Assembly (NCBI GenBank): GCA_025362495.1
Contig: JANYGI010000162.1
Location: 1 to 61,109, forward strand
Length of the DNA: 61,109 nucleotides
Direction: 5' to 3'
Origin: Byssovorax sp.
Lineage (GTDB): Bacteria; Myxococcota_A; Polyangia; Polyangiales; Polyangiaceae
Part shown: piece after piece, positions 1-61,109 of the stretch
Layout of the letters: each line of letters opens with the position of its first letter
Position numbering within the stretch: position 1 is the first letter of the stretch
Translations under genes and position numbers: made by a program
Notes under the pieces: generated by a model
The model's input: the letters and a program-made list of their open reading frames with translations, nothing else
The model's database searches: none
Told to the model about the DNA's origin: nothing

Positions 1-150
1 GTCGATCAGTACGGCCGCGTGCGCGGCATGACGGGCCTGTGGGTCGCCGACGCCAGCATCATGCCCACGATACCGACGGTGAACATCAACGTTCCCACCC
101 TGATGATCGGCGAGCGTTTTGGAGAGTGGCTGCGAGACGGGGTGATCTGA
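1..150 (+). CDS. GMC family oxidoreductase, C-terminal end (partial)
   Basis: The reading frame is open from the first base and ends at TGA 148-150, giving the last 49 residues of a longer protein. They carry the GMC C-terminal signature: GLWVADASIMPTIPTVN followed by a PTLMIGERFGEWL helix, which in glucose-methanol-choline flavoenzymes packs on the FAD and contributes the active-site His/Asn pair. Here the usual His position reads as part of PTVNIN, so Asn is visible. The substrate (alcohol, choline or sterol) cannot be inferred from this fragment. It converges on the OYE gene with 16 bp between them. Confidence 0.88.
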   Translation, partial: VDQYGRVRGMTGLWVADASIMPTIPTVNINVPTLMIGERFGEWLRDGVI

Positions 151-166
151 AGCGCCGGGGACGCCG

Positions 167-1642
167 TCAGGGCGCCCATTTCGGGGCGATCAGCCGTCGT
201 CGCCCGTCGTCGGTGAGGGCGGCGCCGGGCTCGTCCAGGGCCTCGCGATCCCAGAGCTGACACGTCACCTGTCGGTGCTTCTGGTCGAGAGCCTCGCAGT
301 AGTTGCGGAGGATGCAGCGCCGGATGGCGTCACCCTGGCCTGATCTCAATTTGAGGAACCAGTCGGGATCGGCCAGCGTCTGGCGCGCGGAGCCGATGAA
401 GTCGGCCTCGCGCCGCACCAGGATGCCTTCGGCCTGGGTGAAGGTGGCGATGCCGCCCGCGACGACCGTCGGGGTGTCGAACCCGGCGGCGCGCACGGCA
501 GCGCGGATCCGGGCCTGCTTCGGCACCTGGCGAGCGAACGGGCCAATCTCATCGGACACCGTCGTGGGCATGCACTCGAAGCCGCTTTGCCCGGTGTACG
601 GATAGGCGGCCTCACCCACCCTGGGCTGCTCGGCGTCCTCGAATTTCCCGCCGGTCGAGAGTGACAGAAAATCCATCCCGGCGCGCGCCAGCTCGACGCC
701 GAACCAGGTGGCGTCGTCGATGCGGTTACCGCCCTCGATGATGTCGTCGCAGAGGAAGCGACAGCCGAGCGTGAAATCGCGGCCCACGCGGGCGCGCACC
801 GCCGCGTAGACCTCCAGCGGGAGGCGAATCCGGTGCTCGCGCGGACCGCCGTATCCGTCGCTGCGGGTGTTCAGCGCCGAGAGGAACGAGGCCATGGTGT
901 AGGCGTGGGCATAGTGCAGCTCGACGCCGTCGAAGCCGACCCGCTTCGCGCGCTCGCCCGCCGCGGCGAAGAGATCCGGCAGCACCCGGGGGAGATCGCG
1001 GAGGTGCGGCTCCGCCACGTCTGTCACCCGCTCGCGCGCGCCGCGCTCCAGATCTTCGAGCTCGCGCCGGTCGAGCACGCGGCCGAGCGCCCCGGCGTCG
1101 CGCGCGAGGAGCTCGCCGCGCACCGCGCCCTCGGTCGCGGTCGTCCATTTCGTGTCACCTCGGTCCGCCGCGATTTTCTGCCGGTGCAGATCGGTTATCG
1201 CGAGGAACCTGCCGAGGAAGCTCTCGCGGTCGGGGCGCCGGCGGATGCGGAGGAAATCGATGATCTGGATGAAGACGCGCGTGCGCCCGGAGCTACGCTT
1301 CTTCACCGTCTCGACGAGCTGCTCGAGCCCGGGGAGGAACCGATCGTGGCCGATGCGGAGGAGCGGGCCGCTCGGGATCTCGCGGATGCCCGTGGCCTCG
1401 ACGACGATGACGCCGGGCGCCCCGTCGGCGAAGCGACCGTACCAGTCGAGCACGTCTTGCGTGACGCGGCCGTCCTCCGTCGCGCGCCACGGCACCATCG
1501 CCGGGACCCAGCTCCGCTCCTCGATTTCGAGGCCCGAGGCCAGGCGAAGGGGCGAGAACAGCGCGGCCCGAGCGGCCTCGGCGGCCGTGGGGTTGTCCAC
1601 GACAGGGAGGGCATGGCGGACACGGTGCAGAGGCTTCCACAT
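167..1642 (-). CDS. NADH:flavin oxidoreductase, old yellow enzyme family
   Basis: This is a 491-residue FMN-dependent TIM-barrel oxidoreductase of the OYE/NemA/2,4-dienoyl-CoA reductase superfamily. The start reads LFSPLRLASGLEIEERSWVPAM, matching the FMN-binding N-terminus. The segment GVELHYAHAYTMASFLSALN near residue 245 is the family's GVEIHxAHGYL motif, and VVAGGIATFTQAEGIL near 395 is the phosphate-binding strand. The C-terminus is Cys-rich (RRCILRNYCEAL...VTC) but there is no second flavin domain, so it is a single-domain OYE. It starts 9 bp after the acyl-CoA dehydrogenase stop and is the last gene of a three-gene minus-strand operon, suggesting reduction of an alpha,beta-unsaturated intermediate. 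The exact substrate is unknown. Confidence 0.9.
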   Translation of the reverse strand: MWKPLHRVRHALPVVDNPTAAEAARAALFSPLRLASGLEIEERSWVPAMVPWRATEDGRVTQDVLDWYGRFADGAPGVIVVEATGIREIPSGPLLRIGHDRFLPGLEQLVETVKKRSSGRTRVFIQIIDFLRIRRRPDRESFLGRFLAITDLHRQKIAADRGDTKWTTATEGAVRGELLARDAGALGRVLDRRELEDLERGARERVTDVAEPHLRDLPRVLPDLFAAAGERAKRVGFDGVELHYAHAYTMASFLSALNTRSDGYGGPREHRIRLPLEVYAAVRARVGRDFTLGCRFLCDDIIEGGNRIDDATWFGVELARAGMDFLSLSTGGKFEDAEQPRVGEAAYPYTGQSGFECMPTTVSDEIGPFARQVPKQARIRAAVRAAGFDTPTVVAGGIATFTQAEGILVRREADFIGSARQTLADPDWFLKLRSGQGDAIRRCILRNYCEALDQKHRQVTCQLWDREALDEPGAALTDDGRRRLIAPKWAP

Positions 1643-1651
1643 GAGGCGAGA

Positions 1652-2839
1652 TCAGCCCTTCGCCGCGGCGCGATCGAGCACGCCCCTGGCGATGATCAGC
1701 TTCTGGATCTCGGTCGTGCCTTCGTAAATGCGGAGCGGCCGGATCTCGCGATAAAGGCGCTCGACCTCGGTCCCTTCGACCACGCCGAGGCCGCCGTGGA
1801 GCTGCACGGCCTTATCGATGATGCCTTGAGCCGCCTCGGTCGCGTAGAGCTTGGCCATGGCCGCTTCGGTGGAGACCCGCGCGCCGTCGCCGGTGTCGCG
1901 CGCGTGCGCGGCGCGGGCGACGAGGAGCCGCGCGGCGTCGAGCTCGGTGGCCATCTCGGCCAGGTACGCGCGGACGATCTGCTGCTCGGCGAGCGCGACG
2001 CCGAACTGCCGACGACGGGTGACGTGCTCGACAGCGCAGGTGAGCGCGCGCGCCGCCATGCCGTTCGCGGCGCCGCCGACCGAGATCCGGAAGGCGTCGA
2101 GCGTGGTCAGCGCGAGCTTGAAGCCGTCGCCGACGCGGCCGAGCAGCGCGTCGTCGGCGACGCGACAGCCACGCAGCGCGAGCTTGCCAATCGGGTGCGG
2201 GATCGACATCGGAATCGGCGTCAATTCCAGCCCCGGCGCGTCGCGCTCGACCACGAAGGCGCTGATGCCTTTGCGCCCCGCCGCGGGATCCGCGTTCGCG
2301 AACACCACGTAATGCTGCGCGATACCCACGTTGGAGATCAGGGTCTTGTCGCCGTCGAGGATCCACCCGTCGCCGTCGCGCCGCGCGGTGGTCTGGAGCG
2401 AGGCCACGTCGCTCCCGGCCTCGGGCTCGGTGAGGCCGAAGGCGGCGATGCGATCACCGCGGATCACGCCTGGCAAATAGCGCTCGCGCTGCGCCTCGGA
2501 GCCGGCGAGGACGATGGGGTACGAGCCCAGCCCTTGCACCGCGAAGATCGAGTCGGCGAGCGGCGAGATCTGGCCGAGCGCCTCGCGGATCAGCACCAGG
2601 GATCGAACGTCGATGTAGCTCGGATCAGCCGCTTTTCCTGCGGCGGATCCGCCGTGCGCCTCGGGGATCAAGTGGGCGTACAGCCCGAGCTCGCCCATCG
2701 CGCGCGCGGCGCCGGCGCCGGCGTGGATCGCGGTGAGCCCGGCGAGGTCGGCCTGGTTCAGGCGCGCCGCTAGGGCGTCGTACTGCGGGCCGAAGAACGG
2801 CGCGAAGTCCTGGCAGGATAATGTCAGGAGAGGGCTCAC
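1652..2839 (-). CDS. Acyl-CoA dehydrogenase
   Basis: This FAD enzyme of 395 residues catalyses alpha,beta-dehydrogenation of an acyl-CoA. FGLTEPEAGSDVASLQT (about residues 120-136) is the substrate/FAD loop, and IYEGTTEIQKLIIARGVL near the C-terminus carries the catalytic Glu of the MCAD-type YEGT motif. The frame is open much further upstream, but I place the start at GTG 2839-2837, which overlaps the stop of the enoyl-CoA hydratase in a GTGA tetranucleotide. Homology begins there and translational coupling is usual in this window. Upstream hydratase and downstream OYE make this a fatty or aromatic acyl-CoA degradation operon. Confidence 0.93.
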   Translation of the reverse strand: MSPLLTLSCQDFAPFFGPQYDALAARLNQADLAGLTAIHAGAGAARAMGELGLYAHLIPEAHGGSAAGKAADPSYIDVRSLVLIREALGQISPLADSIFAVQGLGSYPIVLAGSEAQRERYLPGVIRGDRIAAFGLTEPEAGSDVASLQTTARRDGDGWILDGDKTLISNVGIAQHYVVFANADPAAGRKGISAFVVERDAPGLELTPIPMSIPHPIGKLALRGCRVADDALLGRVGDGFKLALTTLDAFRISVGGAANGMAARALTCAVEHVTRRRQFGVALAEQQIVRAYLAEMATELDAARLLVARAAHARDTGDGARVSTEAAMAKLYATEAAQGIIDKAVQLHGGLGVVEGTEVERLYREIRPLRIYEGTTEIQKLIIARGVLDRAAAKG

Positions 2840-3672
2840 GCGCGGCCCGCCGTGTCGGCGTCGCCCACGATCTCGGCGCCCTCGAACCTCGGCGCGCGCT
2901 TCTCCTTGTTGGCCTCGTACGCGGTGCGGAAATCGGGGTGCGCCATGCAGATCGCCTGGGCCTGGGCCTCGGCCTCGATCGCGGCGGCGAGGGGCATGGT
3001 GTGCTCGCTCTCCAGCATCTGCTTGGTCATCGAGTGGGCGAACGCCGGCCCGCGCGCGAGCCGCTCGGCCCAGGCGCGCGCCGTCGACACGACCTCGCCC
3101 TCGGGGACGACTCGGTTGGCGAAGCCGATGCGGTACGCCTCCTGGGCGTCGATGAGATCGCCGAAGAAGAGCAGCTCGGCCGCGCGCCCGTGCCCGACGA
3201 TGCGCGGGAGCAGGAACGAAGCGCCCATGTCCGCGCCCGAGAGGCCGACCTTGGGGAAAATGAAGCCGAAGCGCGCCTTCTCCGAGGCGATGCGGAGATC
3301 GCACGCCGACGCGATCACCGCGCCCGCGCCGACGCACACGCCGTTGATCGCGGCGATGACCGGCCGCCGCAGCTCGGCGATGGCCTGGATCAAGGCGCCG
3401 GTGACGCGCGTGAACTCGAGCAGCCCGCGCGCGTCTTTCGCGAAGAGCTCGGCGATGATCCCCTCGACGTCGCCGCCCGAGCAGAACCCGCGCCCCTTGC
3501 CCGTGATGGTGACGGCGCGCGTCTCGGCGCTCTTCTCCAGGGATCGAAAGGTCGAGCAGAGCTCGCCGTAGATCTCGAAGGTGAGGGCGTTGAGCCGCTC
3601 CGGTCGGTTGAGGGTGATCGCGGCCACGCCGCGGTCGATCTCGAGCTCGAACGATTTGGGAAAGAGCGTCAT
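2836..3672 (-). CDS. Enoyl-CoA hydratase/isomerase family protein
   Basis: This is a 278-residue crotonase-fold protein that hydrates or isomerises enoyl-CoA. VAAITLNRPERLNALTF (about 14-30) and ITGKGRGFCSGGDVEGI (about 55-71) supply the first oxyanion-hole strand. KPVIAAINGVCVGAGAVIAS and the segment GLSGADMGASFLLPRIVG supply the second. The usual G-G-T glutamate region is replaced by GADMGAS, as in the aromatic-degradation branch of crotonases. It is the first gene of the operon and its TGA overlaps the GTG of the acyl-CoA dehydrogenase. A 115-bp gap separates it from the divergent Uma2 gene, so the promoter must lie at 3673-3787. Confidence 0.92.
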   Translation of the reverse strand: MTLFPKSFELEIDRGVAAITLNRPERLNALTFEIYGELCSTFRSLEKSAETRAVTITGKGRGFCSGGDVEGIIAELFAKDARGLLEFTRVTGALIQAIAELRRPVIAAINGVCVGAGAVIASACDLRIASEKARFGFIFPKVGLSGADMGASFLLPRIVGHGRAAELLFFGDLIDAQEAYRIGFANRVVPEGEVVSTARAWAERLARGPAFAHSMTKQMLESEHTMPLAAAIEAEAQAQAICMAHPDFRTAYEANKEKRAPRFEGAEIVGDADTAGRA

Positions 3673-3787
3673 CGGTACCGGGCTCCTGGGGGAGAGGCCT
3701 TCACGTTCCCCGTGCGGGGATCCCCGTCAAGCGAAAGCCGCGGGTCGCGTGGCATTTCTCGGCTAGTGTGGGACCAGGAGCCTCCGC

Positions 3788-4381
3788 ATGACCGACGCCA
3801 AGAAGCTCGTCCCCGGAGCGACCCTCGCCGATCTCGAAGCGCTCCCTCGCACGTGGCGCGGGGAGATCATCGACGGCACCCTCCACGCGTTCCCTCGCCC
3901 GCGCGCGGCGCATGCGCAGGTCGAAGGCAGCGTCCACAGCGATGTCTTCGAGCCGTTCAGTCGCGGACGCGGCGGTCCGGGGGGCTGGTGGATTCTCTCC
4001 GAGCCGGGGATCGAGCTTCCACGCGCCAAGGAGTTTTCTCCCGATGTGGCCGGTTGGCGTCGCGAGCGGTTGCCTCGCCTGCCCGCGAAGGGCGCCATCA
4101 CCGTCGTCCCCGACTGGATTTGCGAGGTCCTCTCGAAGAGCACCCGAAGCTACGATCTCGTGACCAAGCGGAACTTCTACGCTCAGATCGGCGTGGGTCA
4201 TCTCTGGTACATCGAGCCTGTGGCCCGGACGCTGACGGTGAGTCGCCTCGAAGGCGGTCGGTGGCTGGAGATAGGCACCTACGGCGAGCACACGAAGGTG
4301 AGCGCCGAGCCGTTCGAGGCCGTCGAGATCGATATCGACTCCTGGTTCGAGGGCATCGAGGACGACGAAGACGAGGAGTGA
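3788..4381 (+). CDS. Uma2 family (DUF820) putative endonuclease
   Basis: This is a 197-residue protein of the Uma2 family, which has a PD-(D/E)xK nuclease fold and is expanded in cyanobacteria and myxobacteria. Visible signatures are RGEIIDGTLHAF (about 24-35), FSPDVAGWRRERLP with the metal-binding Asp, and WICEVLSKSTRSYDLVTKRNFYAQIGVGHLWYI with the E-x-x-x-K pair. The C-terminus is acidic. Biological role is not established for the family. It stands alone, divergent from the acyl-CoA operon and convergent with the MarR gene. Confidence 0.88.
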   Translation: MTDAKKLVPGATLADLEALPRTWRGEIIDGTLHAFPRPRAAHAQVEGSVHSDVFEPFSRGRGGPGGWWILSEPGIELPRAKEFSPDVAGWRRERLPRLPAKGAITVVPDWICEVLSKSTRSYDLVTKRNFYAQIGVGHLWYIEPVARTLTVSRLEGGRWLEIGTYGEHTKVSAEPFEAVEIDIDSWFEGIEDDEDEE

Positions 4382-4407
4382 GCAGCGAGGCCCCTCGCCT
4401 CGCGACG

Positions 4408-4992
4408 TCACGTCTCCCGCGGGGCTCTGCGCTTGCGCTTGCCCACGCCCGACAGCTCGGCGCGGGCGCGGCTCACCGCGGCTCTCGCGGGGGAGACGGC
4501 GGGGATCTCCGGCTCTTTCAGCCCGGCGCGGAGCTTGTCGAGGAGGCGCATCAGCGTGCCAATCTCGGTCGGCGACAGGGTGCCGAACACCTTGGCGACG
4601 CGGGCGGCGTGGCGGCGCTCGGCGTCGCGGAAGGCGCGGAGGCCCTTTGGCGTGATATGCACTCTCCAGGCGCGGCGATCGACCGGATCGGCGCGGCGCT
4701 CCAGCATGCCGTCGCGCGCGGCGCGGTCGACGAGGCCAGTGAGATTACCGGCCGTGACGAGCATGCTGCGGGAGAGCGAGGCCAGCGTCTGGCCGTCGGC
4801 GCGGCACACGGTGGCGAGCAGATCGAAGCGCGGCATCGTCATCTCGCGCTCGAGATCGTCGCGGATCGCGGCGAGGGCGCGCTTCTGTACGGCCAGTATC
4901 CGCACCCAGGCTCGCACCGCCTGCTCCCCGGGCGCCTCGACCGCGGGCGTGATCGGAGCGGCTGGACGCCGAGCGGGCGCGCCGCGCCTCAC
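4408..4992 (-). CDS. MarR family transcriptional regulator
   Basis: This is a 194-residue winged-helix regulator. LEREMTMPRFDLLATVCRADGQTLASLSRSMLVTAGNLTGLVDRAARDGMLERRADPVDRRAWRVHITPKG (about 47-117) is a standard MarR wHTH with the DRRAW wing. The C-terminal tail from about 160 is Ala/Arg-rich and basic. The GTG start (4992-4990) overlaps the RidA stop as GTGA, so it is the last gene of an SDR-RidA-MarR operon. The palindrome in the operon promoter (6184-6195) is the obvious candidate binding site, implying autoregulation with a ligand handled by the SDR or RidA. That link is inference. Confidence 0.9.
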   Translation of the reverse strand: MRRGAPARRPAAPITPAVEAPGEQAVRAWVRILAVQKRALAAIRDDLEREMTMPRFDLLATVCRADGQTLASLSRSMLVTAGNLTGLVDRAARDGMLERRADPVDRRAWRVHITPKGLRAFRDAERRHAARVAKVFGTLSPTEIGTLMRLLDKLRAGLKEPEIPAVSPARAAVSRARAELSGVGKRKRRAPRET

Positions 4993-5408
4993 CCGGTCGC
5001 GTCCTTGTGGCCGATGGCGACGATGGTCTCGATCTCGACCTTCGCACGGGGCTCGAGCAGGCCAGACACGGCCACGAGCGCCATCGCCGGAAAGTGCTTG
5101 CCGAGCCGCGTGCGCCAGGCCGCTCCGATCGATCGCGTGCTCGCCCGGTAAGCGTCGAGATCCGTCACGTAGACTGTCATCTTCGCGATATCGGTGGGGA
5201 CGCCGCCGGCCGCGTGGACGACCGCGAGCACGTTGTCGAGCGCCTGGGCAAACTGCTCGCCGAGGTCGTCCGTCTCGAACTGTTGCTTCGAGTTCCAGCC
5301 GATCTGCCCGGCGACGTACAGCGTCGGGCCGCGGACGAGGACCCCGTTGGAGTAGCCCTTGGCAGGAGCCCAGTCCGCCGGCTGGATGAACTGAAGTCGA
5401 TCGCTCAT
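4989..5408 (-). CDS. RidA family (YjgF/YER057c/UK114) protein
   Basis: This 139-residue RidA-fold protein belongs to a family of trimeric enamine/imine deaminases that clear reactive intermediates. Seen: GYSNGVLVRGPTLYVAGQIGW near residue 20, FAQALDNVLAVVHAAGG near 55, IAKMTVYVTDLDAYRAST near 75, and FPAMALVAVSGLLEPRAKVEIETIVAI at the end. In canonical RidA the substrate-binding Arg lies in an R(A/V)(C/A)V strand; here the strand reads PAMALVAV, so it may be a Rid1-7-type paralogue rather than true RidA. It starts in an ATGA overlap with the SDR stop. Confidence 0.9.
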   Translation of the reverse strand: MSDRLQFIQPADWAPAKGYSNGVLVRGPTLYVAGQIGWNSKQQFETDDLGEQFAQALDNVLAVVHAAGGVPTDIAKMTVYVTDLDAYRASTRSIGAAWRTRLGKHFPAMALVAVSGLLEPRAKVEIETIVAIGHKDATG

Positions 5409-6166
5409 GACATCACCTGTCCGCCGTCGACCGGGATCGACTGGCCATGAATGCTCTTTGCCTGATCCGAGCAGAGCATGGCGACGACGTGCGCCACCTC
5501 GTCCGGCTCGACCATGCGGCGCTGGGGCGACATCCCTTCGAGGGATCGGCGCGCGTGGTCTTCGCCCTTGCCCGTTTTCTCGGCGATGCGACGCACGGCC
5601 TCGTCGGCCATCCTGGTGTTGACCCAGCCGGGGCAGACCGAGTTGACCGTGACGTTCGAGCGCGCGATCTCCACCGCGATGGCCCGCGTCATCCCGATCA
5701 TCGCGTGCTTCGAGGCGCAGTAGGCCGACGAGTACGCATAGCCCGTGAGGCCGGCGTTGGACGCCAGGTTGACGACGCGGCCCCAGCCGGCGGTGATCAT
5801 CGGCGGGATCAGCGCCCGGCAGAGCGCGAAGGCCGAGCCGGCGTTCACGGCCATCATCCAGTCCCACATCTCGTCCGTCGTGCGGTCGAACGGGGCGCTC
5901 TCGGCCACGCCGGCGTTGTTGACGAGGATGTCGACCCGCGGGGCGCGCGTCGCCAGCTCGACCAGCGCGGCCTGGACCGAGGCGCGATCCGCCGCGTCCA
6001 TCCGCAGCGCGAGGCCGCCCACGGCGTGCGCCGTCGCTTCGATCTCGGGGAGCGTGCGGCCAGCCACGACCACGCGCGCGCCGTGGCCCGCGAGGACCGT
6101 CGCCACCGCGCGGCCGATCCCCCGGCCGCCCCCGGTGACCAGCGCTGTCTTTCCGGCGAGGAACAT
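5405..6166 (-). CDS. SDR family NAD(P)-dependent oxidoreductase (FabG-like)
   Basis: This short-chain dehydrogenase has 253 residues. TGGGRGIGRAVA is the dinucleotide-binding glycine motif, VDILVNNAGVAES the structural NNAG, and the catalytic Ser-Tyr-Lys set is in LASNAG...YSSAYCASKHA. PGWVNTRM and the terminal IHGQSIPVDGGQ are typical FabG features. I use ATG 6166-6164 rather than the in-frame TTG one codon upstream, because a -10-like TATACG ends only 6 nt before it, so transcription would begin about at this ATG (leaderless mRNA). It is first in a three-gene coupled operon with RidA and MarR. Confidence 0.9.
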   Translation of the reverse strand: MFLAGKTALVTGGGRGIGRAVATVLAGHGARVVVAGRTLPEIEATAHAVGGLALRMDAADRASVQAALVELATRAPRVDILVNNAGVAESAPFDRTTDEMWDWMMAVNAGSAFALCRALIPPMITAGWGRVVNLASNAGLTGYAYSSAYCASKHAMIGMTRAIAVEIARSNVTVNSVCPGWVNTRMADEAVRRIAEKTGKGEDHARRSLEGMSPQRRMVEPDEVAHVVAMLCSDQAKSIHGQSIPVDGGQVMS

Positions 6167-6201
6167 CAACCACGTATAAATGATTTACATGTAAAGGACA
6201 A
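6164..6201 (-). promoter_or_regulatory. Candidate leaderless promoter with palindromic operator for the SDR-RidA-MarR operon
   Basis: On the minus strand, TTGTCC (6201-6196) and TATACG (6178-6173) lie 17 bp apart. The spacer contains the perfect 12-bp palindrome TTTACATGTAAA (6184-6195), an AT-rich island in very GC-rich DNA. Six bases separate the -10 from the SDR ATG, so a start site 7 nt after the -10 falls on the ATG itself. A repressor bound in the spacer would block polymerase. The MarR protein encoded at the end of the operon is the first candidate. The promoter elements match consensus at only 4/6 each. Confidence 0.6.
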
Positions 6202-6331
6202 CGCGGGGCGCCGCGGACGGCCCGACGCGCGGCGGCAGCGACGCGTCAAAAGCTGCCCGTCGTCGCTGAAATCGCGCGGATGCTCACGGGCGAGTCGATC
6301 CCGCGGCGAGCTTCGGGCAACATCAGTCGCG

Positions 6332-8395
6332 ATGTACCCCTCCTCCGGTCCGCGCCGCCCCGGGCGCCGCCTCGCGCTCGCGCTGTTCACGCTGCCGCTC
6401 GCGGCCACCGTGCCGCTCGCGGGATGCGGTTCCGACGCGACGCCGACCACGAGCAACGTGAGCTCGCTCTACGTCGTGCCGTCGTCGCTGAGCGAGCTGG
6501 CCGCGGAGAAGTTCTTCGATCACCCGTGGCCCAGCGATCTCCGGCTCGAGAACGGGTCGCCGCGCCTCGACGGGCTCTACAATCCGCGGTCGATCACCAT
6601 CATCGACGTCTACCTGGAGGCCATGAAGGGCGTGCTCGACGGCTTCTCGCCGGCGGCCGCGGGGGCCCTGCGCTTCACCGGCGCGATCGATCCGACGACG
6701 CTCCCGCAGACGCCGCACGACGCGCTCTCGCCCGACGCGTCGGTGCAGCTCATCGACGTCGATGCGGCGTCGCCCGAGCACGGTCAGCGCAAGCTGGTGT
6801 CGCTCCAGTGGAGGCCGGACGAGGGCGTGTACATCCTGCCGAACACGCTGCAGTTCATGCCGACGATCGGCTTCCCGCTCCGCGTGCACACCCGCTATGC
6901 GCTGGTGGTCACGACGGCGCTCCAGGCGGCGTCCGGCGGCTCGATCAACGCCTCGGCCGATCTCGCGGCGGTGCTCGGCACCGGGAGCGCGAGCGGTCGC
7001 ACGACGCCGGCGCACGACGCCCTCGCGGCATCGGTGAAGGAGCTGGCCACGGCCGGGATCACCGCCGATCACATCGCGCACCTCGCCGTCTTCACCACCG
7101 CCGATCCGACGAAGGAGCTCTTCGCCGTTCGCGACGCCGTTCACGCTTCATTTCCCGCTCCGAAGGCCGATCCGACGAAGTGGACCGTGGGGTACAAGAA
7201 CAGCGTCTCGACCGAGTACCGCGGCTGGTATGGCCCCTCGCCGAACTACCAGGTGGGCAAGCTCCCCTTCGAGCAGTACGGCGACGGCGGGCAGTTCCAG
7301 ATGGAGAACGGCAAGCCCAAGGTCGTCGACACGTTCGACCTGCGCTTCTCGCTGATGGTGCCCTCCGCGGTGAAGTGCCCGATGCCCGCCCAGGGGTATC
7401 CGATCGTGCTCTACGCGCACGGCACCGGCGGCGACTACCAGAGCTACGCCGAGGATGGGTCGGGCCGATCGCTCGCGAAGAAGTGCCTCGCGACGATGGG
7501 CGTCGATCAGATCTTCCACGGCGCGCGGCCCGGCGCGCCCGTCGACGGGAACGAGTCGACGATCGAGCTCTTGTTCTTCAACTTCGAGAACCCGGTCGCG
7601 GCCCGCACCAACCCGCGACAGAGCGCGATCGACGAGGTGCAGCGCGCGCGCCTCTTCACCGAGACCAAGCTGACGATCCCCGCGTCGATCGCCCTCGGCG
7701 GCAAGGAGATCCGCTTCGATTCGACCAAGGTCATGTACTTCGGTCACTCGCAGGGCGGGCTCAACGGGCCGCTCTACATGGCCTCGGACGACAGCTCGCG
7801 CGGCGGCGTGCTCTCGGGATCGGGCGCCCTCATCTCGGTCAATCTGCTCCAGAAGACGGAGCCGCAGCCGAGCGTCGCCGCCCTCGTGAAGACGGTGTTC
7901 CTCGGCCTCAAGGGCGATGAAGAGGGCGAGGCCGACGCCTTTCACCCGATCATCTCGCTCGCGCAGAACATGATCGACGTGTCCGATCCGATCCACTACG
8001 CGCGGCACCTCACGGCCGAGCCGCGCCCCGGCGCCTTGTCGCGGAGCATTTACATGACCGAGGGGATCAACCCCGATGGCAGCGGCGACAGCTACGCGCC
8101 GCCGCACGGGATCGAGGCGCACGCGCTGGCGATCGGGCTGCCGCTGCAGCTCCCGGACGAGCGCGCGATCGTCGAGGGACAGTGGGGCGGCCCCGCTCCG
8201 CTGATGATCCCGACGGGCGGCATCTCCGGCAACATGGCCGGCGGCAAGGCCTCGGGGATCCTCGGGCAGTGGGCGGTGCCGAGCGACAGCGACGGGCACT
8301 TCGTGGTGTTCGACGTACCGCAGGCGCAGCAGCAGGCCGCGCAGTTCCTCCGCAACCTCGCGGACGATCCGCACGGGCGCATCCCTACCCCGTGA
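6332..8395 (+). CDS. Secreted lipoprotein with alpha/beta-hydrolase fold
   Basis: The protein has 687 residues. The basic N-terminus and hydrophobic stretch end in the lipobox PLAGC (Cys about residue 31). The N-terminal half (FFDHPWPSDLRLENGSPRLDGLYNP, then an Ig-like region ending HIAHLAVFTTADP) resembles extracellular myxobacterial proteins of unknown role. The C-terminal half holds a hydrolase core: PIVLYAHGTGGDY for the oxyanion region, VMYFGHSQGGLNGPLYM with nucleophile Ser in GHSQGG, and SDSDGHFVVF with the likely catalytic His. I start at ATG 6332 because the signal peptide begins there. The downstream gene overlaps its stop by GTGA. The substrate is unknown. Confidence 0.82.
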   Translation: MYPSSGPRRPGRRLALALFTLPLAATVPLAGCGSDATPTTSNVSSLYVVPSSLSELAAEKFFDHPWPSDLRLENGSPRLDGLYNPRSITIIDVYLEAMKGVLDGFSPAAAGALRFTGAIDPTTLPQTPHDALSPDASVQLIDVDAASPEHGQRKLVSLQWRPDEGVYILPNTLQFMPTIGFPLRVHTRYALVVTTALQAASGGSINASADLAAVLGTGSASGRTTPAHDALAASVKELATAGITADHIAHLAVFTTADPTKELFAVRDAVHASFPAPKADPTKWTVGYKNSVSTEYRGWYGPSPNYQVGKLPFEQYGDGGQFQMENGKPKVVDTFDLRFSLMVPSAVKCPMPAQGYPIVLYAHGTGGDYQSYAEDGSGRSLAKKCLATMGVDQIFHGARPGAPVDGNESTIELLFFNFENPVAARTNPRQSAIDEVQRARLFTETKLTIPASIALGGKEIRFDSTKVMYFGHSQGGLNGPLYMASDDSSRGGVLSGSGALISVNLLQKTEPQPSVAALVKTVFLGLKGDEEGEADAFHPIISLAQNMIDVSDPIHYARHLTAEPRPGALSRSIYMTEGINPDGSGDSYAPPHGIEAHALAIGLPLQLPDERAIVEGQWGGPAPLMIPTGGISGNMAGGKASGILGQWAVPSDSDGHFVVFDVPQAQQQAAQFLRNLADDPHGRIPTP

Positions 8396-9141
8396 GCCCC
8401 TCCACCGCAGAGCAGCGCGCGCTGGCCATCGTCGAGAGCGGCGCGATCATCGCGCGCGAGGCGACCGCGCCGCGCGCCGCAGGCGACGCCGACGCGCCCT
8501 GGGATCTCGCCGCGCTGCACGCCGTGGCCGACGGCTTCGAGCTCGCGGACCGGACGCGCGTGCTCGGGCGCGAGGCGAGCGCGAAGGCGACGGCCTGGCT
8601 CATCGAGGAAAAGTCGCTCGACTGGGACGCGGATCTCCTGGTGATCGGCGAGCGCGATGACGTCGTCATCGTCCACGATCGCGATCGCGGCGGGGCGCGC
8701 GCGGGCGGCGGCGTGCTCGAGGCGCCGACGGACGCCCTCTCGTCGTTCCGCCGCGTGGCCCTCGACGCGCTGAGCTACCTGGAGATCCGCGCTGGAATCG
8801 AGGGCGATCCGGTGATCGCGCCCGAGCGCGCCGCGCGGGAGGCCGGCGAGCGCGGCGACGTCACGGCGCTCGCGGCGGCGATCGATCGCGGCTTCTACCC
8901 GGGCGCGTCGCGCGAGCTCGCGCACGCCGCGCTCCGCCTCGGCGCGCTGCGATCCGCGACCGGCGACGAGGCCGGCGCGCTCGACGCGTTCACCCGCAGC
9001 GCGACGGCGCGCGCCGCTGCGGTGCCTCGCGGCGCCGAGCCGGCGGAGCTCGCGGCCGCGTGGCGGGCTGCCGCCGTGGTCGCGGAGATGGCCGGATCGC
9101 CTTCGATCGCTGCGGCCTGTCGCGCGCGCGCCTCACCCTGA
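8392..9141 (+). CDS. Hypothetical protein, helical
   Basis: This is a 249-residue protein of unknown function. It starts at GTG 8392 inside the GTGA overlap with the hydrolase lipoprotein, so it is probably cotranslated. There is no signal peptide or membrane segment. The middle (ADLLVIGERDDVVIVHDRDRGGA) looks like a beta-rich element, and the C-terminal half (ELAHAALRLGALRSATGDEAGALDAFTRSATARAAA) is Ala-rich helical and could form one or two TPR-like hairpins. Nothing catalytic is visible. Confidence 0.72.
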   Translation: MSPSTAEQRALAIVESGAIIAREATAPRAAGDADAPWDLAALHAVADGFELADRTRVLGREASAKATAWLIEEKSLDWDADLLVIGERDDVVIVHDRDRGGARAGGGVLEAPTDALSSFRRVALDALSYLEIRAGIEGDPVIAPERAAREAGERGDVTALAAAIDRGFYPGASRELAHAALRLGALRSATGDEAGALDAFTRSATARAAAVPRGAEPAELAAAWRAAAVVAEMAGSPSIAAACRARASP

Positions 9142-9154
9142 AGCGAGGCAGATC

Positions 9155-10333
9155 TCAGCGCTGCAGCACGGCCGCGGGCACCGCGCTCGCCTGCCCGATC
9201 ACGCCGTTCCCGAGCTGGCCCGCGTCGTTCTCGCCCCAGCAGCGGATCGTTCCATCCGTGACGAGCGCGCACGCATGGCGCTCGCCCGCGCTCACCGCCA
9301 CCGCGCCCGTCATGCCGTCGACGAGGCCCACGGCGCCAGGAAACGTCGGCGCTTCGACGCGGCCGTCCCAGCACGCCACGTTGCCGTTCTCGAGCACCAC
9401 GCAGCCGAGGCGCCCCGCCGGCAGGGCCGCGACGTGGGTCACGCTGCGCGCCACGCGAGGCCGCGCTCCGGGGAGGTAACCGCACCCGGGCTTGCCGCCG
9501 GCGGGGACGCACCGATCCGGCACCGCCGCGTCGCAGCTCCACCCCGCCGCGCCCCAGCAGGCCAGCGCGTGGCTCGGCAAGAGCGCGCAGCTCCGCGCCG
9601 GCGAGACCGCGACGCCCACCGCGCGCGCGAGATCCACCACCGGCGCGGGCGTCGCGCGTGCGACGCGGGTGCCGTCGCCGAGCTGCCCCGCGCAGTTGTC
9701 GCCCCAGCAGCTCACCGCGCCGCTCTTCAGCAGCGCGCAGCCATGATCGGAGGCCGCGGCGATCATCACGACGTCGCGCAGCCCCGGGGCGGGATCGGTC
9801 GCGGGTTTGCCAGCGTCGTCCATCGTCCAGCAACGTACCGTGGCGTCCTCGAGAACGGCGCACGCCGTCGCGCCGTCGCTCGCGGCGATGCGGATCGCGC
9901 CCGAGATCCCCTTGATTTGCAGTGGCTTCGGCGTGCCATGGCCCCAGCACGAGACGCCGCCGTCCTGGTGCCGAACGCACGCGAAGTCGTCCGGCGAGAC
10001 GGCGAGCTCGGCCGCGTGATCGACGCCGGGCACGAGCACCGCGACCGCGAAGGCCACCTCGGATCCGCCGCCGAGCTGGCCGCGATCGTTCGCTCCCCAG
10101 CACACGACGTCACCGCTCGTGAGCCGCGCGCAGGCGTGACGCGCGCCGGCGCCGACGGCCGTCGCGTCGCGCAGGAGCCCCGGCGCCGCGCCCGCGTCCG
10201 AGGGAGCGAGGGACGCCGAGCCGAGCGCCGTCGGCGTGGGCGGCGCGACGATCGGCGCTCGCTCGGAGCACGACGGCGACGCCACGAGGACGGCCGCCAG
10301 GATCACCACATCGCGCGCGCGAGCTGAGAGCAT
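9155..10333 (-). CDS. RCC1-repeat beta-propeller lipoprotein
   Basis: This is a 392-residue lipoprotein with lipobox VASPSC (Cys about 22) followed by Pro/Ala-rich linker. It then has repeated blades of RCC1/BLIP-II type: SGDVVCWGANDRGQLGGG, GGVSCWGHG, ATVRCWTMDD, GAVSCWGDNCAGQLGDG, NVACWDG and GTIRCWGENDAGQLGNG. Each blade contains the conserved CWG. This is the common myxobacterial surface propeller; partners are unknown. Cysteines in every repeat suggest an exported, possibly disulphide-stabilised fold. It converges with the preceding plus-strand gene and diverges from a TerB-like gene, with about 60 bp for promoters. Confidence 0.88.
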   Translation of the reverse strand: MLSARARDVVILAAVLVASPSCSERAPIVAPPTPTALGSASLAPSDAGAAPGLLRDATAVGAGARHACARLTSGDVVCWGANDRGQLGGGSEVAFAVAVLVPGVDHAAELAVSPDDFACVRHQDGGVSCWGHGTPKPLQIKGISGAIRIAASDGATACAVLEDATVRCWTMDDAGKPATDPAPGLRDVVMIAAASDHGCALLKSGAVSCWGDNCAGQLGDGTRVARATPAPVVDLARAVGVAVSPARSCALLPSHALACWGAAGWSCDAAVPDRCVPAGGKPGCGYLPGARPRVARSVTHVAALPAGRLGCVVLENGNVACWDGRVEAPTFPGAVGLVDGMTGAVAVSAGERHACALVTDGTIRCWGENDAGQLGNGVIGQASAVPAAVLQR

Positions 10334-10392
10334 CGTGGTTCACGCTACCGAGACGCGCGCGCCGCGGGGAGGCTTTTGCTACCGTGCCAGAC

Positions 10393-11499
10393 ATGAGCAC
10401 CGAGCTGTCGCCGCTGAACCCTCTCGTCACGCTCGTCACCCTCTGCGAGGACGCCTTCTTCGGCATCACCGCGACGGGGAGGCTCGATCTCGAGATGCTG
10501 AAGGCCCTCGCCGCGCGACGATCCGCGGCGCACCGGGCCGCCGCGCTGGGCTCGCCCGGCCCCGCGCTCGCCGACTGGGAGCCGTGGCTTTTGTCGCTCT
10601 GCGCCGCGACAGCGCCGATCGCGCCGCCGCGATGGATGCCCATGGCCGAGGTCGTCGAGGCCGGCCTCTCGCTCGAGCTCGGCGCGCGCGGCGTGCGCTC
10701 GTTCTTCACGAGCAAGCCCAGCGAAAAAGAGATCATGCGCGTCCGCACCAGCGGAGCGTTCGCGGTCCGCGTGCTCGCATCCGTGCTCGGCGCGGCCGGT
10801 CAGTGGAGCGCCGAGTCGCGGCTCCTCCGCGCGGCGCTCGTCGCGTCGCTCGGCCTCCCGGAGGACGACGCGCGCGTGCTCAACGGCGAGGGCCCGTTCC
10901 CGCCCGGCGCGCTCGAGCTCCACGGCGGCTGCGACGCCAAGCTCGCGCGGGCCATCATCCGCGGCGCGTTCTACGCCGCGATGGCCGACGGCATGGATCC
11001 CCGTGAAGAGCAGGCGATCGCCGGCATCGCCTACAAGCTCGGCCTCGACATCGACACGGTCAACGCGGCGCGGACCGAGGCGCGCGATCAGATCGAGGTC
11101 TCGCGCGACTTCGGCGAGGCCTGCGTCGACGCCGTGCGCTTCATGCTCGACGGCGATCCCACGGCGAGCGAGCGCTACGGCATCGCCGCCGCGCGCCTCA
11201 CGCTCCCGTCGGTCTCGCGGCGCGAGGCGATCACCGCGATCAACGTCGGCGGGCCGGCGCTGCTCGCGAAGAAGCACAAGCTCGATCGGCGCCAGCGCGA
11301 GGCGGTGCTCGGCCTCGCCTGGATCATGGCGCTGTACCAGAACCCGACGCTCACGCGGCGCGCCGAGCTCGCGGCGCGCCACACGCGGATCGCCGCAGAT
11401 CTCGGCGACGAGAGCGAGGCTGTCGATCTTCGCTTCGCGCTCGATCGGCTGATCGAGGTCGAGCTAAACGCCGCGCTCGTCGCGGCCTCGACGACCTGA
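10393..11499 (+). CDS. TerB-like domain protein
   Basis: The protein has 368 residues from ATG 10393 (an in-frame GTG at 10384 is possible). The region AKLARAIIRGAFYAAMADGMDPREEQAIAGIAYKLGLDIDTVNAAR (about 180-225) has the TerB-like pattern of a helical pair with an acidic D-G-x-x-x-x-E-E-x-A-I metal-like loop. The flanking N- and C-terminal helical regions (VRTSGAFAVRVLASVLGAAGQW; REAVLGLAWIMALYQNPTL) are unassigned. It is cytoplasmic, with no signal or membrane segment. It is one of three TerB-like proteins in the window; the role of the family outside tellurite resistance is uncertain. Confidence 0.75.
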   Translation: MSTELSPLNPLVTLVTLCEDAFFGITATGRLDLEMLKALAARRSAAHRAAALGSPGPALADWEPWLLSLCAATAPIAPPRWMPMAEVVEAGLSLELGARGVRSFFTSKPSEKEIMRVRTSGAFAVRVLASVLGAAGQWSAESRLLRAALVASLGLPEDDARVLNGEGPFPPGALELHGGCDAKLARAIIRGAFYAAMADGMDPREEQAIAGIAYKLGLDIDTVNAARTEARDQIEVSRDFGEACVDAVRFMLDGDPTASERYGIAAARLTLPSVSRREAITAINVGGPALLAKKHKLDRRQREAVLGLAWIMALYQNPTLTRRAELAARHTRIAADLGDESEAVDLRFALDRLIEVELNAALVAASTT

Positions 11500-11505
11500 T
11501 CGCCT

Positions 11506-13020
11506 TCAAATTCCGAGATCCCAGCTCGGGCGAGCGCGGGGCAAAGACCGCGCGGACGAGCTCGGCGCCGGGCCCGAGAGCGGGTGGTGGGGCCTTCTCG
11601 AGGGATCAGTGACGCTCGGCGCCGCCGGCGCCGCCGACGCCGCTGGCGCCGTCGGCGCAGCCGCGTCCGGGAGGCCGGCGCTCGCGGCGTCGACGATCGG
11701 CTGAGCCTCCAAGGAGCCCACTGCGGTCGACGTCGGCGATCCGGCGAGCGTCGGCGGCGACGACGACGAGAGCACGTTCAGGGCCAAGGCAGCGCCGAGC
11801 ACCAGGCCGGCGAGCGCGACGAGCGAGGCGGTCGCCCACACGCGAACGATCGGCGGCGCGGGCGCGGGCAGCCTCGCGCCGACCTCGACGACGTCGAGGC
11901 TCCGCGCGGACTCGGAGAGCGTCCCGTGGCTGGTCAAGGGAGCGCGCGCGCGCCCCTCCGGGATCGTGTCGCGGCTGTCGGGAGACGACGGCGCAGTGGA
12001 GCGCGGCGTCGGCTGGAGCGCCTCGTCGGCGGCTGGAGGCACCGGGCCAATCGTTGCAATCGCGACCAGATCGGTCGAGCCCCGATCCGGCGTGAACGTC
12101 GGCCGGGAGCTGTAGGCCACCCGTCCTCCCGTCGTGCCCGCGGCGCGCCGGACCGACGGCGGCGGAACACCGGCCGCGACGGCCAGCGCCGTCGCAAACT
12201 CCCGTGCCGTCTGGAAGCGATTGTTCGGATCGTGCGCGAAAGCCTGCTCGAAGAACTGATCGAAATCGGTCCCCAGCTCGGGCGCGACCGCGGAAAGCTT
12301 CGGCGCGGGCTCGGTGCAGATCTGGAGCAGGAGCTCGCCGATCTCCTCGCCCAGGAATGGAAGGCGACCCGAAAGCCCGCGGAAGGCGATGACCGCGAGC
12401 GACCAGAGATCGCTGCGAGGATCGACGCTGCGCGGCGAACGCGCCTGCTCCGGGCTCATGTAGCGCGGCGATCCGAGCAGCGTGCCCGTCTTCGTCGTCT
12501 CGCCGACGAGGCCGAGGCGCGGCGTCCGCGCGATCCCGAAATCGAGCACCTTCACGAGGGGCTCTTCGTCGTCCTCGCGCTCGACCAGGAAGATGTTCCC
12601 GGGCTTGAGATCGCGGTGAACGATGCCCGCTTCGTGCGCGCGGCGCAGCGCCCGCGACACCTGCCCTACCAGGCTCACCACGCTCCCGAGCGGCAGCCTC
12701 CCCTCACGCGCGATCCGCCGGCTGAGATCCTCGCCTTCGAGCAGCTCCATCACCAGGTAGGGCAGCCCGTCGTCGACGCCGTAGTCGTACACCTCGATGA
12801 CGTTGGGCCCGTGAAGCAGCGCAGCGGCCTTGGCCTCGCGCTCGAACCGCGCGCGTCCTCCCGACGTGGCGCGCTGATCGAGGTTGATGAACTTCACCGC
12901 AACGAGGGTCTCGAGCTGAAGGTGCCTCGCCTTCCACACCGATCCCATCCCGCCTCGGGCCACGGGCGCCTCGAGGCGATACCTGCCCGCGATCACTCGT
13001 CCCAGCCGGATCGGATCCAT
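11506..13020 (-). CDS. Hanks-type Ser/Thr protein kinase with single membrane segment
   Basis: This is a 504-residue receptor-like kinase. The catalytic core has all key residues: P-loop ARGGMGSVWKA, VAVKFINL (Lys), IVHRDLKPGNIF (catalytic Asp), VLDFGIAR (DFG), SPRYMSPEQA and DLWSLAVIAF. A Pro/Ala/Ser linker follows, then one hydrophobic segment, WATASLVALAGLVLGAALAL, at about 400-420, and a C-terminal Ala/Pro/Ser tail on the far side of the membrane without a recognisable sensor. I choose ATG 13020 (MDPIRLGRV) because a G-rich ribosome-binding site directly precedes it; an ATG ten codons upstream is in frame. The substrate is unknown. Confidence 0.92.
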   Translation of the reverse strand: MDPIRLGRVIAGRYRLEAPVARGGMGSVWKARHLQLETLVAVKFINLDQRATSGGRARFEREAKAAALLHGPNVIEVYDYGVDDGLPYLVMELLEGEDLSRRIAREGRLPLGSVVSLVGQVSRALRRAHEAGIVHRDLKPGNIFLVEREDDEEPLVKVLDFGIARTPRLGLVGETTKTGTLLGSPRYMSPEQARSPRSVDPRSDLWSLAVIAFRGLSGRLPFLGEEIGELLLQICTEPAPKLSAVAPELGTDFDQFFEQAFAHDPNNRFQTAREFATALAVAAGVPPPSVRRAAGTTGGRVAYSSRPTFTPDRGSTDLVAIATIGPVPPAADEALQPTPRSTAPSSPDSRDTIPEGRARAPLTSHGTLSESARSLDVVEVGARLPAPAPPIVRVWATASLVALAGLVLGAALALNVLSSSSPPTLAGSPTSTAVGSLEAQPIVDAASAGLPDAAAPTAPAASAAPAAPSVTDPSRRPHHPLSGPAPSSSARSLPRARPSWDLGI

Positions 13021-13134
13021 TTCCCCCCCGCGCGACGTGCCGTTCTGCACGCCGTTTCCACGGTAACACTCGGCTCATCGCGGTGCGCTAAGGGGAGACC
13101 CATAGACGGGGTCAGGAGATCCAGGAAACTCGCT

Positions 13135-14046
13135 TTATCCTGATGTGGTCCCTTTTCTCGATGACATCCATGCTTCGATCCGGGCGTCGAGGACGGGCAG
13201 CGTCACCGCTCCTCCGTGGAGGACGGCGTCGTGGAACGAGCGGAGTGAAAAGCGTGGTCCCAGCGTCGTCTCGGCCTTCTTTCGAAGCCGGAGCAGCGCG
13301 AGCTGCCCTGTCTTGTACCCCAGCGCCTGTCCAGGCCAGTAGACATAGCGGTCCACTTCGTTCTCGATGTTCGTCGGCGCGAGAGCGGCGAGCAGGCTGT
13401 CGACCATGGCGACCACGCGACGGATCGACTCGGCGGTGGCGATGCGACCCGACGCGGCGCCCGCGCGCAGGTTGGTCACGGTCACATCGATCGCGCCGCC
13501 GATCTGCTTGTACCGAGCGACGAGGCTCGCGCCGTCCTCCGGCGTCTCGACCTTGTGGCTGTCGGCGAGCGTGCTCCACGCGGTGACGGGGTTGTCGGAG
13601 TAGGCGCCGATGCTCCACGTGGTGAACGAACAGACCTCGCCCGCGAGATCGGTGTCGAGCTGATCGGCGAGCAGCGCGACCGTGGTCCGATCGGCTTCAT
13701 TTGCAGGGTGAATCGCTCGCGCCTCGGCGAGGAAGGCGCGCTCCTGGCGCACGTGGATCGCGTGGTGCTCCATCGTGCCGTCGGCGATCCGATCGTCGAA
13801 GCGGTGGTCGCCGTACTTCGTCGCCCAGACCGGATCCTCGGCGAGGGTCCAGCTCCAGTGGCGCGCGAGGAGATCACGCAAGGCGGGATCGGCCACGCCC
13901 GAGGTCGCGTCGGCGAGCAGCTTCGCGGGCAGCGCCGCGGCGGTGGGAGGCGGCACATTGGAAGGCGTCTTGCCCTCGATTTGCCGGTGATCACAGGCGA
14001 TCAGCAGCGGGAGGAGGGCCGCGGCGAGGAGGGTTCTGGCGCGCAC
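13135..14046 (-). CDS. DUF885 family lipoprotein, internally deleted
   Basis: This is a 303-residue protein with lipobox LPLLIAC. Residues 40-215 match the N-terminal part of DUF885 proteins (WATKYGDHRFDDRIADG, then the repeat-rich helix ending SIRRVVAMVDSLLAALA). Residues 225-300 match the extreme C-terminus (EVDRYVYWPGQALGYKTGQ, FSLRSFHDAVLHGGAVTLPVLD). Full family members are about 550-600 residues. The segment with the EIH and YHEGxPGHH metal-ligand motifs is absent, so the protein cannot have the usual peptidase-like activity. The join is in frame. It is either a decayed gene or a domain-only derivative. The GTG start (14046) is chosen for the signal peptide. Confidence 0.8.
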   Translation of the reverse strand: MRARTLLAAALLPLLIACDHRQIEGKTPSNVPPPTAAALPAKLLADATSGVADPALRDLLARHWSWTLAEDPVWATKYGDHRFDDRIADGTMEHHAIHVRQERAFLAEARAIHPANEADRTTVALLADQLDTDLAGEVCSFTTWSIGAYSDNPVTAWSTLADSHKVETPEDGASLVARYKQIGGAIDVTVTNLRAGAASGRIATAESIRRVVAMVDSLLAALAPTNIENEVDRYVYWPGQALGYKTGQLALLRLRKKAETTLGPRFSLRSFHDAVLHGGAVTLPVLDARIEAWMSSRKGTTSG

Positions 14047-14129
14047 GCGGCGAGCTTACCCGAAGAAGTCGGGGCCCTCGCGTCCGCGGCGCTTGTGCTC
14101 GCCGGCACGCGTTTGCGACACTCCGCTGC

Positions 14130-15626
14130 ATGAGCGAGCAGACTTCTCCTTTCGAGCACTCGTCGTCCTTCGAGGCGGGCGAGCTCACCTCGGCCGTGCG
14201 CCTCGGCCGCTTCGAGGCGACGTACGAAGAGCTCTTCGCCGAGGTGATCGAGGACGGCGTGATCACCGCGGAGGAGCGCGCCGAGCTCGATCGCACCGCC
14301 GAGAGCCTCGGCCTCGATCGCGAGCGCCTCTCGCGCCTGGAGCGCGCCCTCGAGGCCGCGTACGAGGCCCGCCACCGCGTCCGCGTCCGCGAAGTCTCCG
14401 CCGACGAGGCCGAGCGCCGCAGCTCGCTCACGCCGATCGAGCCCTCGACCGATCCGCGCGTGCAGCTCCTCTACACCCGCATTGCCAACCTCGAAGCCCG
14501 CATCGCCGAGCTGGAGGCCGCGCTCGAAGAGGCCCGCTCGAACGTCGCCATCGACGTCGACGTCTCCGGCGTGGCGTCCACCGTCGTGACCCTGGCCGAG
14601 ACGCTCGACGATCCCGAAGAGCTGCTCCGCCACCTGCGCCACGATCCGCGCGATGCCGGCGTCCTCCGCGCGCTCTACCGCGTCTTCGGGAGGATTGATG
14701 ATCAGGACCGCCGGTGGTGCACGGCCCACGCGCTGACGTACCTCGGCGCTGCCACCGAGGAAGAGCGCACGTTCTACCAGCAGCACCGCGGAGAGGGCCT
14801 GATCCGCCCGCGCGCCTCGATGGAGAAGGAGAGCTGGCGACGCTTCCTGTTCCACCCCGAGGAAGAGCCGCTGATCGGCGAGATCTTCGCCGTGATCATC
14901 GGGCCGGTCTTGCTCGGGCGCCTGGCTGCGATGCGCCGCGACAAGACCCTTCCGGCCCTCGACGCGACCCGCAAGCAGGATCCGGCGAGCTCGACGTTGC
15001 AGGCGGTGCGCTGCTTCTCGTGGGGCGCGGCGATCCTCGGGATGCCCGTTCCGCCGCTCTACGCCGACGGAACCTACGCGGGATCCGCGGAGATCGTGCC
15101 CGGCGTGACGCCGTCGACCCGCCTCGGCAAACAGGCACTCTCGGGGCGCTCGCCGGGGGAGCTGGCGTTCCTCGCGGGGCGGCATCTCTCGTTCTATCGC
15201 GAGGATCACTTCATCCGTGCGCTGCTCCCGTCGATTCCCGATCTGGAGGACATCTTCCTGGCGGCGCTGAGCATCGGTAATCCCGGGCTGCCCCTGAGCG
15301 CGGCCGTGAAGGCCCGCGTGACGCCGATCGCTCAGGCGATCTCGCCGATCCTGGAGCCGATGCAGGTGGATCGCTTGCGCGGGCATTTCCTGCGCTTCGT
15401 CGAGGAAGGCGGGCGAACCAACCTGCAGCGCTGGGCCGGAGCCGTGGATTGCACGGCGGCGCGCGCGGGGCTCCTGCTGTCGAACGATCTCGAGGCTGCG
15501 CGAGCGATGATCGCGCTCGATGACGCTGCCGGAGCCGAGGAGAAGATGGATGATCTGCTGGTGTTCGTGACCAGCGAGCGCTACGCGAAGCTGCGAAAGC
15601 AGCTCGGGGTGGCCATCAGGGGGTGA
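14130..15626 (+). CDS. Hypothetical protein with TerB/EF-hand-like N-terminus and coiled coil
   Basis: The protein has 498 residues. Residues 25-75 (TYEELFAEVIEDGVITAEERAELDRTAESLGLDRERLSRLERAL) form a helical pair with an acidic DGxIxxEE loop as in TerB-like proteins. Residues 110-135 (LYTRIANLEARIAELEAALEEA) form a short coiled coil. The remainder is a large helical domain with LLRHLRHDPRDAGVLRALYRVF and PGELAFLAGRHLSFYREDHF, the latter typical of myxobacterial tetratricopeptide-like regulators often found beside kinases. There is no signal peptide. It is transcribed divergently from the DUF885 lipoprotein. Function is unknown. Confidence 0.75.
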   Translation: MSEQTSPFEHSSSFEAGELTSAVRLGRFEATYEELFAEVIEDGVITAEERAELDRTAESLGLDRERLSRLERALEAAYEARHRVRVREVSADEAERRSSLTPIEPSTDPRVQLLYTRIANLEARIAELEAALEEARSNVAIDVDVSGVASTVVTLAETLDDPEELLRHLRHDPRDAGVLRALYRVFGRIDDQDRRWCTAHALTYLGAATEEERTFYQQHRGEGLIRPRASMEKESWRRFLFHPEEEPLIGEIFAVIIGPVLLGRLAAMRRDKTLPALDATRKQDPASSTLQAVRCFSWGAAILGMPVPPLYADGTYAGSAEIVPGVTPSTRLGKQALSGRSPGELAFLAGRHLSFYREDHFIRALLPSIPDLEDIFLAALSIGNPGLPLSAAVKARVTPIAQAISPILEPMQVDRLRGHFLRFVEEGGRTNLQRWAGAVDCTAARAGLLLSNDLEAARAMIALDDAAGAEEKMDDLLVFVTSERYAKLRKQLGVAIRG

Positions 15627-15749
15627 GGTCCTGGAGCGCGCGCGGCGCGTAGTGATCCTGTCGAATCAAACAATCTTTTTCACTAACCTTCACCTTTGCG
15701 CAATCTGCCGGCGATCTGCCGATCGCAGCGCGCGCGACCGCGAGATAAC

Positions 15750-17102
15750 ATGATCTTCAAAGCATCCTGGTGGTTCGGCTTCTCTTCACGATCTGCGCTC
15801 GTTTGCGCCGTCGTCGGCGCGAGCGCGACGGGCGTCGCCTGCGGCGGGGGCGGCTCCACTCCGACTGGATCCACCGGCACGGGCGGCGCGGGCGGCTCGG
15901 CGTCGAGCTCCACCGCCATGACGACCAGCGGCGGCAGCACGACCAGCGGCTCCGGCGGGGCGGGTGGCGCGGTGAATCCGGCAGCGTGCGATGGAGTCGA
16001 TTGCTCCGGTCACGGGAAATGCACGACGTCGGGCAACAGCCCGGTTTGCACCTGTGATCCGGGCTATGTCGCGGCGGGGCCGACGGCGTGCATGGCGTCC
16101 GACACGCCCACGCTCGGGGGCTGCCCGGTCCTGCCGAGTGACAACATCTTCAACACGCCGATTGACGCGCTGCCCGTTCACCCGCTCTCGGCGCAGTTCC
16201 TCTCCACGATCGGCGCCAAGAAGGTTCACCTCGATCTCGGCGCTTCCGTCGATCCGGCGGGCGACTCGTACTACGGGATCCCGTACAACGTCGTTCACGC
16301 CAAGGCGACGACGTGGGCGCACGTGCAGTATGTCGAGGCTCCGCTCGACGAGACCGACTGCGTCGATGCGTCGTCCGGGGCCCAGCACACCGAGGTCAGC
16401 CCCTGCCTCGATACCGCGGCGACGCAGCCGGTGTTTCCCGTCCCCGCGGTGCCGCTCATCGAGGGCGGGATCAGCACCGACATGACGGTGTACGGCGATC
16501 ACCACCTCATGATGCTCGACGCCGACACGTGCACTCTCTACGAGATCTATCATGCCTACGCGCACCCGGGCGACTCGACCTGGGACATCGGCGGATCGGC
16601 CATCTTCGATCTCGCGTCGAACAAGCTGCGTCCCGACTCGTGGACGTCGGTCGACGCCGCCGGGTTCCCGCTGCTCCCGCTGATCCTCAAGGGCGATGAG
16701 GCCACGGCCGGGACGATCAAGCACGCTCTCCGGTTCACCATCGGCACCAAGAAGATCCGCGACGAGTACGTCTGGCCGGCGCGCCACACGTCGCACAACG
16801 GCACCAAGGACATGGCCCTTCCGCCGATGGGCCAGCTCTTCCGTCTCAAGGCCAGCTACGTGATCCCGGCGGCGTACGGCACGCAGTCGAAGGCCATCCT
16901 CCAGGCGCTGAAGACGTACGGGATGTACGTGGCCGACGGCGGATCGGATCTCTTCATCTCGGGTGATCCGAATTCGAAGTGGACTGACGCGGCCTTCTCC
17001 GAGGTCCAGTCCGTGACCACCAGCGATTTCGAGGCCGTGGATCTCACGCCGATTCACAACCGGCCGGGCTTCGACATCAACTCCGGTGCTGTGCCCAAGT
17101 GA
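15750..17102 (+). CDS. Secreted lipoprotein with Gly/Ser linker and EGF-like module
   Basis: The protein has 450 residues from ATG 15750. After an n-region and hydrophobic stretch comes lipobox ATGVAC, then a linker of about 45 residues of G/S/T/A. Residues 80-115 have the Cys spacing of an EGF-like repeat (CDGVDCSGHGKC...CTCDPGYVA). The large C-terminal domain begins GGCPVLPSDNIFNTPID and contains TVYGDHHLMMLDADTCTLYEIYHAY and PLGQLFRLKASYVIP-like strands, as in secreted myxobacterial proteins of unknown role. The region upstream (about 15650-15700) is unusually AT-rich and probably contains the promoter. Confidence 0.82.
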   Translation: MIFKASWWFGFSSRSALVCAVVGASATGVACGGGGSTPTGSTGTGGAGGSASSSTAMTTSGGSTTSGSGGAGGAVNPAACDGVDCSGHGKCTTSGNSPVCTCDPGYVAAGPTACMASDTPTLGGCPVLPSDNIFNTPIDALPVHPLSAQFLSTIGAKKVHLDLGASVDPAGDSYYGIPYNVVHAKATTWAHVQYVEAPLDETDCVDASSGAQHTEVSPCLDTAATQPVFPVPAVPLIEGGISTDMTVYGDHHLMMLDADTCTLYEIYHAYAHPGDSTWDIGGSAIFDLASNKLRPDSWTSVDAAGFPLLPLILKGDEATAGTIKHALRFTIGTKKIRDEYVWPARHTSHNGTKDMALPPMGQLFRLKASYVIPAAYGTQSKAILQALKTYGMYVADGGSDLFISGDPNSKWTDAAFSEVQSVTTSDFEAVDLTPIHNRPGFDINSGAVPK

Positions 17103-17105
17103 TCT

Positions 17106-17122
17106 CGGCGGCGAGCCCGCCG
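17106..17122. terminator. Possible hairpin terminator between convergent genes
   Basis: CGGCGG (17106-17111) and CCGCCG (17117-17122) can form a 6-bp all-GC stem with a 5-nt loop, just after the lipoprotein stop and before the convergent unknown gene. There is no U-tract, so intrinsic termination would be weak. Confidence 0.35.
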
Positions 17123-17138
17123 CGCCCGGCGCGCCTGG

Positions 17139-17876
17139 TCATCCGTCGAACCAGTCGAACGCGTCGTGCTCTCCGGGCTCGCCGATCTCCCACCCTTCGA
17201 GCCGCCAGGCGCCTCCCCGGTCGGTGTCGACGTAGGTGAAATACAGGCACTCTCCGGGGACTTCGACGCTGAGGCGTGCTTCGCCCAGGTAGAGAAACAC
17301 CCACGCGCTGACGAGGAGCGCGTCGTTCACGACCTGTGCGCCGACGACGCCGCGGACGCGGAGAGTCAACGAGTCCGCATCGGAGCCGCCGGTGCGAAAA
17401 TCGACGCAGAAGCCGTCGTCGAAGCCGATCTCGTCGTCCTCGATCTCCAGCTCTTGCCCGAACCGCTTCGCGAGCTGATCGACGAGGTTCCTGACGACGG
17501 CATACCAGACCTGCTCGTCCCCGCGGTCGGGCGTGGTGGGCTCGCCGTAGCCAAACAGGATATCGTCGGTGTCGTTCTCGATCTCCGACTCGTGTCGGAC
17601 GCCGTACTCGTCGATCCGGCAGGCCCATTTGGCGACGGCGGCCAGGCCCCCTGCGGTGCCGCGCTCGACAGAACCGCGCGCGATCAAGCGGTCGATCTCG
17701 CCGTCCTCGCCGACGTCGTCTTGACAGACGATGACCGCCATCCCTTCGGACAGGCTCACCGGGATGCCGGAGGCGTCGAGTCGCACGTCGCCGCGGGCCA
17801 GCAAGACGAGGTCGCTCTCGACCATTTCATTGAAATCCACGACAAAACAGGGCGGTTCCATCGACTGCTCAACCAT
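17139..17876 (-). CDS. Hypothetical acidic protein
   Basis: This is a 245-residue acidic protein with no recognised family, signal peptide or membrane segment. It is rich in Asp/Glu and contains strands such as AWVFLYLGEARLSVEVPGE and YFTYVDTDRGGAWRLEGWEI that suggest a mixed alpha/beta fold like SMI1/immunity-type or plate-reader hypothetical proteins, but I cannot assign it. It lies 45 bp downstream of the pseudokinase gene on the same strand and may be its operon partner. Confidence 0.65.
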   Translation of the reverse strand: MVEQSMEPPCFVVDFNEMVESDLVLLARGDVRLDASGIPVSLSEGMAVIVCQDDVGEDGEIDRLIARGSVERGTAGGLAAVAKWACRIDEYGVRHESEIENDTDDILFGYGEPTTPDRGDEQVWYAVVRNLVDQLAKRFGQELEIEDDEIGFDDGFCVDFRTGGSDADSLTLRVRGVVGAQVVNDALLVSAWVFLYLGEARLSVEVPGECLYFTYVDTDRGGAWRLEGWEIGEPGEHDAFDWFDG

Positions 17877-17921
17877 GCGTCACGCTCGCGTTCTGATCAT
17901 GATACCACCGCGGGGACGCCC

Positions 17922-19325
17922 TCATGGCGACTCGGCCGCGTCCGGCGCGGCGTCCCCCGCGCCGGCATCCACCATCCGCTCGACGCGCATCGTCACGTCG
18001 AGACTCACAGTCTGCCCGGCGACGATCTTGATCGCGCGCTGCTCGTCCGGCGCCTTCGGGTGGCGGAACGTCACGAAATGCTTCCCCGGCAGCACCAGCA
18101 TCGGGCGCCCCATCGGCGTCACGTCGACCAGCTCGCCGTCGAGGTACACCTCGGCCCAGGGCTGGGCCACGACCCGGATCATCCCGCGGTCACGGCTCCC
18201 GACGTCGATCACGCCGCCGTCCTCGGCTGTGGCCCGCGGCGGCTCGGGGACGGTGTCACCGTCGCGGAGGAGCTGAATCGCCGCTCCGCCGGCCACGATC
18301 AGCGCGAGAGCGAGGCCGAATACCCGCGCGGCTCCCAGCAGATCCGGCCCGCGCGCCGCCACCACCGGGGCGCCGGCTCCTCCCCCCGGAGAGGCGATCT
18401 CGTCGCCCAGCTTGGCGGCGAACAGCGCCCGCGAGACAAGCACTCTCGGGGAGAGCGTGGTCCGCGCGGCGAGGCCGGACTCCAGCGCTGCGGCCACGGC
18501 GCGGGCGTCCTCGAAGCGATCGTCCGGCGAGCGCGAGAGGCACCTAGCGACGATCTGCTCGAGCGCGCGCGGCGTCCCCGCGGGGAGCGATCCGGGCGAG
18601 CCGCCGCGGATCCGCTGGGCCACGGCCTTGCGATCGGCCCCGTCGAACGGCCGCGCGCCGGAGAGCATCTCGTGGAGGATCGCGCCGAGCGACCAGACGT
18701 CCGACGCGGCGCCCGCCGTTTCGCCGAGGATCTGCTCGGGAGACATGTAATCTGGTCGCGCGAACGACTCCCCTCCTTCGAGCGGATCCGGCGCGGAAGG
18801 GAGCCTGGCGCGTGCGGCGTCGAGATCGCCCGACACGGCGTCTGCGGTGATCTCGGCCGAGGAGAAATCGACGATGACGATCCCGCTCTCGCGCGTGACG
18901 ACGACGACGCCGGGCCGCAATCCCCGGTGGATCACGCCGCGCTCGTGCGCGTGGCCGAGCCCGCGGGCGATCCCGAGCGCGATCGCAGCAGCGGAGTCCG
19001 GCGCGATGGACCCGCTCTTGACGATCTCGTCGAGCGTGGGGCCGCGCGGATCCCCGGTCACGAGCCGCACCGTGCCGCCTTCGCGCTGGAGATCGATCAG
19101 GCGCACGACGGCCTCGTGCGACAGGCGCGCGAGGATCATCGCCTCGCGCGAGAGCTCGGCGGCGTACGGCGACGACGCGGCCACGGTGGCCTTGAGCGTC
19201 TTGAGCCGCACGGTGCGCCCGAGCCCCGCCTGCGCGGCGCGGTACGTTACCGTGAAGGCGCGCGTCGCGATCGTCTCTTCGATCTGGTACGGCCCGATCG
19301 TGCGCGGGCCTTCGTCGCGGACCAT
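17922..19325 (-). CDS. PEGA-domain protein pseudokinase (Hanks-type fold)
   Basis: The protein has 467 residues. Residues 10-270 align along the Hanks kinase fold, but the catalytic residues are lost. The glycine loop is ATRAFTVTYRA (no GxGxxG), the catalytic loop reads VIHRGLRPGVVVV (HRD Asp to Gly, Asn to Val), and DFG reads VDFSSAEI. VRLKTLK keeps the beta-3 Lys, and YMSPEQ plus SDVWSLGAILHEML preserve the scaffold. A membrane segment (VFGLALALIVAGGAAIQLL, about 330-348) is followed by a PEGA domain (AEVYLDGELVDVTPMGRPML). It is probably a membrane-bound scaffold or ligand sensor rather than a kinase. It begins 11 bp after gpmI on the same strand. Confidence 0.88.
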   Translation of the reverse strand: MVRDEGPRTIGPYQIEETIATRAFTVTYRAAQAGLGRTVRLKTLKATVAASSPYAAELSREAMILARLSHEAVVRLIDLQREGGTVRLVTGDPRGPTLDEIVKSGSIAPDSAAAIALGIARGLGHAHERGVIHRGLRPGVVVVTRESGIVIVDFSSAEITADAVSGDLDAARARLPSAPDPLEGGESFARPDYMSPEQILGETAGAASDVWSLGAILHEMLSGARPFDGADRKAVAQRIRGGSPGSLPAGTPRALEQIVARCLSRSPDDRFEDARAVAAALESGLAARTTLSPRVLVSRALFAAKLGDEIASPGGGAGAPVVAARGPDLLGAARVFGLALALIVAGGAAIQLLRDGDTVPEPPRATAEDGGVIDVGSRDRGMIRVVAQPWAEVYLDGELVDVTPMGRPMLVLPGKHFVTFRHPKAPDEQRAIKIVAGQTVSLDVTMRVERMVDAGAGDAAPDAAESP

Positions 19326-19336
19326 GCTCCGGGCCG

Positions 19337-20962
19337 TCAGCCCTTCGCGTCGGGCATGAAGAGCGAGACGCCCGTCATCTTCGCCGGCTGCGGGACGCCA
19401 AGGATCTCGAGCATCGTCGGCGCCACGTCGCAGATACGGCCGCCCGAGCGCAAAGCCTGCTCCGGCCCGGCGTGATTGACGTAATAGAACGGCACCCGGT
19501 TGGTGGTGTGGGCCGTGAACGGTTTACCGTCCGCGTCCTTCATCTTCTCGCAGTTGCCATGATCCGACGTCACCAGCATCGCGCCCTTCTGCTCGCGCAG
19601 GGCCGCGTCGATTTGCCCGAGCGCCACGTCGACGGCCTCGACCGCGGTGATCGTCGCCGCGAGATCGCCGGTGTGGCCAACCATGTCGGGATTGGCGAAG
19701 TTGACGAGGATGAAGTCGTATTTGCCGCTCTTGATTGCCTCGGTCACGGCCGCGGCGACGCCGGCCGCGCTCATCTCGGGCTTGAGATCGTAGGTCGCCA
19801 CGTCGCGCGGCGAGGGGATGAGCTTGCGATCCTCGCCGGCAAACGGCTCTTCCCGACCACCGTTGAAGAAGTACGTGACGTGGGCGTACTTCTCGGTCTC
19901 GGCGCAGCGGAGCTGGGTGAGGCCCCTGGCCGCGATCACCTCGCCGAACGACTCCGAGATATCGTCCTTCGGGTACGCCACCGGGAGCTTCAGGGCAGAG
20001 TCGTACTCGGTCATCGTCGAGTACCAGCCCTCCTGGAAGGCGTAGATGGCCCGGCCGCGCTCGGTCAGCATCTCGATCACCTCGGGCGGGAGGTTCTTCC
20101 GCACCAGCATCGCCGAGAGCTCGCGCATGCGATCGGGCCGGTAATTGAAGGCGAATCCGACCTCTTCACCGAGCCACTCCCACACCGGCGAGGCGGCCGC
20201 GAAGTCGGCCATGTAGTCGCCCTTGATGCCCTCGTACTCGCCGATGCGGGTCGGGACGACGAACTCGTCGGTGATGCCGTCGGCGTAGGAGCTGCGGAGC
20301 GCGTCGAGCACCGTCTCGGCCTTCGGTGCCGTCCCGCGCACGATGGCGTCGTAGGCCAGCTTGACGCGGTCCCAGCGCTTGTCGCGATCCATGGCGTAGT
20401 AGCGGCCGGAGATGGTGCCAATCACGCCCTTCAATTCCAGGTGCCTCTCCAGCAGATCCAGATAGCCACCGGCGCTCTTCGGGGGCGTGTCGCGGCCGTC
20501 GAGGAACGCGTGGACGACGACCGGGACCTCCTCGGCGTAGGCGACGTCGATCAGCGCGAAGAGGTGCTTCAGCGACGAGTGAACGCCGCCGTCCGACACC
20601 AGGCCGAAGAGGTGGAGTCGGCATTTGTTGTGCTTGCAATAGAGGATGACGGTCTTGATCACCTCGTTCTTGCGGAGCCTGTCCTCCTCGACGGCGACGT
20701 CGATCTTCGTCATGTCCATGAGCGCGATGCGCCCGGCGCCGAAGTTGAGGTGCCCGACCTCGCTGTTGCCCATCTGCCCCTCCGGCAAGCCCACGTCGGG
20801 GCCGCTCGTGCCGATGGTGGTGTGCGCGTGCGCGGCGATCGCGCCGAGGTTCGGCATCGTCGCGAGGCGGACGGCGTTGCCGTCGCGCTCGGCGCTCTCA
20901 CCGAAGCCGTCGAGGATCGCGAGCACGAGCGGCCGGGGGCGCGGCGCGGAGGTCTGAGGCAT
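19337..20962 (-). CDS. gpmI: 2,3-bisphosphoglycerate-independent phosphoglycerate mutase
   Basis: This cytoplasmic glycolytic enzyme interconverts 3- and 2-phosphoglycerate using two Mn ions and a phosphoserine. It has 541 residues, slightly longer than the usual 510-515. The metal site is visible: LAILDGFGE at the start, HAFLDGRDTPP, FILVNFANPDMVGHTG and MLVTSDHGNCEKM. The catalytic Ser lies in GQMGNSEVGHLNFGAG. I use ATG 20962 (MPQTSAP); another in-frame ATG sits at 20974. It lies between RNase HI (33-bp gap) and the pseudokinase (11-bp gap) in the same orientation. Confidence 0.96.
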   Translation of the reverse strand: MPQTSAPRPRPLVLAILDGFGESAERDGNAVRLATMPNLGAIAAHAHTTIGTSGPDVGLPEGQMGNSEVGHLNFGAGRIALMDMTKIDVAVEEDRLRKNEVIKTVILYCKHNKCRLHLFGLVSDGGVHSSLKHLFALIDVAYAEEVPVVVHAFLDGRDTPPKSAGGYLDLLERHLELKGVIGTISGRYYAMDRDKRWDRVKLAYDAIVRGTAPKAETVLDALRSSYADGITDEFVVPTRIGEYEGIKGDYMADFAAASPVWEWLGEEVGFAFNYRPDRMRELSAMLVRKNLPPEVIEMLTERGRAIYAFQEGWYSTMTEYDSALKLPVAYPKDDISESFGEVIAARGLTQLRCAETEKYAHVTYFFNGGREEPFAGEDRKLIPSPRDVATYDLKPEMSAAGVAAAVTEAIKSGKYDFILVNFANPDMVGHTGDLAATITAVEAVDVALGQIDAALREQKGAMLVTSDHGNCEKMKDADGKPFTAHTTNRVPFYYVNHAGPEQALRSGGRICDVAPTMLEILGVPQPAKMTGVSLFMPDAKG

Positions 20963-20995
20963 GCCCGGGACCATACAACGAACCGGCCGCGCCGG

Positions 20996-21760
20996 TCACG
21001 GTAGAGGAGGCTCCACAGGCTTGCTGGGGTACTCGGCGCGCCTGGTTTTCCGGCCTTCCACGGCCTCGCGCGCGAGCTGATCGGCGCGCTCGTTCAGGAG
21101 CACGCCCGAGTGCCCGGGCACGTAGGCGAGCTTGACGGCGGGCCGCGTCTTCAGGACAGCGCGGAGCTGGGCGACGAGCTCGACGTTGGCCTTGGCCTTC
21201 CAGCCCTTCTGCAGCACGCCGATCGAGTACTGGCTGTCGGTGTAGATCATCGCCTCCTGGCCCGCGGGGATCTCGCCGAGCGCGCGCAGCACCGCCGTCA
21301 GCTCGGCGATGTTGTTGGTGTGGAGGCCGAGGTACTCGCTCAGCTCGACGCGCCCGGTCGGGGCGACGACGACGACGCCGAGGCCCGCCGGCCCTGGATT
21401 TCCCGAGCAAGCGCCGTCGCAGTACACGATGATCGCGCCGTCGGGCGCCTTCGGCGGGCCGGCCGCGATGGCCTGCGCCTTGGTGATCCGCCCGCCCGCG
21501 CCGGGCCTCGCGACGACCGCAGCAGGCGCGGCAGCGCTGCTTTTCTCGGCCTTCTCGACGGCCACGGCATCACCGCAGGTCGAGTCGGGGAGCGGGGTCG
21601 CGTCGACGATGGTGAGGTTCGCGGCGCGCGCCTCGTAGCGTCGCCCGTCGCTGGGCTTGTAGCGGATCTCGACGCGGCCGTTGTCGGCCACGAGCGCGCC
21701 GGTGGCGTCGGCGCGGGCGTAGATCTTCTGTTCGCGAAGGAGCGCTCGGACCCAGGGCAT
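20996..21760 (-). CDS. Ribonuclease HI family protein with N-terminal extension
   Basis: The protein has 254 residues. The C-terminal 145 residues are a complete RNase HI: IIVYCDGACSGNPGPAGLG (first Asp), HTNNIAELTAVLRAL (Glu), MIYTDSQYSIGVLQKGW (second Asp), VPGHSGVLLNERADQLA (catalytic-loop His and last Asp). It should cleave RNA in RNA-DNA hybrids. The first ~105 residues are an uncharacterised extension: REQKIYARADATGALVADNGRVEIRYKPSDGR looks like a small beta domain, not the known hybrid-binding domain, followed by an Ala-rich linker. ATG 21760 is chosen; the frame opens 15 codons earlier with a GC-biased leader. Confidence 0.92.
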   Translation of the reverse strand: MPWVRALLREQKIYARADATGALVADNGRVEIRYKPSDGRRYEARAANLTIVDATPLPDSTCGDAVAVEKAEKSSAAAPAAVVARPGAGGRITKAQAIAAGPPKAPDGAIIVYCDGACSGNPGPAGLGVVVVAPTGRVELSEYLGLHTNNIAELTAVLRALGEIPAGQEAMIYTDSQYSIGVLQKGWKAKANVELVAQLRAVLKTRPAVKLAYVPGHSGVLLNERADQLAREAVEGRKTRRAEYPSKPVEPPLP

Positions 21761-21868
21761 CGCGGGCGACCTTGCCACGGATGACGGCCCGCAGGCGAGC
21801 GTCACCGCGAGCGAGCCGGCCGGGTCGCGTCGATCAGGGGATCGCGGTCGCGCCGTCGTCCGCGAGCG

Positions 21869-22684
21869 TCAGGGCGCGGGCGCCGTCTTCGCCAGCTCGG
21901 CCTTGATCGCGATCACGATCGCGCTGGTGTCGAAGCTGTCGTTCGGATTGCCGGGATCGTCGCCGGGGTACTCGGGAGAGTCCCAGTGAGCGACGAGCTT
22001 TCCATCGCGCCCGACGAGGTACTTGCTGAAGTTCCACAGCGGCTGGATCGCGAGCGGCGGGCTTGGATTCGGCTGCGCTTCGAGCCACGCGAACACCGGC
22101 TCGGCGTTCGGCGCGAGCACGTGATCGATCCCGAACTGATCGAACGTGACCATGTATTTGCCGTTGCAGGTGTCGATCTGGCCGGGATCACCGCCCTGAT
22201 TTCCGAAGTCGTCGCTCAGGAACCCGAGCACGTGGAGACCCTGCGCCTTGAACTTTTCCTCCAGGACCTGGAGGCCCGCATACTGCGGTGTATAGCCTCA
22301 TATAGCGGCGGTATTGACGATCAGCATCACGTCGCCGCGGTACTTGCACATCGAGACCGGGCCCGCCGATCCGTACATGTCGCCCGTGGTCTCGTAGATG
22401 CTGCCCGGCGCCGCCGCGGGGTTGCACGCGAACGCGCCGCTGCCGCCGCTGCCGCCCGCGCCGACGGAGGCGCTCGCCGTCGCGCTCGAGCTCGCCTGCG
22501 CTACGCCGCCCGCTCCGACCGCGCCCGTGCTGCTCGTCGTCGCTGCCGTGCCGCCGCTCCCGCTCGTCGCCGTGGTCGCGCTCGCCGTCGATCCGCCGCC
22601 GCCCGTGGCCGGCGTCGCGCCTCCGCACGCCGCCGTGAGCGCAAGCAACGCGATGCCCAGATTCGTCCCGCTGATGCGTCCCAT
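21869..22684 (-). CDS. Glutathione peroxidase-like lipoprotein, predicted selenoprotein (Sec129)
   Basis: This is a 271-residue protein if TGA 22300-22298 is read as selenocysteine. A signal peptide with lipobox LTAAC (Cys20) and a ~70-residue Gly/Ser/Thr/Ala linker precede the thioredoxin-fold domain. The domain reads VNTAAI-U-GYTPQYAGLQ, where other peroxidases have Cys or Sec. The rest of the tetrad is intact: Gln in DDFGNQGG, and Trp and Asn in LWNFSKYLVG. No other stop interrupts 271 codons, AGAGGA precedes the ATG at good spacing, and a SECIS-like hairpin lies 24 nt after the TGA. It would reduce peroxides at the cell envelope. A nonsense mutation at exactly this codon is the alternative. 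Confidence 0.85.
22258..22274 (-). promoter_or_regulatory. Candidate bacterial SECIS element in the glutathione peroxidase mRNA
   Basis: On the minus strand the coding RNA contains CCTCCAG-GTC-CTGGAGG: a perfect 7-bp stem with a 3-nt apical loop whose first base is G. The stem begins 24 nt and the loop G lies 31 nt after the in-frame TGA. Bacterial SECIS elements described by Zhang and Gladyshev have a small apical loop with G in its first two positions, 16-37 nt from the Sec codon, so spacing and loop both fit. The hairpin also encodes residues of the peroxidase. SelB binding is inferred. Confidence 0.68.
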
Positions 22685-22797
22685 GGTCCCGTCCTCTTGA
22701 TTGGCAGCGTAGCCGCACCGACGCCTGCGCCGCAACGCGCGCCGCGGATCGCGCCGCTTCTAGCGTCCTGGCCCGACACGTTGTAGACGCTCGCCCC

Positions 22798-23622
22798 GTG
22801 AGCGAACGGCGATCGATCTTCGCAGCGGGCCTCTTCGAGGGACAGACCGTGGTGGTCACCGGCGGCGGCAGCGGCATCGGCCTCGCCACCGCGCGGGAGC
22901 TCGCCTACCTCGGCGCGAACGTGGCTATCGCCGGGAGGAAGCGCGAGAAGATCGACGCGGGCCTCGCCGTGATCCGCGGCGACGGGATCCCCGACGAGCG
23001 GCTCTTCGGCGACACCTGCGATATCCGCGAGCCCGATCAGATCGCCTCGTTCGTGAGCGGCGTGCTCGCTCGCTTCGAGCGCGTCGACGTGCTGGTGAAC
23101 AACGCCGGTGGTCAGTTCCCGAGCCCGGCCGAGATGCTCTCGCCGCGCGGCTGGGAGGCGGTGATCCGCAACAACCTCAACGGCACGTTCTACATGACCC
23201 GCGAGATCGCGACGCGGGCGATGATCCCCGCCAAGCGCGGCCGGATCGTCAACGTCACGGCGATGGTCGCGCGCGGCTTCCCCGGGATGAGCCACACCGG
23301 CGCGGCGCGGGCCGGCGTCGAGAACCTCACCCGATCGCTGGCGATCGAGTGGGCGCAGCACAACCTCCGCGTCAACGCCGTCGCGCCCGGCAACAACATC
23401 AAGTCGAGCGGCACCGCGCAGTACGGCGATGAGATGCTCGAGCTCGCGCGCAAGGCGACGCCGATCAAGCGTCTGGGCACGCCCGAGGAGATCGCGCGGA
23501 TGATCGTCTTCCTCGCCAGCTCGCAGAACGATTTCATCACCGGCCAGGTGTTCGGCGTCGACGGGGGGATGCCGCTCTGGGGTGACATCTGGACCATCCC
23601 CGATCCGCAGTCGCCGGCGTGA
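22798..23622 (+). CDS. SDR family oxidoreductase, enoyl-CoA reductase-like
   Basis: This 274-residue short-chain dehydrogenase starts at GTG 22798. TVVVTGGGSGIGLATA is the nucleotide motif and VDVLVNNAGGQFPSPAEM the NNAG region. The catalytic helix is SHTGAARAGVENLTRSLAIEWA, the variant of peroxisomal trans-2-enoyl-CoA / 2,4-dienoyl-CoA reductases in which the classical Tyr is not in YxxxK. The C-terminus FITGQVFGVDGGMPLWGD is family-typical. It is divergent from the peroxidase (113-bp intergenic) and its TGA overlaps the GTG of the next gene, suggesting coupled translation with a membrane glycosyltransferase-like protein, an odd pairing. Confidence 0.88.
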   Translation: MSERRSIFAAGLFEGQTVVVTGGGSGIGLATARELAYLGANVAIAGRKREKIDAGLAVIRGDGIPDERLFGDTCDIREPDQIASFVSGVLARFERVDVLVNNAGGQFPSPAEMLSPRGWEAVIRNNLNGTFYMTREIATRAMIPAKRGRIVNVTAMVARGFPGMSHTGAARAGVENLTRSLAIEWAQHNLRVNAVAPGNNIKSSGTAQYGDEMLELARKATPIKRLGTPEEIARMIVFLASSQNDFITGQVFGVDGGMPLWGDIWTIPDPQSPA

Positions 23623-26012
23623 GCGTGGGCGATCTCGACGAGGCGAACGAGGGCTCGCCGCCGCGCGAGCCCGACGCCGCGGGGCCCGCGCCATCGCCCA
23701 CCCCGGCGTTCGCGCAGGCCAACGTGCCGCCGCCGGAGTCCACGCCGCCGCCGCACGTGCCCTTCGAGGCCTTCTTGCCGCTCCGGCCGCGGCTGCACGA
23801 GCGGATCATCGCGCTCGCCACCGATCATTTTCTCCGCCGCGACCCCACGTTCTGGTCGCTCCTCGCGCCGCTCCTCGTGGTCTCGCTCATCCTGTTCACC
23901 CGCTGGCCCGGGACGAACTACATCTTCGACGAGCAAGAGGCGCTGCTCGCCAACCCCTATGTGAACGCCACCGGGGGACTCCGCTTCATCGACGCGATCC
24001 ACCGGGATTTCTGGGGTCTTCCGGCCGATCGCAGCGTGGGCTCGTACCGGCCCATCCCCGATTTTTTCTGGCGGCTGCTCTGGCACGTCTCGAAGCAACC
24101 GTTCTTTCACCACATCTACAACGTCTTCTTTCACGCCATCAACGGCGCGGTCCTCGGGCTCGTCACGTTCTCGTGGACCAAGCGGCGCGGCACGGCCGTG
24201 CTCGCGGCGTTCCTGTTCGTGGCCTGCGCGGTGCTCACCGAGGCCGTGAGCGGCATCGTGGGGATCGCCGACGTGCTCGGCGGCATGGGCGCGCTGCTGG
24301 CGCTCGCGGCGCTCTCGCTGCCCGCGTGGGCCATGCCGTTCGCGGTGTTCACGGCGATCGTGTTTGGCCTGTTCTGCAAGGAGAGCGCGCTGGTGTGCGT
24401 GCCTCTCGTGCCCTTCGCGGCGCTGCTCGTGGCGCCGCTCACGCACCCGCAGCGGCCCGCGCGCGTGCTCCGCACCGTGCTCGCCGCCGTGGCGACGGCG
24501 GGCGCGTTCTATCTCTACGTCGAGCTGCGCAAGCGCTGGTTCCTCTCGCCGTTGCCCGCCGAGCTCGCCGATCCACCGCCGGTCGAAGCGGGCAAGCTCA
24601 AGCACTTCGCGTACGATTTCCTGGTCTGGTTCCACCAGGCGCCGCTGCCGAAGGATCCGCTCAACAACCCGCTCGCGGGCGCCGACGTCGACGTCAAGCA
24701 CCGCGTCGCCGGGGCGCTCCGCGTCTACTGGCGCGGGCTCGGGCAGATCGTGTTTCCGGAGACGCTGAGCGGCGACTACTCGTTCCCGCAGGAGCCGGTG
24801 CCTGACCTCACCGCGCGCCGCGAGGTCGTGGAGATCCTCGCCGGCGCGGCGATGATGGTGCTCCCTCCGCTCGCGTCGGTGGGCCTCTGGCTCACGGCGC
24901 TGGTGCGCGAGCGCCGCGCGCGCAAGGCCCGGGTCGAGCCCTGGACGAGGCCGGCGCCTGCCGCGTCGGAGGGTGGCTATCGCCGCGCGCTCGACCACGA
25001 TCCGCGGGCGCAGCTCGGCTTCGATCCTCGCCTCGAGATCCGCGGCGCGAGGTGGGGCACGCTCGGCGTCGGCGCGGCGCTGCTCGTCGCCGCGGCGGCG
25101 CTCGTGTCGGCCGCGTGGCTCGGGCATCGCGGGGTGATCGCGCTGCCGGCGCGCTTCCCGCTCCTGCCGCTCGCGATCGCCATGGCCGCGGCGCCGCTCG
25201 GCCTCCTCGGGCTCGGGTTCCTCGTCGAGGGGCAGAGTCGCCTCGTGCGCCCGGACGCGGACGGCGATCCCGTGCCGCTCCGGCGCGCGGGCCTGATCCT
25301 GGTGGCGCTGGGCTTCGTCTGGGTGGTGGTCAGTTACTTCCCGCACTCCAACATCCCGGCGGTCCTCCCGACGGTGCGCGCCGAGCGCTTCTGGTATTTC
25401 CCCGCCATCGGCTCTTCCCTCGTGCTCGCCGTGCTCTTCAGCTCCTTGCACGGCGCGCTCCGCCGCTTCGATCGGCGGATCGTGCCGGTCTTCGTGGGGG
25501 CGTTCTTCCTCTTCCAGGGCGCGATGGCCTATCGCCACGCGACCAACTACCGCAGCGACGTCGACTTCTGGGAGGCCACCAAGGACGCTGTCCCCAACAG
25601 CGCCAAGGCCCACCTCAACTACTCGGTGATGAAGGGGGCTCGGGGCGATCTCGACACCCGCCTCACCGAGAGCAAGAAGGCCCTCGCCCTCGCCCCCGAG
25701 TGGCCGATGGCCCATGTTTACACGGGCGATACGCTGTGCCGGCTCCACCGCTCGGCCGAGGCCTGGCCGTACTACGAGGCGGGCTTCGACAAGGGCCCCA
25801 ACGAGCTCAGCCTCATCGCCCTCGCGCTCCAGTGCCTGCACGACGAGAAGGAGCTCTTCGCCCACGAAGACGCCCTCCGCGCTCTGGCGGCCAGGCACGA
25901 GGGCTCGTGGATAGCCTATCTGGCGATTGACACTCTCCAGAACGACGAGAAGAACGGCGGCGTCGATCCCAAGTATCGACCCCGCGGCTACAACGAGGGT
26001 CCGAAGGAGTAG
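23619..26012 (+). CDS. TMTC-like polytopic membrane protein with C-terminal TPRs
   Basis: The protein has 797 residues. After a Pro-rich cytoplasmic head, about ten membrane segments begin at PLLVVSLILFTRWPGTNYIF. The first loop, FDEQEALLANPYVN...FWGLPADRSVGSYRPIPDF, has the acidic DxxxAxxxNP plus YRP pattern of TMTC/GT-C protein O-mannosyltransferases, whose catalytic acidic residue sits in this loop. The C-terminal 180 residues carry TPR helices (AKAHLNYSVMKGARGDLDTRL, PMAHVYTGDTLCRLHRSAEAWPYYEAGFD). It is likely to glycosylate exported proteins, of which the window has many Ser/Thr-rich examples; that link is inference. GTG 23619 overlaps the SDR stop. Confidence 0.82.
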   Translation: MSVGDLDEANEGSPPREPDAAGPAPSPTPAFAQANVPPPESTPPPHVPFEAFLPLRPRLHERIIALATDHFLRRDPTFWSLLAPLLVVSLILFTRWPGTNYIFDEQEALLANPYVNATGGLRFIDAIHRDFWGLPADRSVGSYRPIPDFFWRLLWHVSKQPFFHHIYNVFFHAINGAVLGLVTFSWTKRRGTAVLAAFLFVACAVLTEAVSGIVGIADVLGGMGALLALAALSLPAWAMPFAVFTAIVFGLFCKESALVCVPLVPFAALLVAPLTHPQRPARVLRTVLAAVATAGAFYLYVELRKRWFLSPLPAELADPPPVEAGKLKHFAYDFLVWFHQAPLPKDPLNNPLAGADVDVKHRVAGALRVYWRGLGQIVFPETLSGDYSFPQEPVPDLTARREVVEILAGAAMMVLPPLASVGLWLTALVRERRARKARVEPWTRPAPAASEGGYRRALDHDPRAQLGFDPRLEIRGARWGTLGVGAALLVAAAALVSAAWLGHRGVIALPARFPLLPLAIAMAAAPLGLLGLGFLVEGQSRLVRPDADGDPVPLRRAGLILVALGFVWVVVSYFPHSNIPAVLPTVRAERFWYFPAIGSSLVLAVLFSSLHGALRRFDRRIVPVFVGAFFLFQGAMAYRHATNYRSDVDFWEATKDAVPNSAKAHLNYSVMKGARGDLDTRLTESKKALALAPEWPMAHVYTGDTLCRLHRSAEAWPYYEAGFDKGPNELSLIALALQCLHDEKELFAHEDALRALAARHEGSWIAYLAIDTLQNDEKNGGVDPKYRPRGYNEGPKE

Positions 26013-26061
26013 CGAGCGGCGGGCCTCGACGGCGGGCCCCGGAACCAGGTAGGCTGGTCCG

Positions 26062-27321
26062 ATGAAGCATATCGTCCCCTGGGCCCTGCTCGCGGTTGCC
26101 TGCGGCGCTTCGTGCACCCTCGATCTCTCGGGGATCTCCGGCGGGACGACCGGTGGCAGCTCGGCGGCGGCGACCTCGTCGAGCGCGACGACCGGCGGCG
26201 GCGGCGCGAGCAGCACCACCACAGGCTCGATGGCGATGTCGTCAGCGTCGTCGGCGTCGGCGTCGTCAGCGAGCAGCGCCGCGTCGAGCTCGAGCACCGG
26301 CGGCGGCCCGGTGTGGGCCCATCGCCGCACGCTCGATCTCGATCTCGGCACCAACGGCGAGGTCGATGATTTCGCGGTCCTCGTGCTCCTCGACAAGACC
26401 CGCATCGACTACGGCGCGACCCGGGACAAGGGCGAAGATCTCCGCTTCACCGACCTGAACGATAAACCGCTCGACCACGAGATCGAGCGCTGGGACGAGA
26501 GCTTCAACTCGCTGGTGTGGGTCCGCGTCCCCAAGATCAGCCGGAACGGGAACAACCACACCAGCATCCAGATGTACTACGGCAACGCCGCCGCCGACGA
26601 CGGGCAGAACGCTCATGGCCTCTGGGGCGGGAGCTACGCCGGCGTGTGGCACCTGCACCAGGCGGACGACGCGCTCGCCGACTCGTCCGGAAACACCGCT
26701 GTCGCCGTCAACCATGGCTCGACGAGCATGCCAGCGTTCCTCGGCTACGGGCGCAACTTCGTCGCTGGCTCACAGCAGTACATCGACACGCTGAACGACA
26801 AACAGGTGACCCGCTTCACCGTCGAAGCCTGGGTAAAGGGCAACCACGACGCCTACTCCGGCAGCGGCCCGAACGGCCCCCTTATGCGCGAGAAGAACTA
26901 TCAGATCGTGTGGGATCACGCCTCTCCTTTCACCGCCGGGGCGAGCCTGAACACCGAGGACAGCAATGCCAGCGGGCAGAACTGGAAGACCGCGGACTTC
27001 GGCGGACTCGACGGCGGGACGTGGTTCTACCTCGCCGCGACGTTCTCCGGGGACGCGCTTCGTAGCTACAGGGACGGGACCAAGCAAGACGAGAAAAACT
27101 TCAATCTCACCGATCCCCAGGCAGAGGACCGGACGGCGAAGATCGGCCGACACGCGTTCAACACGGGCACCGCGAACTTCTTCGACGGCATGATCGACGA
27201 GGTCCGCATCTCGACCGTGGCCCGCACCGATCTCTGGATCCAGACGCAGAACAAATCGATGCGCAACGATGGATTCGTCGGCTTCGGAGCGGAGCAGACG
27301 GGGAGCTACGCGCTCCCTTGA
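26062..27321 (+). CDS. Lipoprotein with DUF2341 and LamG/concanavalin-like domain
   Basis: This is a 419-residue surface lipoprotein. Lipobox VACGASC is followed by ~65 residues of Ser/Ala/Gly/Thr, a very repetitive linker. Residues 85-180 match DUF2341 (AHRRTLDLD...VLVLLDKTRIDYG...DLNDKPLDHEIERWD...MYYGN), a beta-sandwich common in extracellular and carbohydrate-related proteins. Residues 195-405 match a LamG-like jelly roll (AGVWHLHQ, RFTVEAWVKG, TWFYLAATFSGDALRSYRDG, FDGMIDEVRIST). Probably binds polysaccharide or matrix. It is followed 27 bp later by another lipoprotein. Confidence 0.88.
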   Translation: MKHIVPWALLAVACGASCTLDLSGISGGTTGGSSAAATSSSATTGGGGASSTTTGSMAMSSASSASASSASSAASSSSTGGGPVWAHRRTLDLDLGTNGEVDDFAVLVLLDKTRIDYGATRDKGEDLRFTDLNDKPLDHEIERWDESFNSLVWVRVPKISRNGNNHTSIQMYYGNAAADDGQNAHGLWGGSYAGVWHLHQADDALADSSGNTAVAVNHGSTSMPAFLGYGRNFVAGSQQYIDTLNDKQVTRFTVEAWVKGNHDAYSGSGPNGPLMREKNYQIVWDHASPFTAGASLNTEDSNASGQNWKTADFGGLDGGTWFYLAATFSGDALRSYRDGTKQDEKNFNLTDPQAEDRTAKIGRHAFNTGTANFFDGMIDEVRISTVARTDLWIQTQNKSMRNDGFVGFGAEQTGSYALP

Positions 27322-27348
27322 GGGGCGGCCTGTGATAGATGTCGATGG

Positions 27349-28320
27349 GTGACCCTGAAACAACCCCTCCTCGTTCGTCGTTCGCCGCGCCTCGCGCTCT
27401 CACGATCCGGGCGCGCGGGGGCCCGGTCGATGGTGCTCCTCGCGTCGGCCTTCCTCGCGGCACCGGCCTGCACGGCGTCGGGCGGCGCCGGTACCGGCAG
27501 CACGGCGGCGACGAGCGCAGGGGGCGCCGGCGGGGCGGTGTCGGGGACGACGTCGTCGGGGAGCGGACATGGCGGTGAAGGCGGCCTCGACCTCGGGGTC
27601 GGGGGCTTCACCGCGGGCAGCGGTGGTGGCCAGATCGAGCCTGCGACAGACGTGCAGGTGGTGATCACGGCCGACAACGCCTATAGCTTCGGCTACGGCG
27701 ACCTCGCCGGGATCACGCATTTCACGCAGGGCACGCGCGCCCAGTCCGCCGGGGAAATCTTCAACTGCGGCGAAGGGCCAGAGTCGTACGTCGTGCCCGC
27801 CGCCGACGCGCCGCCCTCCGCGTACCTCTACATCGCGACCTGGGACGATCTCGCGGTCACGCAGGGCGTGCTCGGCCAGTTCCTGCGCGTCGGTGGGGCG
27901 GCCCTCTATACAGGTGATCCGAAGTTCGAGGTGTGCGCGACTGGCATCGATCTCAGCACCAGCCAGACCGGCCCCACCCAGGACGACGTGAACGCGCAGA
28001 TCAAGATCTGCAACAGCGGCTCCGGCGACAAGGCCACCACCAGCGCAGGCTGGGTGAACAGCGCGGGCGCCGTGACCCCGGGCGCGATAGGCATGCTGGC
28101 GATCGGGGAAGCCAACGACGCGGCGCCAGGCGGCACGTTTCCGCCGACCTGCCCCACCGGCACGGTGCCCATGCCGGGGACGATCGACACCGCGTCTCAC
28201 TGGATGTGGTACCAGCCCGGCGGGATCGCCGACGCGTTTCACTCCACCGGCACGAACACGTTTCGAGCGTACCTGATCTTCCGGCTCAAGGCGCAGGACA
28301 TCCCCCCGCCGCCGCAGTAA
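27349..28320 (+). CDS. Secreted lipoprotein with Gly-rich linker, unknown domain
   Basis: This is a 323-residue lipoprotein with a twin-Arg-containing n-region, hydrophobic MVLLASAFLAAPAC lipobox and a Gly/Ala/Thr linker of about 50 residues. The C-terminal domain (VQVVITADNAYSFGYGDLAGITHFTQG onward, ending TNTFRAYLIFRLKA) is beta-rich with several Cys and no recognised family. The GTG at 27349 gives a normal basic n-region; the ATG at 27430 would leave almost none, so I prefer GTG. It is likely cotranscribed with the DUF2341 lipoprotein. Confidence 0.75.
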   Translation: MTLKQPLLVRRSPRLALSRSGRAGARSMVLLASAFLAAPACTASGGAGTGSTAATSAGGAGGAVSGTTSSGSGHGGEGGLDLGVGGFTAGSGGGQIEPATDVQVVITADNAYSFGYGDLAGITHFTQGTRAQSAGEIFNCGEGPESYVVPAADAPPSAYLYIATWDDLAVTQGVLGQFLRVGGAALYTGDPKFEVCATGIDLSTSQTGPTQDDVNAQIKICNSGSGDKATTSAGWVNSAGAVTPGAIGMLAIGEANDAAPGGTFPPTCPTGTVPMPGTIDTASHWMWYQPGGIADAFHSTGTNTFRAYLIFRLKAQDIPPPPQ

Positions 28321-28376
28321 CTCTCACCGCCTCGGCGACGACGGCGAGCCCAGTCGCGCTACCGTCGCGCCGGGGA

Positions 28377-28916
28377 TCAGGGCCTCATGGCGCGCACGTA
28401 GCCCCTCGTCGAGCGATACCGCACCACGTCGCCGGTCCCGGGCGCCGAGATCACCCACCCCTGCCCCACGTAGAGCGCCACGTGGCCCGGCCGCCACAGG
28501 ATGTCTCCGGGAGCCATCGAGTCCATGGGCACCTCGGGGAGCGCCGCCACCTGATCGGCCGAGGTGCGCGGGATCTTCTTCCCCCCGGCCAGCCACGCGG
28601 AGGACGTCAATCCGGAGCAATCGTAACATCCGGGCCCCGTCCCACCCCAGCAGTACGGCTTCCCGAGGCGTGATTGGGCGAACGTCACCGCGGCGACGGC
28701 GCCGGACTGCCGCGCGGCGCCGATCACGTTCGGTGGCATTCCGTACGGCGGGGCGCTCTGCACGGGAGCGCCGTAGCCGTACGGCGGCGGGCCGTAGTAC
28801 CAGGGTTGCCCGTAGTACACCGGCGGACCGTACCCAGACCCACTCCCCCGCGGGCCAGCGCAGCCGATCGCAAAGAGCCCTGCAAACGCGGTAAAAATCA
28901 CCGAGGGAGCACGCAT
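28377..28916 (-). CDS. NlpC/P60 family cell-wall peptidase, lipoprotein
   Basis: The protein has 179 residues from ATG 28916. Lipobox FAIGC is followed by a Gly/Tyr/Pro-rich stretch (YGPPVYYGQPWYYGPPPYGYG). The NlpC/P60 domain has catalytic Cys in YCWGGTGPGCYDCSGLTSSAW and His in GDILWRPGHVALYVGQGWVIS. It would cleave D-Glu-gamma-Dap peptide bonds in peptidoglycan at the periplasmic face of the membrane. Six or more Cys in the active region are more than usual. It sits convergent with the preceding lipoprotein gene and 112 bp downstream of the VWA gene. Confidence 0.9.
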   Translation of the reverse strand: MRAPSVIFTAFAGLFAIGCAGPRGSGSGYGPPVYYGQPWYYGPPPYGYGAPVQSAPPYGMPPNVIGAARQSGAVAAVTFAQSRLGKPYCWGGTGPGCYDCSGLTSSAWLAGGKKIPRTSADQVAALPEVPMDSMAPGDILWRPGHVALYVGQGWVISAPGTGDVVRYRSTRGYVRAMRP

Positions 28917-29028
28917 GCTCGGGACTCTGACGCGCGGCTCAGGCGATGGCCAACAAACCCACGAGCCCGCGCCACCCGTGGCGATCAGCGGTAGTCCCAC
29001 CGCAAGCCCACGTTCACGTGCGCGGGAG

Positions 29029-30483
29029 TCAGAAGCCCATGGCGCGCACGGCGGCGGCGTTGACGTCGAGAGCGGGAGAGCGCATCGCGGGCCTGGCGGC
29101 GGGGGGCGCGGCGGCGGCGGCGCGGGTCTTCACGCGGGCGTCGGCCATCTTGCCGGCGGCGACGATCATCCGCTGTCGGTCGACGACGTTCGACGCGGTG
29201 ACGGCCGAGGCGCGGAGCTTGGTCTCGGCGATCGCCAGCTCTTTCTCGGCGCTCTCGTAGCTGCCCTTGTTGAGGCTGTCGGCGGCGGCGAGCGCGGCGC
29301 GGCCAGCCTCCTGGGTGCTGACGATGGTCTGCGTCTTCGGGTTCGCGTGCTGCTCCACCGCGACATGGTCGCTCGTGACTTGATATCGCGCCACGACCTC
29401 TTGCACGCGATCGAGGTTGCCATCGGCGGTGTCGCGGAAGTGGAAGCGGACGCTGGCGAGGGGGTGAGTGCCGTCGACCTGGGCCGTGACGCGGACGCGA
29501 ATGGCCATCTCGCGGTGCTGGCCGGCGAACATGGTCCCGAGCTGGAATCGGAGCGCGCCGTCGGGGCCCCACTCGGAGCGCAATCCATCGACGCCGAGGA
29601 TCTGCACGCCGGGCGCCGGGACGATCTCGAGCACCGCGCTGGTCGCCGCTGTGGCCTGCAAGAGGCCGAGCTCGCTCTCCAGCATGGCCGAGAGCTCGTG
29701 CGGCTCGGAGATGTGATAGAGGCGGCCGCTGGAGCGCATCGCGAGAGCGTTCAACGTGTGCTCGTCGTAGTCGATCCCGACGCCGATCGCCGTGACCTGG
29801 ATCCCGCTGTCGGCGCCGCGCGCGGCGAGCTCACCGAGGATATCGGGGGTCGAAGGGCCGATGTTGGCGACACCATCGGAGATGAGGACGACGCGGCGGA
29901 CAGGGTGCGTGGACGGTGCTTTGAAGCTGCGGCTCTCGCCGAGGCGGAGCCCGTCGAAGAGGTTGGTCCCGCCGCTGGGCTCGAGAGAGTCGATCACGCG
30001 GTTGATCGCGGCGCGCGAGCCGCGATCGAGGGGCGTCGGCGGGACGCGCTCGCGGGCCTCGTCGGAGAAGGTGTGGATGGAGACGATGTCGCCGTCAGCG
30101 AGCTTGTCGACGAGGGCGCGCGCGGCGAGGCGGGCATTGTCGATCTTCGATCCGGCCATGGATCCCGAGACGTCGATCACCAGGGCCACGGCCGCGGGAG
30201 CGTGGGTCTTCTGGGAGCCAGTCGGTACGTCGACCCAGACGCCGAGGACGGTGTCGCTGACGCCCGCCATCACGAAGTCACTCGCTCCGGCCGCGCCGAC
30301 CCAGGGGCCAGCCGGCGAGCGCGAGGGCTCGTCGGGAGCGGCGACGAGCGTGGGAGAGACTGGCGTCTTCGAAACATCCTGGGCAGCGATGGGCGCCACC
30401 GGAGCGACAGGAGCGATGACGGGAGAGGCGGCGCAACCGCCGAGGACACAGGCCATGAGCACGCCAATCAACGAGTTCTTCAT
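29029..30483 (-). CDS. VWA-domain lipoprotein
   Basis: This is a 484-residue lipoprotein (lipobox VLGGC). Residues 95-270 form a von Willebrand A domain with a complete MIDAS: VALVIDVSGSMAGSKI (DxSGS), the Thr in EPSGGTNLFDGL, and VLISDGVANIG. A beta-sandwich follows (EIVPAPGVQILGV...FAGQHREMAIRVRV) as in YfbK/BatA-type proteins, then a helical tail (EAGRAALAAADSLNKGSYESAEKEL). AAGGAG 7 nt before ATG 30483 supports this start. It may be an adhesin or periplasmic scaffold; the partner is unknown. Confidence 0.9.
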   Translation of the reverse strand: MKNSLIGVLMACVLGGCAASPVIAPVAPVAPIAAQDVSKTPVSPTLVAAPDEPSRSPAGPWVGAAGASDFVMAGVSDTVLGVWVDVPTGSQKTHAPAAVALVIDVSGSMAGSKIDNARLAARALVDKLADGDIVSIHTFSDEARERVPPTPLDRGSRAAINRVIDSLEPSGGTNLFDGLRLGESRSFKAPSTHPVRRVVLISDGVANIGPSTPDILGELAARGADSGIQVTAIGVGIDYDEHTLNALAMRSSGRLYHISEPHELSAMLESELGLLQATAATSAVLEIVPAPGVQILGVDGLRSEWGPDGALRFQLGTMFAGQHREMAIRVRVTAQVDGTHPLASVRFHFRDTADGNLDRVQEVVARYQVTSDHVAVEQHANPKTQTIVSTQEAGRAALAAADSLNKGSYESAEKELAIAETKLRASAVTASNVVDRQRMIVAAGKMADARVKTRAAAAAPPAARPAMRSPALDVNAAAVRAMGF

Positions 30484-30617
30484 CACCAAGCTCCTTGTCC
30501 TCTGGATCCTCCGAGGTGCCGGCCTTCGACGAGCCGCTCGGGAGATCGGTCTACGGACCGCGGCGATCGCGCAATCCGCTTGCTGAAAGGGCCCGGGCCC
30601 ACCACGATGGCGCCCCC

Positions 30618-31310
30618 ATGGGCTTCTTCGACAAGGCCAAGCAGCTCCTCGGCCTCGGCGGCTCGACCGACGGCGAGGAGGCCGACGATCCTTCTCCCCA
30701 CGCCACGACGCCCGGCGCCAAGGGGCGCGATCGCAAGGATCGCCCGCCGCTCGTCGATCAGCCCGCGGGTACGGGGCAATCGGTGGAAGACGTGCTGGTC
30801 GCGCGCGAGGCGGGGGACACCGCCGAGGCGCGGAAGATCCTCGCGCAGATCGACCGCGGCAAGGGGCTTCGCACCGTGCTGCGCGCGGCCGCCGCGCTCG
30901 AAGCGGGCGACGAGGACGAGGTGAAGTCGCTGCTCGCTGCCGTCGCCGCCGAGGCCGAGGGCTGGAAGCTTTCGCTGCAAATCGCCGGCGCGCTGGGCGA
31001 TCCGGCCGCCGCGGCGCCGTACCTCGCGCGGGCCATCGCGGAGAAGGCGCCGGTCTGGGCCATCGCTTGGGCGCGCGCCGCGTCGAGCGATCCCGCCGAG
31101 CAGCGGGGCGGCCTCGTCGATCTGCTCTTCGAGGACGCGCGGCTCGCGCGCACCATCGCCGCGCGCGATTTCAGCATCCCGGGCGCCGTGGTCGACGTCG
31201 ACGCCACGCCTCGTTACGCCGCGTTCGTGCACGGGCGCGACTCGATCCGCCGCTTCGGCGCGGCCACCGTGGCGCGCCTCGTCGACCGCGCGAAGGGAGG
31301 CTCGCGATGA
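30618..31310 (+). CDS. Hypothetical protein, Ala-rich helical
   Basis: This is a 230-residue cytoplasmic protein starting MGFFDKAKQLLGLGG, a head common to small helical proteins of unknown role. Residues 20-50 are charged and disordered. The rest is helical, with TPR-like hairpins (DVLVAREAGDTAEARKILAQID, RTVLRAAAALEAGDEDEVKSLLAAVAAEAEG). It overlaps the next gene by ATGA, so the two are cotranslated. No function assigned. Confidence 0.72.
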   Translation: MGFFDKAKQLLGLGGSTDGEEADDPSPHATTPGAKGRDRKDRPPLVDQPAGTGQSVEDVLVAREAGDTAEARKILAQIDRGKGLRTVLRAAAALEAGDEDEVKSLLAAVAAEAEGWKLSLQIAGALGDPAAAAPYLARAIAEKAPVWAIAWARAASSDPAEQRGGLVDLLFEDARLARTIAARDFSIPGAVVDVDATPRYAAFVHGRDSIRRFGAATVARLVDRAKGGSR

Positions 31311-31861
31311 GCGAAAAGGCCCGCCCGCTCCTCTCGCTCTACACGCTGAATCGCCCTGAATTGAAGGCGTTTTCGAGCGAAATCCGCGCCGTGCTCACCT
31401 CCGACGATCGCGAGGGGCTGGCCCGGACGCTGGGCCTCGGCGCCGAGCTCTCGGCCCGCGTCGGCAAGGGCGCGCGGGCCGTCGACTGGTTCCTGCGCGC
31501 CGAGTCGGATCCCGAGGCGGCCCCGCTCTTCGCCTCGCTCCGTCGCGTGGCGAAGAAGCGCGCGCTCGAGCTCTCGTGGACGAGCGCCGAGCCGTCGCTC
31601 GAAGGCCGGCTGCGCGCGTTCGATCTGCTGCGCGAGGACGCGCGCGTGGCGGGGCTGATCGACAAGCTCCTCGACGCCGAGCGGCTGCCCTGGTTCCTGG
31701 TGCGGCCGGGCGCGACGTCGGGCTGGCTCGACAAAGCGCGGCGCGAGGATCTGGCCGGAGAAATGCGGCAGCTCCGGCCTTCCCTGCCGAAGGAGCTCGT
31801 GGCCTTCGCCGACGCGATCCGCGATCTCGACGGGGACGTGGTCGCCCACGACATGCTGTAG
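31307..31861 (+). CDS. Hypothetical protein, partner of preceding gene
   Basis: This is a 184-residue protein of unknown family. The start is firm: ATG 31307 lies in an ATGA overlap and AGGGAGG precedes it. The sequence is helical and charged, with no signal or membrane segment (LLSLYTLNRPELKAFSSEIRAVLTSDDREGLARTL at the N-terminus). Its strict coupling with the Ala-rich upstream protein suggests they form a complex. Confidence 0.72.
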   Translation: MSEKARPLLSLYTLNRPELKAFSSEIRAVLTSDDREGLARTLGLGAELSARVGKGARAVDWFLRAESDPEAAPLFASLRRVAKKRALELSWTSAEPSLEGRLRAFDLLREDARVAGLIDKLLDAERLPWFLVRPGATSGWLDKARREDLAGEMRQLRPSLPKELVAFADAIRDLDGDVVAHDML

Positions 31862-31924
31862 CCGCGCCCACGCGCGCCCTGCGGCTTTGTTGGCACCCCG
31901 CGCCGACCCGCGCATAGTCGAGGC

Positions 31925-32539
31925 ATGCCGTCACTCCAGGGCCCTCTCTCGCTCGCGGTGTCCATTGGCCTCCTGGCCGCGCTCGGCGGCTGCAGCGAAG
32001 GGCCGTCGGCCACGCCGATGCCGGCGAAGGCGCCCACGACAACGCCCGCGGCCCGCGCCAAGGACGCTCTTCGCGCGCCTCCGGGCCACGTGCTGCGGCC
32101 CGTCGTCGATCGGATCCTCGTGCAGGCGGGCCCGGTGTGGATCATCCAGCGCGTGATGCGCGAGGAGACGTTCGCGAAGGACGGGCGCTTCGCCGGCTGG
32201 CGGATAACCGGCCTCCCCGGGGAGTGGAGTGACATCGATCTGCGCCCCGGAGACGTGGTGTCGCGCGTGAATGGCAAGACGCTCGAGACCGCGGAGGACG
32301 CCTGGGATGCGTGGAAGTCGGTGGCCGGCGCCCGCGAGATCAAGCTGGCCATCGCGCGCGACGGGGCCCCGCGCGAGGTGGTGATCCCCATCGACGGCGA
32401 TCCGACGGCGACCGTGATCCGCGCCCTCGAGCAGGACACGCCACCTTCGGCCCAGCCCGCCGCCAAGGCGCCTCATGGCGTGGTGCAGATCGGCGGGAGC
32501 GAGCCCCCCGCCGGCGATTTCGAGGACGATACCTACTGA
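31925..32539 (+). CDS. Lipoprotein with PDZ-like (GspC-type) domain
   Basis: The protein has 204 residues. Lipobox ALGGC is at about residue 23, then a Pro/Thr linker. Residues 90-160 have a PDZ-like fold as in the C-terminal domain of GspC: GWRITGLPGEWSDIDLRPGDVVSRVNGKTLETAEDAWDAW followed by EIKLAIARDGAPREVVIPI. Such domains bind C-terminal peptides or secretion substrates. No protease domain is attached. It is a single gene, convergent with the barrel protein. Confidence 0.83.
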   Translation: MPSLQGPLSLAVSIGLLAALGGCSEGPSATPMPAKAPTTTPAARAKDALRAPPGHVLRPVVDRILVQAGPVWIIQRVMREETFAKDGRFAGWRITGLPGEWSDIDLRPGDVVSRVNGKTLETAEDAWDAWKSVAGAREIKLAIARDGAPREVVIPIDGDPTATVIRALEQDTPPSAQPAAKAPHGVVQIGGSEPPAGDFEDDTY

Positions 32540-32592
32540 TCCGCGAGGGAGTCAGCGAGGGAGTGGCGCACAGGCGCGCTCCCCCGCGAGGC

Positions 32593-33405
32593 TCAGAGAT
32601 CGACGGCGAGACCGGCGACCCACGAGGTGCTGCCGAGGTAGAACGTGGGCGTCGAGCCGAGCCCGTTGAGGTTGGCCCGCATGAACTCGCCGAAGATGTA
32701 AGCGTGGTTGACGCCCGACGTCTCGTCGAGCCGCGCCGACGCGCGGGGATCGAGGAAGTTCAGCGCCAGCATGCCGCCGGCGGCGTAGTGCATTCCCCAG
32801 GTCGCGCCGGTCCCCGAAAAATCGGTGGGCACGGGCGAGCCCGTCCAGATGCCGAGGCCCAGACCGATCTTGGCATAAGGCACCACGGGAAAGCCAGTGC
32901 GACGCATCAGCTCGTCGAGGCGAAGCACGGCGGAAAGGTGCATCGGGAAGATGGTGAACGCCGTGCTGGTCGCGGACACGTTCGTCGTGCCGGAGGTGTT
33001 GGCGGCGGACGAGGTGTGGGTGTAGCCCCAGCCGAGCCCCGGCCCGAGCGCGCCGAGATAGGGTATCCGGAAGGGCAGATAGTCGAGCTCGAGCCCGAAG
33101 TAGAACTGGTCGTTGGAGCGGGCGTTGTTCTTGTCGTCGTGGCCAAAAACGGCCTTGTAGGGCAGGAATCCGCCCTTGTCCTTCGTGAGACCGGGCTTGT
33201 CATCGATCTCGGGGAAGTACTGGCCGAAGCGGAGCTCGAAGGTGAAATTCTGCGAAGAGGCCGATTTGCCGAGCGAGTCGGACCGATCGAGGCGGCGCCA
33301 GTCGGTGTCGGAGACGTGCGTCGCCTGGGCGCGCGCGGGCGCCGCGAGGAGGAGCAGAGAGGCCACCGCGAGCGAGGCCAGCGAGGCGCGGAGTACCGGT
33401 TTCAT
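32593..33405 (-). CDS. Outer-membrane beta-barrel protein, MXAN_2562-like
   Basis: The protein has 270 residues. It has a cleavable signal (SLLLLAAPARAQA) then NFTFELRFGQYFPEIDD, the hallmark opening of the myxobacterial MXAN_2562 barrel family, followed by alternating strands (FYFGLELDYLPFRIPY, GLGWGYTHTSS, FPVVPYAKIGLGLGIW, MHYAAGGMLALNF) and a terminal strand STSWVAGLAVDL. It is predicted to sit in the outer membrane. ATG 33405 overlaps the stop of the upstream MYXO-CTERM gene by ATGA. In myxobacteria these two families are adjacent, so they probably act together. Family assignment is from memory of sequence style. Confidence 0.78.
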   Translation of the reverse strand: MKPVLRASLASLAVASLLLLAAPARAQATHVSDTDWRRLDRSDSLGKSASSQNFTFELRFGQYFPEIDDKPGLTKDKGGFLPYKAVFGHDDKNNARSNDQFYFGLELDYLPFRIPYLGALGPGLGWGYTHTSSAANTSGTTNVSATSTAFTIFPMHLSAVLRLDELMRRTGFPVVPYAKIGLGLGIWTGSPVPTDFSGTGATWGMHYAAGGMLALNFLDPRASARLDETSGVNHAYIFGEFMRANLNGLGSTPTFYLGSTSWVAGLAVDL

Positions 33406-34892
33406 CGGGCACCCCGCGAGGCGCGGGCGGCGCGGTGACGGCGGGTGCGCCGCGCGGCGAACCCGGCCACCACGAGGCCGGCGCTCACGAGCGCTCCAAA
33501 GGAGCCTCCGCGGTCGCCGCCCATGCTGCAGAAGCCGCAGCCCGTCTCGGTGAGGCCGCCGTCGCACTTGTAGACGCGGAGGATGCTGTCGACCGGGGCC
33601 GGCGCGCCGCACGCGAGAGCGGAGAGCTTGCCGATGTTGCCGACGTCGTCGTAGGCCGCCATCGCGACGACGTAGCCTTTGCCGTTCTTCAGGCTGCTCA
33701 CCTGGCCGACATTGCCAGTCTGGACGGCGTCCAGCGACACGTCGCTCGGGGTCGCGCCGGGGACGAGCGACAGCGACGCCGCCGTGCACGTGCCCACGAC
33801 GGTGCTCGGGTTGCAAGCATCGGTGTTGCCCCCGCTGGTGACACCCGCGCTCGGTGTGGCGCTGCCCGTCGTCGTGGTCGCGCCGCCGGAGGTCGCGGCC
33901 ACGCTGCTCGTCGAGGAAGCCGAGGAAGCCGAGGACGACGACGTGCTGGCTCCGCCGTTTCCGCCGACGCCGGTGGTGCTCGTCGAGCTCGCTCCGCCCG
34001 CGCCGCCGGCGGTCGCCGTCGAGCTGCTCGAAGCGGTGCTGCCGCCCGCGCCGACGCCGGTAGTCACGCCGGCACCCGTCGACGTCGCTCCGCCGGTCGT
34101 CGTGGTCATCGACGCTCCGCCGTCGGCCTTGCCCGTGCCATCGTCGACGTAGATATAGTATCCGAGTCGATCGCTGGCTTCGTTGGCGCCGTCGGTGAAG
34201 GTGATCTGGAGCGCTTCATCGCCCGAGGCGACCATGAGGCCCGTCGGCGGCGGCGGGCCCCACAGATCGATGCCGGAGTCGGAGAAGATGGCGAAGTTGA
34301 TGTTGGGGTTGCCCGCCACGAGGTCCTCGGCAGGAGGCGCGACCATGAAGTATATCTTGAGGCTGAGAGGCGCTGTCGCGTTCGCCGTCCCGGCGTCGGC
34401 CACGTCGTCCCCGCAGTTCGCGACGTTCATCAGCTCGGTGAGGTCTTGGGCCTTGAAGGTCACGAGAGGACTCCCCTGCGACTCCGTGCCCGATACGACC
34501 GGCAGGTGATGGCACCGCGTCGGATCGTTGCGCGTCGAGTTCTGTTTGCAATCGTCCACCGTGTTGCTCACGAAGGCGACGAGGGCCTTGCCGGTCGCCA
34601 GCGTGGTGACGACCGGGTTGAACGTCAGCTGGATGTTGTCGATGCAGTCCTGATGGCTGATCCACTGCACCTTCGTCGCCTGCGTCCGCAGCACGCTCGA
34701 GCGCATCGGCGCTGCGATCGTCACGTTGCCGGACTGCTCGCCGGGGAGCGTCGCTCCCGCGTCCACGTCCGCGTGGGCCGTCGAGGCCAGCGCGACCCCC
34801 GCCGTCAACGCCGTCAACGTCGTCGCCCGCAGCCAGCCGCCCCGTGACCGCGCTCGCCGATGCCCAGGTTTGATAGTCGAATTCTTCAGCAC
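33402..34892 (-). CDS. Secreted MYXO-CTERM-like anchored protein (MXAN_2561-like)
   Basis: The protein has 496 residues from GTG 34892, preceded by GGGAG at 6-nt spacing. A signal peptide (ATTLTALTAGVALASTAHA) leads to two beta-rich domains with conserved Cys (HQDCIDNIQLTFNP, NTVDDCKQNSTRNDPTRCHHLP). An ~110-residue Ser/Thr/Gly/Ala linker follows, then a third domain. The C-terminus (GCGFCSMGGDRGGS, hydrophobic GALVSAGLVVAGFAA, then RRTRRHRAARASR) has the Cys, membrane helix and Arg cluster of the MYXO-CTERM surface-sorting signal. It is translationally coupled to the barrel protein. Confidence 0.82.
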   Translation of the reverse strand: MLKNSTIKPGHRRARSRGGWLRATTLTALTAGVALASTAHADVDAGATLPGEQSGNVTIAAPMRSSVLRTQATKVQWISHQDCIDNIQLTFNPVVTTLATGKALVAFVSNTVDDCKQNSTRNDPTRCHHLPVVSGTESQGSPLVTFKAQDLTELMNVANCGDDVADAGTANATAPLSLKIYFMVAPPAEDLVAGNPNINFAIFSDSGIDLWGPPPPTGLMVASGDEALQITFTDGANEASDRLGYYIYVDDGTGKADGGASMTTTTGGATSTGAGVTTGVGAGGSTASSSSTATAGGAGGASSTSTTGVGGNGGASTSSSSASSASSTSSVAATSGGATTTTGSATPSAGVTSGGNTDACNPSTVVGTCTAASLSLVPGATPSDVSLDAVQTGNVGQVSSLKNGKGYVVAMAAYDDVGNIGKLSALACGAPAPVDSILRVYKCDGGLTETGCGFCSMGGDRGGSFGALVSAGLVVAGFAARRTRRHRAARASRGAR

Positions 34893-35043
34893 AGAGGGCT
34901 CCCGTTTGAGCACACCTCGTGCCACGCCGCAAACCCTGATCACAACGCGCTCCGCCGCAGGATCCGTCGTGGTGGGCACCCTCCCGCGCTGACGAGTTGG
35001 CCGGCGCCCCCGGTGCGCGCTGCCACCTTGTCATCGCGATCGA

Positions 35044-35424
35044 TCAGGAGCTCGCGGCGCGGATCGTCTTGCTCGCGGGCCCATCGTCGTCGTCGGATGC
35101 GAAGCCGTCGACCGGAACGATTTCGCTGGACGACGAGAGCGCGGCGGGGTGACGCACCCAGCGCTCGGCCGGGAACGCGATCTCGATCACGGCCTCGCCA
35201 GCGGTGGCCTGGAGCGCGAGCAGCGCGAGGAAGCGACGCATCGCTTCGATCTCCTGGCGGCCGGTGTCGACCTCGAGCGAGAAGGTGATCCGGTGGTCTT
35301 CGATCGCCCACGCGCCCGCGTACTGCTCGTGCACGTCCGTCTCGGCCAGCTCGCTCGCTCGCGAGAATGCCAGATGCGCGCTGTGCGGAAACTCGAGGTA
35401 GGCCGAGCCTGACCAGCGAACCAT
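35044..35424 (-). CDS. Hypothetical small protein
   Basis: This is a 126-residue protein from ATG 35424, with a G-rich ribosome-binding site directly upstream. It has a mixed fold (AYLEFPHSAHLAFSRASELAE, AWAIEDHRITFSLEVDTG, LALLALQATAGEAVIEIAFP) and an acidic Asp/Ser tail. No family recognised. It lies alone on the minus strand between two envelope genes. Confidence 0.62.
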   Translation of the reverse strand: MVRWSGSAYLEFPHSAHLAFSRASELAETDVHEQYAGAWAIEDHRITFSLEVDTGRQEIEAMRRFLALLALQATAGEAVIEIAFPAERWVRHPAALSSSSEIVPVDGFASDDDDGPASKTIRAASS

Positions 35425-35495
35425 GCTTTGCCCCCCCGGGCGATACGCTACCAGACGCGGTGTCCGACGTACCGCGCATTCGCGGCCCGCGGACG

Positions 35496-37034
35496 CTAGT
35501 GCACGAGGCGCACGAGGACGTTGCCCGCCTTGAGATCGTCGCGTAGGAGGACCTCGTAACGGCTCTCGTCGAGGTTGCCAGCGCGCAGGATCAACAGGAT
35601 TTCCTGGGCGCGTTTGTCGGAGAGCGCGGCCTTCGCGCCCTTGGTGCCGACGCCGATGCTGACCTGCTCGATCTTCGGGTTGGCGCGCATCGTCCCGGCG
35701 ATCTCTTCCAGCGCCGCGCGGCCATCGGGCGTGAGCTTCTCGTCCTTGCCGAACTCGATCGCCGGCGTGACGACGAACCCCGCCGTGGTGAGGCGCGCGA
35801 ACCTGGGGCAGCCGCTGGGAGCGCCGCCCGGCTCGTTTTTGCACTGATCGATCGGATCGGGCATGCCGTCGTTGTCGGTGTCGGGGCAGCCGTTGGCCTT
35901 CGGATCTTCGTAGGGGATGCCGGCGCGGTCGGCGCAGAAGTCCTCGTCGTCGGGGATGCCGTCGCCGTCGCGATCGCGCGCCGGGCAGCCGTTGCGCTTC
36001 GGATCACGGCTCGCGGTGCCGGCCTCGTCGGGGCAGGCGTCGTCCTGGTCGAGGATCTTGTCGAGGTCGCGATCCGCGGGGCCCGCCGGCGGCGGCTTCG
36101 GCGGCTTGCCACCGCCGACGTAGGCCAGGTTCAGCATCCCGCGAACCTGCGTGCCGCCCGGCGCTCCACCGAGACCCGGGCCACCGGCGAGGCCGATGCG
36201 GAAGCCGCCGAGCTTGAAGCGAACGGCGCCGAGCGGCTCGATCAGGATCGCGGTGCTGGCGTCGCCCTTGACGTCGACCTGCTCGAACACGGCGAACGAA
36301 GGCTCCAGGCCGAGCGTGACGGTTTGTCCGAGCTTGAGGTGGACGGCGCACCCCGCGGCGATCCGATCGCCGGCGCGCTTGGCGAAGAAGCCCGGCGCGA
36401 CGTTGAACGTGCACCCGTAGAGCACCGACGACAGCTCGCCGGCGACGCCGAGATCGACCTCAGCGCGGAAGTTCTTGTCGGAGAGGTACGACGACTCGAC
36501 CCCCGTCGGCGCCCAGAACCGGCCACCGAGGAAGACGCCGACCGGCAGCGTGTCGTAGACGCGGGCATGCGCGCCGACGCGCAGATCGCCCTGCGCCGGC
36601 GAGGTGACCGCGCCCGGCGTGATCGGCCCATAAGGCTGCGGTTTATCGCCGGTTTCCAGGAGACCAAAGGGCATGCTGAGGTCGAATGAGAGCCAGTGGA
36701 CCGGCGTGATCGACCCGCCGATGCGCGCGATCAGCGCGTTGTCGACGATCGTGGCGAGCGTGTGCTTCGCGCCGGAGCTGTCGACGCCGACCTCGCGGAG
36801 CGCGCCGTGGCTGAAGTCGAGCGACGCGCCGACGGCGAACTCGACGCCCTCGGTCAACGGGGCGTGTGGGCCCTCGGCCCGGGTGAACGCGCTCTCCGGA
36901 CTCGCCACCTGCATGCCGTCGATGCGCACGCCTTCGGCCAGCGGCCGCGGGCCTTCGGCGGCCGCAACGCTGCCCCATGTCATACCCAGAGCCGCTGCAG
37001 CCGCCGCGCCCATCCACCGAGATCGGTCTCGCAC
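35496..37034 (-). CDS. Outer-membrane protein: barrel, thrombospondin type 3 repeats, OmpA-like end
   Basis: The protein has 512 residues with a signal peptide (GAAAAAALGMTWGSVAAA). Residues 50-310 look like an outer-membrane barrel (EFAVGASLDFSHGAL, HLKLGQTVTLGLEPSFAVF). Residues 320-405 hold calcium-binding TSP3 repeats (DRDLDKILDQDDACPDEAG, DRDGDGIPDDEDFCADRAG, DTDNDGMPDPIDQC). The last ~100 residues follow OmpA topology (FGKDEKLTPDGRAALEEIAGTM...ALSDKRAQEIL), but the peptidoglycan-binding TDxxG segment reads VGTKGAK, so cell-wall binding may be lost. The GTG start keeps a basic n-region; ATG 37013 is possible. Confidence 0.85.
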   Translation of the reverse strand: MRDRSRWMGAAAAAALGMTWGSVAAAEGPRPLAEGVRIDGMQVASPESAFTRAEGPHAPLTEGVEFAVGASLDFSHGALREVGVDSSGAKHTLATIVDNALIARIGGSITPVHWLSFDLSMPFGLLETGDKPQPYGPITPGAVTSPAQGDLRVGAHARVYDTLPVGVFLGGRFWAPTGVESSYLSDKNFRAEVDLGVAGELSSVLYGCTFNVAPGFFAKRAGDRIAAGCAVHLKLGQTVTLGLEPSFAVFEQVDVKGDASTAILIEPLGAVRFKLGGFRIGLAGGPGLGGAPGGTQVRGMLNLAYVGGGKPPKPPPAGPADRDLDKILDQDDACPDEAGTASRDPKRNGCPARDRDGDGIPDDEDFCADRAGIPYEDPKANGCPDTDNDGMPDPIDQCKNEPGGAPSGCPRFARLTTAGFVVTPAIEFGKDEKLTPDGRAALEEIAGTMRANPKIEQVSIGVGTKGAKAALSDKRAQEILLILRAGNLDESRYEVLLRDDLKAGNVLVRLVH

Positions 37035-37260
37035 TGCCGCAACCTTACAGCGAGCAGCCGGCTCGGCGAAACTCCCGTTCGCGCGTGACGGCCGCAGGGC
37101 GACGAAAACGACTCGTCACGAAGACTGTGCGGAGGGTGTGGATGCGATCGCGTCGAGCCTCGTCCAACCCGCTGCGACAACGGAACGAAGATTGCTTCCC
37201 GATTCTGCTGGAAGTCTCCACCTGTCGCGCGCCTGGCATTCGACGCGAAGAGGACCCACT

Positions 37261-38646
37261 ATGTCGACGATGCTTTCTCGCGAAATTACCTCCTCGAACG
37301 GCCTCGATTCCCGGCCTGCGCCGCGCGTGCGCTGGATCGCGCACCTCGCCGCGCTCGCGGGCCTCGTGCTGTCAACCGCGTGCACCTTTGGCGTCGGCGC
37401 AGTCGCTCACGCGGAGACAGGGGGAGCGTCACCTCCTGGTTACACCGGCGAGGGCGAGCAGCCGGTGGACCCGGCCAACGACGGCTATGCCGACACGGAC
37501 GCGAGCGCCCTGACCGACTTCCGCGAGCCGCTGTCGCCGTACGGCTCGTGGGTCGAAGACTCGAGCTACGGAACTGTGTGGGTTCCGAACAACGCTGTCG
37601 TGGGATCGGACTTCGCCCCGTACCAGTCCGCAGGCCACTGGGCCCTGGACGACAACGAAGACTGGATCTGGGTGAGCGACTACGACTGGGGCTACATCCC
37701 GTTCCACTACGGCCGCTGGGTGTGGCTGGCGAACTCGGGGTGGGGCTGGATCCCCGGACGCACGTACGCCCCCGCGTGGGTGAACTGGCGCGTGGGCGAG
37801 GGCGGCTACATCGGCTGGGCTCCCATGCCTCCGAGCTGGTACTGGTACGGCGGCGTCGCCACGGGCCTGTGGGTCCAGCCTTATGCCGCGTATTGCTTCG
37901 TGCCCACGGCCTATGCGTTCAACGAGCACGTGCACACCTACGTGGTTCGCGACCGCGCCGTGGTGAGCGCCGCTGCCGCGACGACGCGGCCGTATACCCC
38001 CGCGAAGCCGACGGTCGGCGGCGGAGCGCCCCACGGCGCCGGCGCTCGGAGCAGTGGGTTCCGGACGGCATCGCCGCGGCTCGGTGAAGCTGGCCTCGCC
38101 GGGGCGAACGCGCCGCGATCGCGCGTCGCGCCGGACAGCCGCGCCGCCGCGCTCGCGACGCGCAGCGGCTCAGCGTCGCTGCGCCACTCGGCGTTCGGTG
38201 CACCGCTCGCCTCGTCGCACCGCGGCGTCGCCGCAGACGCCTGGCAGACGCACACCTCCTCGTTCGATCGCGGTCAGCCCGGCTCGGTGGGTCGCGGCCA
38301 ACCTGCCTTCGACCGCGGCCAGCCCGCCTTCGATCGCACCGCGCGATCGCCGGCCTTCGATCGCTCCGCGCCCGACGCGCGCGACCGCTCCGGTGGCAGC
38401 CCCGTGCTGCGCACGCCCACGCGCGACTACCCGCGCGCCGCGCCCAGCTTTTCGCCGGCCCCCGCGTCGCGACCGTCGTTCAGCTCGGCGCCTGCGATGC
38501 GCTCGTCGGCGCCCGTGTTCCGGCCGTCGGCGCCCGCTGCGCCTGCTTTCCGGCCCTCGGCGCCGGCATCGCGACCGTCGGCGCCCAGCTTTCGCGCCCC
38601 GTCGGCCCCCTCGCACAGCGGCGGCGGCGGCGGTCGCCATCGCTGA
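37261..38646 (+). CDS. DUF6600-like Trp/Tyr-rich secreted protein with repeat tail
   Basis: This is a 461-residue protein with AGAGGA before ATG 37261 and a signal segment (AALAGLVLSTACTFGVGAVAHA). Residues 80-215 are extremely rich in Trp, Tyr and Gly (YGSWVEDSSYGTVWVPN, WALDDNEDWIWVSDYDWGYIPFHYGRWVW, WGWIPGRTYAPAWVNW, YIGWAPMPPSWYWYGG), the DUF6600 pattern. The C-terminal 190 residues are low complexity, with two repeat types: FDRGQPAFDR-like units and Ser-Ala-Pro/FRPSAP units, ending His/Gly-rich. Role unknown; probably envelope-associated. Confidence 0.83.
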   Translation: MSTMLSREITSSNGLDSRPAPRVRWIAHLAALAGLVLSTACTFGVGAVAHAETGGASPPGYTGEGEQPVDPANDGYADTDASALTDFREPLSPYGSWVEDSSYGTVWVPNNAVVGSDFAPYQSAGHWALDDNEDWIWVSDYDWGYIPFHYGRWVWLANSGWGWIPGRTYAPAWVNWRVGEGGYIGWAPMPPSWYWYGGVATGLWVQPYAAYCFVPTAYAFNEHVHTYVVRDRAVVSAAAATTRPYTPAKPTVGGGAPHGAGARSSGFRTASPRLGEAGLAGANAPRSRVAPDSRAAALATRSGSASLRHSAFGAPLASSHRGVAADAWQTHTSSFDRGQPGSVGRGQPAFDRGQPAFDRTARSPAFDRSAPDARDRSGGSPVLRTPTRDYPRAAPSFSPAPASRPSFSSAPAMRSSAPVFRPSAPAAPAFRPSAPASRPSAPSFRAPSAPSHSGGGGGRHR

Positions 38647-38718
38647 TTCTCGGCGCACTCCACCCCTGGCCCAGGTCTTGCGAACGTCGGGTCGTCTCGA
38701 CCTGGAGGAGCTGATTCG

Positions 38719-39324
38719 ATGCGCGCTCTGACTTTTTCTTCCGTGACGCTTCGTTCACGCGGCGTGTTGCCCGCCGTTCTCACCCTGGCCTGTGCGGGCC
38801 TCACCATCGCGATGACCGGCTGCTTTGGCGGCGATGGCGGCGGCGGCGAGACGGTGCCGACGGTGAACCCGCCGACGCTCGACACGCCGAAGCAAGTGGC
38901 GATCACGCCCGACAAAACGCTCAACGCCGATCCCGGCAGCGGCGTGGGCATCTTCGTCGAGTACGCGGCGGGCGGTCACTGGCACGTGTGGACCACGTGC
39001 GACACCAACATGTCGAAGGTCTCGTGCGACTTCGAGGCCTTCGCCATCCCCGAAAAGGGAGCGAAAATCTCCAACGTGAAGGCCGAATCGCTGGAGAGCG
39101 GTGACGTCGCCGAGGAGATGAAGGACGGCAGCGCTCACCTCTCCACGAGCACGTCGACCGAGCTCGACGGTATGACGTTCGACGCGACGCCCGGCGCCGT
39201 GGTCGAGCTCGAGGTGTACTTTGACGGCGCGCCCGATTCGCGCGTCGTCTTCTGGTACGGCGCCGAGACGCTCCACACCGGAGCGCCCACGGATCCCGTC
39301 GATTTTCTGCCTGACGCGCCCTGA
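38719..39324 (+). CDS. Small secreted lipoprotein
   Basis: The protein has 201 residues with GGAGGA upstream. The signal peptide ends at lipobox IAMTGC, followed by GGDGGGGETVPT. The body (GVGIFVEYAAGGHWHVWTTCDTNMSKVSCDFEAFAIPEKG) is beta-rich with one conserved-looking Cys pair. This resembles other short lipoproteins of unknown role, including the one at 54032. It is followed by a strong hairpin terminator. Confidence 0.78.
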   Translation: MRALTFSSVTLRSRGVLPAVLTLACAGLTIAMTGCFGGDGGGGETVPTVNPPTLDTPKQVAITPDKTLNADPGSGVGIFVEYAAGGHWHVWTTCDTNMSKVSCDFEAFAIPEKGAKISNVKAESLESGDVAEEMKDGSAHLSTSTSTELDGMTFDATPGAVVELEVYFDGAPDSRVVFWYGAETLHTGAPTDPVDFLPDAP

Positions 39325-39336
39325 AGCAGGGCGCTC

Positions 39337-39358
39337 GGGGGCGCCCCGAGGCGCCCCC
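39337..39358. terminator. Bidirectional hairpin terminator
   Basis: GGGGGCGCC (39337-39345) and GGCGCCCCC (39350-39358) form a perfect 9-bp GC stem with a 4-nt loop, centred in the 40-bp gap between two convergent genes. There is no U-tract, as is common in very GC-rich genomes, but placement supports a shared terminator. Confidence 0.65.
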
Positions 39359-39364
39359 ATCGGG

Positions 39365-40915
39365 CTACTTCGCGACGACGGGGTAGCCCTCGGCGTCCCA
39401 CGACTCGGGCGCGGGAAGCGGCTGGCCGTTGGCGAGCTTGATCTTCGCGAGCTGCGGTAGCACCGCGGCGCGCGGGCCCACCACCACGATCGTCGCGGCT
39501 CCGGGATCGACGGCGGACGCCAGCTCGCTCAGGCGCGCCTTCGTGGCCTGCTGACGCGCCTGGCTCGCCGCCGCGTCGAACCCGGGAGGCAACCCGATCA
39601 TCGACAGCTTGGCGAGGCGCGACGCGATCCCGCCGACGAACTCGTAGCCCTGGACGAGGTCGGCGCGGTCTTGCGCGAGCACCTTTGCCACTTCGTCATC
39701 GCTCAGACCCGACGCGGCCATCTTGTTCAGCTCGAGGAGCATCTGCTCCAGGGCGGGCCCGGTCGACTCCGTCACGACCGACGCGCGCGCCGAGAATGCC
39801 CCGGAGCCGCGCGTCTCGGCGAAGCGAGAGCCGGCGCCGTACGTCCACCCGTGCTCCTCGCGGAGGTTCTGGTTCAGCCGCGACGTGAACCCACCACCGA
39901 GCGCCGTGTTCACCAGATCGAGCATGGGCGCGCGGGGATCACCGGCAGAGACGCCCTCGCGCACGACCGAGATCACCGACTGCGCCGCGTCGCTCGGGCG
40001 ATCGACGAGCACCACGCGCAGCGCCTTCGAAGCAGGCGGCGGCGCCGGCACGATCGGCGCGCGCTTCGACGTCTTCGGGGCCTTCCAGGCCTGCAGCCCG
40101 CCGTCGGCGAGGGCCGCGAGGATCTCGTCCTTGGTGATGTCGCCGGCCACCACCAGCGTCGCCTGATCAGGGCGCCACGCCGAGGCGTAGAACGCCTTCA
40201 CGGCCGCGAGGCTGATCTTCGCGGCCGTGGCTGTGCGCCCGTCGGCCGGGTGACCGTAGGGCGCGTCGGAGCCGAACAGCGCCGCGGGAGCGACGACGCG
40301 CGCGACGTCGTCGGCGTCGGAAGCGCGCTTCTTGAGATCGTTCTTCCAGAGGTCCGAGACGCGCTTCCACTCCTTCGCGTCGAGCTTCGGGCGGGCGACG
40401 ACGTCGCTGAAAATTTTGAAGGCCGCGCCGAAGTTTTTCTTCAGGACCGACAGATTGACAAAGCTTCCGTCGGGCGAAGCGCCGGTGCCGAGCGAGCCGC
40501 CGAGATCGTCGATCGCGGTCGAGACCTGCACCGCGGTGCGCGCGCCGGCGCCCTCGTCGAGCATGTTCGCCGTGATCCAGGCGAGGCCCTGCTGCGCGGC
40601 GGGATCGGCGGCGGCGCCCGTCGGGATCGACAGGTTGACCGAGACCAGCGGGAGGCCATGGCGCTCGACCAGCCAGATCGTCATCCCGTTCGCGGCGGTG
40701 AACGCCTGCGGTGCGGGGGGATCGAAGGGCTTCGCCGGCGCCAGCGTCGGCTTCGGGCCGAGCGTGTCGGGCGCAGCGGTGGGCGGCGGCGCGACCGTGA
40801 CGGCCGTCGCGCTCGGCGTCGGCGCGACGACGGGCGCGGGCAGGTTCTCTTCGCAGGCGACGAGGAGAGACGCGCTCGTGAACAGCGCGGTGACGAGACG
40901 ACGATCGAGCCTCAC
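39365..40915 (-). CDS. M16 family peptidase homologue, catalytically inactive lipoprotein
   Basis: The protein has 516 residues from GTG 40915, which overlaps the stop of the active paralogue (GTGA). Lipobox is SLLVAC and a Pro/Ala linker follows. The fold is M16 (LSIPTGAAADPAAQQGLAWITANMLDEGAGART; HGWTYGAGSRFAETRGSGAF with the R/Y motif), but the zinc motif HxxEH is replaced by AWITAN, so it cannot bind zinc. In M16B peptidases one catalytic and one non-catalytic subunit form the chamber. This is the non-catalytic half, retaining the R-Y substrate-binding pair near the C-terminus. Confidence 0.9.
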   Translation of the reverse strand: MRLDRRLVTALFTSASLLVACEENLPAPVVAPTPSATAVTVAPPPTAAPDTLGPKPTLAPAKPFDPPAPQAFTAANGMTIWLVERHGLPLVSVNLSIPTGAAADPAAQQGLAWITANMLDEGAGARTAVQVSTAIDDLGGSLGTGASPDGSFVNLSVLKKNFGAAFKIFSDVVARPKLDAKEWKRVSDLWKNDLKKRASDADDVARVVAPAALFGSDAPYGHPADGRTATAAKISLAAVKAFYASAWRPDQATLVVAGDITKDEILAALADGGLQAWKAPKTSKRAPIVPAPPPASKALRVVLVDRPSDAAQSVISVVREGVSAGDPRAPMLDLVNTALGGGFTSRLNQNLREEHGWTYGAGSRFAETRGSGAFSARASVVTESTGPALEQMLLELNKMAASGLSDDEVAKVLAQDRADLVQGYEFVGGIASRLAKLSMIGLPPGFDAAASQARQQATKARLSELASAVDPGAATIVVVGPRAAVLPQLAKIKLANGQPLPAPESWDAEGYPVVAK

Positions 40916-42384
40916 GGGGCACCTCCCTTGCCCGCGGCGGGCGCGGCATCTTTCGGCTTCGGGACCACGCGCAGCACCACGCGCGCGCCGGGATCGAGCA
41001 CCCGCTTCATCGCCGCCTGGAGCGACGCCGGCGTCACGTCGCGGTAGCGCTGGAGATCCTTCTCGGCGGAGCCGGGATCGCCGACCGACGCCTCGTAGCG
41101 GTTGAGCAGGCTGGCGCGCTCCTGCACCGATTGCAGGCGGGAAACGAAGGCCGTTTCGTACTGGTTCTTCGCGCGCTGCAGCTCCTCGACGCTGACCGGC
41201 GTCGCGACGAGCTTGGCCACCTCGGCGTCGATCGCGGCCTCGAGATCGTCGAGCTTCACGCCCGGCTGCGCGATGGCCTCGATGCTGAAATACGAGCCGA
41301 GGTCCATCGAGTTCTGCGAGGCCTCGACCTCCTGCGCGATGGCGCGATCGTAGACCAGGGCCTTGTAGAGGCGGCTCGCCTTGCCGTGCTCGAGGATCAC
41401 CGCGGCGAGATCCATCTCGGCGTCGCCCGGAGCCCAGCGCGCCGGGCTGTGGTAGGCGATGATCGTCTTCGGCAGCTCGACGTTGTCGGGGATCGTCTCG
41501 CGCACGACGCTGGTGAGCTTCGGCGGCGTGGCCGTCGGCGCGGGGGGCACGACGGCGCGCGGGAGGCCGCCGAACAGGGCTTGAATCGACGCGCGCGCGG
41601 CCTGCGGATCGAAGTCGCCCGCGACGACGAGCGACACGTTGTTGGGCACGTAGAAGCGATCGAAGAACGCCTTCACGTCGGGCACCGTCGCGGCCTCGAG
41701 GTCCTCGTGCGAGCCGATGACCGGGTGGTGGTACGGGTGTCCTTCGGGGTAGAGCAGCTCCGGCAAGCGGAGCTCGACCTTGCCGTAGGGCCGGTTCTCG
41801 CTCGTCTGGCGGCGCTCGTTGCGCACGACATCGCGCTGCGCCTTGAGCTTGTCGGCGTTCATCTCCTTGCCGAGCGACGTGAAGCGATCGGCCTCGAGCC
41901 ACAGCAAGAGCGGCAGCGATCGCGACGGGCCGACGTCGTAGTACTCGGTGCGATCCTCGCCGGTGTTGGCGTTGTTGAAGCCGCCCTCGGTCTCCATCCA
42001 CGCGTCGAACATCTTCGTCGGGACGCGCGCCGTACCCATGAACATCAGGTGCTCGAAGAGGTGCGCGAAGCCCGTGCGGTGCACCTCCTCGTGGTGCGAT
42101 CCGACCTTCACCAGGGCGTCGACGGTGACCATCGGCAGCGCGTGATCGACGTGAAAGATCACGGTGAGGCCGTTCGGCAGCGTCTCTTTCGTGAAGGGGA
42201 TGTCGACGCGCGGCGGCGGCGCATCGGGCACCTTGGCGACGGGCGCCTTGGCGGCGGGCGCGGCCTTCGTCTTCGCGGCGGGCGCGGGCTTCGCGGGAGC
42301 CGTGGCAGCGGGGATGGTGACGGCGAGGGCGGCCGAGGCCAGCAGCAGCGCGCCGGCGCGGCGAGCGTTCCTTCCGAGTCTCAT
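40912..42384 (-). CDS. M16 family zinc metallopeptidase, catalytic subunit
   Basis: The protein has 490 residues from ATG 42384. A signal-like N-terminus (GALLLASAALAVTIPAAT) is followed by a Lys/Ala/Pro linker. The zinc site is intact: RTGFAHLFEHLMFMGTARVP (HxxEH) with the downstream Glu in RDVVRNERRQTSENRP. The substrate R/Y pair of the second domain is not obvious here but is present in the partner, fitting a complementary heterodimer. It should degrade exported peptides in the periplasm. It is preceded 48 bp upstream by an AmpG-like transporter and is translationally coupled to the inactive paralogue. Confidence 0.93.
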   Translation of the reverse strand: MRLGRNARRAGALLLASAALAVTIPAATAPAKPAPAAKTKAAPAAKAPVAKVPDAPPPRVDIPFTKETLPNGLTVIFHVDHALPMVTVDALVKVGSHHEEVHRTGFAHLFEHLMFMGTARVPTKMFDAWMETEGGFNNANTGEDRTEYYDVGPSRSLPLLLWLEADRFTSLGKEMNADKLKAQRDVVRNERRQTSENRPYGKVELRLPELLYPEGHPYHHPVIGSHEDLEAATVPDVKAFFDRFYVPNNVSLVVAGDFDPQAARASIQALFGGLPRAVVPPAPTATPPKLTSVVRETIPDNVELPKTIIAYHSPARWAPGDAEMDLAAVILEHGKASRLYKALVYDRAIAQEVEASQNSMDLGSYFSIEAIAQPGVKLDDLEAAIDAEVAKLVATPVSVEELQRAKNQYETAFVSRLQSVQERASLLNRYEASVGDPGSAEKDLQRYRDVTPASLQAAMKRVLDPGARVVLRVVPKPKDAAPAAGKGGAP

Positions 42385-42432
42385 GGCGCGCACGTTTGGT
42401 ATGGAAACGCCGCGGGAGCAAGCACGATCCCG

Positions 42433-43698
42433 TCAACCGGTGGGGACGAAACGCGCGAGCACGATGCCCGGGATCGTCGCGACGTAGGCCAGCGCGAAGA
42501 ACGCCGGGTAGCCGAGCCGGGTCAGCAAGAAGCCGCTCGCGCTGCCGAGGACCATCGCCGCGACCGACATCAACGCCGAGCCGATCGCGAAGTGCGACGC
42601 GCGGTAGGCGCCGACGCAGCGGCTCATGATGAACACCATCAGCGCCGCGCCGCCCACGCCCTCGAGCACGCGCTCGGCGATCACCGCCGCGTTGATCCAC
42701 GCGTGGCTCGGCGCGATGGCGGCGAGCGCCACGAAGAGCAGGATCGCGAGCCCTTGCAGCAGCGCGATCGGCCCGAGCGTGCGGCGCAGTCCGAGCCGCG
42801 AGATCACCAGACCACCGAGCATCGATCCGCCGATCCCCGCCGCGCCGCCGACGCCGTTGAGCACGCCGCGCTCGACGAGGCCGAGGCCGAGGTGAGCGAG
42901 CAGCTTCGTCGACATCGCGAACATCAGCGCGTCTCCGGCGCGGTACACGACGATGAACGCGAGCGACACCCGAGCGCCCGGGAGCGCCAGGAACGAGCGG
43001 AAGGCGTCGACGTAGAATCGGCCGAGCGACGCCGGCGCCGACCCGGCCTCGCGCGCGCGCGGTCGCGGCAGCGCGAGGCCGTGAACCAGGGCGAGGATCA
43101 GCAGCGTCGCGCCCGCCGTGAAGAAGCTCGCGCGCCACGAGAGCACGCCCGCGAGCACCACGAGGCCGCCCTTGCCCGCCGTCATCGCCACGCGGAACGC
43201 CGCCGCGCGCAGGCCCGAGAGCGCAGCCTGATCCGTCTTGCCGAGCGCTCGCATGTAGAAGCCATCGACGGCCACGTCGTGCGTCGCGGCGAGCACCGCG
43301 ACGACGAGGAACGCGCGCGCCACGAGGCCGAGATCCATCCGCTGCGCCGGCCAGGCGAGAAGGCCGATCGCCACGCCGAGCGCCGCTTCGATCACCACCA
43401 CCCAGCGGCGCAGCGTCCCGTAACGATCGACGACCGGCCCCCACAAAAACTTGAGGTTCCACGGCAGCCCGTACAGCGCCGTCAGCCCCACGGCCTCGGG
43501 GCTCGCGCCCATCGCCGTGAAGAGCTCCATCGACACCTGGTGCACGATCGAGAACGGCAGGCCCTCGGCGAAGTACGTCGACGCGACCCAGGGCACCGCG
43601 CGCGCGCCGAGCGGCGCGTCGATCGCCGCTGCGCCGTCGGCCGTCGATGGCTCGTCGCCGGCAGGCTCGGTGGGGTGCGCTGGTTTCGAGGAGATCAC
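42433..43698 (-). CDS. MFS transporter, AmpG-like
   Basis: This 421-residue membrane protein has about twelve hydrophobic segments. The first, PWVASTYFAEGLPFSIVHQVSMELFTAMG, resembles the AmpG opening; LPWNLKFLWGPVVDRYGTLRRWVV carries the loop-2/3 signature (KFLWGPxxDR) of muropeptide permeases, and ATHDVAVDGFYMRALGKTD is also AmpG-typical. AmpG imports anhydromuropeptides from the periplasm. Being upstream of the M16 pair suggests the three genes handle envelope-derived peptides, but substrate is inferred only. Confidence 0.82.
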   Translation of the reverse strand: MISSKPAHPTEPAGDEPSTADGAAAIDAPLGARAVPWVASTYFAEGLPFSIVHQVSMELFTAMGASPEAVGLTALYGLPWNLKFLWGPVVDRYGTLRRWVVVIEAALGVAIGLLAWPAQRMDLGLVARAFLVVAVLAATHDVAVDGFYMRALGKTDQAALSGLRAAAFRVAMTAGKGGLVVLAGVLSWRASFFTAGATLLILALVHGLALPRPRAREAGSAPASLGRFYVDAFRSFLALPGARVSLAFIVVYRAGDALMFAMSTKLLAHLGLGLVERGVLNGVGGAAGIGGSMLGGLVISRLGLRRTLGPIALLQGLAILLFVALAAIAPSHAWINAAVIAERVLEGVGGAALMVFIMSRCVGAYRASHFAIGSALMSVAAMVLGSASGFLLTRLGYPAFFALAYVATIPGIVLARFVPTG

Positions 43699-43820
43699 GG
43701 CGAGGTTCGGCGGCGCGGCGGCCTCGCGTGTCCTACACGACTTGCCCCGGCGCGGCCCAATCTCCCAGGCTCGGCGCTCGGCGATAGCCGACGCGACGTA
43801 ACTGGTCTAGACGCTGGAAG

Positions 43821-44810
43821 ATGCTTGGTCTCCCGTCACTTCGCGTCGGCGTCGGGCTCGCCGCCCTCGTCCTGCTGAGCGCCGCGTGCTCGTCCGGGGG
43901 CGACGCCGGAGGGACCGGAGGCGCCACGACCACCGCCAGCGCGAGCGGCACCGGCGGAGGCAGCGCCGCCCGCGGGGTGGACCCGGTGATCACCAAGGAT
44001 CTCCAGGGCCGCACCTACACCCTCAAGATCCCCGCCACGCTCGATCCCGCGAAGCCCGCGCCGCTCCTCGTGATGCTCCACGGCTTCTCGACGTCGCCGA
44101 CCGCGCCGCAAGACATGGACGAGTACATGGCCATGAGCCCCGCCGCCAACGCGCGCGGGATGATCGTGGCGCTCCCGCTCGGCACCCACGACACCGTCAT
44201 CGACAAGTACGAGTGGAACGCCACCGACTCGTGCTGCGGCTTCGACACGCCCGACGCCAACGACATCGGCTACATCGCCGCGATGGTCGACGAGGTCACG
44301 GCCAAGTACAAGATCGACCCGAAGCGCATCTTCGTCCTCGGCCACTCCAACGGCGGGTTCATGGCCCACCGGCTCGCGTGCGACGAGGCCGACAAGATCG
44401 CCGCGATCGTCTCGCTCGCCGGCGGCACCTTCAAGAACCAGAAGAAATGTGCCGCCTCCGCGCCGATCTCGGTCCTCCAGGTCCACGGCGACGCCGACGG
44501 CACCATCTCGTACACGGGCGGCCCGCCGCTCAACGTCGCGCAGCTCCCGCCCGCCCCCGGCGCCGTCGAGACGATGGCCGACTGGGCCGTGAAGAACCGC
44601 TGCGACAAGACGCCCGACACCACCGCCCCGGCGATCGATCTCGCGACCGACCTCGCCGGCGCCGAGACCACCAAGGCCATCTACAAAAATTGCGAGGCCG
44701 GCGTCGCCAACGAGCTCTGGACGATCCATGGCGGGCCGCATTCCCCGGCGTTCGGCCCCACCTGGGCTCCCGCGGTGCTCGACTTTTTGATGGCGCACCC
44801 GAAGCCGTGA
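43821..44810 (+). CDS. PHB depolymerase/feruloyl-esterase-like lipoprotein
   Basis: This is a 329-residue lipoprotein with lipobox LLSAAC and a Gly/Thr/Ala linker. The hydrolase core is complete: PAPLLVMLHGFSTSP for the oxyanion strand, RIFVLGHSNGGFMAHRLAC with nucleophile Ser in GHSNGG, VLQVHGDADGTISYTG with the acidic residue, and the His in WTIHGGPHSPAF. This is the LpqC/PhaZ-type family that hydrolyses polyesters or feruloyl esters. It acts outside the inner membrane. Confidence 0.9.
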   Translation: MLGLPSLRVGVGLAALVLLSAACSSGGDAGGTGGATTTASASGTGGGSAARGVDPVITKDLQGRTYTLKIPATLDPAKPAPLLVMLHGFSTSPTAPQDMDEYMAMSPAANARGMIVALPLGTHDTVIDKYEWNATDSCCGFDTPDANDIGYIAAMVDEVTAKYKIDPKRIFVLGHSNGGFMAHRLACDEADKIAAIVSLAGGTFKNQKKCAASAPISVLQVHGDADGTISYTGGPPLNVAQLPPAPGAVETMADWAVKNRCDKTPDTTAPAIDLATDLAGAETTKAIYKNCEAGVANELWTIHGGPHSPAFGPTWAPAVLDFLMAHPKP

Positions 44811-44888
44811 CAACATGCGCCGAGTGAGCGGCCTCGAACCTCGCCGACCCTCCCGGACGGCAAGCCCTGACACGACGATGGGAGTCCC

Positions 44889-46175
44889 GTGAACGAGTAC
44901 ACGCGGCGCGAAGAGGTGCGCTGGACGTTGATCGCCTCGCTCGCCCTGGTGCTGGGCATGGCGCCCGCTGTTTTCCTCCTCGTCACCGCGCAGGGCGCCC
45001 TGGTGCCGGATCCGAGCGCGCTGCTCGCGTCGAAGGTCGCGAACGACAAGCTCCAGCAGATCCACACCTGCGTGGTGACGGCCGACAAGCTGCCGACCGA
45101 GATCGACGTCTTCAAGTCAGCCTCGAAGGCCGCGCACCTCGATCCGAACTCCGACGCGCTCGCCGAGGTCACGGCGCCGAACAAGAAGAAGACGCTCGCG
45201 AACCTCGTGAAGGGCAAGCTCCCGCCGAAGGAGAAAGAGCCCGACGCCGCCCTCGCGTGGCCCGCCGCGCAGCCCTCGCAGAAGCTCGCGAAGTCGCTCA
45301 ACCCGTGTCGCTCCACGGTCGACTTCACGGTCGCCCGTCCCGAGACGGCGGCCACGTGGGACGCGATCGGCAAGGCGACCGAAGTGCTCACCCCGGGGAA
45401 CGACAAGAACGAGCAGATCGTCGCCGCGCGCGCGCTGCTCAAGCTCCTCGGCGAGGCCCCGGTCGACAAGGTCGTGCAGCAGGTCCACGACGCCGAGGCC
45501 GAGCTGAAAAAGACGGCCGAAACAGCCACCGTGCGCGCCCAGACCGCGATGATCCGCGAGCCGATCGCCGAGGGGATCATCCCGCGCCGCATCGCCGTCG
45601 GCGTCGGCGTCGGCCTCTCGGTGATCACCCTGCTGCTGAGCTACCTCAGCGTGCGCGTGGCCTCGAGCCGCCGCCTCTCCACGCTGGTGCCGCTGCGCGA
45701 GGCCGCCAAGACGAGCCAGCCCGGCGTCCACGCTGCGGCCCTCCTCCGCCTCGCGGCGCAGCACAACGGCGGGCAGCCCGGCATGGTCGTCGGCGCGGCC
45801 TTCGGCGGCCTCTTCGCCGCCGCGCTCCAGCGCTCCGACACCGACGTGTTCATCGTCGGCGTCATGGGCGGGTGCCTCCTCGGCCTCGTGCTCCAGTGGG
45901 TCGTCCGCCTGGCCACGGGCGCCACGCGCTGGCGCATCCGCGCGACGGAGCTCGCCGAGGTCGAGAAGCCCGCCATCCCGATCGTGCTCGTCCTCAGCGG
46001 CGTGAACCCCGGCCTCGAGGGCCCGTTCATCACCTTCTTCAACGGCCTCTCGCCGCCCGACGCCGCGCAGACCGTGGAGAAGCTCGCCGCCCAGGCCGAG
46101 GAGAAGATCCTCGCCGCGGCCGACGCCGGCGCCGCCGCGCGCCAGCAGCAGGGAATGCCGCCTCCCGGCTACTGA
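44889..46175 (+). CDS. Hypothetical multi-pass membrane protein
   Basis: This is a 428-residue membrane protein. One segment lies near the N-terminus (LIASLALVLGMAPAVFLLVT). A ~190-residue periplasmic-type helical region follows, containing TVDFTVARPETAATWDAIGKAT. Then there are three segments (RIAVGVGVGLSVITLLLSYLSV, GMVVGAAFGGLFAAAL, FIVGVMGGCLLGLVLQWVVRL) and a C-terminal domain. Not assigned to a family. It is a single gene downstream of the esterase (78-bp gap). Confidence 0.75.
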   Translation: MNEYTRREEVRWTLIASLALVLGMAPAVFLLVTAQGALVPDPSALLASKVANDKLQQIHTCVVTADKLPTEIDVFKSASKAAHLDPNSDALAEVTAPNKKKTLANLVKGKLPPKEKEPDAALAWPAAQPSQKLAKSLNPCRSTVDFTVARPETAATWDAIGKATEVLTPGNDKNEQIVAARALLKLLGEAPVDKVVQQVHDAEAELKKTAETATVRAQTAMIREPIAEGIIPRRIAVGVGVGLSVITLLLSYLSVRVASSRRLSTLVPLREAAKTSQPGVHAAALLRLAAQHNGGQPGMVVGAAFGGLFAAALQRSDTDVFIVGVMGGCLLGLVLQWVVRLATGATRWRIRATELAEVEKPAIPIVLVLSGVNPGLEGPFITFFNGLSPPDAAQTVEKLAAQAEEKILAAADAGAAARQQQGMPPPGY

Positions 46176-46199
46176 CAGCGCTTCAGCCCACAGGCCAAG

Positions 46200-46307
46200 T
46201 CAACGCAAAGGCGCGGAGACGCAAAGGCGAGAGGCAGAATCAGCGTCATTTGATTCTCCCCTTTCTCCGTCTTTTTGCGCCTCCGCGTCTTTGCACCTCT
46301 GCGTTGA
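46200..46307. repeat. Large imperfect inverted repeat (intergenic palindromic element)
   Basis: A 108-bp imperfect palindrome lies between the convergent membrane-protein and VF530 genes. The outer arms are TCAACGCA and TGCGTTGA; the core stem is AGAATCA (46236-46242) against TGATTCT (46251-46257) with an 8-nt loop. The arms are built of CGCAAAG/CGCGGAG-type purine units and are clearly lower in GC than surroundings. This composition is like dispersed intergenic repeats seen in several phyla, and could fold as a long RNA hairpin or act as a bidirectional terminator. Confidence 0.7.
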
Positions 46308-46350
46308 ACTCCGCGATCCGGTTTCTTCGCCTCAGCGGGAGCCAGAGCGT

Positions 46351-46590
46351 CTACTCCGACTCTGGCTCCTTCCACACCTGCTGTCGATACAGCTCCTCCA
46401 CGCGGGCCCGCGCCCACGGCGTCCGCCGGAGGAACGTCAGGCTCGATTTCACGCTCGGATCGAGCTGAAAGCAGCGGATCGGGATCCGCGTCGCGAGCTC
46501 CTCCCAGCCGAAGCGCGCCACGAGGCGATTGACGATCATCTCCAGCGTGATCCCGTGGAGTCGATCGCCGGAGCCGGAGCTCGCCGTCAC
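46351..46590 (-). CDS. VF530 family DNA-binding protein (DUF2132)
   Basis: This 79-residue protein closely follows the VF530 pattern: [58 protein letters not shown]. Homologues form a small helical DNA-binding domain; cellular role is unknown. GTG 46590 overlaps the stop of the cytochrome-rhodanese gene (GTGA), so it is cotranslated with it. Confidence 0.92.
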
Positions 46591-47780
46591 GGCTCGCCGA
46601 GGTGCTGCACGAGCCTGGGCGTCGTGATCGCGCCCGGCATCGGCGCGAGCACCGGCGCGGGCGGCGGCGCCCCGGCGTCGGCCACCGAGGGATCACCGAT
46701 CGTCGGATAGGCCCGCTTCTTCCACTCCAGGATCCCCTCGTCGAGCACGGCGGTGTGCGTGAACCCGCGCTTGCGCAGCTCGTCGACGACCACCCCCGAC
46801 GCGTGGTGCGGACAGGCGCAATAGGCCGTGATCCACGTCCCGTCCTTCGGCAGCTGATCGAGCCGCGAGAAGCCGTAATACGGCACCGAGATCGATCCCG
46901 GGATGTGCATCACCAGCCAGTCCGACGTCGCCCGCGCGTCGATGATCACGATTCGCTTCTTCGCGTCGAGGGCCTTCTTCACGTCCTCGATCGGGACGAA
47001 GCGGTCCTCGCGCAGGGTGAACTCCGGGTTCGGCCCCTTCGGGTTGATCACCACCTCGCCGAGCGGCGGCAGCTCCGGCGGCGCGGTCCGCTCGGGCGGC
47101 GGCGGCGTCGCCCACGAGCGCAGCATGGCGACCACGTTGTCGATCTCGTCCTCGCCGAGCACGCCCTGGAACGACGGCATCGGCGTCCCCGGCCGCCCGT
47201 GCACCACGGCGTAGCGCAGGAACGAGTCGCTCGCGGCCGCCAGCAGCGACATGTTCGCGAGGTGCACCGCGTCGCCGCGATCGGTGCGCGTCCCGTGGCA
47301 GCGCTGGCAATTGGCCGTGTACACCGCGGCGCCCAGCGTCGCGTCGCCGCTCACGGGCTTCGGCGAGAGGCGCTCGCGCACCGGCCCGCGATCGCGCAGG
47401 AACGCCACTATCGCCGCGACCTCGTCGTCGTCGAGCGGGCCGCCGCGGAGCTTCCCGTAGCCGGCCATCGCGGTGCCCGGGCGCCCCTCGCGGATGCCGC
47501 GCGAAATGTACTCGTCCGACGCGCTCGCCAGGAACGTCGTGCTCACCAGCGACGGCGCGTGATCGGCCGCGTAGCCCGTGGCGTCGGCCGCGTGGCAGAG
47601 GGCACAGTACCGCGCGAACGCGGCCGCCCCCGCCTCGAAGCGCTGATCCGCGGCGTGCGCCGCCGACTCGGCGATGGCCTTCTCGCGCGGGGCTTCTTGC
47701 TTCGAGTCGATGCAGCCCGCGGCGGCCAGCGCCACGAGACAGGCCGCGCCGGAGGGGATCGCCCGCTTACCGTGCTTCAC
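46587..47780 (-). CDS. Dihaem cytochrome c fused to rhodanese domain, lipoprotein
   Basis: The protein has 397 residues from GTG 47780, with lipobox AAAGC. There are two class I cytochrome c domains: [12 protein letters not shown] with distal Met in GTAMAGYG, and [14 protein letters not shown] with Met in [10 protein letters not shown] rhodanese domain follows at about 255-375, with [21 protein letters not shown] and the active-site cysteine loop [13 protein letters not shown]. It is an exported redox protein that could couple sulfur transfer to electron transport, e.g. thiosulfate or persulfide oxidation; electron partner unknown. Coupled to VF530 downstream. Confidence 0.92.
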
Positions 47781-47984
47781 CCGCCGCACACTCCGCAAAT
47801 CCTTCGAAGACGTCAACGACGATCGCCGCGGCCCGTCGTTCGGGCCCTCGTTCTCGATGGATACCGTCGTCAACGACAGGTCACGGAGAATGAAAAGCTC
47901 GGCTCGTTCGTCCCTGTACGGCACGCACGCGCCACGCCTCCCGGAAAACTTTCCCTCGGGCGCGTTCCATGGAAAGACCTACGT

Positions 47985-49037
47985 ATGCCGTTTTTCGGAG
48001 CTTCTGCCGGGCGTTCCTCGGCCACCGCGGCCTGGGGTGCTCGCCTCGGCGCCCTGCTCCTCACGCTCGCGGCGGTGCTCCTCTTCGGCGTCGTGCCCGC
48101 GCAGGCCGACGAGCCGAGCCCCTACGACGGCGTCACGCAGCCCGCGGTGGCCACCACGGCGCCGCCCGTCGACGGTGACAAGCCCGCGCCGCACGCCCCC
48201 GCGAAGCCCCGCCGCGGCGGCATCAGCCCCTGCATGACGCCCGACCCCGGCTTCGGCGTCTACGACACCTGGGTCGGCACCGGGACGATGATGGGCCAGG
48301 TCCTGATCCCGCACAAAGGCGGCGTCACCAAGAACGGCTCGTTCGACGTCATCTTCCATTTTCACGGCCACGAGCCCATCCGCAAAGAGTTCGTCAAGGC
48401 CGCGCACGGCATCGTCCTCGTCGGTATCGATCTCGGCATCGGATCGGGCGCGTACTCCAGCGGCTTCGCCTCGCCGGATACCTTCACGAACCTCCTCGCC
48501 AGCGTCGAGAACGTCGTCGCCAAGCACGCTGGCCTGAAGAGCGCGCACGCCCGCAAGATCGCGCTCTCGTCGTGGAGCGCCGGCTACGGCGCCACCGAGC
48601 AGATCCTCCGCCAGACCGGCGGCAAGAACATCGACGCGGTGATCCTCCTCGACTCGCTCCACACGGGCTATGTCGACGAGCAGGCGCACACGCTCAAGAC
48701 CGATCAGATCGCCCCGTTCGTCGGCTTCGCCCGCCGCGCCGCGCGCAAGCAGGCGTTCATGTTCATGAGCCACTCGTCGATCATCCCGCCCGGCTACGCC
48801 TCGACGACCGAGGTCGCGAGCTACGTGGTGAGCACGCTCGGCGGCCGCCCGAAGAAGGCCAATCGGCAAGACGTGCTCGGCCTCGACATGATCGACCGCT
48901 TCGACAAGGGCAATTTTCACATGAGGGGCTACACCGGGGATGACAAGCCCGACCATTGCGCCCACATCGGTCTCATGGTCGACATCGTCCGCGCCCACCT
49001 CGAGCCGCGGTGGAAGACGCCGAAGGGCCGGAAGTAG
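47985..49037 (+). CDS. Secreted alpha/beta-hydrolase-like protein
   Basis: The protein has 350 residues from ATG 47985 with GGAAAG upstream. The signal peptide is GALLLTLAAVLLFGVVPAQA. The mature part has an alpha/beta-hydrolase layout: FDVIFHFHGHEPIRKEF for the oxyanion region, KIALSSWSAGYGATEQIL where SWSAGYG replaces GxSxG (first Gly to Ser), and MFMSHSSIIPPG. A His near the end (CAHIGLM) may complete the triad. Substrate unknown. The divergent cytochrome-rhodanese gene shares the 200-bp upstream region. Confidence 0.78.
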   Translation: MPFFGASAGRSSATAAWGARLGALLLTLAAVLLFGVVPAQADEPSPYDGVTQPAVATTAPPVDGDKPAPHAPAKPRRGGISPCMTPDPGFGVYDTWVGTGTMMGQVLIPHKGGVTKNGSFDVIFHFHGHEPIRKEFVKAAHGIVLVGIDLGIGSGAYSSGFASPDTFTNLLASVENVVAKHAGLKSAHARKIALSSWSAGYGATEQILRQTGGKNIDAVILLDSLHTGYVDEQAHTLKTDQIAPFVGFARRAARKQAFMFMSHSSIIPPGYASTTEVASYVVSTLGGRPKKANRQDVLGLDMIDRFDKGNFHMRGYTGDDKPDHCAHIGLMVDIVRAHLEPRWKTPKGRK

Positions 49038-49041
49038 CGCC

Positions 49042-50019
49042 ATGTCCGGGATTGGCGTCGTCATCAACCCGCGCTCGAAGCGGAACCTCGCCGATCCCAG
49101 CGCCGCCCTCCGCCTCGCGCGCGCCCTCGGGGATCACGGCGTCGTCCGCACCGCGGGGAGCCGCGACGATCTCCACCGGATCGCCGAAGACTTCCGCAAG
49201 CTCCAGATTGACATCCTCGGCATCTCCGGCGGCGACGGCACCAACTACGTCACCATCACGGGCTTCCTCGGCGTGTACGCGAGCGAGCCGCTGCCGGCCC
49301 TCGCGCTGCTCCGCGGCGGCACGTTCAACACCGTCGCCAACGCGGTCGGCGTCCCGCGCGGGCGCCCCGAGGGGCTGCTCGCCAAGCTCATCGCGGGCTA
49401 CCTCGCGCGCAAGCACCAGCCGCTGCGATCGGCCTCGCACCAGGTGATGCGCATCGGCGATCACTACGGCTTCATCTTCGGCACCGGCGCGATCTACGGC
49501 TTCATCTCCGAGTACAATCTCGGCGCCGAGAAGAACGTGCTCTGGGCCGGCGAGGTGCTCGGTCGGGCCGTCGCCAAGGTGCTCGCGGGGCAGCCCACGC
49601 CGGTCGCGCAGCGGTGGGAGGGCAAGGTCACGCTCGACTGCGGCGCTGTGTTCCCCGAGCGCGATTACCTGGCGATCGGCGCGGCCACGGTCGATCAGCT
49701 CGGGCTTGGTTTCAGGCCATTCTATCGCTTCGACGCCGAGGTCGGGCGCTTCCATATGCTCGGCATCCACACCACCGCCGCGGGCTTCGTCAGCCGCCTT
49801 CCCTCGGTGTGGCGCGCCCGGCCGATGGGCGACGCGCACACCTACGACGTGCTCGCGCGCCGCGCCATCGTCGAGCAGCGCGGCGGGGTCGTCCGCTACG
49901 TGCTCGACGGCGACGTCCACGATCACCCGGGGCCGCTCGTGATCGAGGCGGGCCCGCGCGTGAACATCCTCGTCGAGCGCCAGAGCGGGCTGTGGCCGAT
50001 CCCGGGTTCACCCTCCTGA
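49042..50019 (+). CDS. Diacylglycerol kinase-like lipid kinase (catalytic domain)
   Basis: The protein has 325 residues from ATG 49042, 4 bp after the previous stop. The N-terminal domain has the DAGK/sphingosine-kinase ATP motif LGISGGDGTNYVTITGFLG and GGTFNTVANAVGVPRG. The C-terminal beta-domain includes FGTGAIYGFISEYN and LDGDVHDHPGPLVIEAGPRVNIL. It probably phosphorylates a lipid at the membrane. It is cotranscribed with the hydrolase and TerB genes. Confidence 0.9.
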   Translation: MSGIGVVINPRSKRNLADPSAALRLARALGDHGVVRTAGSRDDLHRIAEDFRKLQIDILGISGGDGTNYVTITGFLGVYASEPLPALALLRGGTFNTVANAVGVPRGRPEGLLAKLIAGYLARKHQPLRSASHQVMRIGDHYGFIFGTGAIYGFISEYNLGAEKNVLWAGEVLGRAVAKVLAGQPTPVAQRWEGKVTLDCGAVFPERDYLAIGAATVDQLGLGFRPFYRFDAEVGRFHMLGIHTTAAGFVSRLPSVWRARPMGDAHTYDVLARRAIVEQRGGVVRYVLDGDVHDHPGPLVIEAGPRVNILVERQSGLWPIPGSPS

Positions 50020-50044
50020 AGCGAGTCGTGTATCGTGCTCGGTC

Positions 50045-50527
50045 ATGAGCGCGAACCGACTCGGACGTGATGTGTTCCTGGCCCTCGCCGCGATCGGTTG
50101 GGCCGACGGCAAGCTCGACGAGGAAGAGGCCGACGCCATCGTGCGCACGGCGCTCGAAGAGGGCCTCGAGCTCGAGGAGATTGGCGAGATCGAGGAGGCC
50201 ACCAAGCACCCGATCGATCTCTCGGTCATCGATCGCTCCACCATGTCGAAGGGCGATCGCCTCTTCGTGTACGCGGTCGCCGCGTGGATGACGCGGCTCG
50301 ACGGCAAGGTCGACAACACGGAGCGCAACGCGCTGAGCAAGCTCGGCGATCTGCTCAAGCTCCCTGCCCGCCCGCGCGAGCACGCCGACGCCATTGCCAT
50401 GGAGGTGGCCGCCCTCGGCGAGGGCGATCGCCCCCACCGCTACGATCTCAAGGCCCTGCGCGAGACGCTGGGGGATCGCCTGGCCGAGGCGCAGAAGGCG
50501 CGAATGGCCCGCGGCGAAGAGGACTGA
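50045..50527 (+). CDS. TerB family protein
   Basis: This is a 160-residue tellurite-resistance TerB-like helical protein: DVFLALAAIGWADGKLDEEEADAIVRTALEEG and FVYAVAAWMTRLDGKVDNTERNALSKLGDLL are the two acidic loop-bearing repeats with Asp-Gly-Lys. These are candidate metal sites. The rest of a ter operon is absent here; it follows the lipid kinase by 25 bp. Cytoplasmic, function unknown. Confidence 0.85.
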   Translation: MSANRLGRDVFLALAAIGWADGKLDEEEADAIVRTALEEGLELEEIGEIEEATKHPIDLSVIDRSTMSKGDRLFVYAVAAWMTRLDGKVDNTERNALSKLGDLLKLPARPREHADAIAMEVAALGEGDRPHRYDLKALRETLGDRLAEAQKARMARGEED

Positions 50528-50551
50528 GGCGAGATAGAGAGTCTGCCGCGG

Positions 50552-50591
50552 CTCCGTGTGGGGCGGGCCTCCGTGCCCGCCCCACACGGAG
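50552..50591. repeat. 17-bp perfect inverted repeat
   Basis: CTCCGTGTGGGGCGGGC (50552-50568) and its exact complement (50575-50591) flank a 6-nt loop, ctccgt. It lies just after the TerB stop and before a convergent gene, so it could terminate transcription, though there is no U-tract. The composition suggests a dispersed repeat that should be checked elsewhere in the genome. Confidence 0.6.
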
Positions 50592-50650
50592 GGAGAGGGT
50601 TTGCACTCGAATGTCGACGGGCTCTGGAGCATCTGCTCAAAGCCTGTAGC

Positions 50651-50678
50651 GAAGAAGAGAGCTTCCGTTCTCTTCTTC
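50651..50678. terminator. Possible hairpin downstream of the winged-helix gene
   Basis: GAAGAAGAGA (50651-50660) and TCTCTTCTTC (50669-50678) can pair over 10 bp with an 8-nt loop. The stem is AT-rich for this genome. It lies 38 bp beyond the minus-strand stop at 50716 and could terminate that gene. Confidence 0.45.
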
Positions 50679-50715
50679 CTTCCAGACAGGACATCAGCCG
50701 TCGAGCTGTGCTCTC

Positions 50716-51453
50716 CTACGCTTCGCCGCCGGCGCTGACGCTCGGGGCGGGCTCCTGGCTCTGCTCCACCGCCGCTGCCGCTTCCACCGCGCCGCCGCGA
50801 GCGCGCTTGAAGGGGCGGATTGCCCCGGTCGACACGAGTGAGTACTCGACTCCTCGCGCCGTCTCGGTCTTGGCCACGCGACCGTTGGTGATGAGCTGCT
50901 TGAGCACCACATAGGCCGTGCCGCTCGGCAAGCCACCGTGCTGCGCGATCTCGCCGGCCGTGGCGCGCACCAGCGTGCGAACGGTCTCCAGCATCAGCGC
51001 CTCGCGCTCGGCGGCGCCCTGGACCGGGCGGCGCTGCGACGCGGGCTCGACCGCAGACTCCACGCTTGCCGCGCTGGACTGGAATGCCGGGGTCGGCGGC
51101 TTGTACGTCGCGGACGATTGACCCGAAGGGACGACAATCATGCGCGGGTGACGGATGCGCGGGCGCTCCACCGGAGCGGGCGCCTCCTCGTGCTTCGTGG
51201 TGATGACCTCGGGGGCCTTTTCCTCGGCCGAGGGCTTCCGGTGCTCGCGCGACCAGATCGCCGCGGGGCGACCCGGTTTGCGCACGGCGCGCGCGGGCGC
51301 CTGCGAGGACAGGGACTGTGACGACTTCGCGAGCATCGACGTCACGATGGCGAGGGCCTCCGCGCGGCGGTCACCCTCCTCTTCATGAAGGAAGCCCACG
51401 AGGTCTTGAACGAAGCGTTCAACCAGATTTTCAATCGCGTTCGACGTGCTCAT
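50716..51453 (-). CDS. Winged-helix DNA-binding protein
   Basis: The protein has 245 residues from ATG 51453, preceded by GGGAGAGG. The N-terminus (SNAIENLVERFVQDLVGFLHEEEGDRRAEALAIVTSMLAK) is a helical oligomerisation-like region. The centre is basic and disordered with RKPGRPAAIWSREHRKP, an AT-hook-like GRP core. Residues 155-210 form a winged helix (ETVRTLVRATAGEIAQHGGLPSGTAYVVLKQLITNGRVAKTETARGVEYSL). Probably a chromosome-binding or transcriptional protein. Its long upstream non-coding region may hold its promoter. Confidence 0.78.
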   Translation of the reverse strand: MSTSNAIENLVERFVQDLVGFLHEEEGDRRAEALAIVTSMLAKSSQSLSSQAPARAVRKPGRPAAIWSREHRKPSAEEKAPEVITTKHEEAPAPVERPRIRHPRMIVVPSGQSSATYKPPTPAFQSSAASVESAVEPASQRRPVQGAAEREALMLETVRTLVRATAGEIAQHGGLPSGTAYVVLKQLITNGRVAKTETARGVEYSLVSTGAIRPFKRARGGAVEAAAAVEQSQEPAPSVSAGGEA

Positions 51454-52064
51454 ACCTCTCCCACGGCGGCCCGCTGCCATTCGCGGTTGCGGCCAGACGA
51501 AGCGCCGGCCGAGTTGCGCAGCGCAGGACCACGACGCTTCGGTCAGCTTTGCCCTTCGTAGCCGAAAGCGCGCGAGAGCGCCACGGGTCCTATCATCCCA
51601 CCATCAAAATCAGGGCGCGCCGGGCGATCCGGGCCGATTCCGGAGGCGATGCAGCGCGCCGGACGCGCGCGCCGGACCTCGATCGCCCCTCTCACGGCTC
51701 CTCGGCAGAGCGATGGGGCCACTCCTCCCGACACGTTTCAGGCTCCGCCCGCCGGGCGAATCGGACCCGCGGAGGCGCGTCACTCCGCCACGGTCGAGGC
51801 GTCATGCGAGAGCGGCGGACGCCAATCGCGCAAACTCAGCGCGAGGCCCCGGTCGGCCAGGACGCCCGCTCACAGCGCAGATAGGCAATTCGGCTCACTG
51901 CACCGACGCGATATCTCCGATGCATATCACGTGCGCCGGGCCCGGGCAGCTCGGCCGTCGGGCCGCCGCGCAGGCTCGATTGACGTCGTGGACAAGCCTC
52001 CTCCCGCGAGCGGCGTGGAGCACCGCGCGCCGACCCCGGGAATCGAGCCCGACAGACCGCTTCG
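51454..52064. other. Non-coding intergenic region (~610 bp)
   Basis: I see no supportable gene in this stretch. Open frames exist on both strands but their translations are Arg/Pro/Ala-rich without domain or codon-bias support. The bases around 51590-51612 are the least GC-rich and may hold the promoter of the winged-helix gene. No tRNA or structured RNA family was recognised. Confidence 0.6.
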
Positions 52065-53327
52065 CTACGGCGCGCTGCACGGGCCGGCGCTCGCCGGGCC
52101 CGGGGCGCCGAGGTACGTCTTCAAGGGCTCGACCGGTCCGCTCTGCCCGAGCGGGATCACGAACAGCCGCCCCTCGGCGTCGGCCACGGCGAGCCGATCG
52201 GCCGAGTCGGCGATCAGCACCGCCAGGCCCTCTCCGAAGTCGGCGTCAGCGTGAAAATCGAGGAGCTTCGGCGCGTCGAGATCGGTGATGTCGTAGGCCC
52301 GAACGCCCTTGGCCGTGGCCCAGTACGAGATCTCGTTCACCACGCCGAGGAGCTGCTTCGGCCCCGCGACGCCGAAGTAAGCGTGGGTGATCTGGTCGAC
52401 GCTCGATCCCGGCGTGTAGAGGAACACCTCGGAGTCGTTCGCCGGATCGAAGACGATCCGCTCCCCGTCGGTGGCGGCCGAAAGGACATCGCCATAGTGG
52501 TGAACGCCATTGATGTTGTAGTTGTAATAGCCCTGATGATGCGCTCCCTTGGGCGTCACCTCGAAGATGTTCAGATAGCCATCCTCGGCCCAGTTGAGCC
52601 ACACCGACCCCCGGGCAACACCGGACTCCTCGGGCGCGCCGAACCCGCCGAACCCGCTGCACACCTGGTCCGCCCAGCCGTAGTCTTGCGCCGCCGGCGC
52701 GGGCGGCGTCACGCCGTCGAGCGGGACGTCGATCAGGACAGCGGGGGTGTCAGCAGGGCTGGTCAGGCACGTGAAGAGGTGATCGTCGACGACCGAGAAC
52801 ACCTTCCAGAACCCCGCGGGCACCGTCCCGTCGAGAGGCAGGCTCGACTTCTTGAAGGGCTTGTCCGGATCGGTCACATCGATGAGCTCGGCCGCGGCGA
52901 CGCCGCTCGCGCCGTTCACCCGAGCGGACGTCGTCGCGTCGACGACCGCGAGGTTGGCCGGCCCGTCCATGCCGCTTGGCTGATTGACGACATAGCCCGC
53001 GCCGCCCGCGATCTTCAGCACCAGATAGTGCGCCGGCTGATCGTCGACGCTCACGGTGAGGTGCAGCCGGCCTCCGACGAACACGCCCGAGGTCGGATCG
53101 TGGAGCGCGATCGTCGGCAAGCCGGCCGAGGGCTCCGGCGCGCACTGGCCCCCTCCCCCGCTGCTGCTGCTGCTGCTGCTGGATCCGCCGACTCCGCTCG
53201 TGACGCCGGCTCCGCCGCTCGCGCTGGCGGCCTCGGTGACGAGCACCTCACCGCTGCACCCCGCCACGGCGGCGAGGGCCAGAGTTGCGCAGGCGAGCTT
53301 GTATTGGTGGGATTTGGTGGGGTTCAT
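52065..53327 (-). CDS. Secreted lipoprotein with beta-propeller-like repeats
   Basis: The protein has 420 residues. I use the ATG at 53327 because GAGGAG is 6 nt upstream, rather than the ATG two codons earlier. Lipobox AVAGC is followed by a Ser-rich linker with a run of eight Ser coded by a CTG/CAG-type repeat. The body shows repeats of the LVIVD/propeller kind (ELIDVTDPDKPFKKSSLP, VLIDVPLDG, LNIFEVTPKGAHHQGYYNY, VRAYDITDLDAPKLLDF, RLAVADAEGRLFVIPLG). Probably surface-exposed. Function unknown. Confidence 0.8.
   Translation of the reverse strand: MNPTKSHQYKLACATLALAAVAGCSGEVLVTEAASASGGAGVTSGVGGSSSSSSSSGGGGQCAPEPSAGLPTIALHDPTSGVFVGGRLHLTVSVDDQPAHYLVLKIAGGAGYVVNQPSGMDGPANLAVVDATTSARVNGASGVAAAELIDVTDPDKPFKKSSLPLDGTVPAGFWKVFSVVDDHLFTCLTSPADTPAVLIDVPLDGVTPPAPAAQDYGWADQVCSGFGGFGAPEESGVARGSVWLNWAEDGYLNIFEVTPKGAHHQGYYNYNINGVHHYGDVLSAATDGERIVFDPANDSEVFLYTPGSSVDQITHAYFGVAGPKQLLGVVNEISYWATAKGVRAYDITDLDAPKLLDFHADADFGEGLAVLIADSADRLAVADAEGRLFVIPLGQSGPVEPLKTYLGAPGPASAGPCSAP
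53161..53181. repeat. (CTG)7 trinucleotide repeat inside a lipoprotein gene
   Basis: Seven perfect CTG units, read as AGC (Ser) codons on the minus strand. They encode the poly-Ser linker of the lipoprotein at 52065-53327. Slippage here would change linker length in whole codons without breaking the frame. Confidence 0.8.
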
Positions 53328-53415
53328 CGGCATCTCCTCGAGAAGAGAAGTACGCCGACGGCGCGGGGACGCGCCTTATGTCAGGCTTAATCGCGGAGCG
53401 GGCGCGGCCTCTCGG

Positions 53416-53883
53416 CTACGCTTGGGCCTTGAGCGCCGTGATGTCCTCGAGCAGGAGCCGCTCGTGCCCATCGGGCTTGACCTTGGTGTACACCTTGCGG
53501 AGCACGCCGCCGGGATCGATCACGAACGAGGTGCGATCCCAGTACATCGTGCCTTTGTACTCACTCTGGCCGACGCCGGCCGCGCCGAGAAGCTTGCGCT
53601 CGGGATCGGCGAGCAGATCGATGGTGAAGGAGAACTTGTCGCAGAAGCTCTTGTGCGAGGTGACGTCGTCCTCGCTCAGGCCGAGGACCTTGATCCCGGC
53701 GTCGTCGAACTCCTTCTTGGTCGCCGTGAACGATTTGCCCTGGATGGTGCAGCCCGGGGTGTCGTCCTTCGGGTACACGTAGAGAACGAGCCATTTGCCG
53801 GCGAAATCGCCGAGCTTCAGCGTCTTGCCATCCTGGTTCGGGAGGGCGAAGTCAGGGAAGGGCTTGCCGATTTCTGCGCTCAT
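53416..53883 (-). CDS. Peroxiredoxin, Bcp/PrxQ type
   Basis: The protein has 155 residues from ATG 53883. VLYVYPKDDTPGCTIQGKSF carries the peroxidatic Cys in DDTPGCT. Most Bcp proteins have the resolving Cys five residues later (GCTxxxC); here that position is Lys/Ser. A different Cys in HKSFCDKFSF could resolve, so it may act as an atypical 2-Cys or 1-Cys enzyme. It reduces H2O2 and organic peroxides in the cytoplasm. It is a stand-alone gene. Confidence 0.92.
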   Translation of the reverse strand: MSAEIGKPFPDFALPNQDGKTLKLGDFAGKWLVLYVYPKDDTPGCTIQGKSFTATKKEFDDAGIKVLGLSEDDVTSHKSFCDKFSFTIDLLADPERKLLGAAGVGQSEYKGTMYWDRTSFVIDPGGVLRKVYTKVKPDGHERLLLEDITALKAQA

Positions 53884-54031
53884 GGTGTCTCTTGGGCCTT
53901 TCGGGATCGGGGAGCAAACCGCCCCGGGATCGGCGCGGCGGGCCACCCATAGGTCTCACGCGGGGCGAGAGCAAGCGCGGAGGCGGCGCGGACGTGCTTC
54001 CCCCGGCGGATTGGCCGAGGTAGCGTGAAGA

Positions 54032-54610
54032 ATGCGACGATTGACCATCACGACCGCGGCCCTCTTTCTGCTCGGCCTGGCCGGCTGCGGCGGCTCGTCG
54101 GGATCGGGATCGGGATCGGGATCGTGCGAGGCGCCGGACAGCCCCGCGGTGTTCGAGCTCGGGACGGGAGAGACGTGCTTCGAGCGGCTCACCTCCGGTC
54201 AAATCGTCCCGGAAATCCAGGGTCCGCAGGGTGGATTCCACGTCTGGGCGGCCGTCGGGTGCAGTGATTGCGGGTCGTCGGCCATCATCGAGTTCGGCAC
54301 CAAGAGCGCCAAGACCAAGGCCTGGTTGCAGGGCGTCCCCGAGAAGCAAAAGGTCGATCTCGGCACCGGCGCCTGGGGCCAGCACGCCGGACTCACGGCC
54401 TTTCTGCCCGGTGATGTGGTGAACGCGCCGGACGAGCGCCTCCCGAAAGGAGCGCTGGTGATCCTCGCGCTCCGCGTGCTCGATCCGATGGGCAAAGCTC
54501 TCCACGCCGCCGAGGTCACGGTGGAGCTCGGCGATCTCGAGATGTGGTCCGGGTGCAGCAGCGCCGACACCTGCGGGACGAGCGGATTCGAGCCCTGCTG
54601 TGCCAGATGA
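54032..54610 (+). CDS. Small secreted lipoprotein
   Basis: The protein has 192 residues. Lipobox GLAGC is followed by a Gly/Ser linker coded by GGGATC repeats. The body contains FHVWAAVGCSDCGSSAIIEFG and a Cys-rich end (WSGCSSADTCGTSGFEPCCAR), so disulphides are likely outside the cell. It resembles the short lipoprotein at 38719 in its HVWxxxxC strand. Function unknown. Confidence 0.78.
   Translation: MRRLTITTAALFLLGLAGCGGSSGSGSGSGSCEAPDSPAVFELGTGETCFERLTSGQIVPEIQGPQGGFHVWAAVGCSDCGSSAIIEFGTKSAKTKAWLQGVPEKQKVDLGTGAWGQHAGLTAFLPGDVVNAPDERLPKGALVILALRVLDPMGKALHAAEVTVELGDLEMWSGCSSADTCGTSGFEPCCAR
54100..54123. repeat. (GGGATC)4 hexanucleotide repeat
   Basis: Four perfect GGGATC units encode alternating Gly-Ser in the linker just after the lipidated Cys of the lipoprotein at 54032. 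Expansion or contraction would change linker length by two residues at a time. Confidence 0.8.
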
Positions 54611-54836
54611 GGTCACCCCGGTGGCCGATCTCTGCGCCGGCGGTGGGTGCTCTGCCGCGCCGATTGAGAGCCCGGCGCGACTGGCCTGCTCCGGGGTGCG
54701 AACAGCACATCGCACCGGTGAGGTGGCTCTTCGTGGCTCCAGATCCCCTGACATGAACGCCATGCCTGAACGGCGCGATCGCCGCCGTGCGATCGACGAT
54801 TCCGCGGCGGCACGCTGCGTGCTAAAGGGCCTCGCC

Positions 54837-55928
54837 ATGAATAACCTCGCTTCTCGTACCGCGCTTGCTCTCGTTGCCACCATCGCCGCTTCCGGCTGCG
54901 CGCTCGCTGGAGACCGCGTCGGCGGCGTCTGCCCCACGGGCGAGGTCTGCTCGGCCGAGGCGCCCAATGGCCTCTTCTTCCTTGGTGCGAAGCGCGCCGA
55001 CAGCTTCGGTGGCGGCGTCGAGGTCACCGCCGTGGGCGGCATTCAGACCATCAAGGTGTTGCAAGACAGCAACACCGACAGCCCCGCCTTCGACAAGGCC
55101 TTCGACGCCGCGACCTCGGATGTCACGGTCGCGGCGATCAGCGCGGTCGCGCCCCCCGACGTCACCGTCAGCGGCGAGTCCGACGGCACCTCGGCGCTGC
55201 GTCTCCTCGAGTCGGGGACGGACAAGCTCCTCGATCGCGTCGACGTCCACGTCGCGACGATCGACAAGGTCACCACGTTTCCGCGCGAGCTGTTCCTGGT
55301 CGCGGCCGACGATGGCACGCCCTGGGCCCTGCTCTCCGGCGGCAAAGCGTCGCTGGTCGTGCAGCTCACGTCGAAGGGCGGCGATCGCCTCGTCGACGAG
55401 ACGCTGACGCTGGCGCCCGACTTCGGCAAAGCCACCTCGCAAGCGTGGGACCTCTTCGACGTCACGGCGCCGACCTCGGGTGACGCGTCGTACACCGTCG
55501 CTGCCGGCAAGGGCTCCTTCGCCGTCAAGGTCCCTGTCGTCGCCGCCGTCGACAAGATCGAGAGCTCGAAAATCCTGAACGCGCTCGGCGCGGACGGCAC
55601 GCTCGAGGCGGTGCGGGATGAGCTGCTGTGCTTCGTCGGGACGTCGAACGGCGCGCGGGTCGCCGGGGCAACGTGGAAGTTCACCGGCTCCGCGACCATC
55701 GCCCTCAGTCTTGCCGACCCGGCCACGGGCGCCCAGCAGAGCTGCATCCAGGTCAAGGGCACCGCGGTTGGCCCGGCGAAGCTCACGGTCGAGGCGAGCG
55801 GCTTCACCAGGGTCGTCGACATCAACTTCGTGAAGAAGGCCGCGCGCGGCGCCCACGGCGTCGACACGGACCGCGCGACCCGGCCCTTCGTCAGCGCGCT
55901 CGCCGGCGAGCGCGCCGGCGGCAACTGA
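54837..55928 (+). CDS. Secreted lipoprotein with Ig-like repeats
   Basis: The protein has 363 residues from ATG 54837 with AAAGGG upstream. The signal ends at lipobox AASGC. The body is beta-rich, with repeated sandwich-like segments (DVTVSGESDGTSALRLLESG, KASLVVQLTSKGGDRLVDETL, GATWKFTGSATIALSLAD, KLTVEASGFTRVVDINF) suggesting Ig-like domains. A ~225-bp non-coding leader (54611-54836) precedes it, in which I see no gene. Function unknown. Confidence 0.78.
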   Translation: MNNLASRTALALVATIAASGCALAGDRVGGVCPTGEVCSAEAPNGLFFLGAKRADSFGGGVEVTAVGGIQTIKVLQDSNTDSPAFDKAFDAATSDVTVAAISAVAPPDVTVSGESDGTSALRLLESGTDKLLDRVDVHVATIDKVTTFPRELFLVAADDGTPWALLSGGKASLVVQLTSKGGDRLVDETLTLAPDFGKATSQAWDLFDVTAPTSGDASYTVAAGKGSFAVKVPVVAAVDKIESSKILNALGADGTLEAVRDELLCFVGTSNGARVAGATWKFTGSATIALSLADPATGAQQSCIQVKGTAVGPAKLTVEASGFTRVVDINFVKKAARGAHGVDTDRATRPFVSALAGERAGGN

Positions 55929-55940
55929 CACGCTCCTCGC

Positions 55941-57453
55941 TCATCGCTTTCCCGCGGGCGGCAAGATGCCGAGTCGAATGGCCTCTTTGTAGGTGAACGA
56001 GCGGCTCAGGCCGAGCAGCCGAGCCGCCTTGGCCGCGTTCCCCGACGAGGCCTGGAAAGCGCTGACGAAGGCCTCGTGGCGGGTGCGATCCAGCGATTCG
56101 CCGAGCGGGAGACGAGGAGAGCTCGCGGGCCGCAGAGGGCCCGTGAGCGCGGGATCGAGATCGCCGCGACGCACGGACCAGCGGGCCCCGCGCGGGGCCG
56201 CCCTGGGCCATGAGGCGATGCACCACGGCGCGCTCCACGGCGTGATCGAGCTGGCGCACGTTCCCCGGCCACGGGAGGCGCGCCAGCTCCGCGAGCAGCT
56301 CGTCGTCGAGGTGGATGTCGGGCAGCCCGAGGCGCGCGGCGATGGCCCCGGCGAAGTGAACGGCGAGGAGCGGGATATCCTCGGCGCGCTCGCGCAGCGG
56401 CGGCAGCGCGATCGGGTAGATCCAGAGTCGATGGAACAGATCGGCGCGAAAGCGGCCTTCGCGCACCTCGTCGGGGAGATTGCGGTGGGTCGCCGCGACG
56501 AGGCGCACGTCGACGCGCCGCGGACGATCCTCGCCCACGCGCTGGATCTCGCCCTCCTGGATCGCGCGGAGCAGCGTCGCCTGCGCGTCGAGCGGCAGAT
56601 CACCGATCTCGTCGAGGAACAGTGTGCCTCCGTCCGCCGCCTCGAAGCGGCCGGGGCGCGCCGTCGACGCGCCGGTGAAGGCCCCTCGCGCGTGGCCGAA
56701 GAGCTCGGCCAGCACCAGCTCGCGCGGGAGCGCAGCGCAGTTGACGGCGATGAACGGCCGGCGCGCCCGGGGCGATCGATCGTGGAGCGCGCGCGCGACG
56801 AGCTCTTTGCCGACGCCGGTCTCGCCGGTGATCAGCGCCGTCGTCGGCAGCGGCGCGAGGATCGTGATCTCGCGATCCACGCGCGTCATCGCCGGCGATC
56901 GCCCGACCCAGCTCGACGCGGCGCGGGCCCGAGCGATCGGCGGCGCCGGCGCCGGGCCGAGGCGCGCCGCCGCGGCGAACAGGCCCGCGAACAGGCGCAC
57001 CTCGTCGTCGCCGATCCCGTCGAGCCCGCGAGGATCGAGCGCGTCCATCGTCAGCACGCCGACGAGCCGGCCCTGCACGTGGAGCGGCGCGGCCAGGCAC
57101 GCGTGGATCGGATCGACGGCGGCAGAGCTGCCGAGCAGGAGGCCATCGTAGGGATCGGGCTCGCGCGGATCCTCGAAGCGGACGAGCGAGGGGCTCTTCG
57201 TGGCGCGGGCGAGGCGCGGATGCTCGGCGGGGACGAAGCGCACGCCGCTCGCCGCGAGCGACAGGCCGATCTGAGCCGTGACGAACAGCGATCCATCCTC
57301 GCCGGCGCGGAGGACGGCGAGGGCGTTGGCCGGCGTCGTCTGCGCGAGCGCGCGCAGCATCGATAACGACGCTTCGTCGGACGAAGGCGCTTCCGTGAGG
57401 CTGAGGACGGCGTCGAGCAGGGCCACCGGGGTTCTCCTGGAGCAAGCAGTCAT
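55941..57453 (-). pseudogene. NorR-like GAF-AAA-Fis sigma-54 activator, frameshifted
   Basis: AGGAGA precedes ATG 57453. Residues 20-160 are a GAF sensor. The AAA+ domain has GETGVGKE (Walker A), GAFTGA (sigma-54 loop), GGTLFLDEIGDLP (Walker B) and WPGNVRQLDHAVERAV. After MAQGGPARG (about 56185-56170) the frame shifts: the Fis HTH (NAAKAARLLGLSRSFTYKEAIRLGIL) is complete but in the other frame, ending at 55941. The span is 1513 nt, one base too many for a single frame. Without correction the protein would be unable to bind DNA. It could be a sequencing error in a GC-rich run or a real lesion. Confidence 0.78.
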
Positions 57454-57461
57454 GTCGACTC

Positions 57462-57635
57462 GTCTCCTGGAGGAGACAGCAAGAGCACGGACGGTGAAGC
57501 ACGGCAACCCGGGCTCGCAGGCGGGTTCCCGCGCCCCCGAGCACGGCCGGTCCGCGCCGGTTTCGTCCAGGAAACCACGGCGTCTCGCCCAGGGGACGAC
57601 GGCGATCGATCCGCAGCCGTTTCGCCGAGGAAAAC
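57462..57635. promoter_or_regulatory. Cluster of four GTYTC-N6-GRRAC dyads (candidate activator sites)
   Basis: Four dyads fit GTYTC-N6-GRRAC: GTCTC-CTGGAG-GAGAC (57462-57477), GTTTC-GTCCAG-GAAAC (57560-57575), GTCTC-GCCCAG-GGGAC (57582-57597) and GTTTC-GCCGAG-GAAAA (57619-57634). In all four the spacer ends in AG. The first overlaps the regulator's ribosome-binding site and may be partly that signal. The other three lie upstream of the -24/-12 promoter, as expected for enhancer sites of a sigma-54 activator such as NorR. Confidence 0.6.
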
Positions 57636-57638
57636 GCG

Positions 57639-57654
57639 CGGCACGCCTCCTGCT
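57639..57654 (+). promoter_or_regulatory. Candidate sigma-54 promoter of the globin gene
   Basis: cGGCACGcctcctGCt has the invariant GG (57640-57641) and GC (57652-57653) exactly 10 bp apart and reads GGCACG at -24. It points toward the globin gene and is next to a sigma-54 activator gene. A start near 57665 would leave a ~45-nt leader before the ribosome-binding site. Confidence 0.6.
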
Positions 57655-57710
57655 CACCGGGGCTTCACCATCGGCGCGCACGAGAGAGCGCGCCCACCGG
57701 GAGGTCACGC

Positions 57711-58135
57711 ATGGTCTCAATGTCGAGTTGCTCCGTTCCAGCTTCGAGCTCGTGCTCGAGCGCGAGCCCACCCTCACGCACCGCTTCTATGGCGTGCTCT
57801 TCACGAAGTACCCGCAGGTGAAGCCGCTCTTCGGGAAGAACAGCGGGCAGCACCAGGAGAAGATGCTCGCCGACGCCCTCGTCGCCGTCATGGATCACCT
57901 CGAGGACGCCTCGTGGCTCGAAGACAAGCTCACGGCGATGGGCGCCAAGCACCTCGACTACGGCGTGAAGGACGAGATGTACCCCTACGTCGGCGACGCG
58001 CTGATCACCGCGATGTCGCAGGTCGCGGGCGCGGACTGGACGCCGGAGCACACGGCGCAGTGGTCGGCGGCGTACGGGGCGATCACCTCGCTGATGCTGA
58101 AGGGCGCCCACGCGCGCGTCGTCGCCGCGGAGTGA
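57711..58135 (+). CDS. Single-domain globin (NO dioxygenase-type), start codon out of frame
   Basis: This globin of about 137 residues has family ligands: B10 Tyr in THRFYGVLF, CD1 Phe in YPQVKPLFG, E7 Gln in NSGQHQEKM, and proximal His in GAKHLDYGV. B10 Tyr plus E7 Gln are typical of NO-detoxifying globins. GGGAGG lies 6 nt before ATG 57711, but that ATG is out of frame; one missing base near 57717-57720 would give M-V-S-N-V-E-L-L-R. In the sequence as given, only TTG 57728 could start the frame. It is divergent from the sigma-54 regulator. Confidence 0.72.
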
Positions 58136-58153
58136 TCCCGGCAACGCGGAACG

Positions 58154-58179
58154 GGCCTCGAAGAAAATCGTTCGAGGCC
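58154..58179 (+). terminator. Hairpin terminator after the globin gene
   Basis: GGCCTCGAA (58154-58162) and TTCGAGGCC (58171-58179) make a 9-bp perfect stem with an 8-nt loop, 18 bp after the globin stop. No clear U-tract. Confidence 0.55.
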
Positions 58180-58258
58180 TCTGTCGATCCGACGTCGTCC
58201 CGTTGGACCCCTGGTCAAACGGGGCGGCGATGCCCCCCACGGATCCAGAGGAACCCCC

Positions 58259-58306
58259 ATGCACTACATCATCCTGATCCACGAAAACGAGGCCGAGCGG
58301 CGCTAG
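58259..58306 (+). pseudogene. Remnant of a YCII/DGPF-domain protein N-terminus
   Basis: AGAGGAA precedes ATG 58259 by 6 nt, and the 15 codons MHYIILIHENEAERR match the start of YCII-related DGPF proteins (MKYxLLIYENEAE), then stop at TAG. The downstream 160 bp shows no DGPF core; a later codon run ending GTRYASVR before TGA is weakly like the family's C-terminus. The intact family member is about 120 residues. Treated as a gene relic with an intact ribosome-binding site. Confidence 0.45.
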
Positions 58307-58464
58307 CTGGCGCGACGCCTCGCCGAGGTCACGAGCGCTGTACGATCCTGAGCACGCGCCCGATCCGCGGTGGGGCGCTACTGGTGATCGGACCACGCTG
58401 ACGCGACGGGCCCGGGTGGCGCCGGACTTCCCACGTTCGCGGGGACGCGCTACGCCTCCGTGAG

Positions 58465-61109
58465 GTGAAGCGCGATCCCGGAGCACCGAGCATCGAAGAG
58501 CTGGCGAAGCTCCGCCGCGCGCTCGAAGAGGTGCGCCCCGGCGAGGCGGTGCGTCGCCCGCCGCCTCCGCCGCCCACCGAGCTCCAGCTCGCGTTCCTGC
58601 TCACGCTCGCCAGGGGCGTATCCGAGCCTCAGGCGGTGATTGACGTGCTCTGGCGGCGCGTCCCGCCCCAGGGGAAGCCGGATCGCTGGGGGCCGGCGCG
58701 CATCAACCGCAAGACGGCGGCGCGCTGGGCCGCGGGCGAGGAGCGCGCGCTGCTCGAAGGGCTCCTCGACGCCATGACCACCGCCACGATGGGGTGGGCC
58801 ACCCCCGAGGAGGACGCGGTCGAGCTCTCCTCCTTCGCGCTCTCCCGCACCGCCGGCGCAAAGCTCCTTCCGATGCTCGGCCGCAGCGGCAAGCTCCGGT
58901 TCCGGCGAGAGACCACCTCGACTCCGCTGGTCTGGCAAGAGCTGCCGTTTGCGCTCCGGCTCCGCGTGGCGGTGCTGCCGGACGAGGCCTGGGAGGTCAC
59001 AGGCATGCTCCGCGCGGGCGACGACGAAGTCCCTCTCGCCGCCATCGAGCGCTTCGTCGACGGCGGGCACGTGGTGATCGGCGAGCAGCTCGCGCGGCTC
59101 GATCCCGGCGGGGCATCGTCGTGGCTTGGCATGCTCCGCACGCACGGCACGATGCGGATCCCGGCCTCTCGCCGCCCTGGTTTCCTCGAAGAGCTGTTTG
59201 CGTCGCCCACGCCGCCTCCGCTCGATTTGCCCGAGGGTACAGCGCTCGCCGAGATCGCCGGCGAGCCCGTGCCGCGGCTGGTGGTGCACACGCCCGAGAG
59301 CGCGACAGGCCCGCTCTACGCCGAGCTGACGTTCGTTTACGAGGGCGCGGTGGTGCGCGGGCAGCGGGCGAGTCGCGTCGTCTACGATCCCACGCGGCAA
59401 GCCCTGGTGCGGCGCTCGCTCGAGGCCGAGGCGCGGGCGCGCGCCGTGGTCGACGCCCTCGGGATGGAGGCCACGGGCAAGACGGCGCAGCCGCCGCCGG
59501 AGGGAGCGCACCTGACGATCCCGCCGGCGCGACTGCCGGACATCGTCGCCGCGCTCGAGGCTGCGGGCTTTCGTATCGAGGCCAGCGAGGGGCGCGCTTA
59601 CCACGCGGCCAGCGGGCTCCGCATGAGCCTGTCGAGCGGAGTCGAGTGGTTCGACGTCGACGGCGACGTGGATTTCGGGGGCACGACTGCCAAGCTCCCT
59701 CGTGTGCTCGACGCGCTCCGCCGCGGCCAGCGCTTCGTGGTCCTCGACGACGGCACGCTGGGCGTGCTCCCCGAAGCGTGGCTGTCGCAACACGGCCTCA
59801 TCGTGCTCCGACTCGGCACGATCCACGAGGGGCGCGTGCGGTTCGCGCGGAGTCAAGCGCCGCTCCTCGCCGAGCTCACCGCGGGACCAGAGGGCGAGCC
59901 CGCGCTCAGCTTCGATCGCACCTTCGCCGACGTGCGCGCCGCCATCGCCGCCGACAGCACGGTGGCGCCCGCGGATCCGCCTCCCGGGTTCCTCGGCGAG
60001 CTGCGCGGGTATCAGCGCGCCGGCCTCGGGTGGCTCCAGGCGCTGGCGCGGACGGGGCTCGGCGGGCTGCTCGCCGACGACATGGGCCTTGGAAAGACGG
60101 TGCAAGTCCTCGCGCACCTCAGCAGTCGACGCGGCCGGCCGTCGCTGATCGTGGCGCCGCGATCGCTGGTGTTCAACTGGAAGCGCGAGGCCGCGCGGTT
60201 CACTCCCGATCTGCGTGTGCTCGATCACACCGGCGGAGATCGCCTGCCCGTCGGCGCCCATTTCGCGGACCACGATCTGGTGCTCACCACCTATGGCACC
60301 TTGCGGCGGGACTGCGAGGCCCTCTCGGGAGTGCGCTTCGATCACGTGGTGCTCGACGAGGCGCAGAACATCAAGAACGAGTCCTCGGAGACGTCGCGCG
60401 CCGCCCGCCGGCTCTCGGCCGATCGGCGACTGGCACTCTCGGGCACGCCGGTCGAGAACCACCTGGGCGAGCTGTGGTCGCTGCTGGAGTTCCTGAACCC
60501 GGGCATGCTCGGCCGCGCGACGGCGTGGAAATCGGCGACCGAGGGCCGCCCGAACCCCGAGGCGATAGCGCTGCTCGGCCGCGCCCTGCGGCCACTGATG
60601 CTACGCCGCACCAAGGCCGAGGTCGCCCCGGATCTCCCGGCGCGCCAGGACGAGACGTGGCTTTGCGAGCTCGAAGGCCCGGAGCGCACCCTCTACGACG
60701 AGCTCCGCGACCGCTTCCGCGCCGAGCTGCTCCAGTCGGCCGCCTCCACCGGAGTCGCCACCTCGGGGACTCGCGTCCTCGAAGCGCTGCTCCGCCTGCG
60801 GCAGGCGGCCTGTCACCCGGGCCTCATCGATCGTTCGCGCCGCCACGAGCGCAGCGCCAAGCTCGACGCGCTGATCCCGGAGCTATTGAGTCTGCGCGAG
60901 AGCGGCCAGAAAGCCCTGGTCTTCTCGCAGTTCCGCTCGCTCCTCGACATCGTCAAGCCGCAGCTCGAAGCCGAGGGCCTCATCGTCGCTCAGCTCGACG
61001 GCCAGACCCGCGATCGCGAAGCCCTCGTGCAGCGCTTCCAGGAAGATCCCACCCTCGGCGTGCTCCTGATCAGCCTCAAGGCCGGTGGCGTGGGCCTGAA
61101 CCTCACGGC
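58465..61109 (+). CDS. SNF2 family DEAD/DEAH-box helicase (partial at window end)
   Basis: The frame is open from TGA 58399-58401 to the window end (more than 880 residues) without a stop. GTG 58465 is my start estimate; there is no clear ribosome-binding site, and the usual N-terminal SWIM zinc finger is not seen, so the 5' end may be eroded. Helicase motifs: LRGYQRAGLGWLQ, LADDMGLGKTVQ (Walker A), VVLDEAQNIKN (DEAQ), LALSGTPVENHLGELWSLLEF, KALVFSQF and SLKAGGVGLNLT. It is an ATP-dependent DNA translocase; the C-terminus lies outside the window. Confidence 0.9.
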   Translation, partial: MKRDPGAPSIEELAKLRRALEEVRPGEAVRRPPPPPPTELQLAFLLTLARGVSEPQAVIDVLWRRVPPQGKPDRWGPARINRKTAARWAAGEERALLEGLLDAMTTATMGWATPEEDAVELSSFALSRTAGAKLLPMLGRSGKLRFRRETTSTPLVWQELPFALRLRVAVLPDEAWEVTGMLRAGDDEVPLAAIERFVDGGHVVIGEQLARLDPGGASSWLGMLRTHGTMRIPASRRPGFLEELFASPTPPPLDLPEGTALAEIAGEPVPRLVVHTPESATGPLYAELTFVYEGAVVRGQRASRVVYDPTRQALVRRSLEAEARARAVVDALGMEATGKTAQPPPEGAHLTIPPARLPDIVAALEAAGFRIEASEGRAYHAASGLRMSLSSGVEWFDVDGDVDFGGTTAKLPRVLDALRRGQRFVVLDDGTLGVLPEAWLSQHGLIVLRLGTIHEGRVRFARSQAPLLAELTAGPEGEPALSFDRTFADVRAAIAADSTVAPADPPPGFLGELRGYQRAGLGWLQALARTGLGGLLADDMGLGKTVQVLAHLSSRRGRPSLIVAPRSLVFNWKREAARFTPDLRVLDHTGGDRLPVGAHFADHDLVLTTYGTLRRDCEALSGVRFDHVVLDEAQNIKNESSETSRAARRLSADRRLALSGTPVENHLGELWSLLEFLNPGMLGRATAWKSATEGRPNPEAIALLGRALRPLMLRRTKAEVAPDLPARQDETWLCELEGPERTLYDELRDRFRAELLQSAASTGVATSGTRVLEALLRLRQAACHPGLIDRSRRHERSAKLDALIPELLSLRESGQKALVFSQFRSLLDIVKPQLEAEGLIVAQLDGQTRDREALVQRFQEDPTLGVLLISLKAGGVGLNLT

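Follow-up and report, generated by a model that had tools for sequence, protein, structure and literature searches.

An in-frame TGA at the catalytic codon of a lipoprotein-type glutathione peroxidase in Polyangiaceae and its probable reading as selenocysteine

GPX-like proteins are an established family of bacterial selenoproteins, for which a 2026 review gives the Pfam family PF00255, the motif UxxT, and the reference protein WP_010957027.1 (PMC13188914). In the table of a 2006 survey, glutathione peroxidase (GPx) appears as one selenoprotein with one Cys-to-Sec event and none in the reverse direction, and Gpx is listed in Treponema denticola (PMC1794560). With one entry in that table and one reference protein in the review, these sources agree with the preliminary description of the locus reported here, which called selenocysteine (Sec)-containing GPx uncommon in bacteria. 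Conversions of Sec to Cys that leave a remnant SECIS are known for FdhA and HesB-like proteins (PMC1794560). Among the papers listed in our searches of the open-licence literature, none is presented as a description of a myxobacterial or lipoprotein Sec GPx.

Here, we analysed a stretch of 61,109 nucleotides from Byssovorax sp. (Polyangiaceae), hereafter the window, which is one whole contig of a 10.84-Mb draft genome in 240 contigs. A GPx gene on its minus strand carries an in-frame TGA that is almost certainly read as Sec. This reading is proposed for the following reasons: (i) the reading frame is open on both sides of the TGA, (ii) the encoded protein belongs to the GPx family, (iii) the host genome encodes Sec machinery, (iv) the TGA and a downstream hairpin are conserved together, and (v) the hairpin is broken in orthologs with a Cys codon.

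Gene, frame, and protein layout

On the minus strand (22684-21869), the frame begins with an ATG at 22684, and its sole interruption is TGA 22300-22298, at residue 129. The proposal that the two pieces flanking this TGA join into one GPx is borne out: the frame is open over 271 residues, and the merged protein matches Pfam GSHPx (PF00255) across the TGA with an E value of 1.5e-17 and 63.6 bits (cut-off 27). The TGA also lies where the catalytic residue had been placed, in the context VNTAAI-U-GYTPQ. The features of the locus are as follows:

22692..22698, minus strand: AAGAGGA, a ribosome-binding-like stretch read from the sequence
21869..22684, minus strand: coding sequence of the lipoprotein-type GPx, 271 aa, stop codon TGA 21871-21869
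22625..22684, minus strand: lipoprotein-type signal peptide ending ...LTAAC, a sequence pattern, with the proposed lipidated Cys20 at codon 22627-22625
22433..22624, minus strand: low-complexity Gly/Ser/Ala/Thr linker, from the sequence
22082..22363, minus strand: GSHPx domain match (Pfam PF00255), residues 108-201, running across the TGA
22298..22300, minus strand: in-frame TGA, proposed Sec129 and peroxidatic residue; TGA in 13 of 15 orthologs and TGT in 2
22258..22274, minus strand: candidate bSECIS hairpin CCTCCAGGTCCTGGAGG, with a 7-bp stem, a GUC loop, 30 nt from TGA to loop, and -9.9 kcal/mol
22196..22198, minus strand: Gln163, tetrad residue (GNQ), invariant in a 21-row alignment
22166..22168, minus strand: Cys173, candidate resolving cysteine, invariant in 21 rows and in 34 rows
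22031..22036, minus strand: Trp217-Asn218, tetrad residues, invariant in the 21-row alignment

The GPx tetrad is defined as Sec/Cys-Gln-Trp-Asn, and residues 129, 163, 217, and 218 of the window protein all stand in invariant columns of the 21-row alignment, in accordance with the earlier statement that Gln, Trp, and Asn are intact. Of the alignment to Sec- and Cys-type GPx that had been suggested, relatives from the host and related genomes were aligned, and solved GPx structures were matched by sequence. The standard-code list of open reading frames breaks the gene into two pieces, and automatic gene calling would therefore probably truncate or split it. Rfam and ARAGORN searches of the window alone gave no match.

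The N-terminus consists of a signal-like hydrophobic stretch up to LTAAC, followed by the linker rich in Gly, Ser, Ala, and Thr. A lipobox usually has L at position -3, where the window protein has T. By eye, a Cys after a hydrophobic stretch near the likely start was seen in 14 of the 15 orthologs, the 15th (G117) being cut by a contig end. Going by this N-terminal pattern, the product is probably exported and lipid-anchored in the cell envelope. Of the signal peptide, lipobox, and ribosome-binding site described earlier, the ...LTAAC pattern, the linker, and the AAGAGGA stretch are all present, with the lipid anchor itself standing as a sequence pattern. Elsewhere in the window (26062-27321, plus strand), another open frame has a lipoprotein-like start (ACGASC) and a Ser/Thr/Gly-rich linker, a layout like that of the GPx N-terminus.

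Orthologs, hairpin, and selenocysteine machinery

In a search of 108 genomes of the host's family, and among the matches listed (the weak end left out), 15 orthologs including that of the window span essentially the whole domain, the other 14 being 57-66% identical to it over the domain. TGA stands at exactly the catalytic codon in 13 of the 108 genomes, belonging to seven genera (G000, G066, G067, G083, G097, G113, G114, G115, G117, G118, G127, G128, and G129), and the remaining two orthologs, G111 and G112, have TGT (Cys). In wider searches, the order (183 genomes, E up to 1e-20) and the class (317 genomes, E up to 1e-28) each listed these 13 TGA rows without any further one, and a sample of the phylum (377 genomes, E up to 1e-40) listed five, all within the 13. 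In the genomes searched, the TGA-bearing branch was seen in a single family, Polyangiaceae. Plasmids were also searched, and the 172 records obtained are all below 60% identity. A profile scan of wider genome contigs found at least 80 loci, of which 33 were aligned; none of these 33 exceeds 54% identity to the domain of the window protein. Of the three patterns that the scan used, one presumes a catalytic Cys codon and could let TGA genes escape; the loci were used as Cys controls. TGAs in the relatives L004, L010, L016, L052, and L053 were set aside as giving no support: they occur either before the domain or at the terminus, and the catalytic site is Cys.

The window is GC-rich, and 157 of its TGAs are flanked on either side by 60 or more open codons. 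A simple rule scan found a SECIS-like hairpin in 10 of these 157 TGA-bridged frames, the GPx TGA included. Since such frames are common in this DNA and such hairpins can arise by chance, a frame and a hairpin alone would prove nothing, and the case rests on homology and conservation. The presence of a hairpin by itself was accordingly dropped as evidence. So was the fold of the single sequence, which is weak and not significant (z -1.3; 19 of 200 shuffles fold equally well). The nine other TGA-bridged frames with rule-fitting hairpins, at window positions 17141, 31933, 33202, 40914, 52248, and 53958 on the minus strand and 21133, 24247, and 24803 on the plus strand, are most likely chance products of GC-rich DNA.

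Across orthologs, CCTCCARGKYYTGGAGG stands at the same distance from the TGA in all 13 TGA-bearing genes, each of which preserves the stem pairs, with a minimum free energy (MFE) of -8.0 to -9.9 kcal/mol for the 17-nt hairpin, and 29-30 nt between TGA and loop. Published rules for bSECIS elements call for a loop of 3-9 nt, a stem of 4-16 bp, a G in the first two loop positions, a spacing of 16-37 nt, and an MFE of at most -7.5 (PMC13188914). Our own scan with these rules, to which we added a G or U following the loop G, finds a conforming hairpin in all 13 TGA orthologs. Among 113 distinct Cys sites, which a motif located in 116 loci and which were scanned as a control, any rule-fitting hairpin occurs at 2 and the GPx stem at none. 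Six of the seven stem pairs never vary and the last is G-C, G-U, or A-U; because of this invariance, counts of covariation are uninformative in either direction (178 of 500 shuffles score equally well). Codon choice within the hairpin is distinctive: the Leu of V-L-E (G-L-E in one row) is encoded by CTG or TTG in 13 of 13 TGA orthologs, whereas in the pooled domains 118 of 176 Leu codons are CTC. When synonymous codons were redrawn, the full stem arose with P 0.07-0.11 per genus and a product of 1.4e-7 over the seven genera, a modest effect within each genus, drawn from a codon pool that includes the hairpin's own codons, and a product that overstates the strength, as the genera are partly dependent.

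All four components of Sec synthesis and insertion named in the preliminary description (selA, selB, selD, and tRNA-Sec) were found in the host genome. The tRNA-Sec scores 70.3 bits and is called tRNA-SeC with anticodon TCA by ARAGORN, a selB match of 270.6 bits (cut-off 242) lies 83 nt from it on the same contig, and selA and selD score 460.9 and 317.7 bits, the latter with one in-frame TGA. This TGA of selD (C13:87497-88426, L056:2498-3427) falls in GGGUARK and has its own GUC-loop hairpin (-12.2 kcal/mol for the stretch), and host SelD likely contains Sec. The host genome would thus have at least one other likely selenoprotein. The host also has a second GPx (C177:48782-49192, L002:1501-1911), which is of the Cys type (TGC), 48% identical, and without a SECIS-like hairpin.

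Over the family, selB and tRNA-Sec both exceed their cut-offs in 12 of the 13 TGA genomes versus 21 of the 95 others (Fisher P 1.3e-6, kinship ignored). In the remaining TGA carrier, G066 (86% complete), selB and tRNA-Sec were not found at the thresholds used; its congener G067 has both. In the 21 other Sec-decoding genomes, either the Cys form is present or an ortholog was not found, so the Sec GPx gene is not needed for the Sec-decoding trait.

Other readings of the TGA are improbable. That it is read as another amino acid, for example when a suppressor tRNA inserts Trp or Cys or through leaky readthrough, would be compatible with the sequence taken alone; we nevertheless regard it as very unlikely. 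The TGA lies exactly at the catalytic Sec/Cys site, where Trp would abolish peroxidase chemistry, the gene's own terminator is TGA in 5 of the 13 carriers, that of the window included, and both a SECIS-like hairpin and a tRNA-Sec with anticodon TCA are at hand. Slightly less probable still is a pseudogene, in which a Cys codon (TGC or TGT) mutated to TGA and left the gene dead or its product truncated. The Cys homologs examined do have Cys at this site, and a single point mutation would be enough. However, the same TGA occurs in 13 genomes of seven genera in a domain without any other stop, accompanied by the hairpin and with Sec machinery present. Moreover, protein identity to the window is 59-68% after the TGA versus 36-64% before it, being higher after than before in 11 of 12 comparisons, with the twelfth lower by one point; the downstream half is therefore not decaying. 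A one-base sequencing error, conceivable had there been only a single draft genome, has next to no probability given TGA in thirteen genomes, one of them a single-contig genome.

Exchange of selenocysteine and cysteine among orthologs

The preliminary description had held that close relatives with a Cys codon and no hairpin would speak against Sec. Two such orthologs exist, those of G111 and G112 (TGT; L065 and L066), neither with a working hairpin, and both belong to genus g14 together with the TGA carriers G113, G114, and G115. The five loci of this genus have neighbouring open reading frames on both sides in common, at 86-99% identity. In the protein tree, G111 and G112 fall together inside the genus, with TGA orthologs around them, at supports of 90/87 for the pair and 86/78 for the fork above, both below the program's starred level, and 100/100 for the genus. 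Since they are nested in a Sec clade at a syntenic locus, the TGT orthologs are most readily taken as derived losses rather than evidence against Sec.

The state of their hairpin is in keeping with this. In both G111 and G112, an A-to-C change in the 3' arm has removed one stem pair from the 17-nt element and its loop no longer has the GU, leaving -3.5 kcal/mol; when 25 nt are folded, another hairpin, of 5 bp, is preferred (-7.6), and the rule scan finds none. Both genomes retain selB and tRNA-Sec. From sequence comparison, the pair is best read as a reversal from Sec to Cys with a decaying SECIS fossil.

A second Sec/Cys exchange, in either direction, may have taken place in genus g5 (loci L067, L072, L073, and L003). 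Here, the gene downstream of the TGA ortholog in G117 is also found, at ~50% identity, beside the Cys forms in G119, G120, and G004, and the other TGA carrier of the genus, G118, has no flanking gene in common with those three. Over the whole protein tree, at least four changes of Sec/Cys label are required, two of which are forced by well-supported branches.

Proposed function and comparison with known systems

We consider it highly likely that the gene encodes a Sec-containing, peroxide-reducing GPx, with UGA decoded via SelB, Sec-tRNA(Sec), and the hairpin, and with a product that is exported and probably lipidated at Cys20. From the computed frame, family, machinery, and conserved TGA and hairpin, we infer Sec insertion, lipidation, substrate, and reductant as follows. 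SelB and Sec-tRNA(Sec) would decode UGA codon 129 under the direction of the 17-nt hairpin CCUCCARGKYYUGGAGG, in which the apical loop begins 29-30 nt past the UGA. After export and probable lipidation, the selenolate of the Sec-Gln-Trp-Asn tetrad would reduce hydroperoxides, plausibly those of membrane lipids, its attack on the hydroperoxide giving a selenenic acid, and the enzyme may then be regenerated by way of a selenenylsulfide formed with the invariant Cys173. This intermediate is plausible because Cys173 sits at the position that we take to be that of the resolving Cys of thioredoxin-type GPx. Given an envelope location, direct use of cytosolic glutathione or thioredoxin would not be expected.

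Myxobacteria are mainly aerobic soil bacteria. Somewhat more tentatively, and with rather less than even confidence, we suggest that some Polyangiaceae have an envelope-tethered, selenium-based lipid peroxidase, a counterpart of GPX4 outside the cytosol, with Sec/Cys switching at one syntenic locus within genera. In one genus, Sec and Cys orthologs can be compared at a single locus, the former with an intact hairpin and the latter with a broken one, which makes the long-standing question of why Sec rather than Cys is used directly testable. If the reading is true, the switching gene offers a natural series for measuring the retention and loss of Sec in an otherwise little-changed enzyme.

Among solved structures matched by sequence, the window protein is closest to 6vpd_A (E 3.7e-21), followed by yeast HYR1 (3cmi, 3.3e-19), with GPX4 entries ranging from about 1e-17 to 5e-14 and plant GPX5 (2p5q) at 1.9e-14. 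Like GPX4 and the thioredoxin-type GPx, it conserves the tetrad, and FPCNQF of 6vpd_A corresponds to FLSDDF in the window protein. Unlike GPX4, HYR1, and GPX5, the window enzyme is prokaryotic and probably envelope-anchored and combines the proposed Sec with an invariant downstream Cys. Nearer at hand, the Cys-type lipoprotein-like GPx of G004, G119, G120, and G029 are 50-54% identical over the domain and have a similar signal-linker layout by eye, but their catalytic codon is TGC or TGT and they lack a SECIS-like hairpin.

Sec GPx is thus an already known bacterial family, and what stands out here is a conserved, probably envelope-anchored branch and a within-genus Sec/Cys series. The present gene resembles the bacterial GPX-like selenoproteins, as far as the review describes them, in belonging to PF00255, in its U-G-Y-T, which fits UxxT, and in the presence of Sec machinery and a bSECIS (PMC13188914). 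It differs from them in its lipoprotein-type signal and long linker and in forming a branch seen, in the genomes searched, in one family, the Treponema Gpx being considered here by its listing in the survey (PMC1794560). The analysis adds to that family a conserved, probably exported Sec GPx branch of 13 species in one family of bacteria. As in the FdhA and HesB-like conversions covered by the survey, the Cys orthologs occur in Sec-decoding organisms and have a decayed hairpin (PMC1794560). In contrast to the table of 2006, which has no Sec-to-Cys event for GPx (PMC1794560), the GPx described here appears to have gone from Sec to Cys within one genus.
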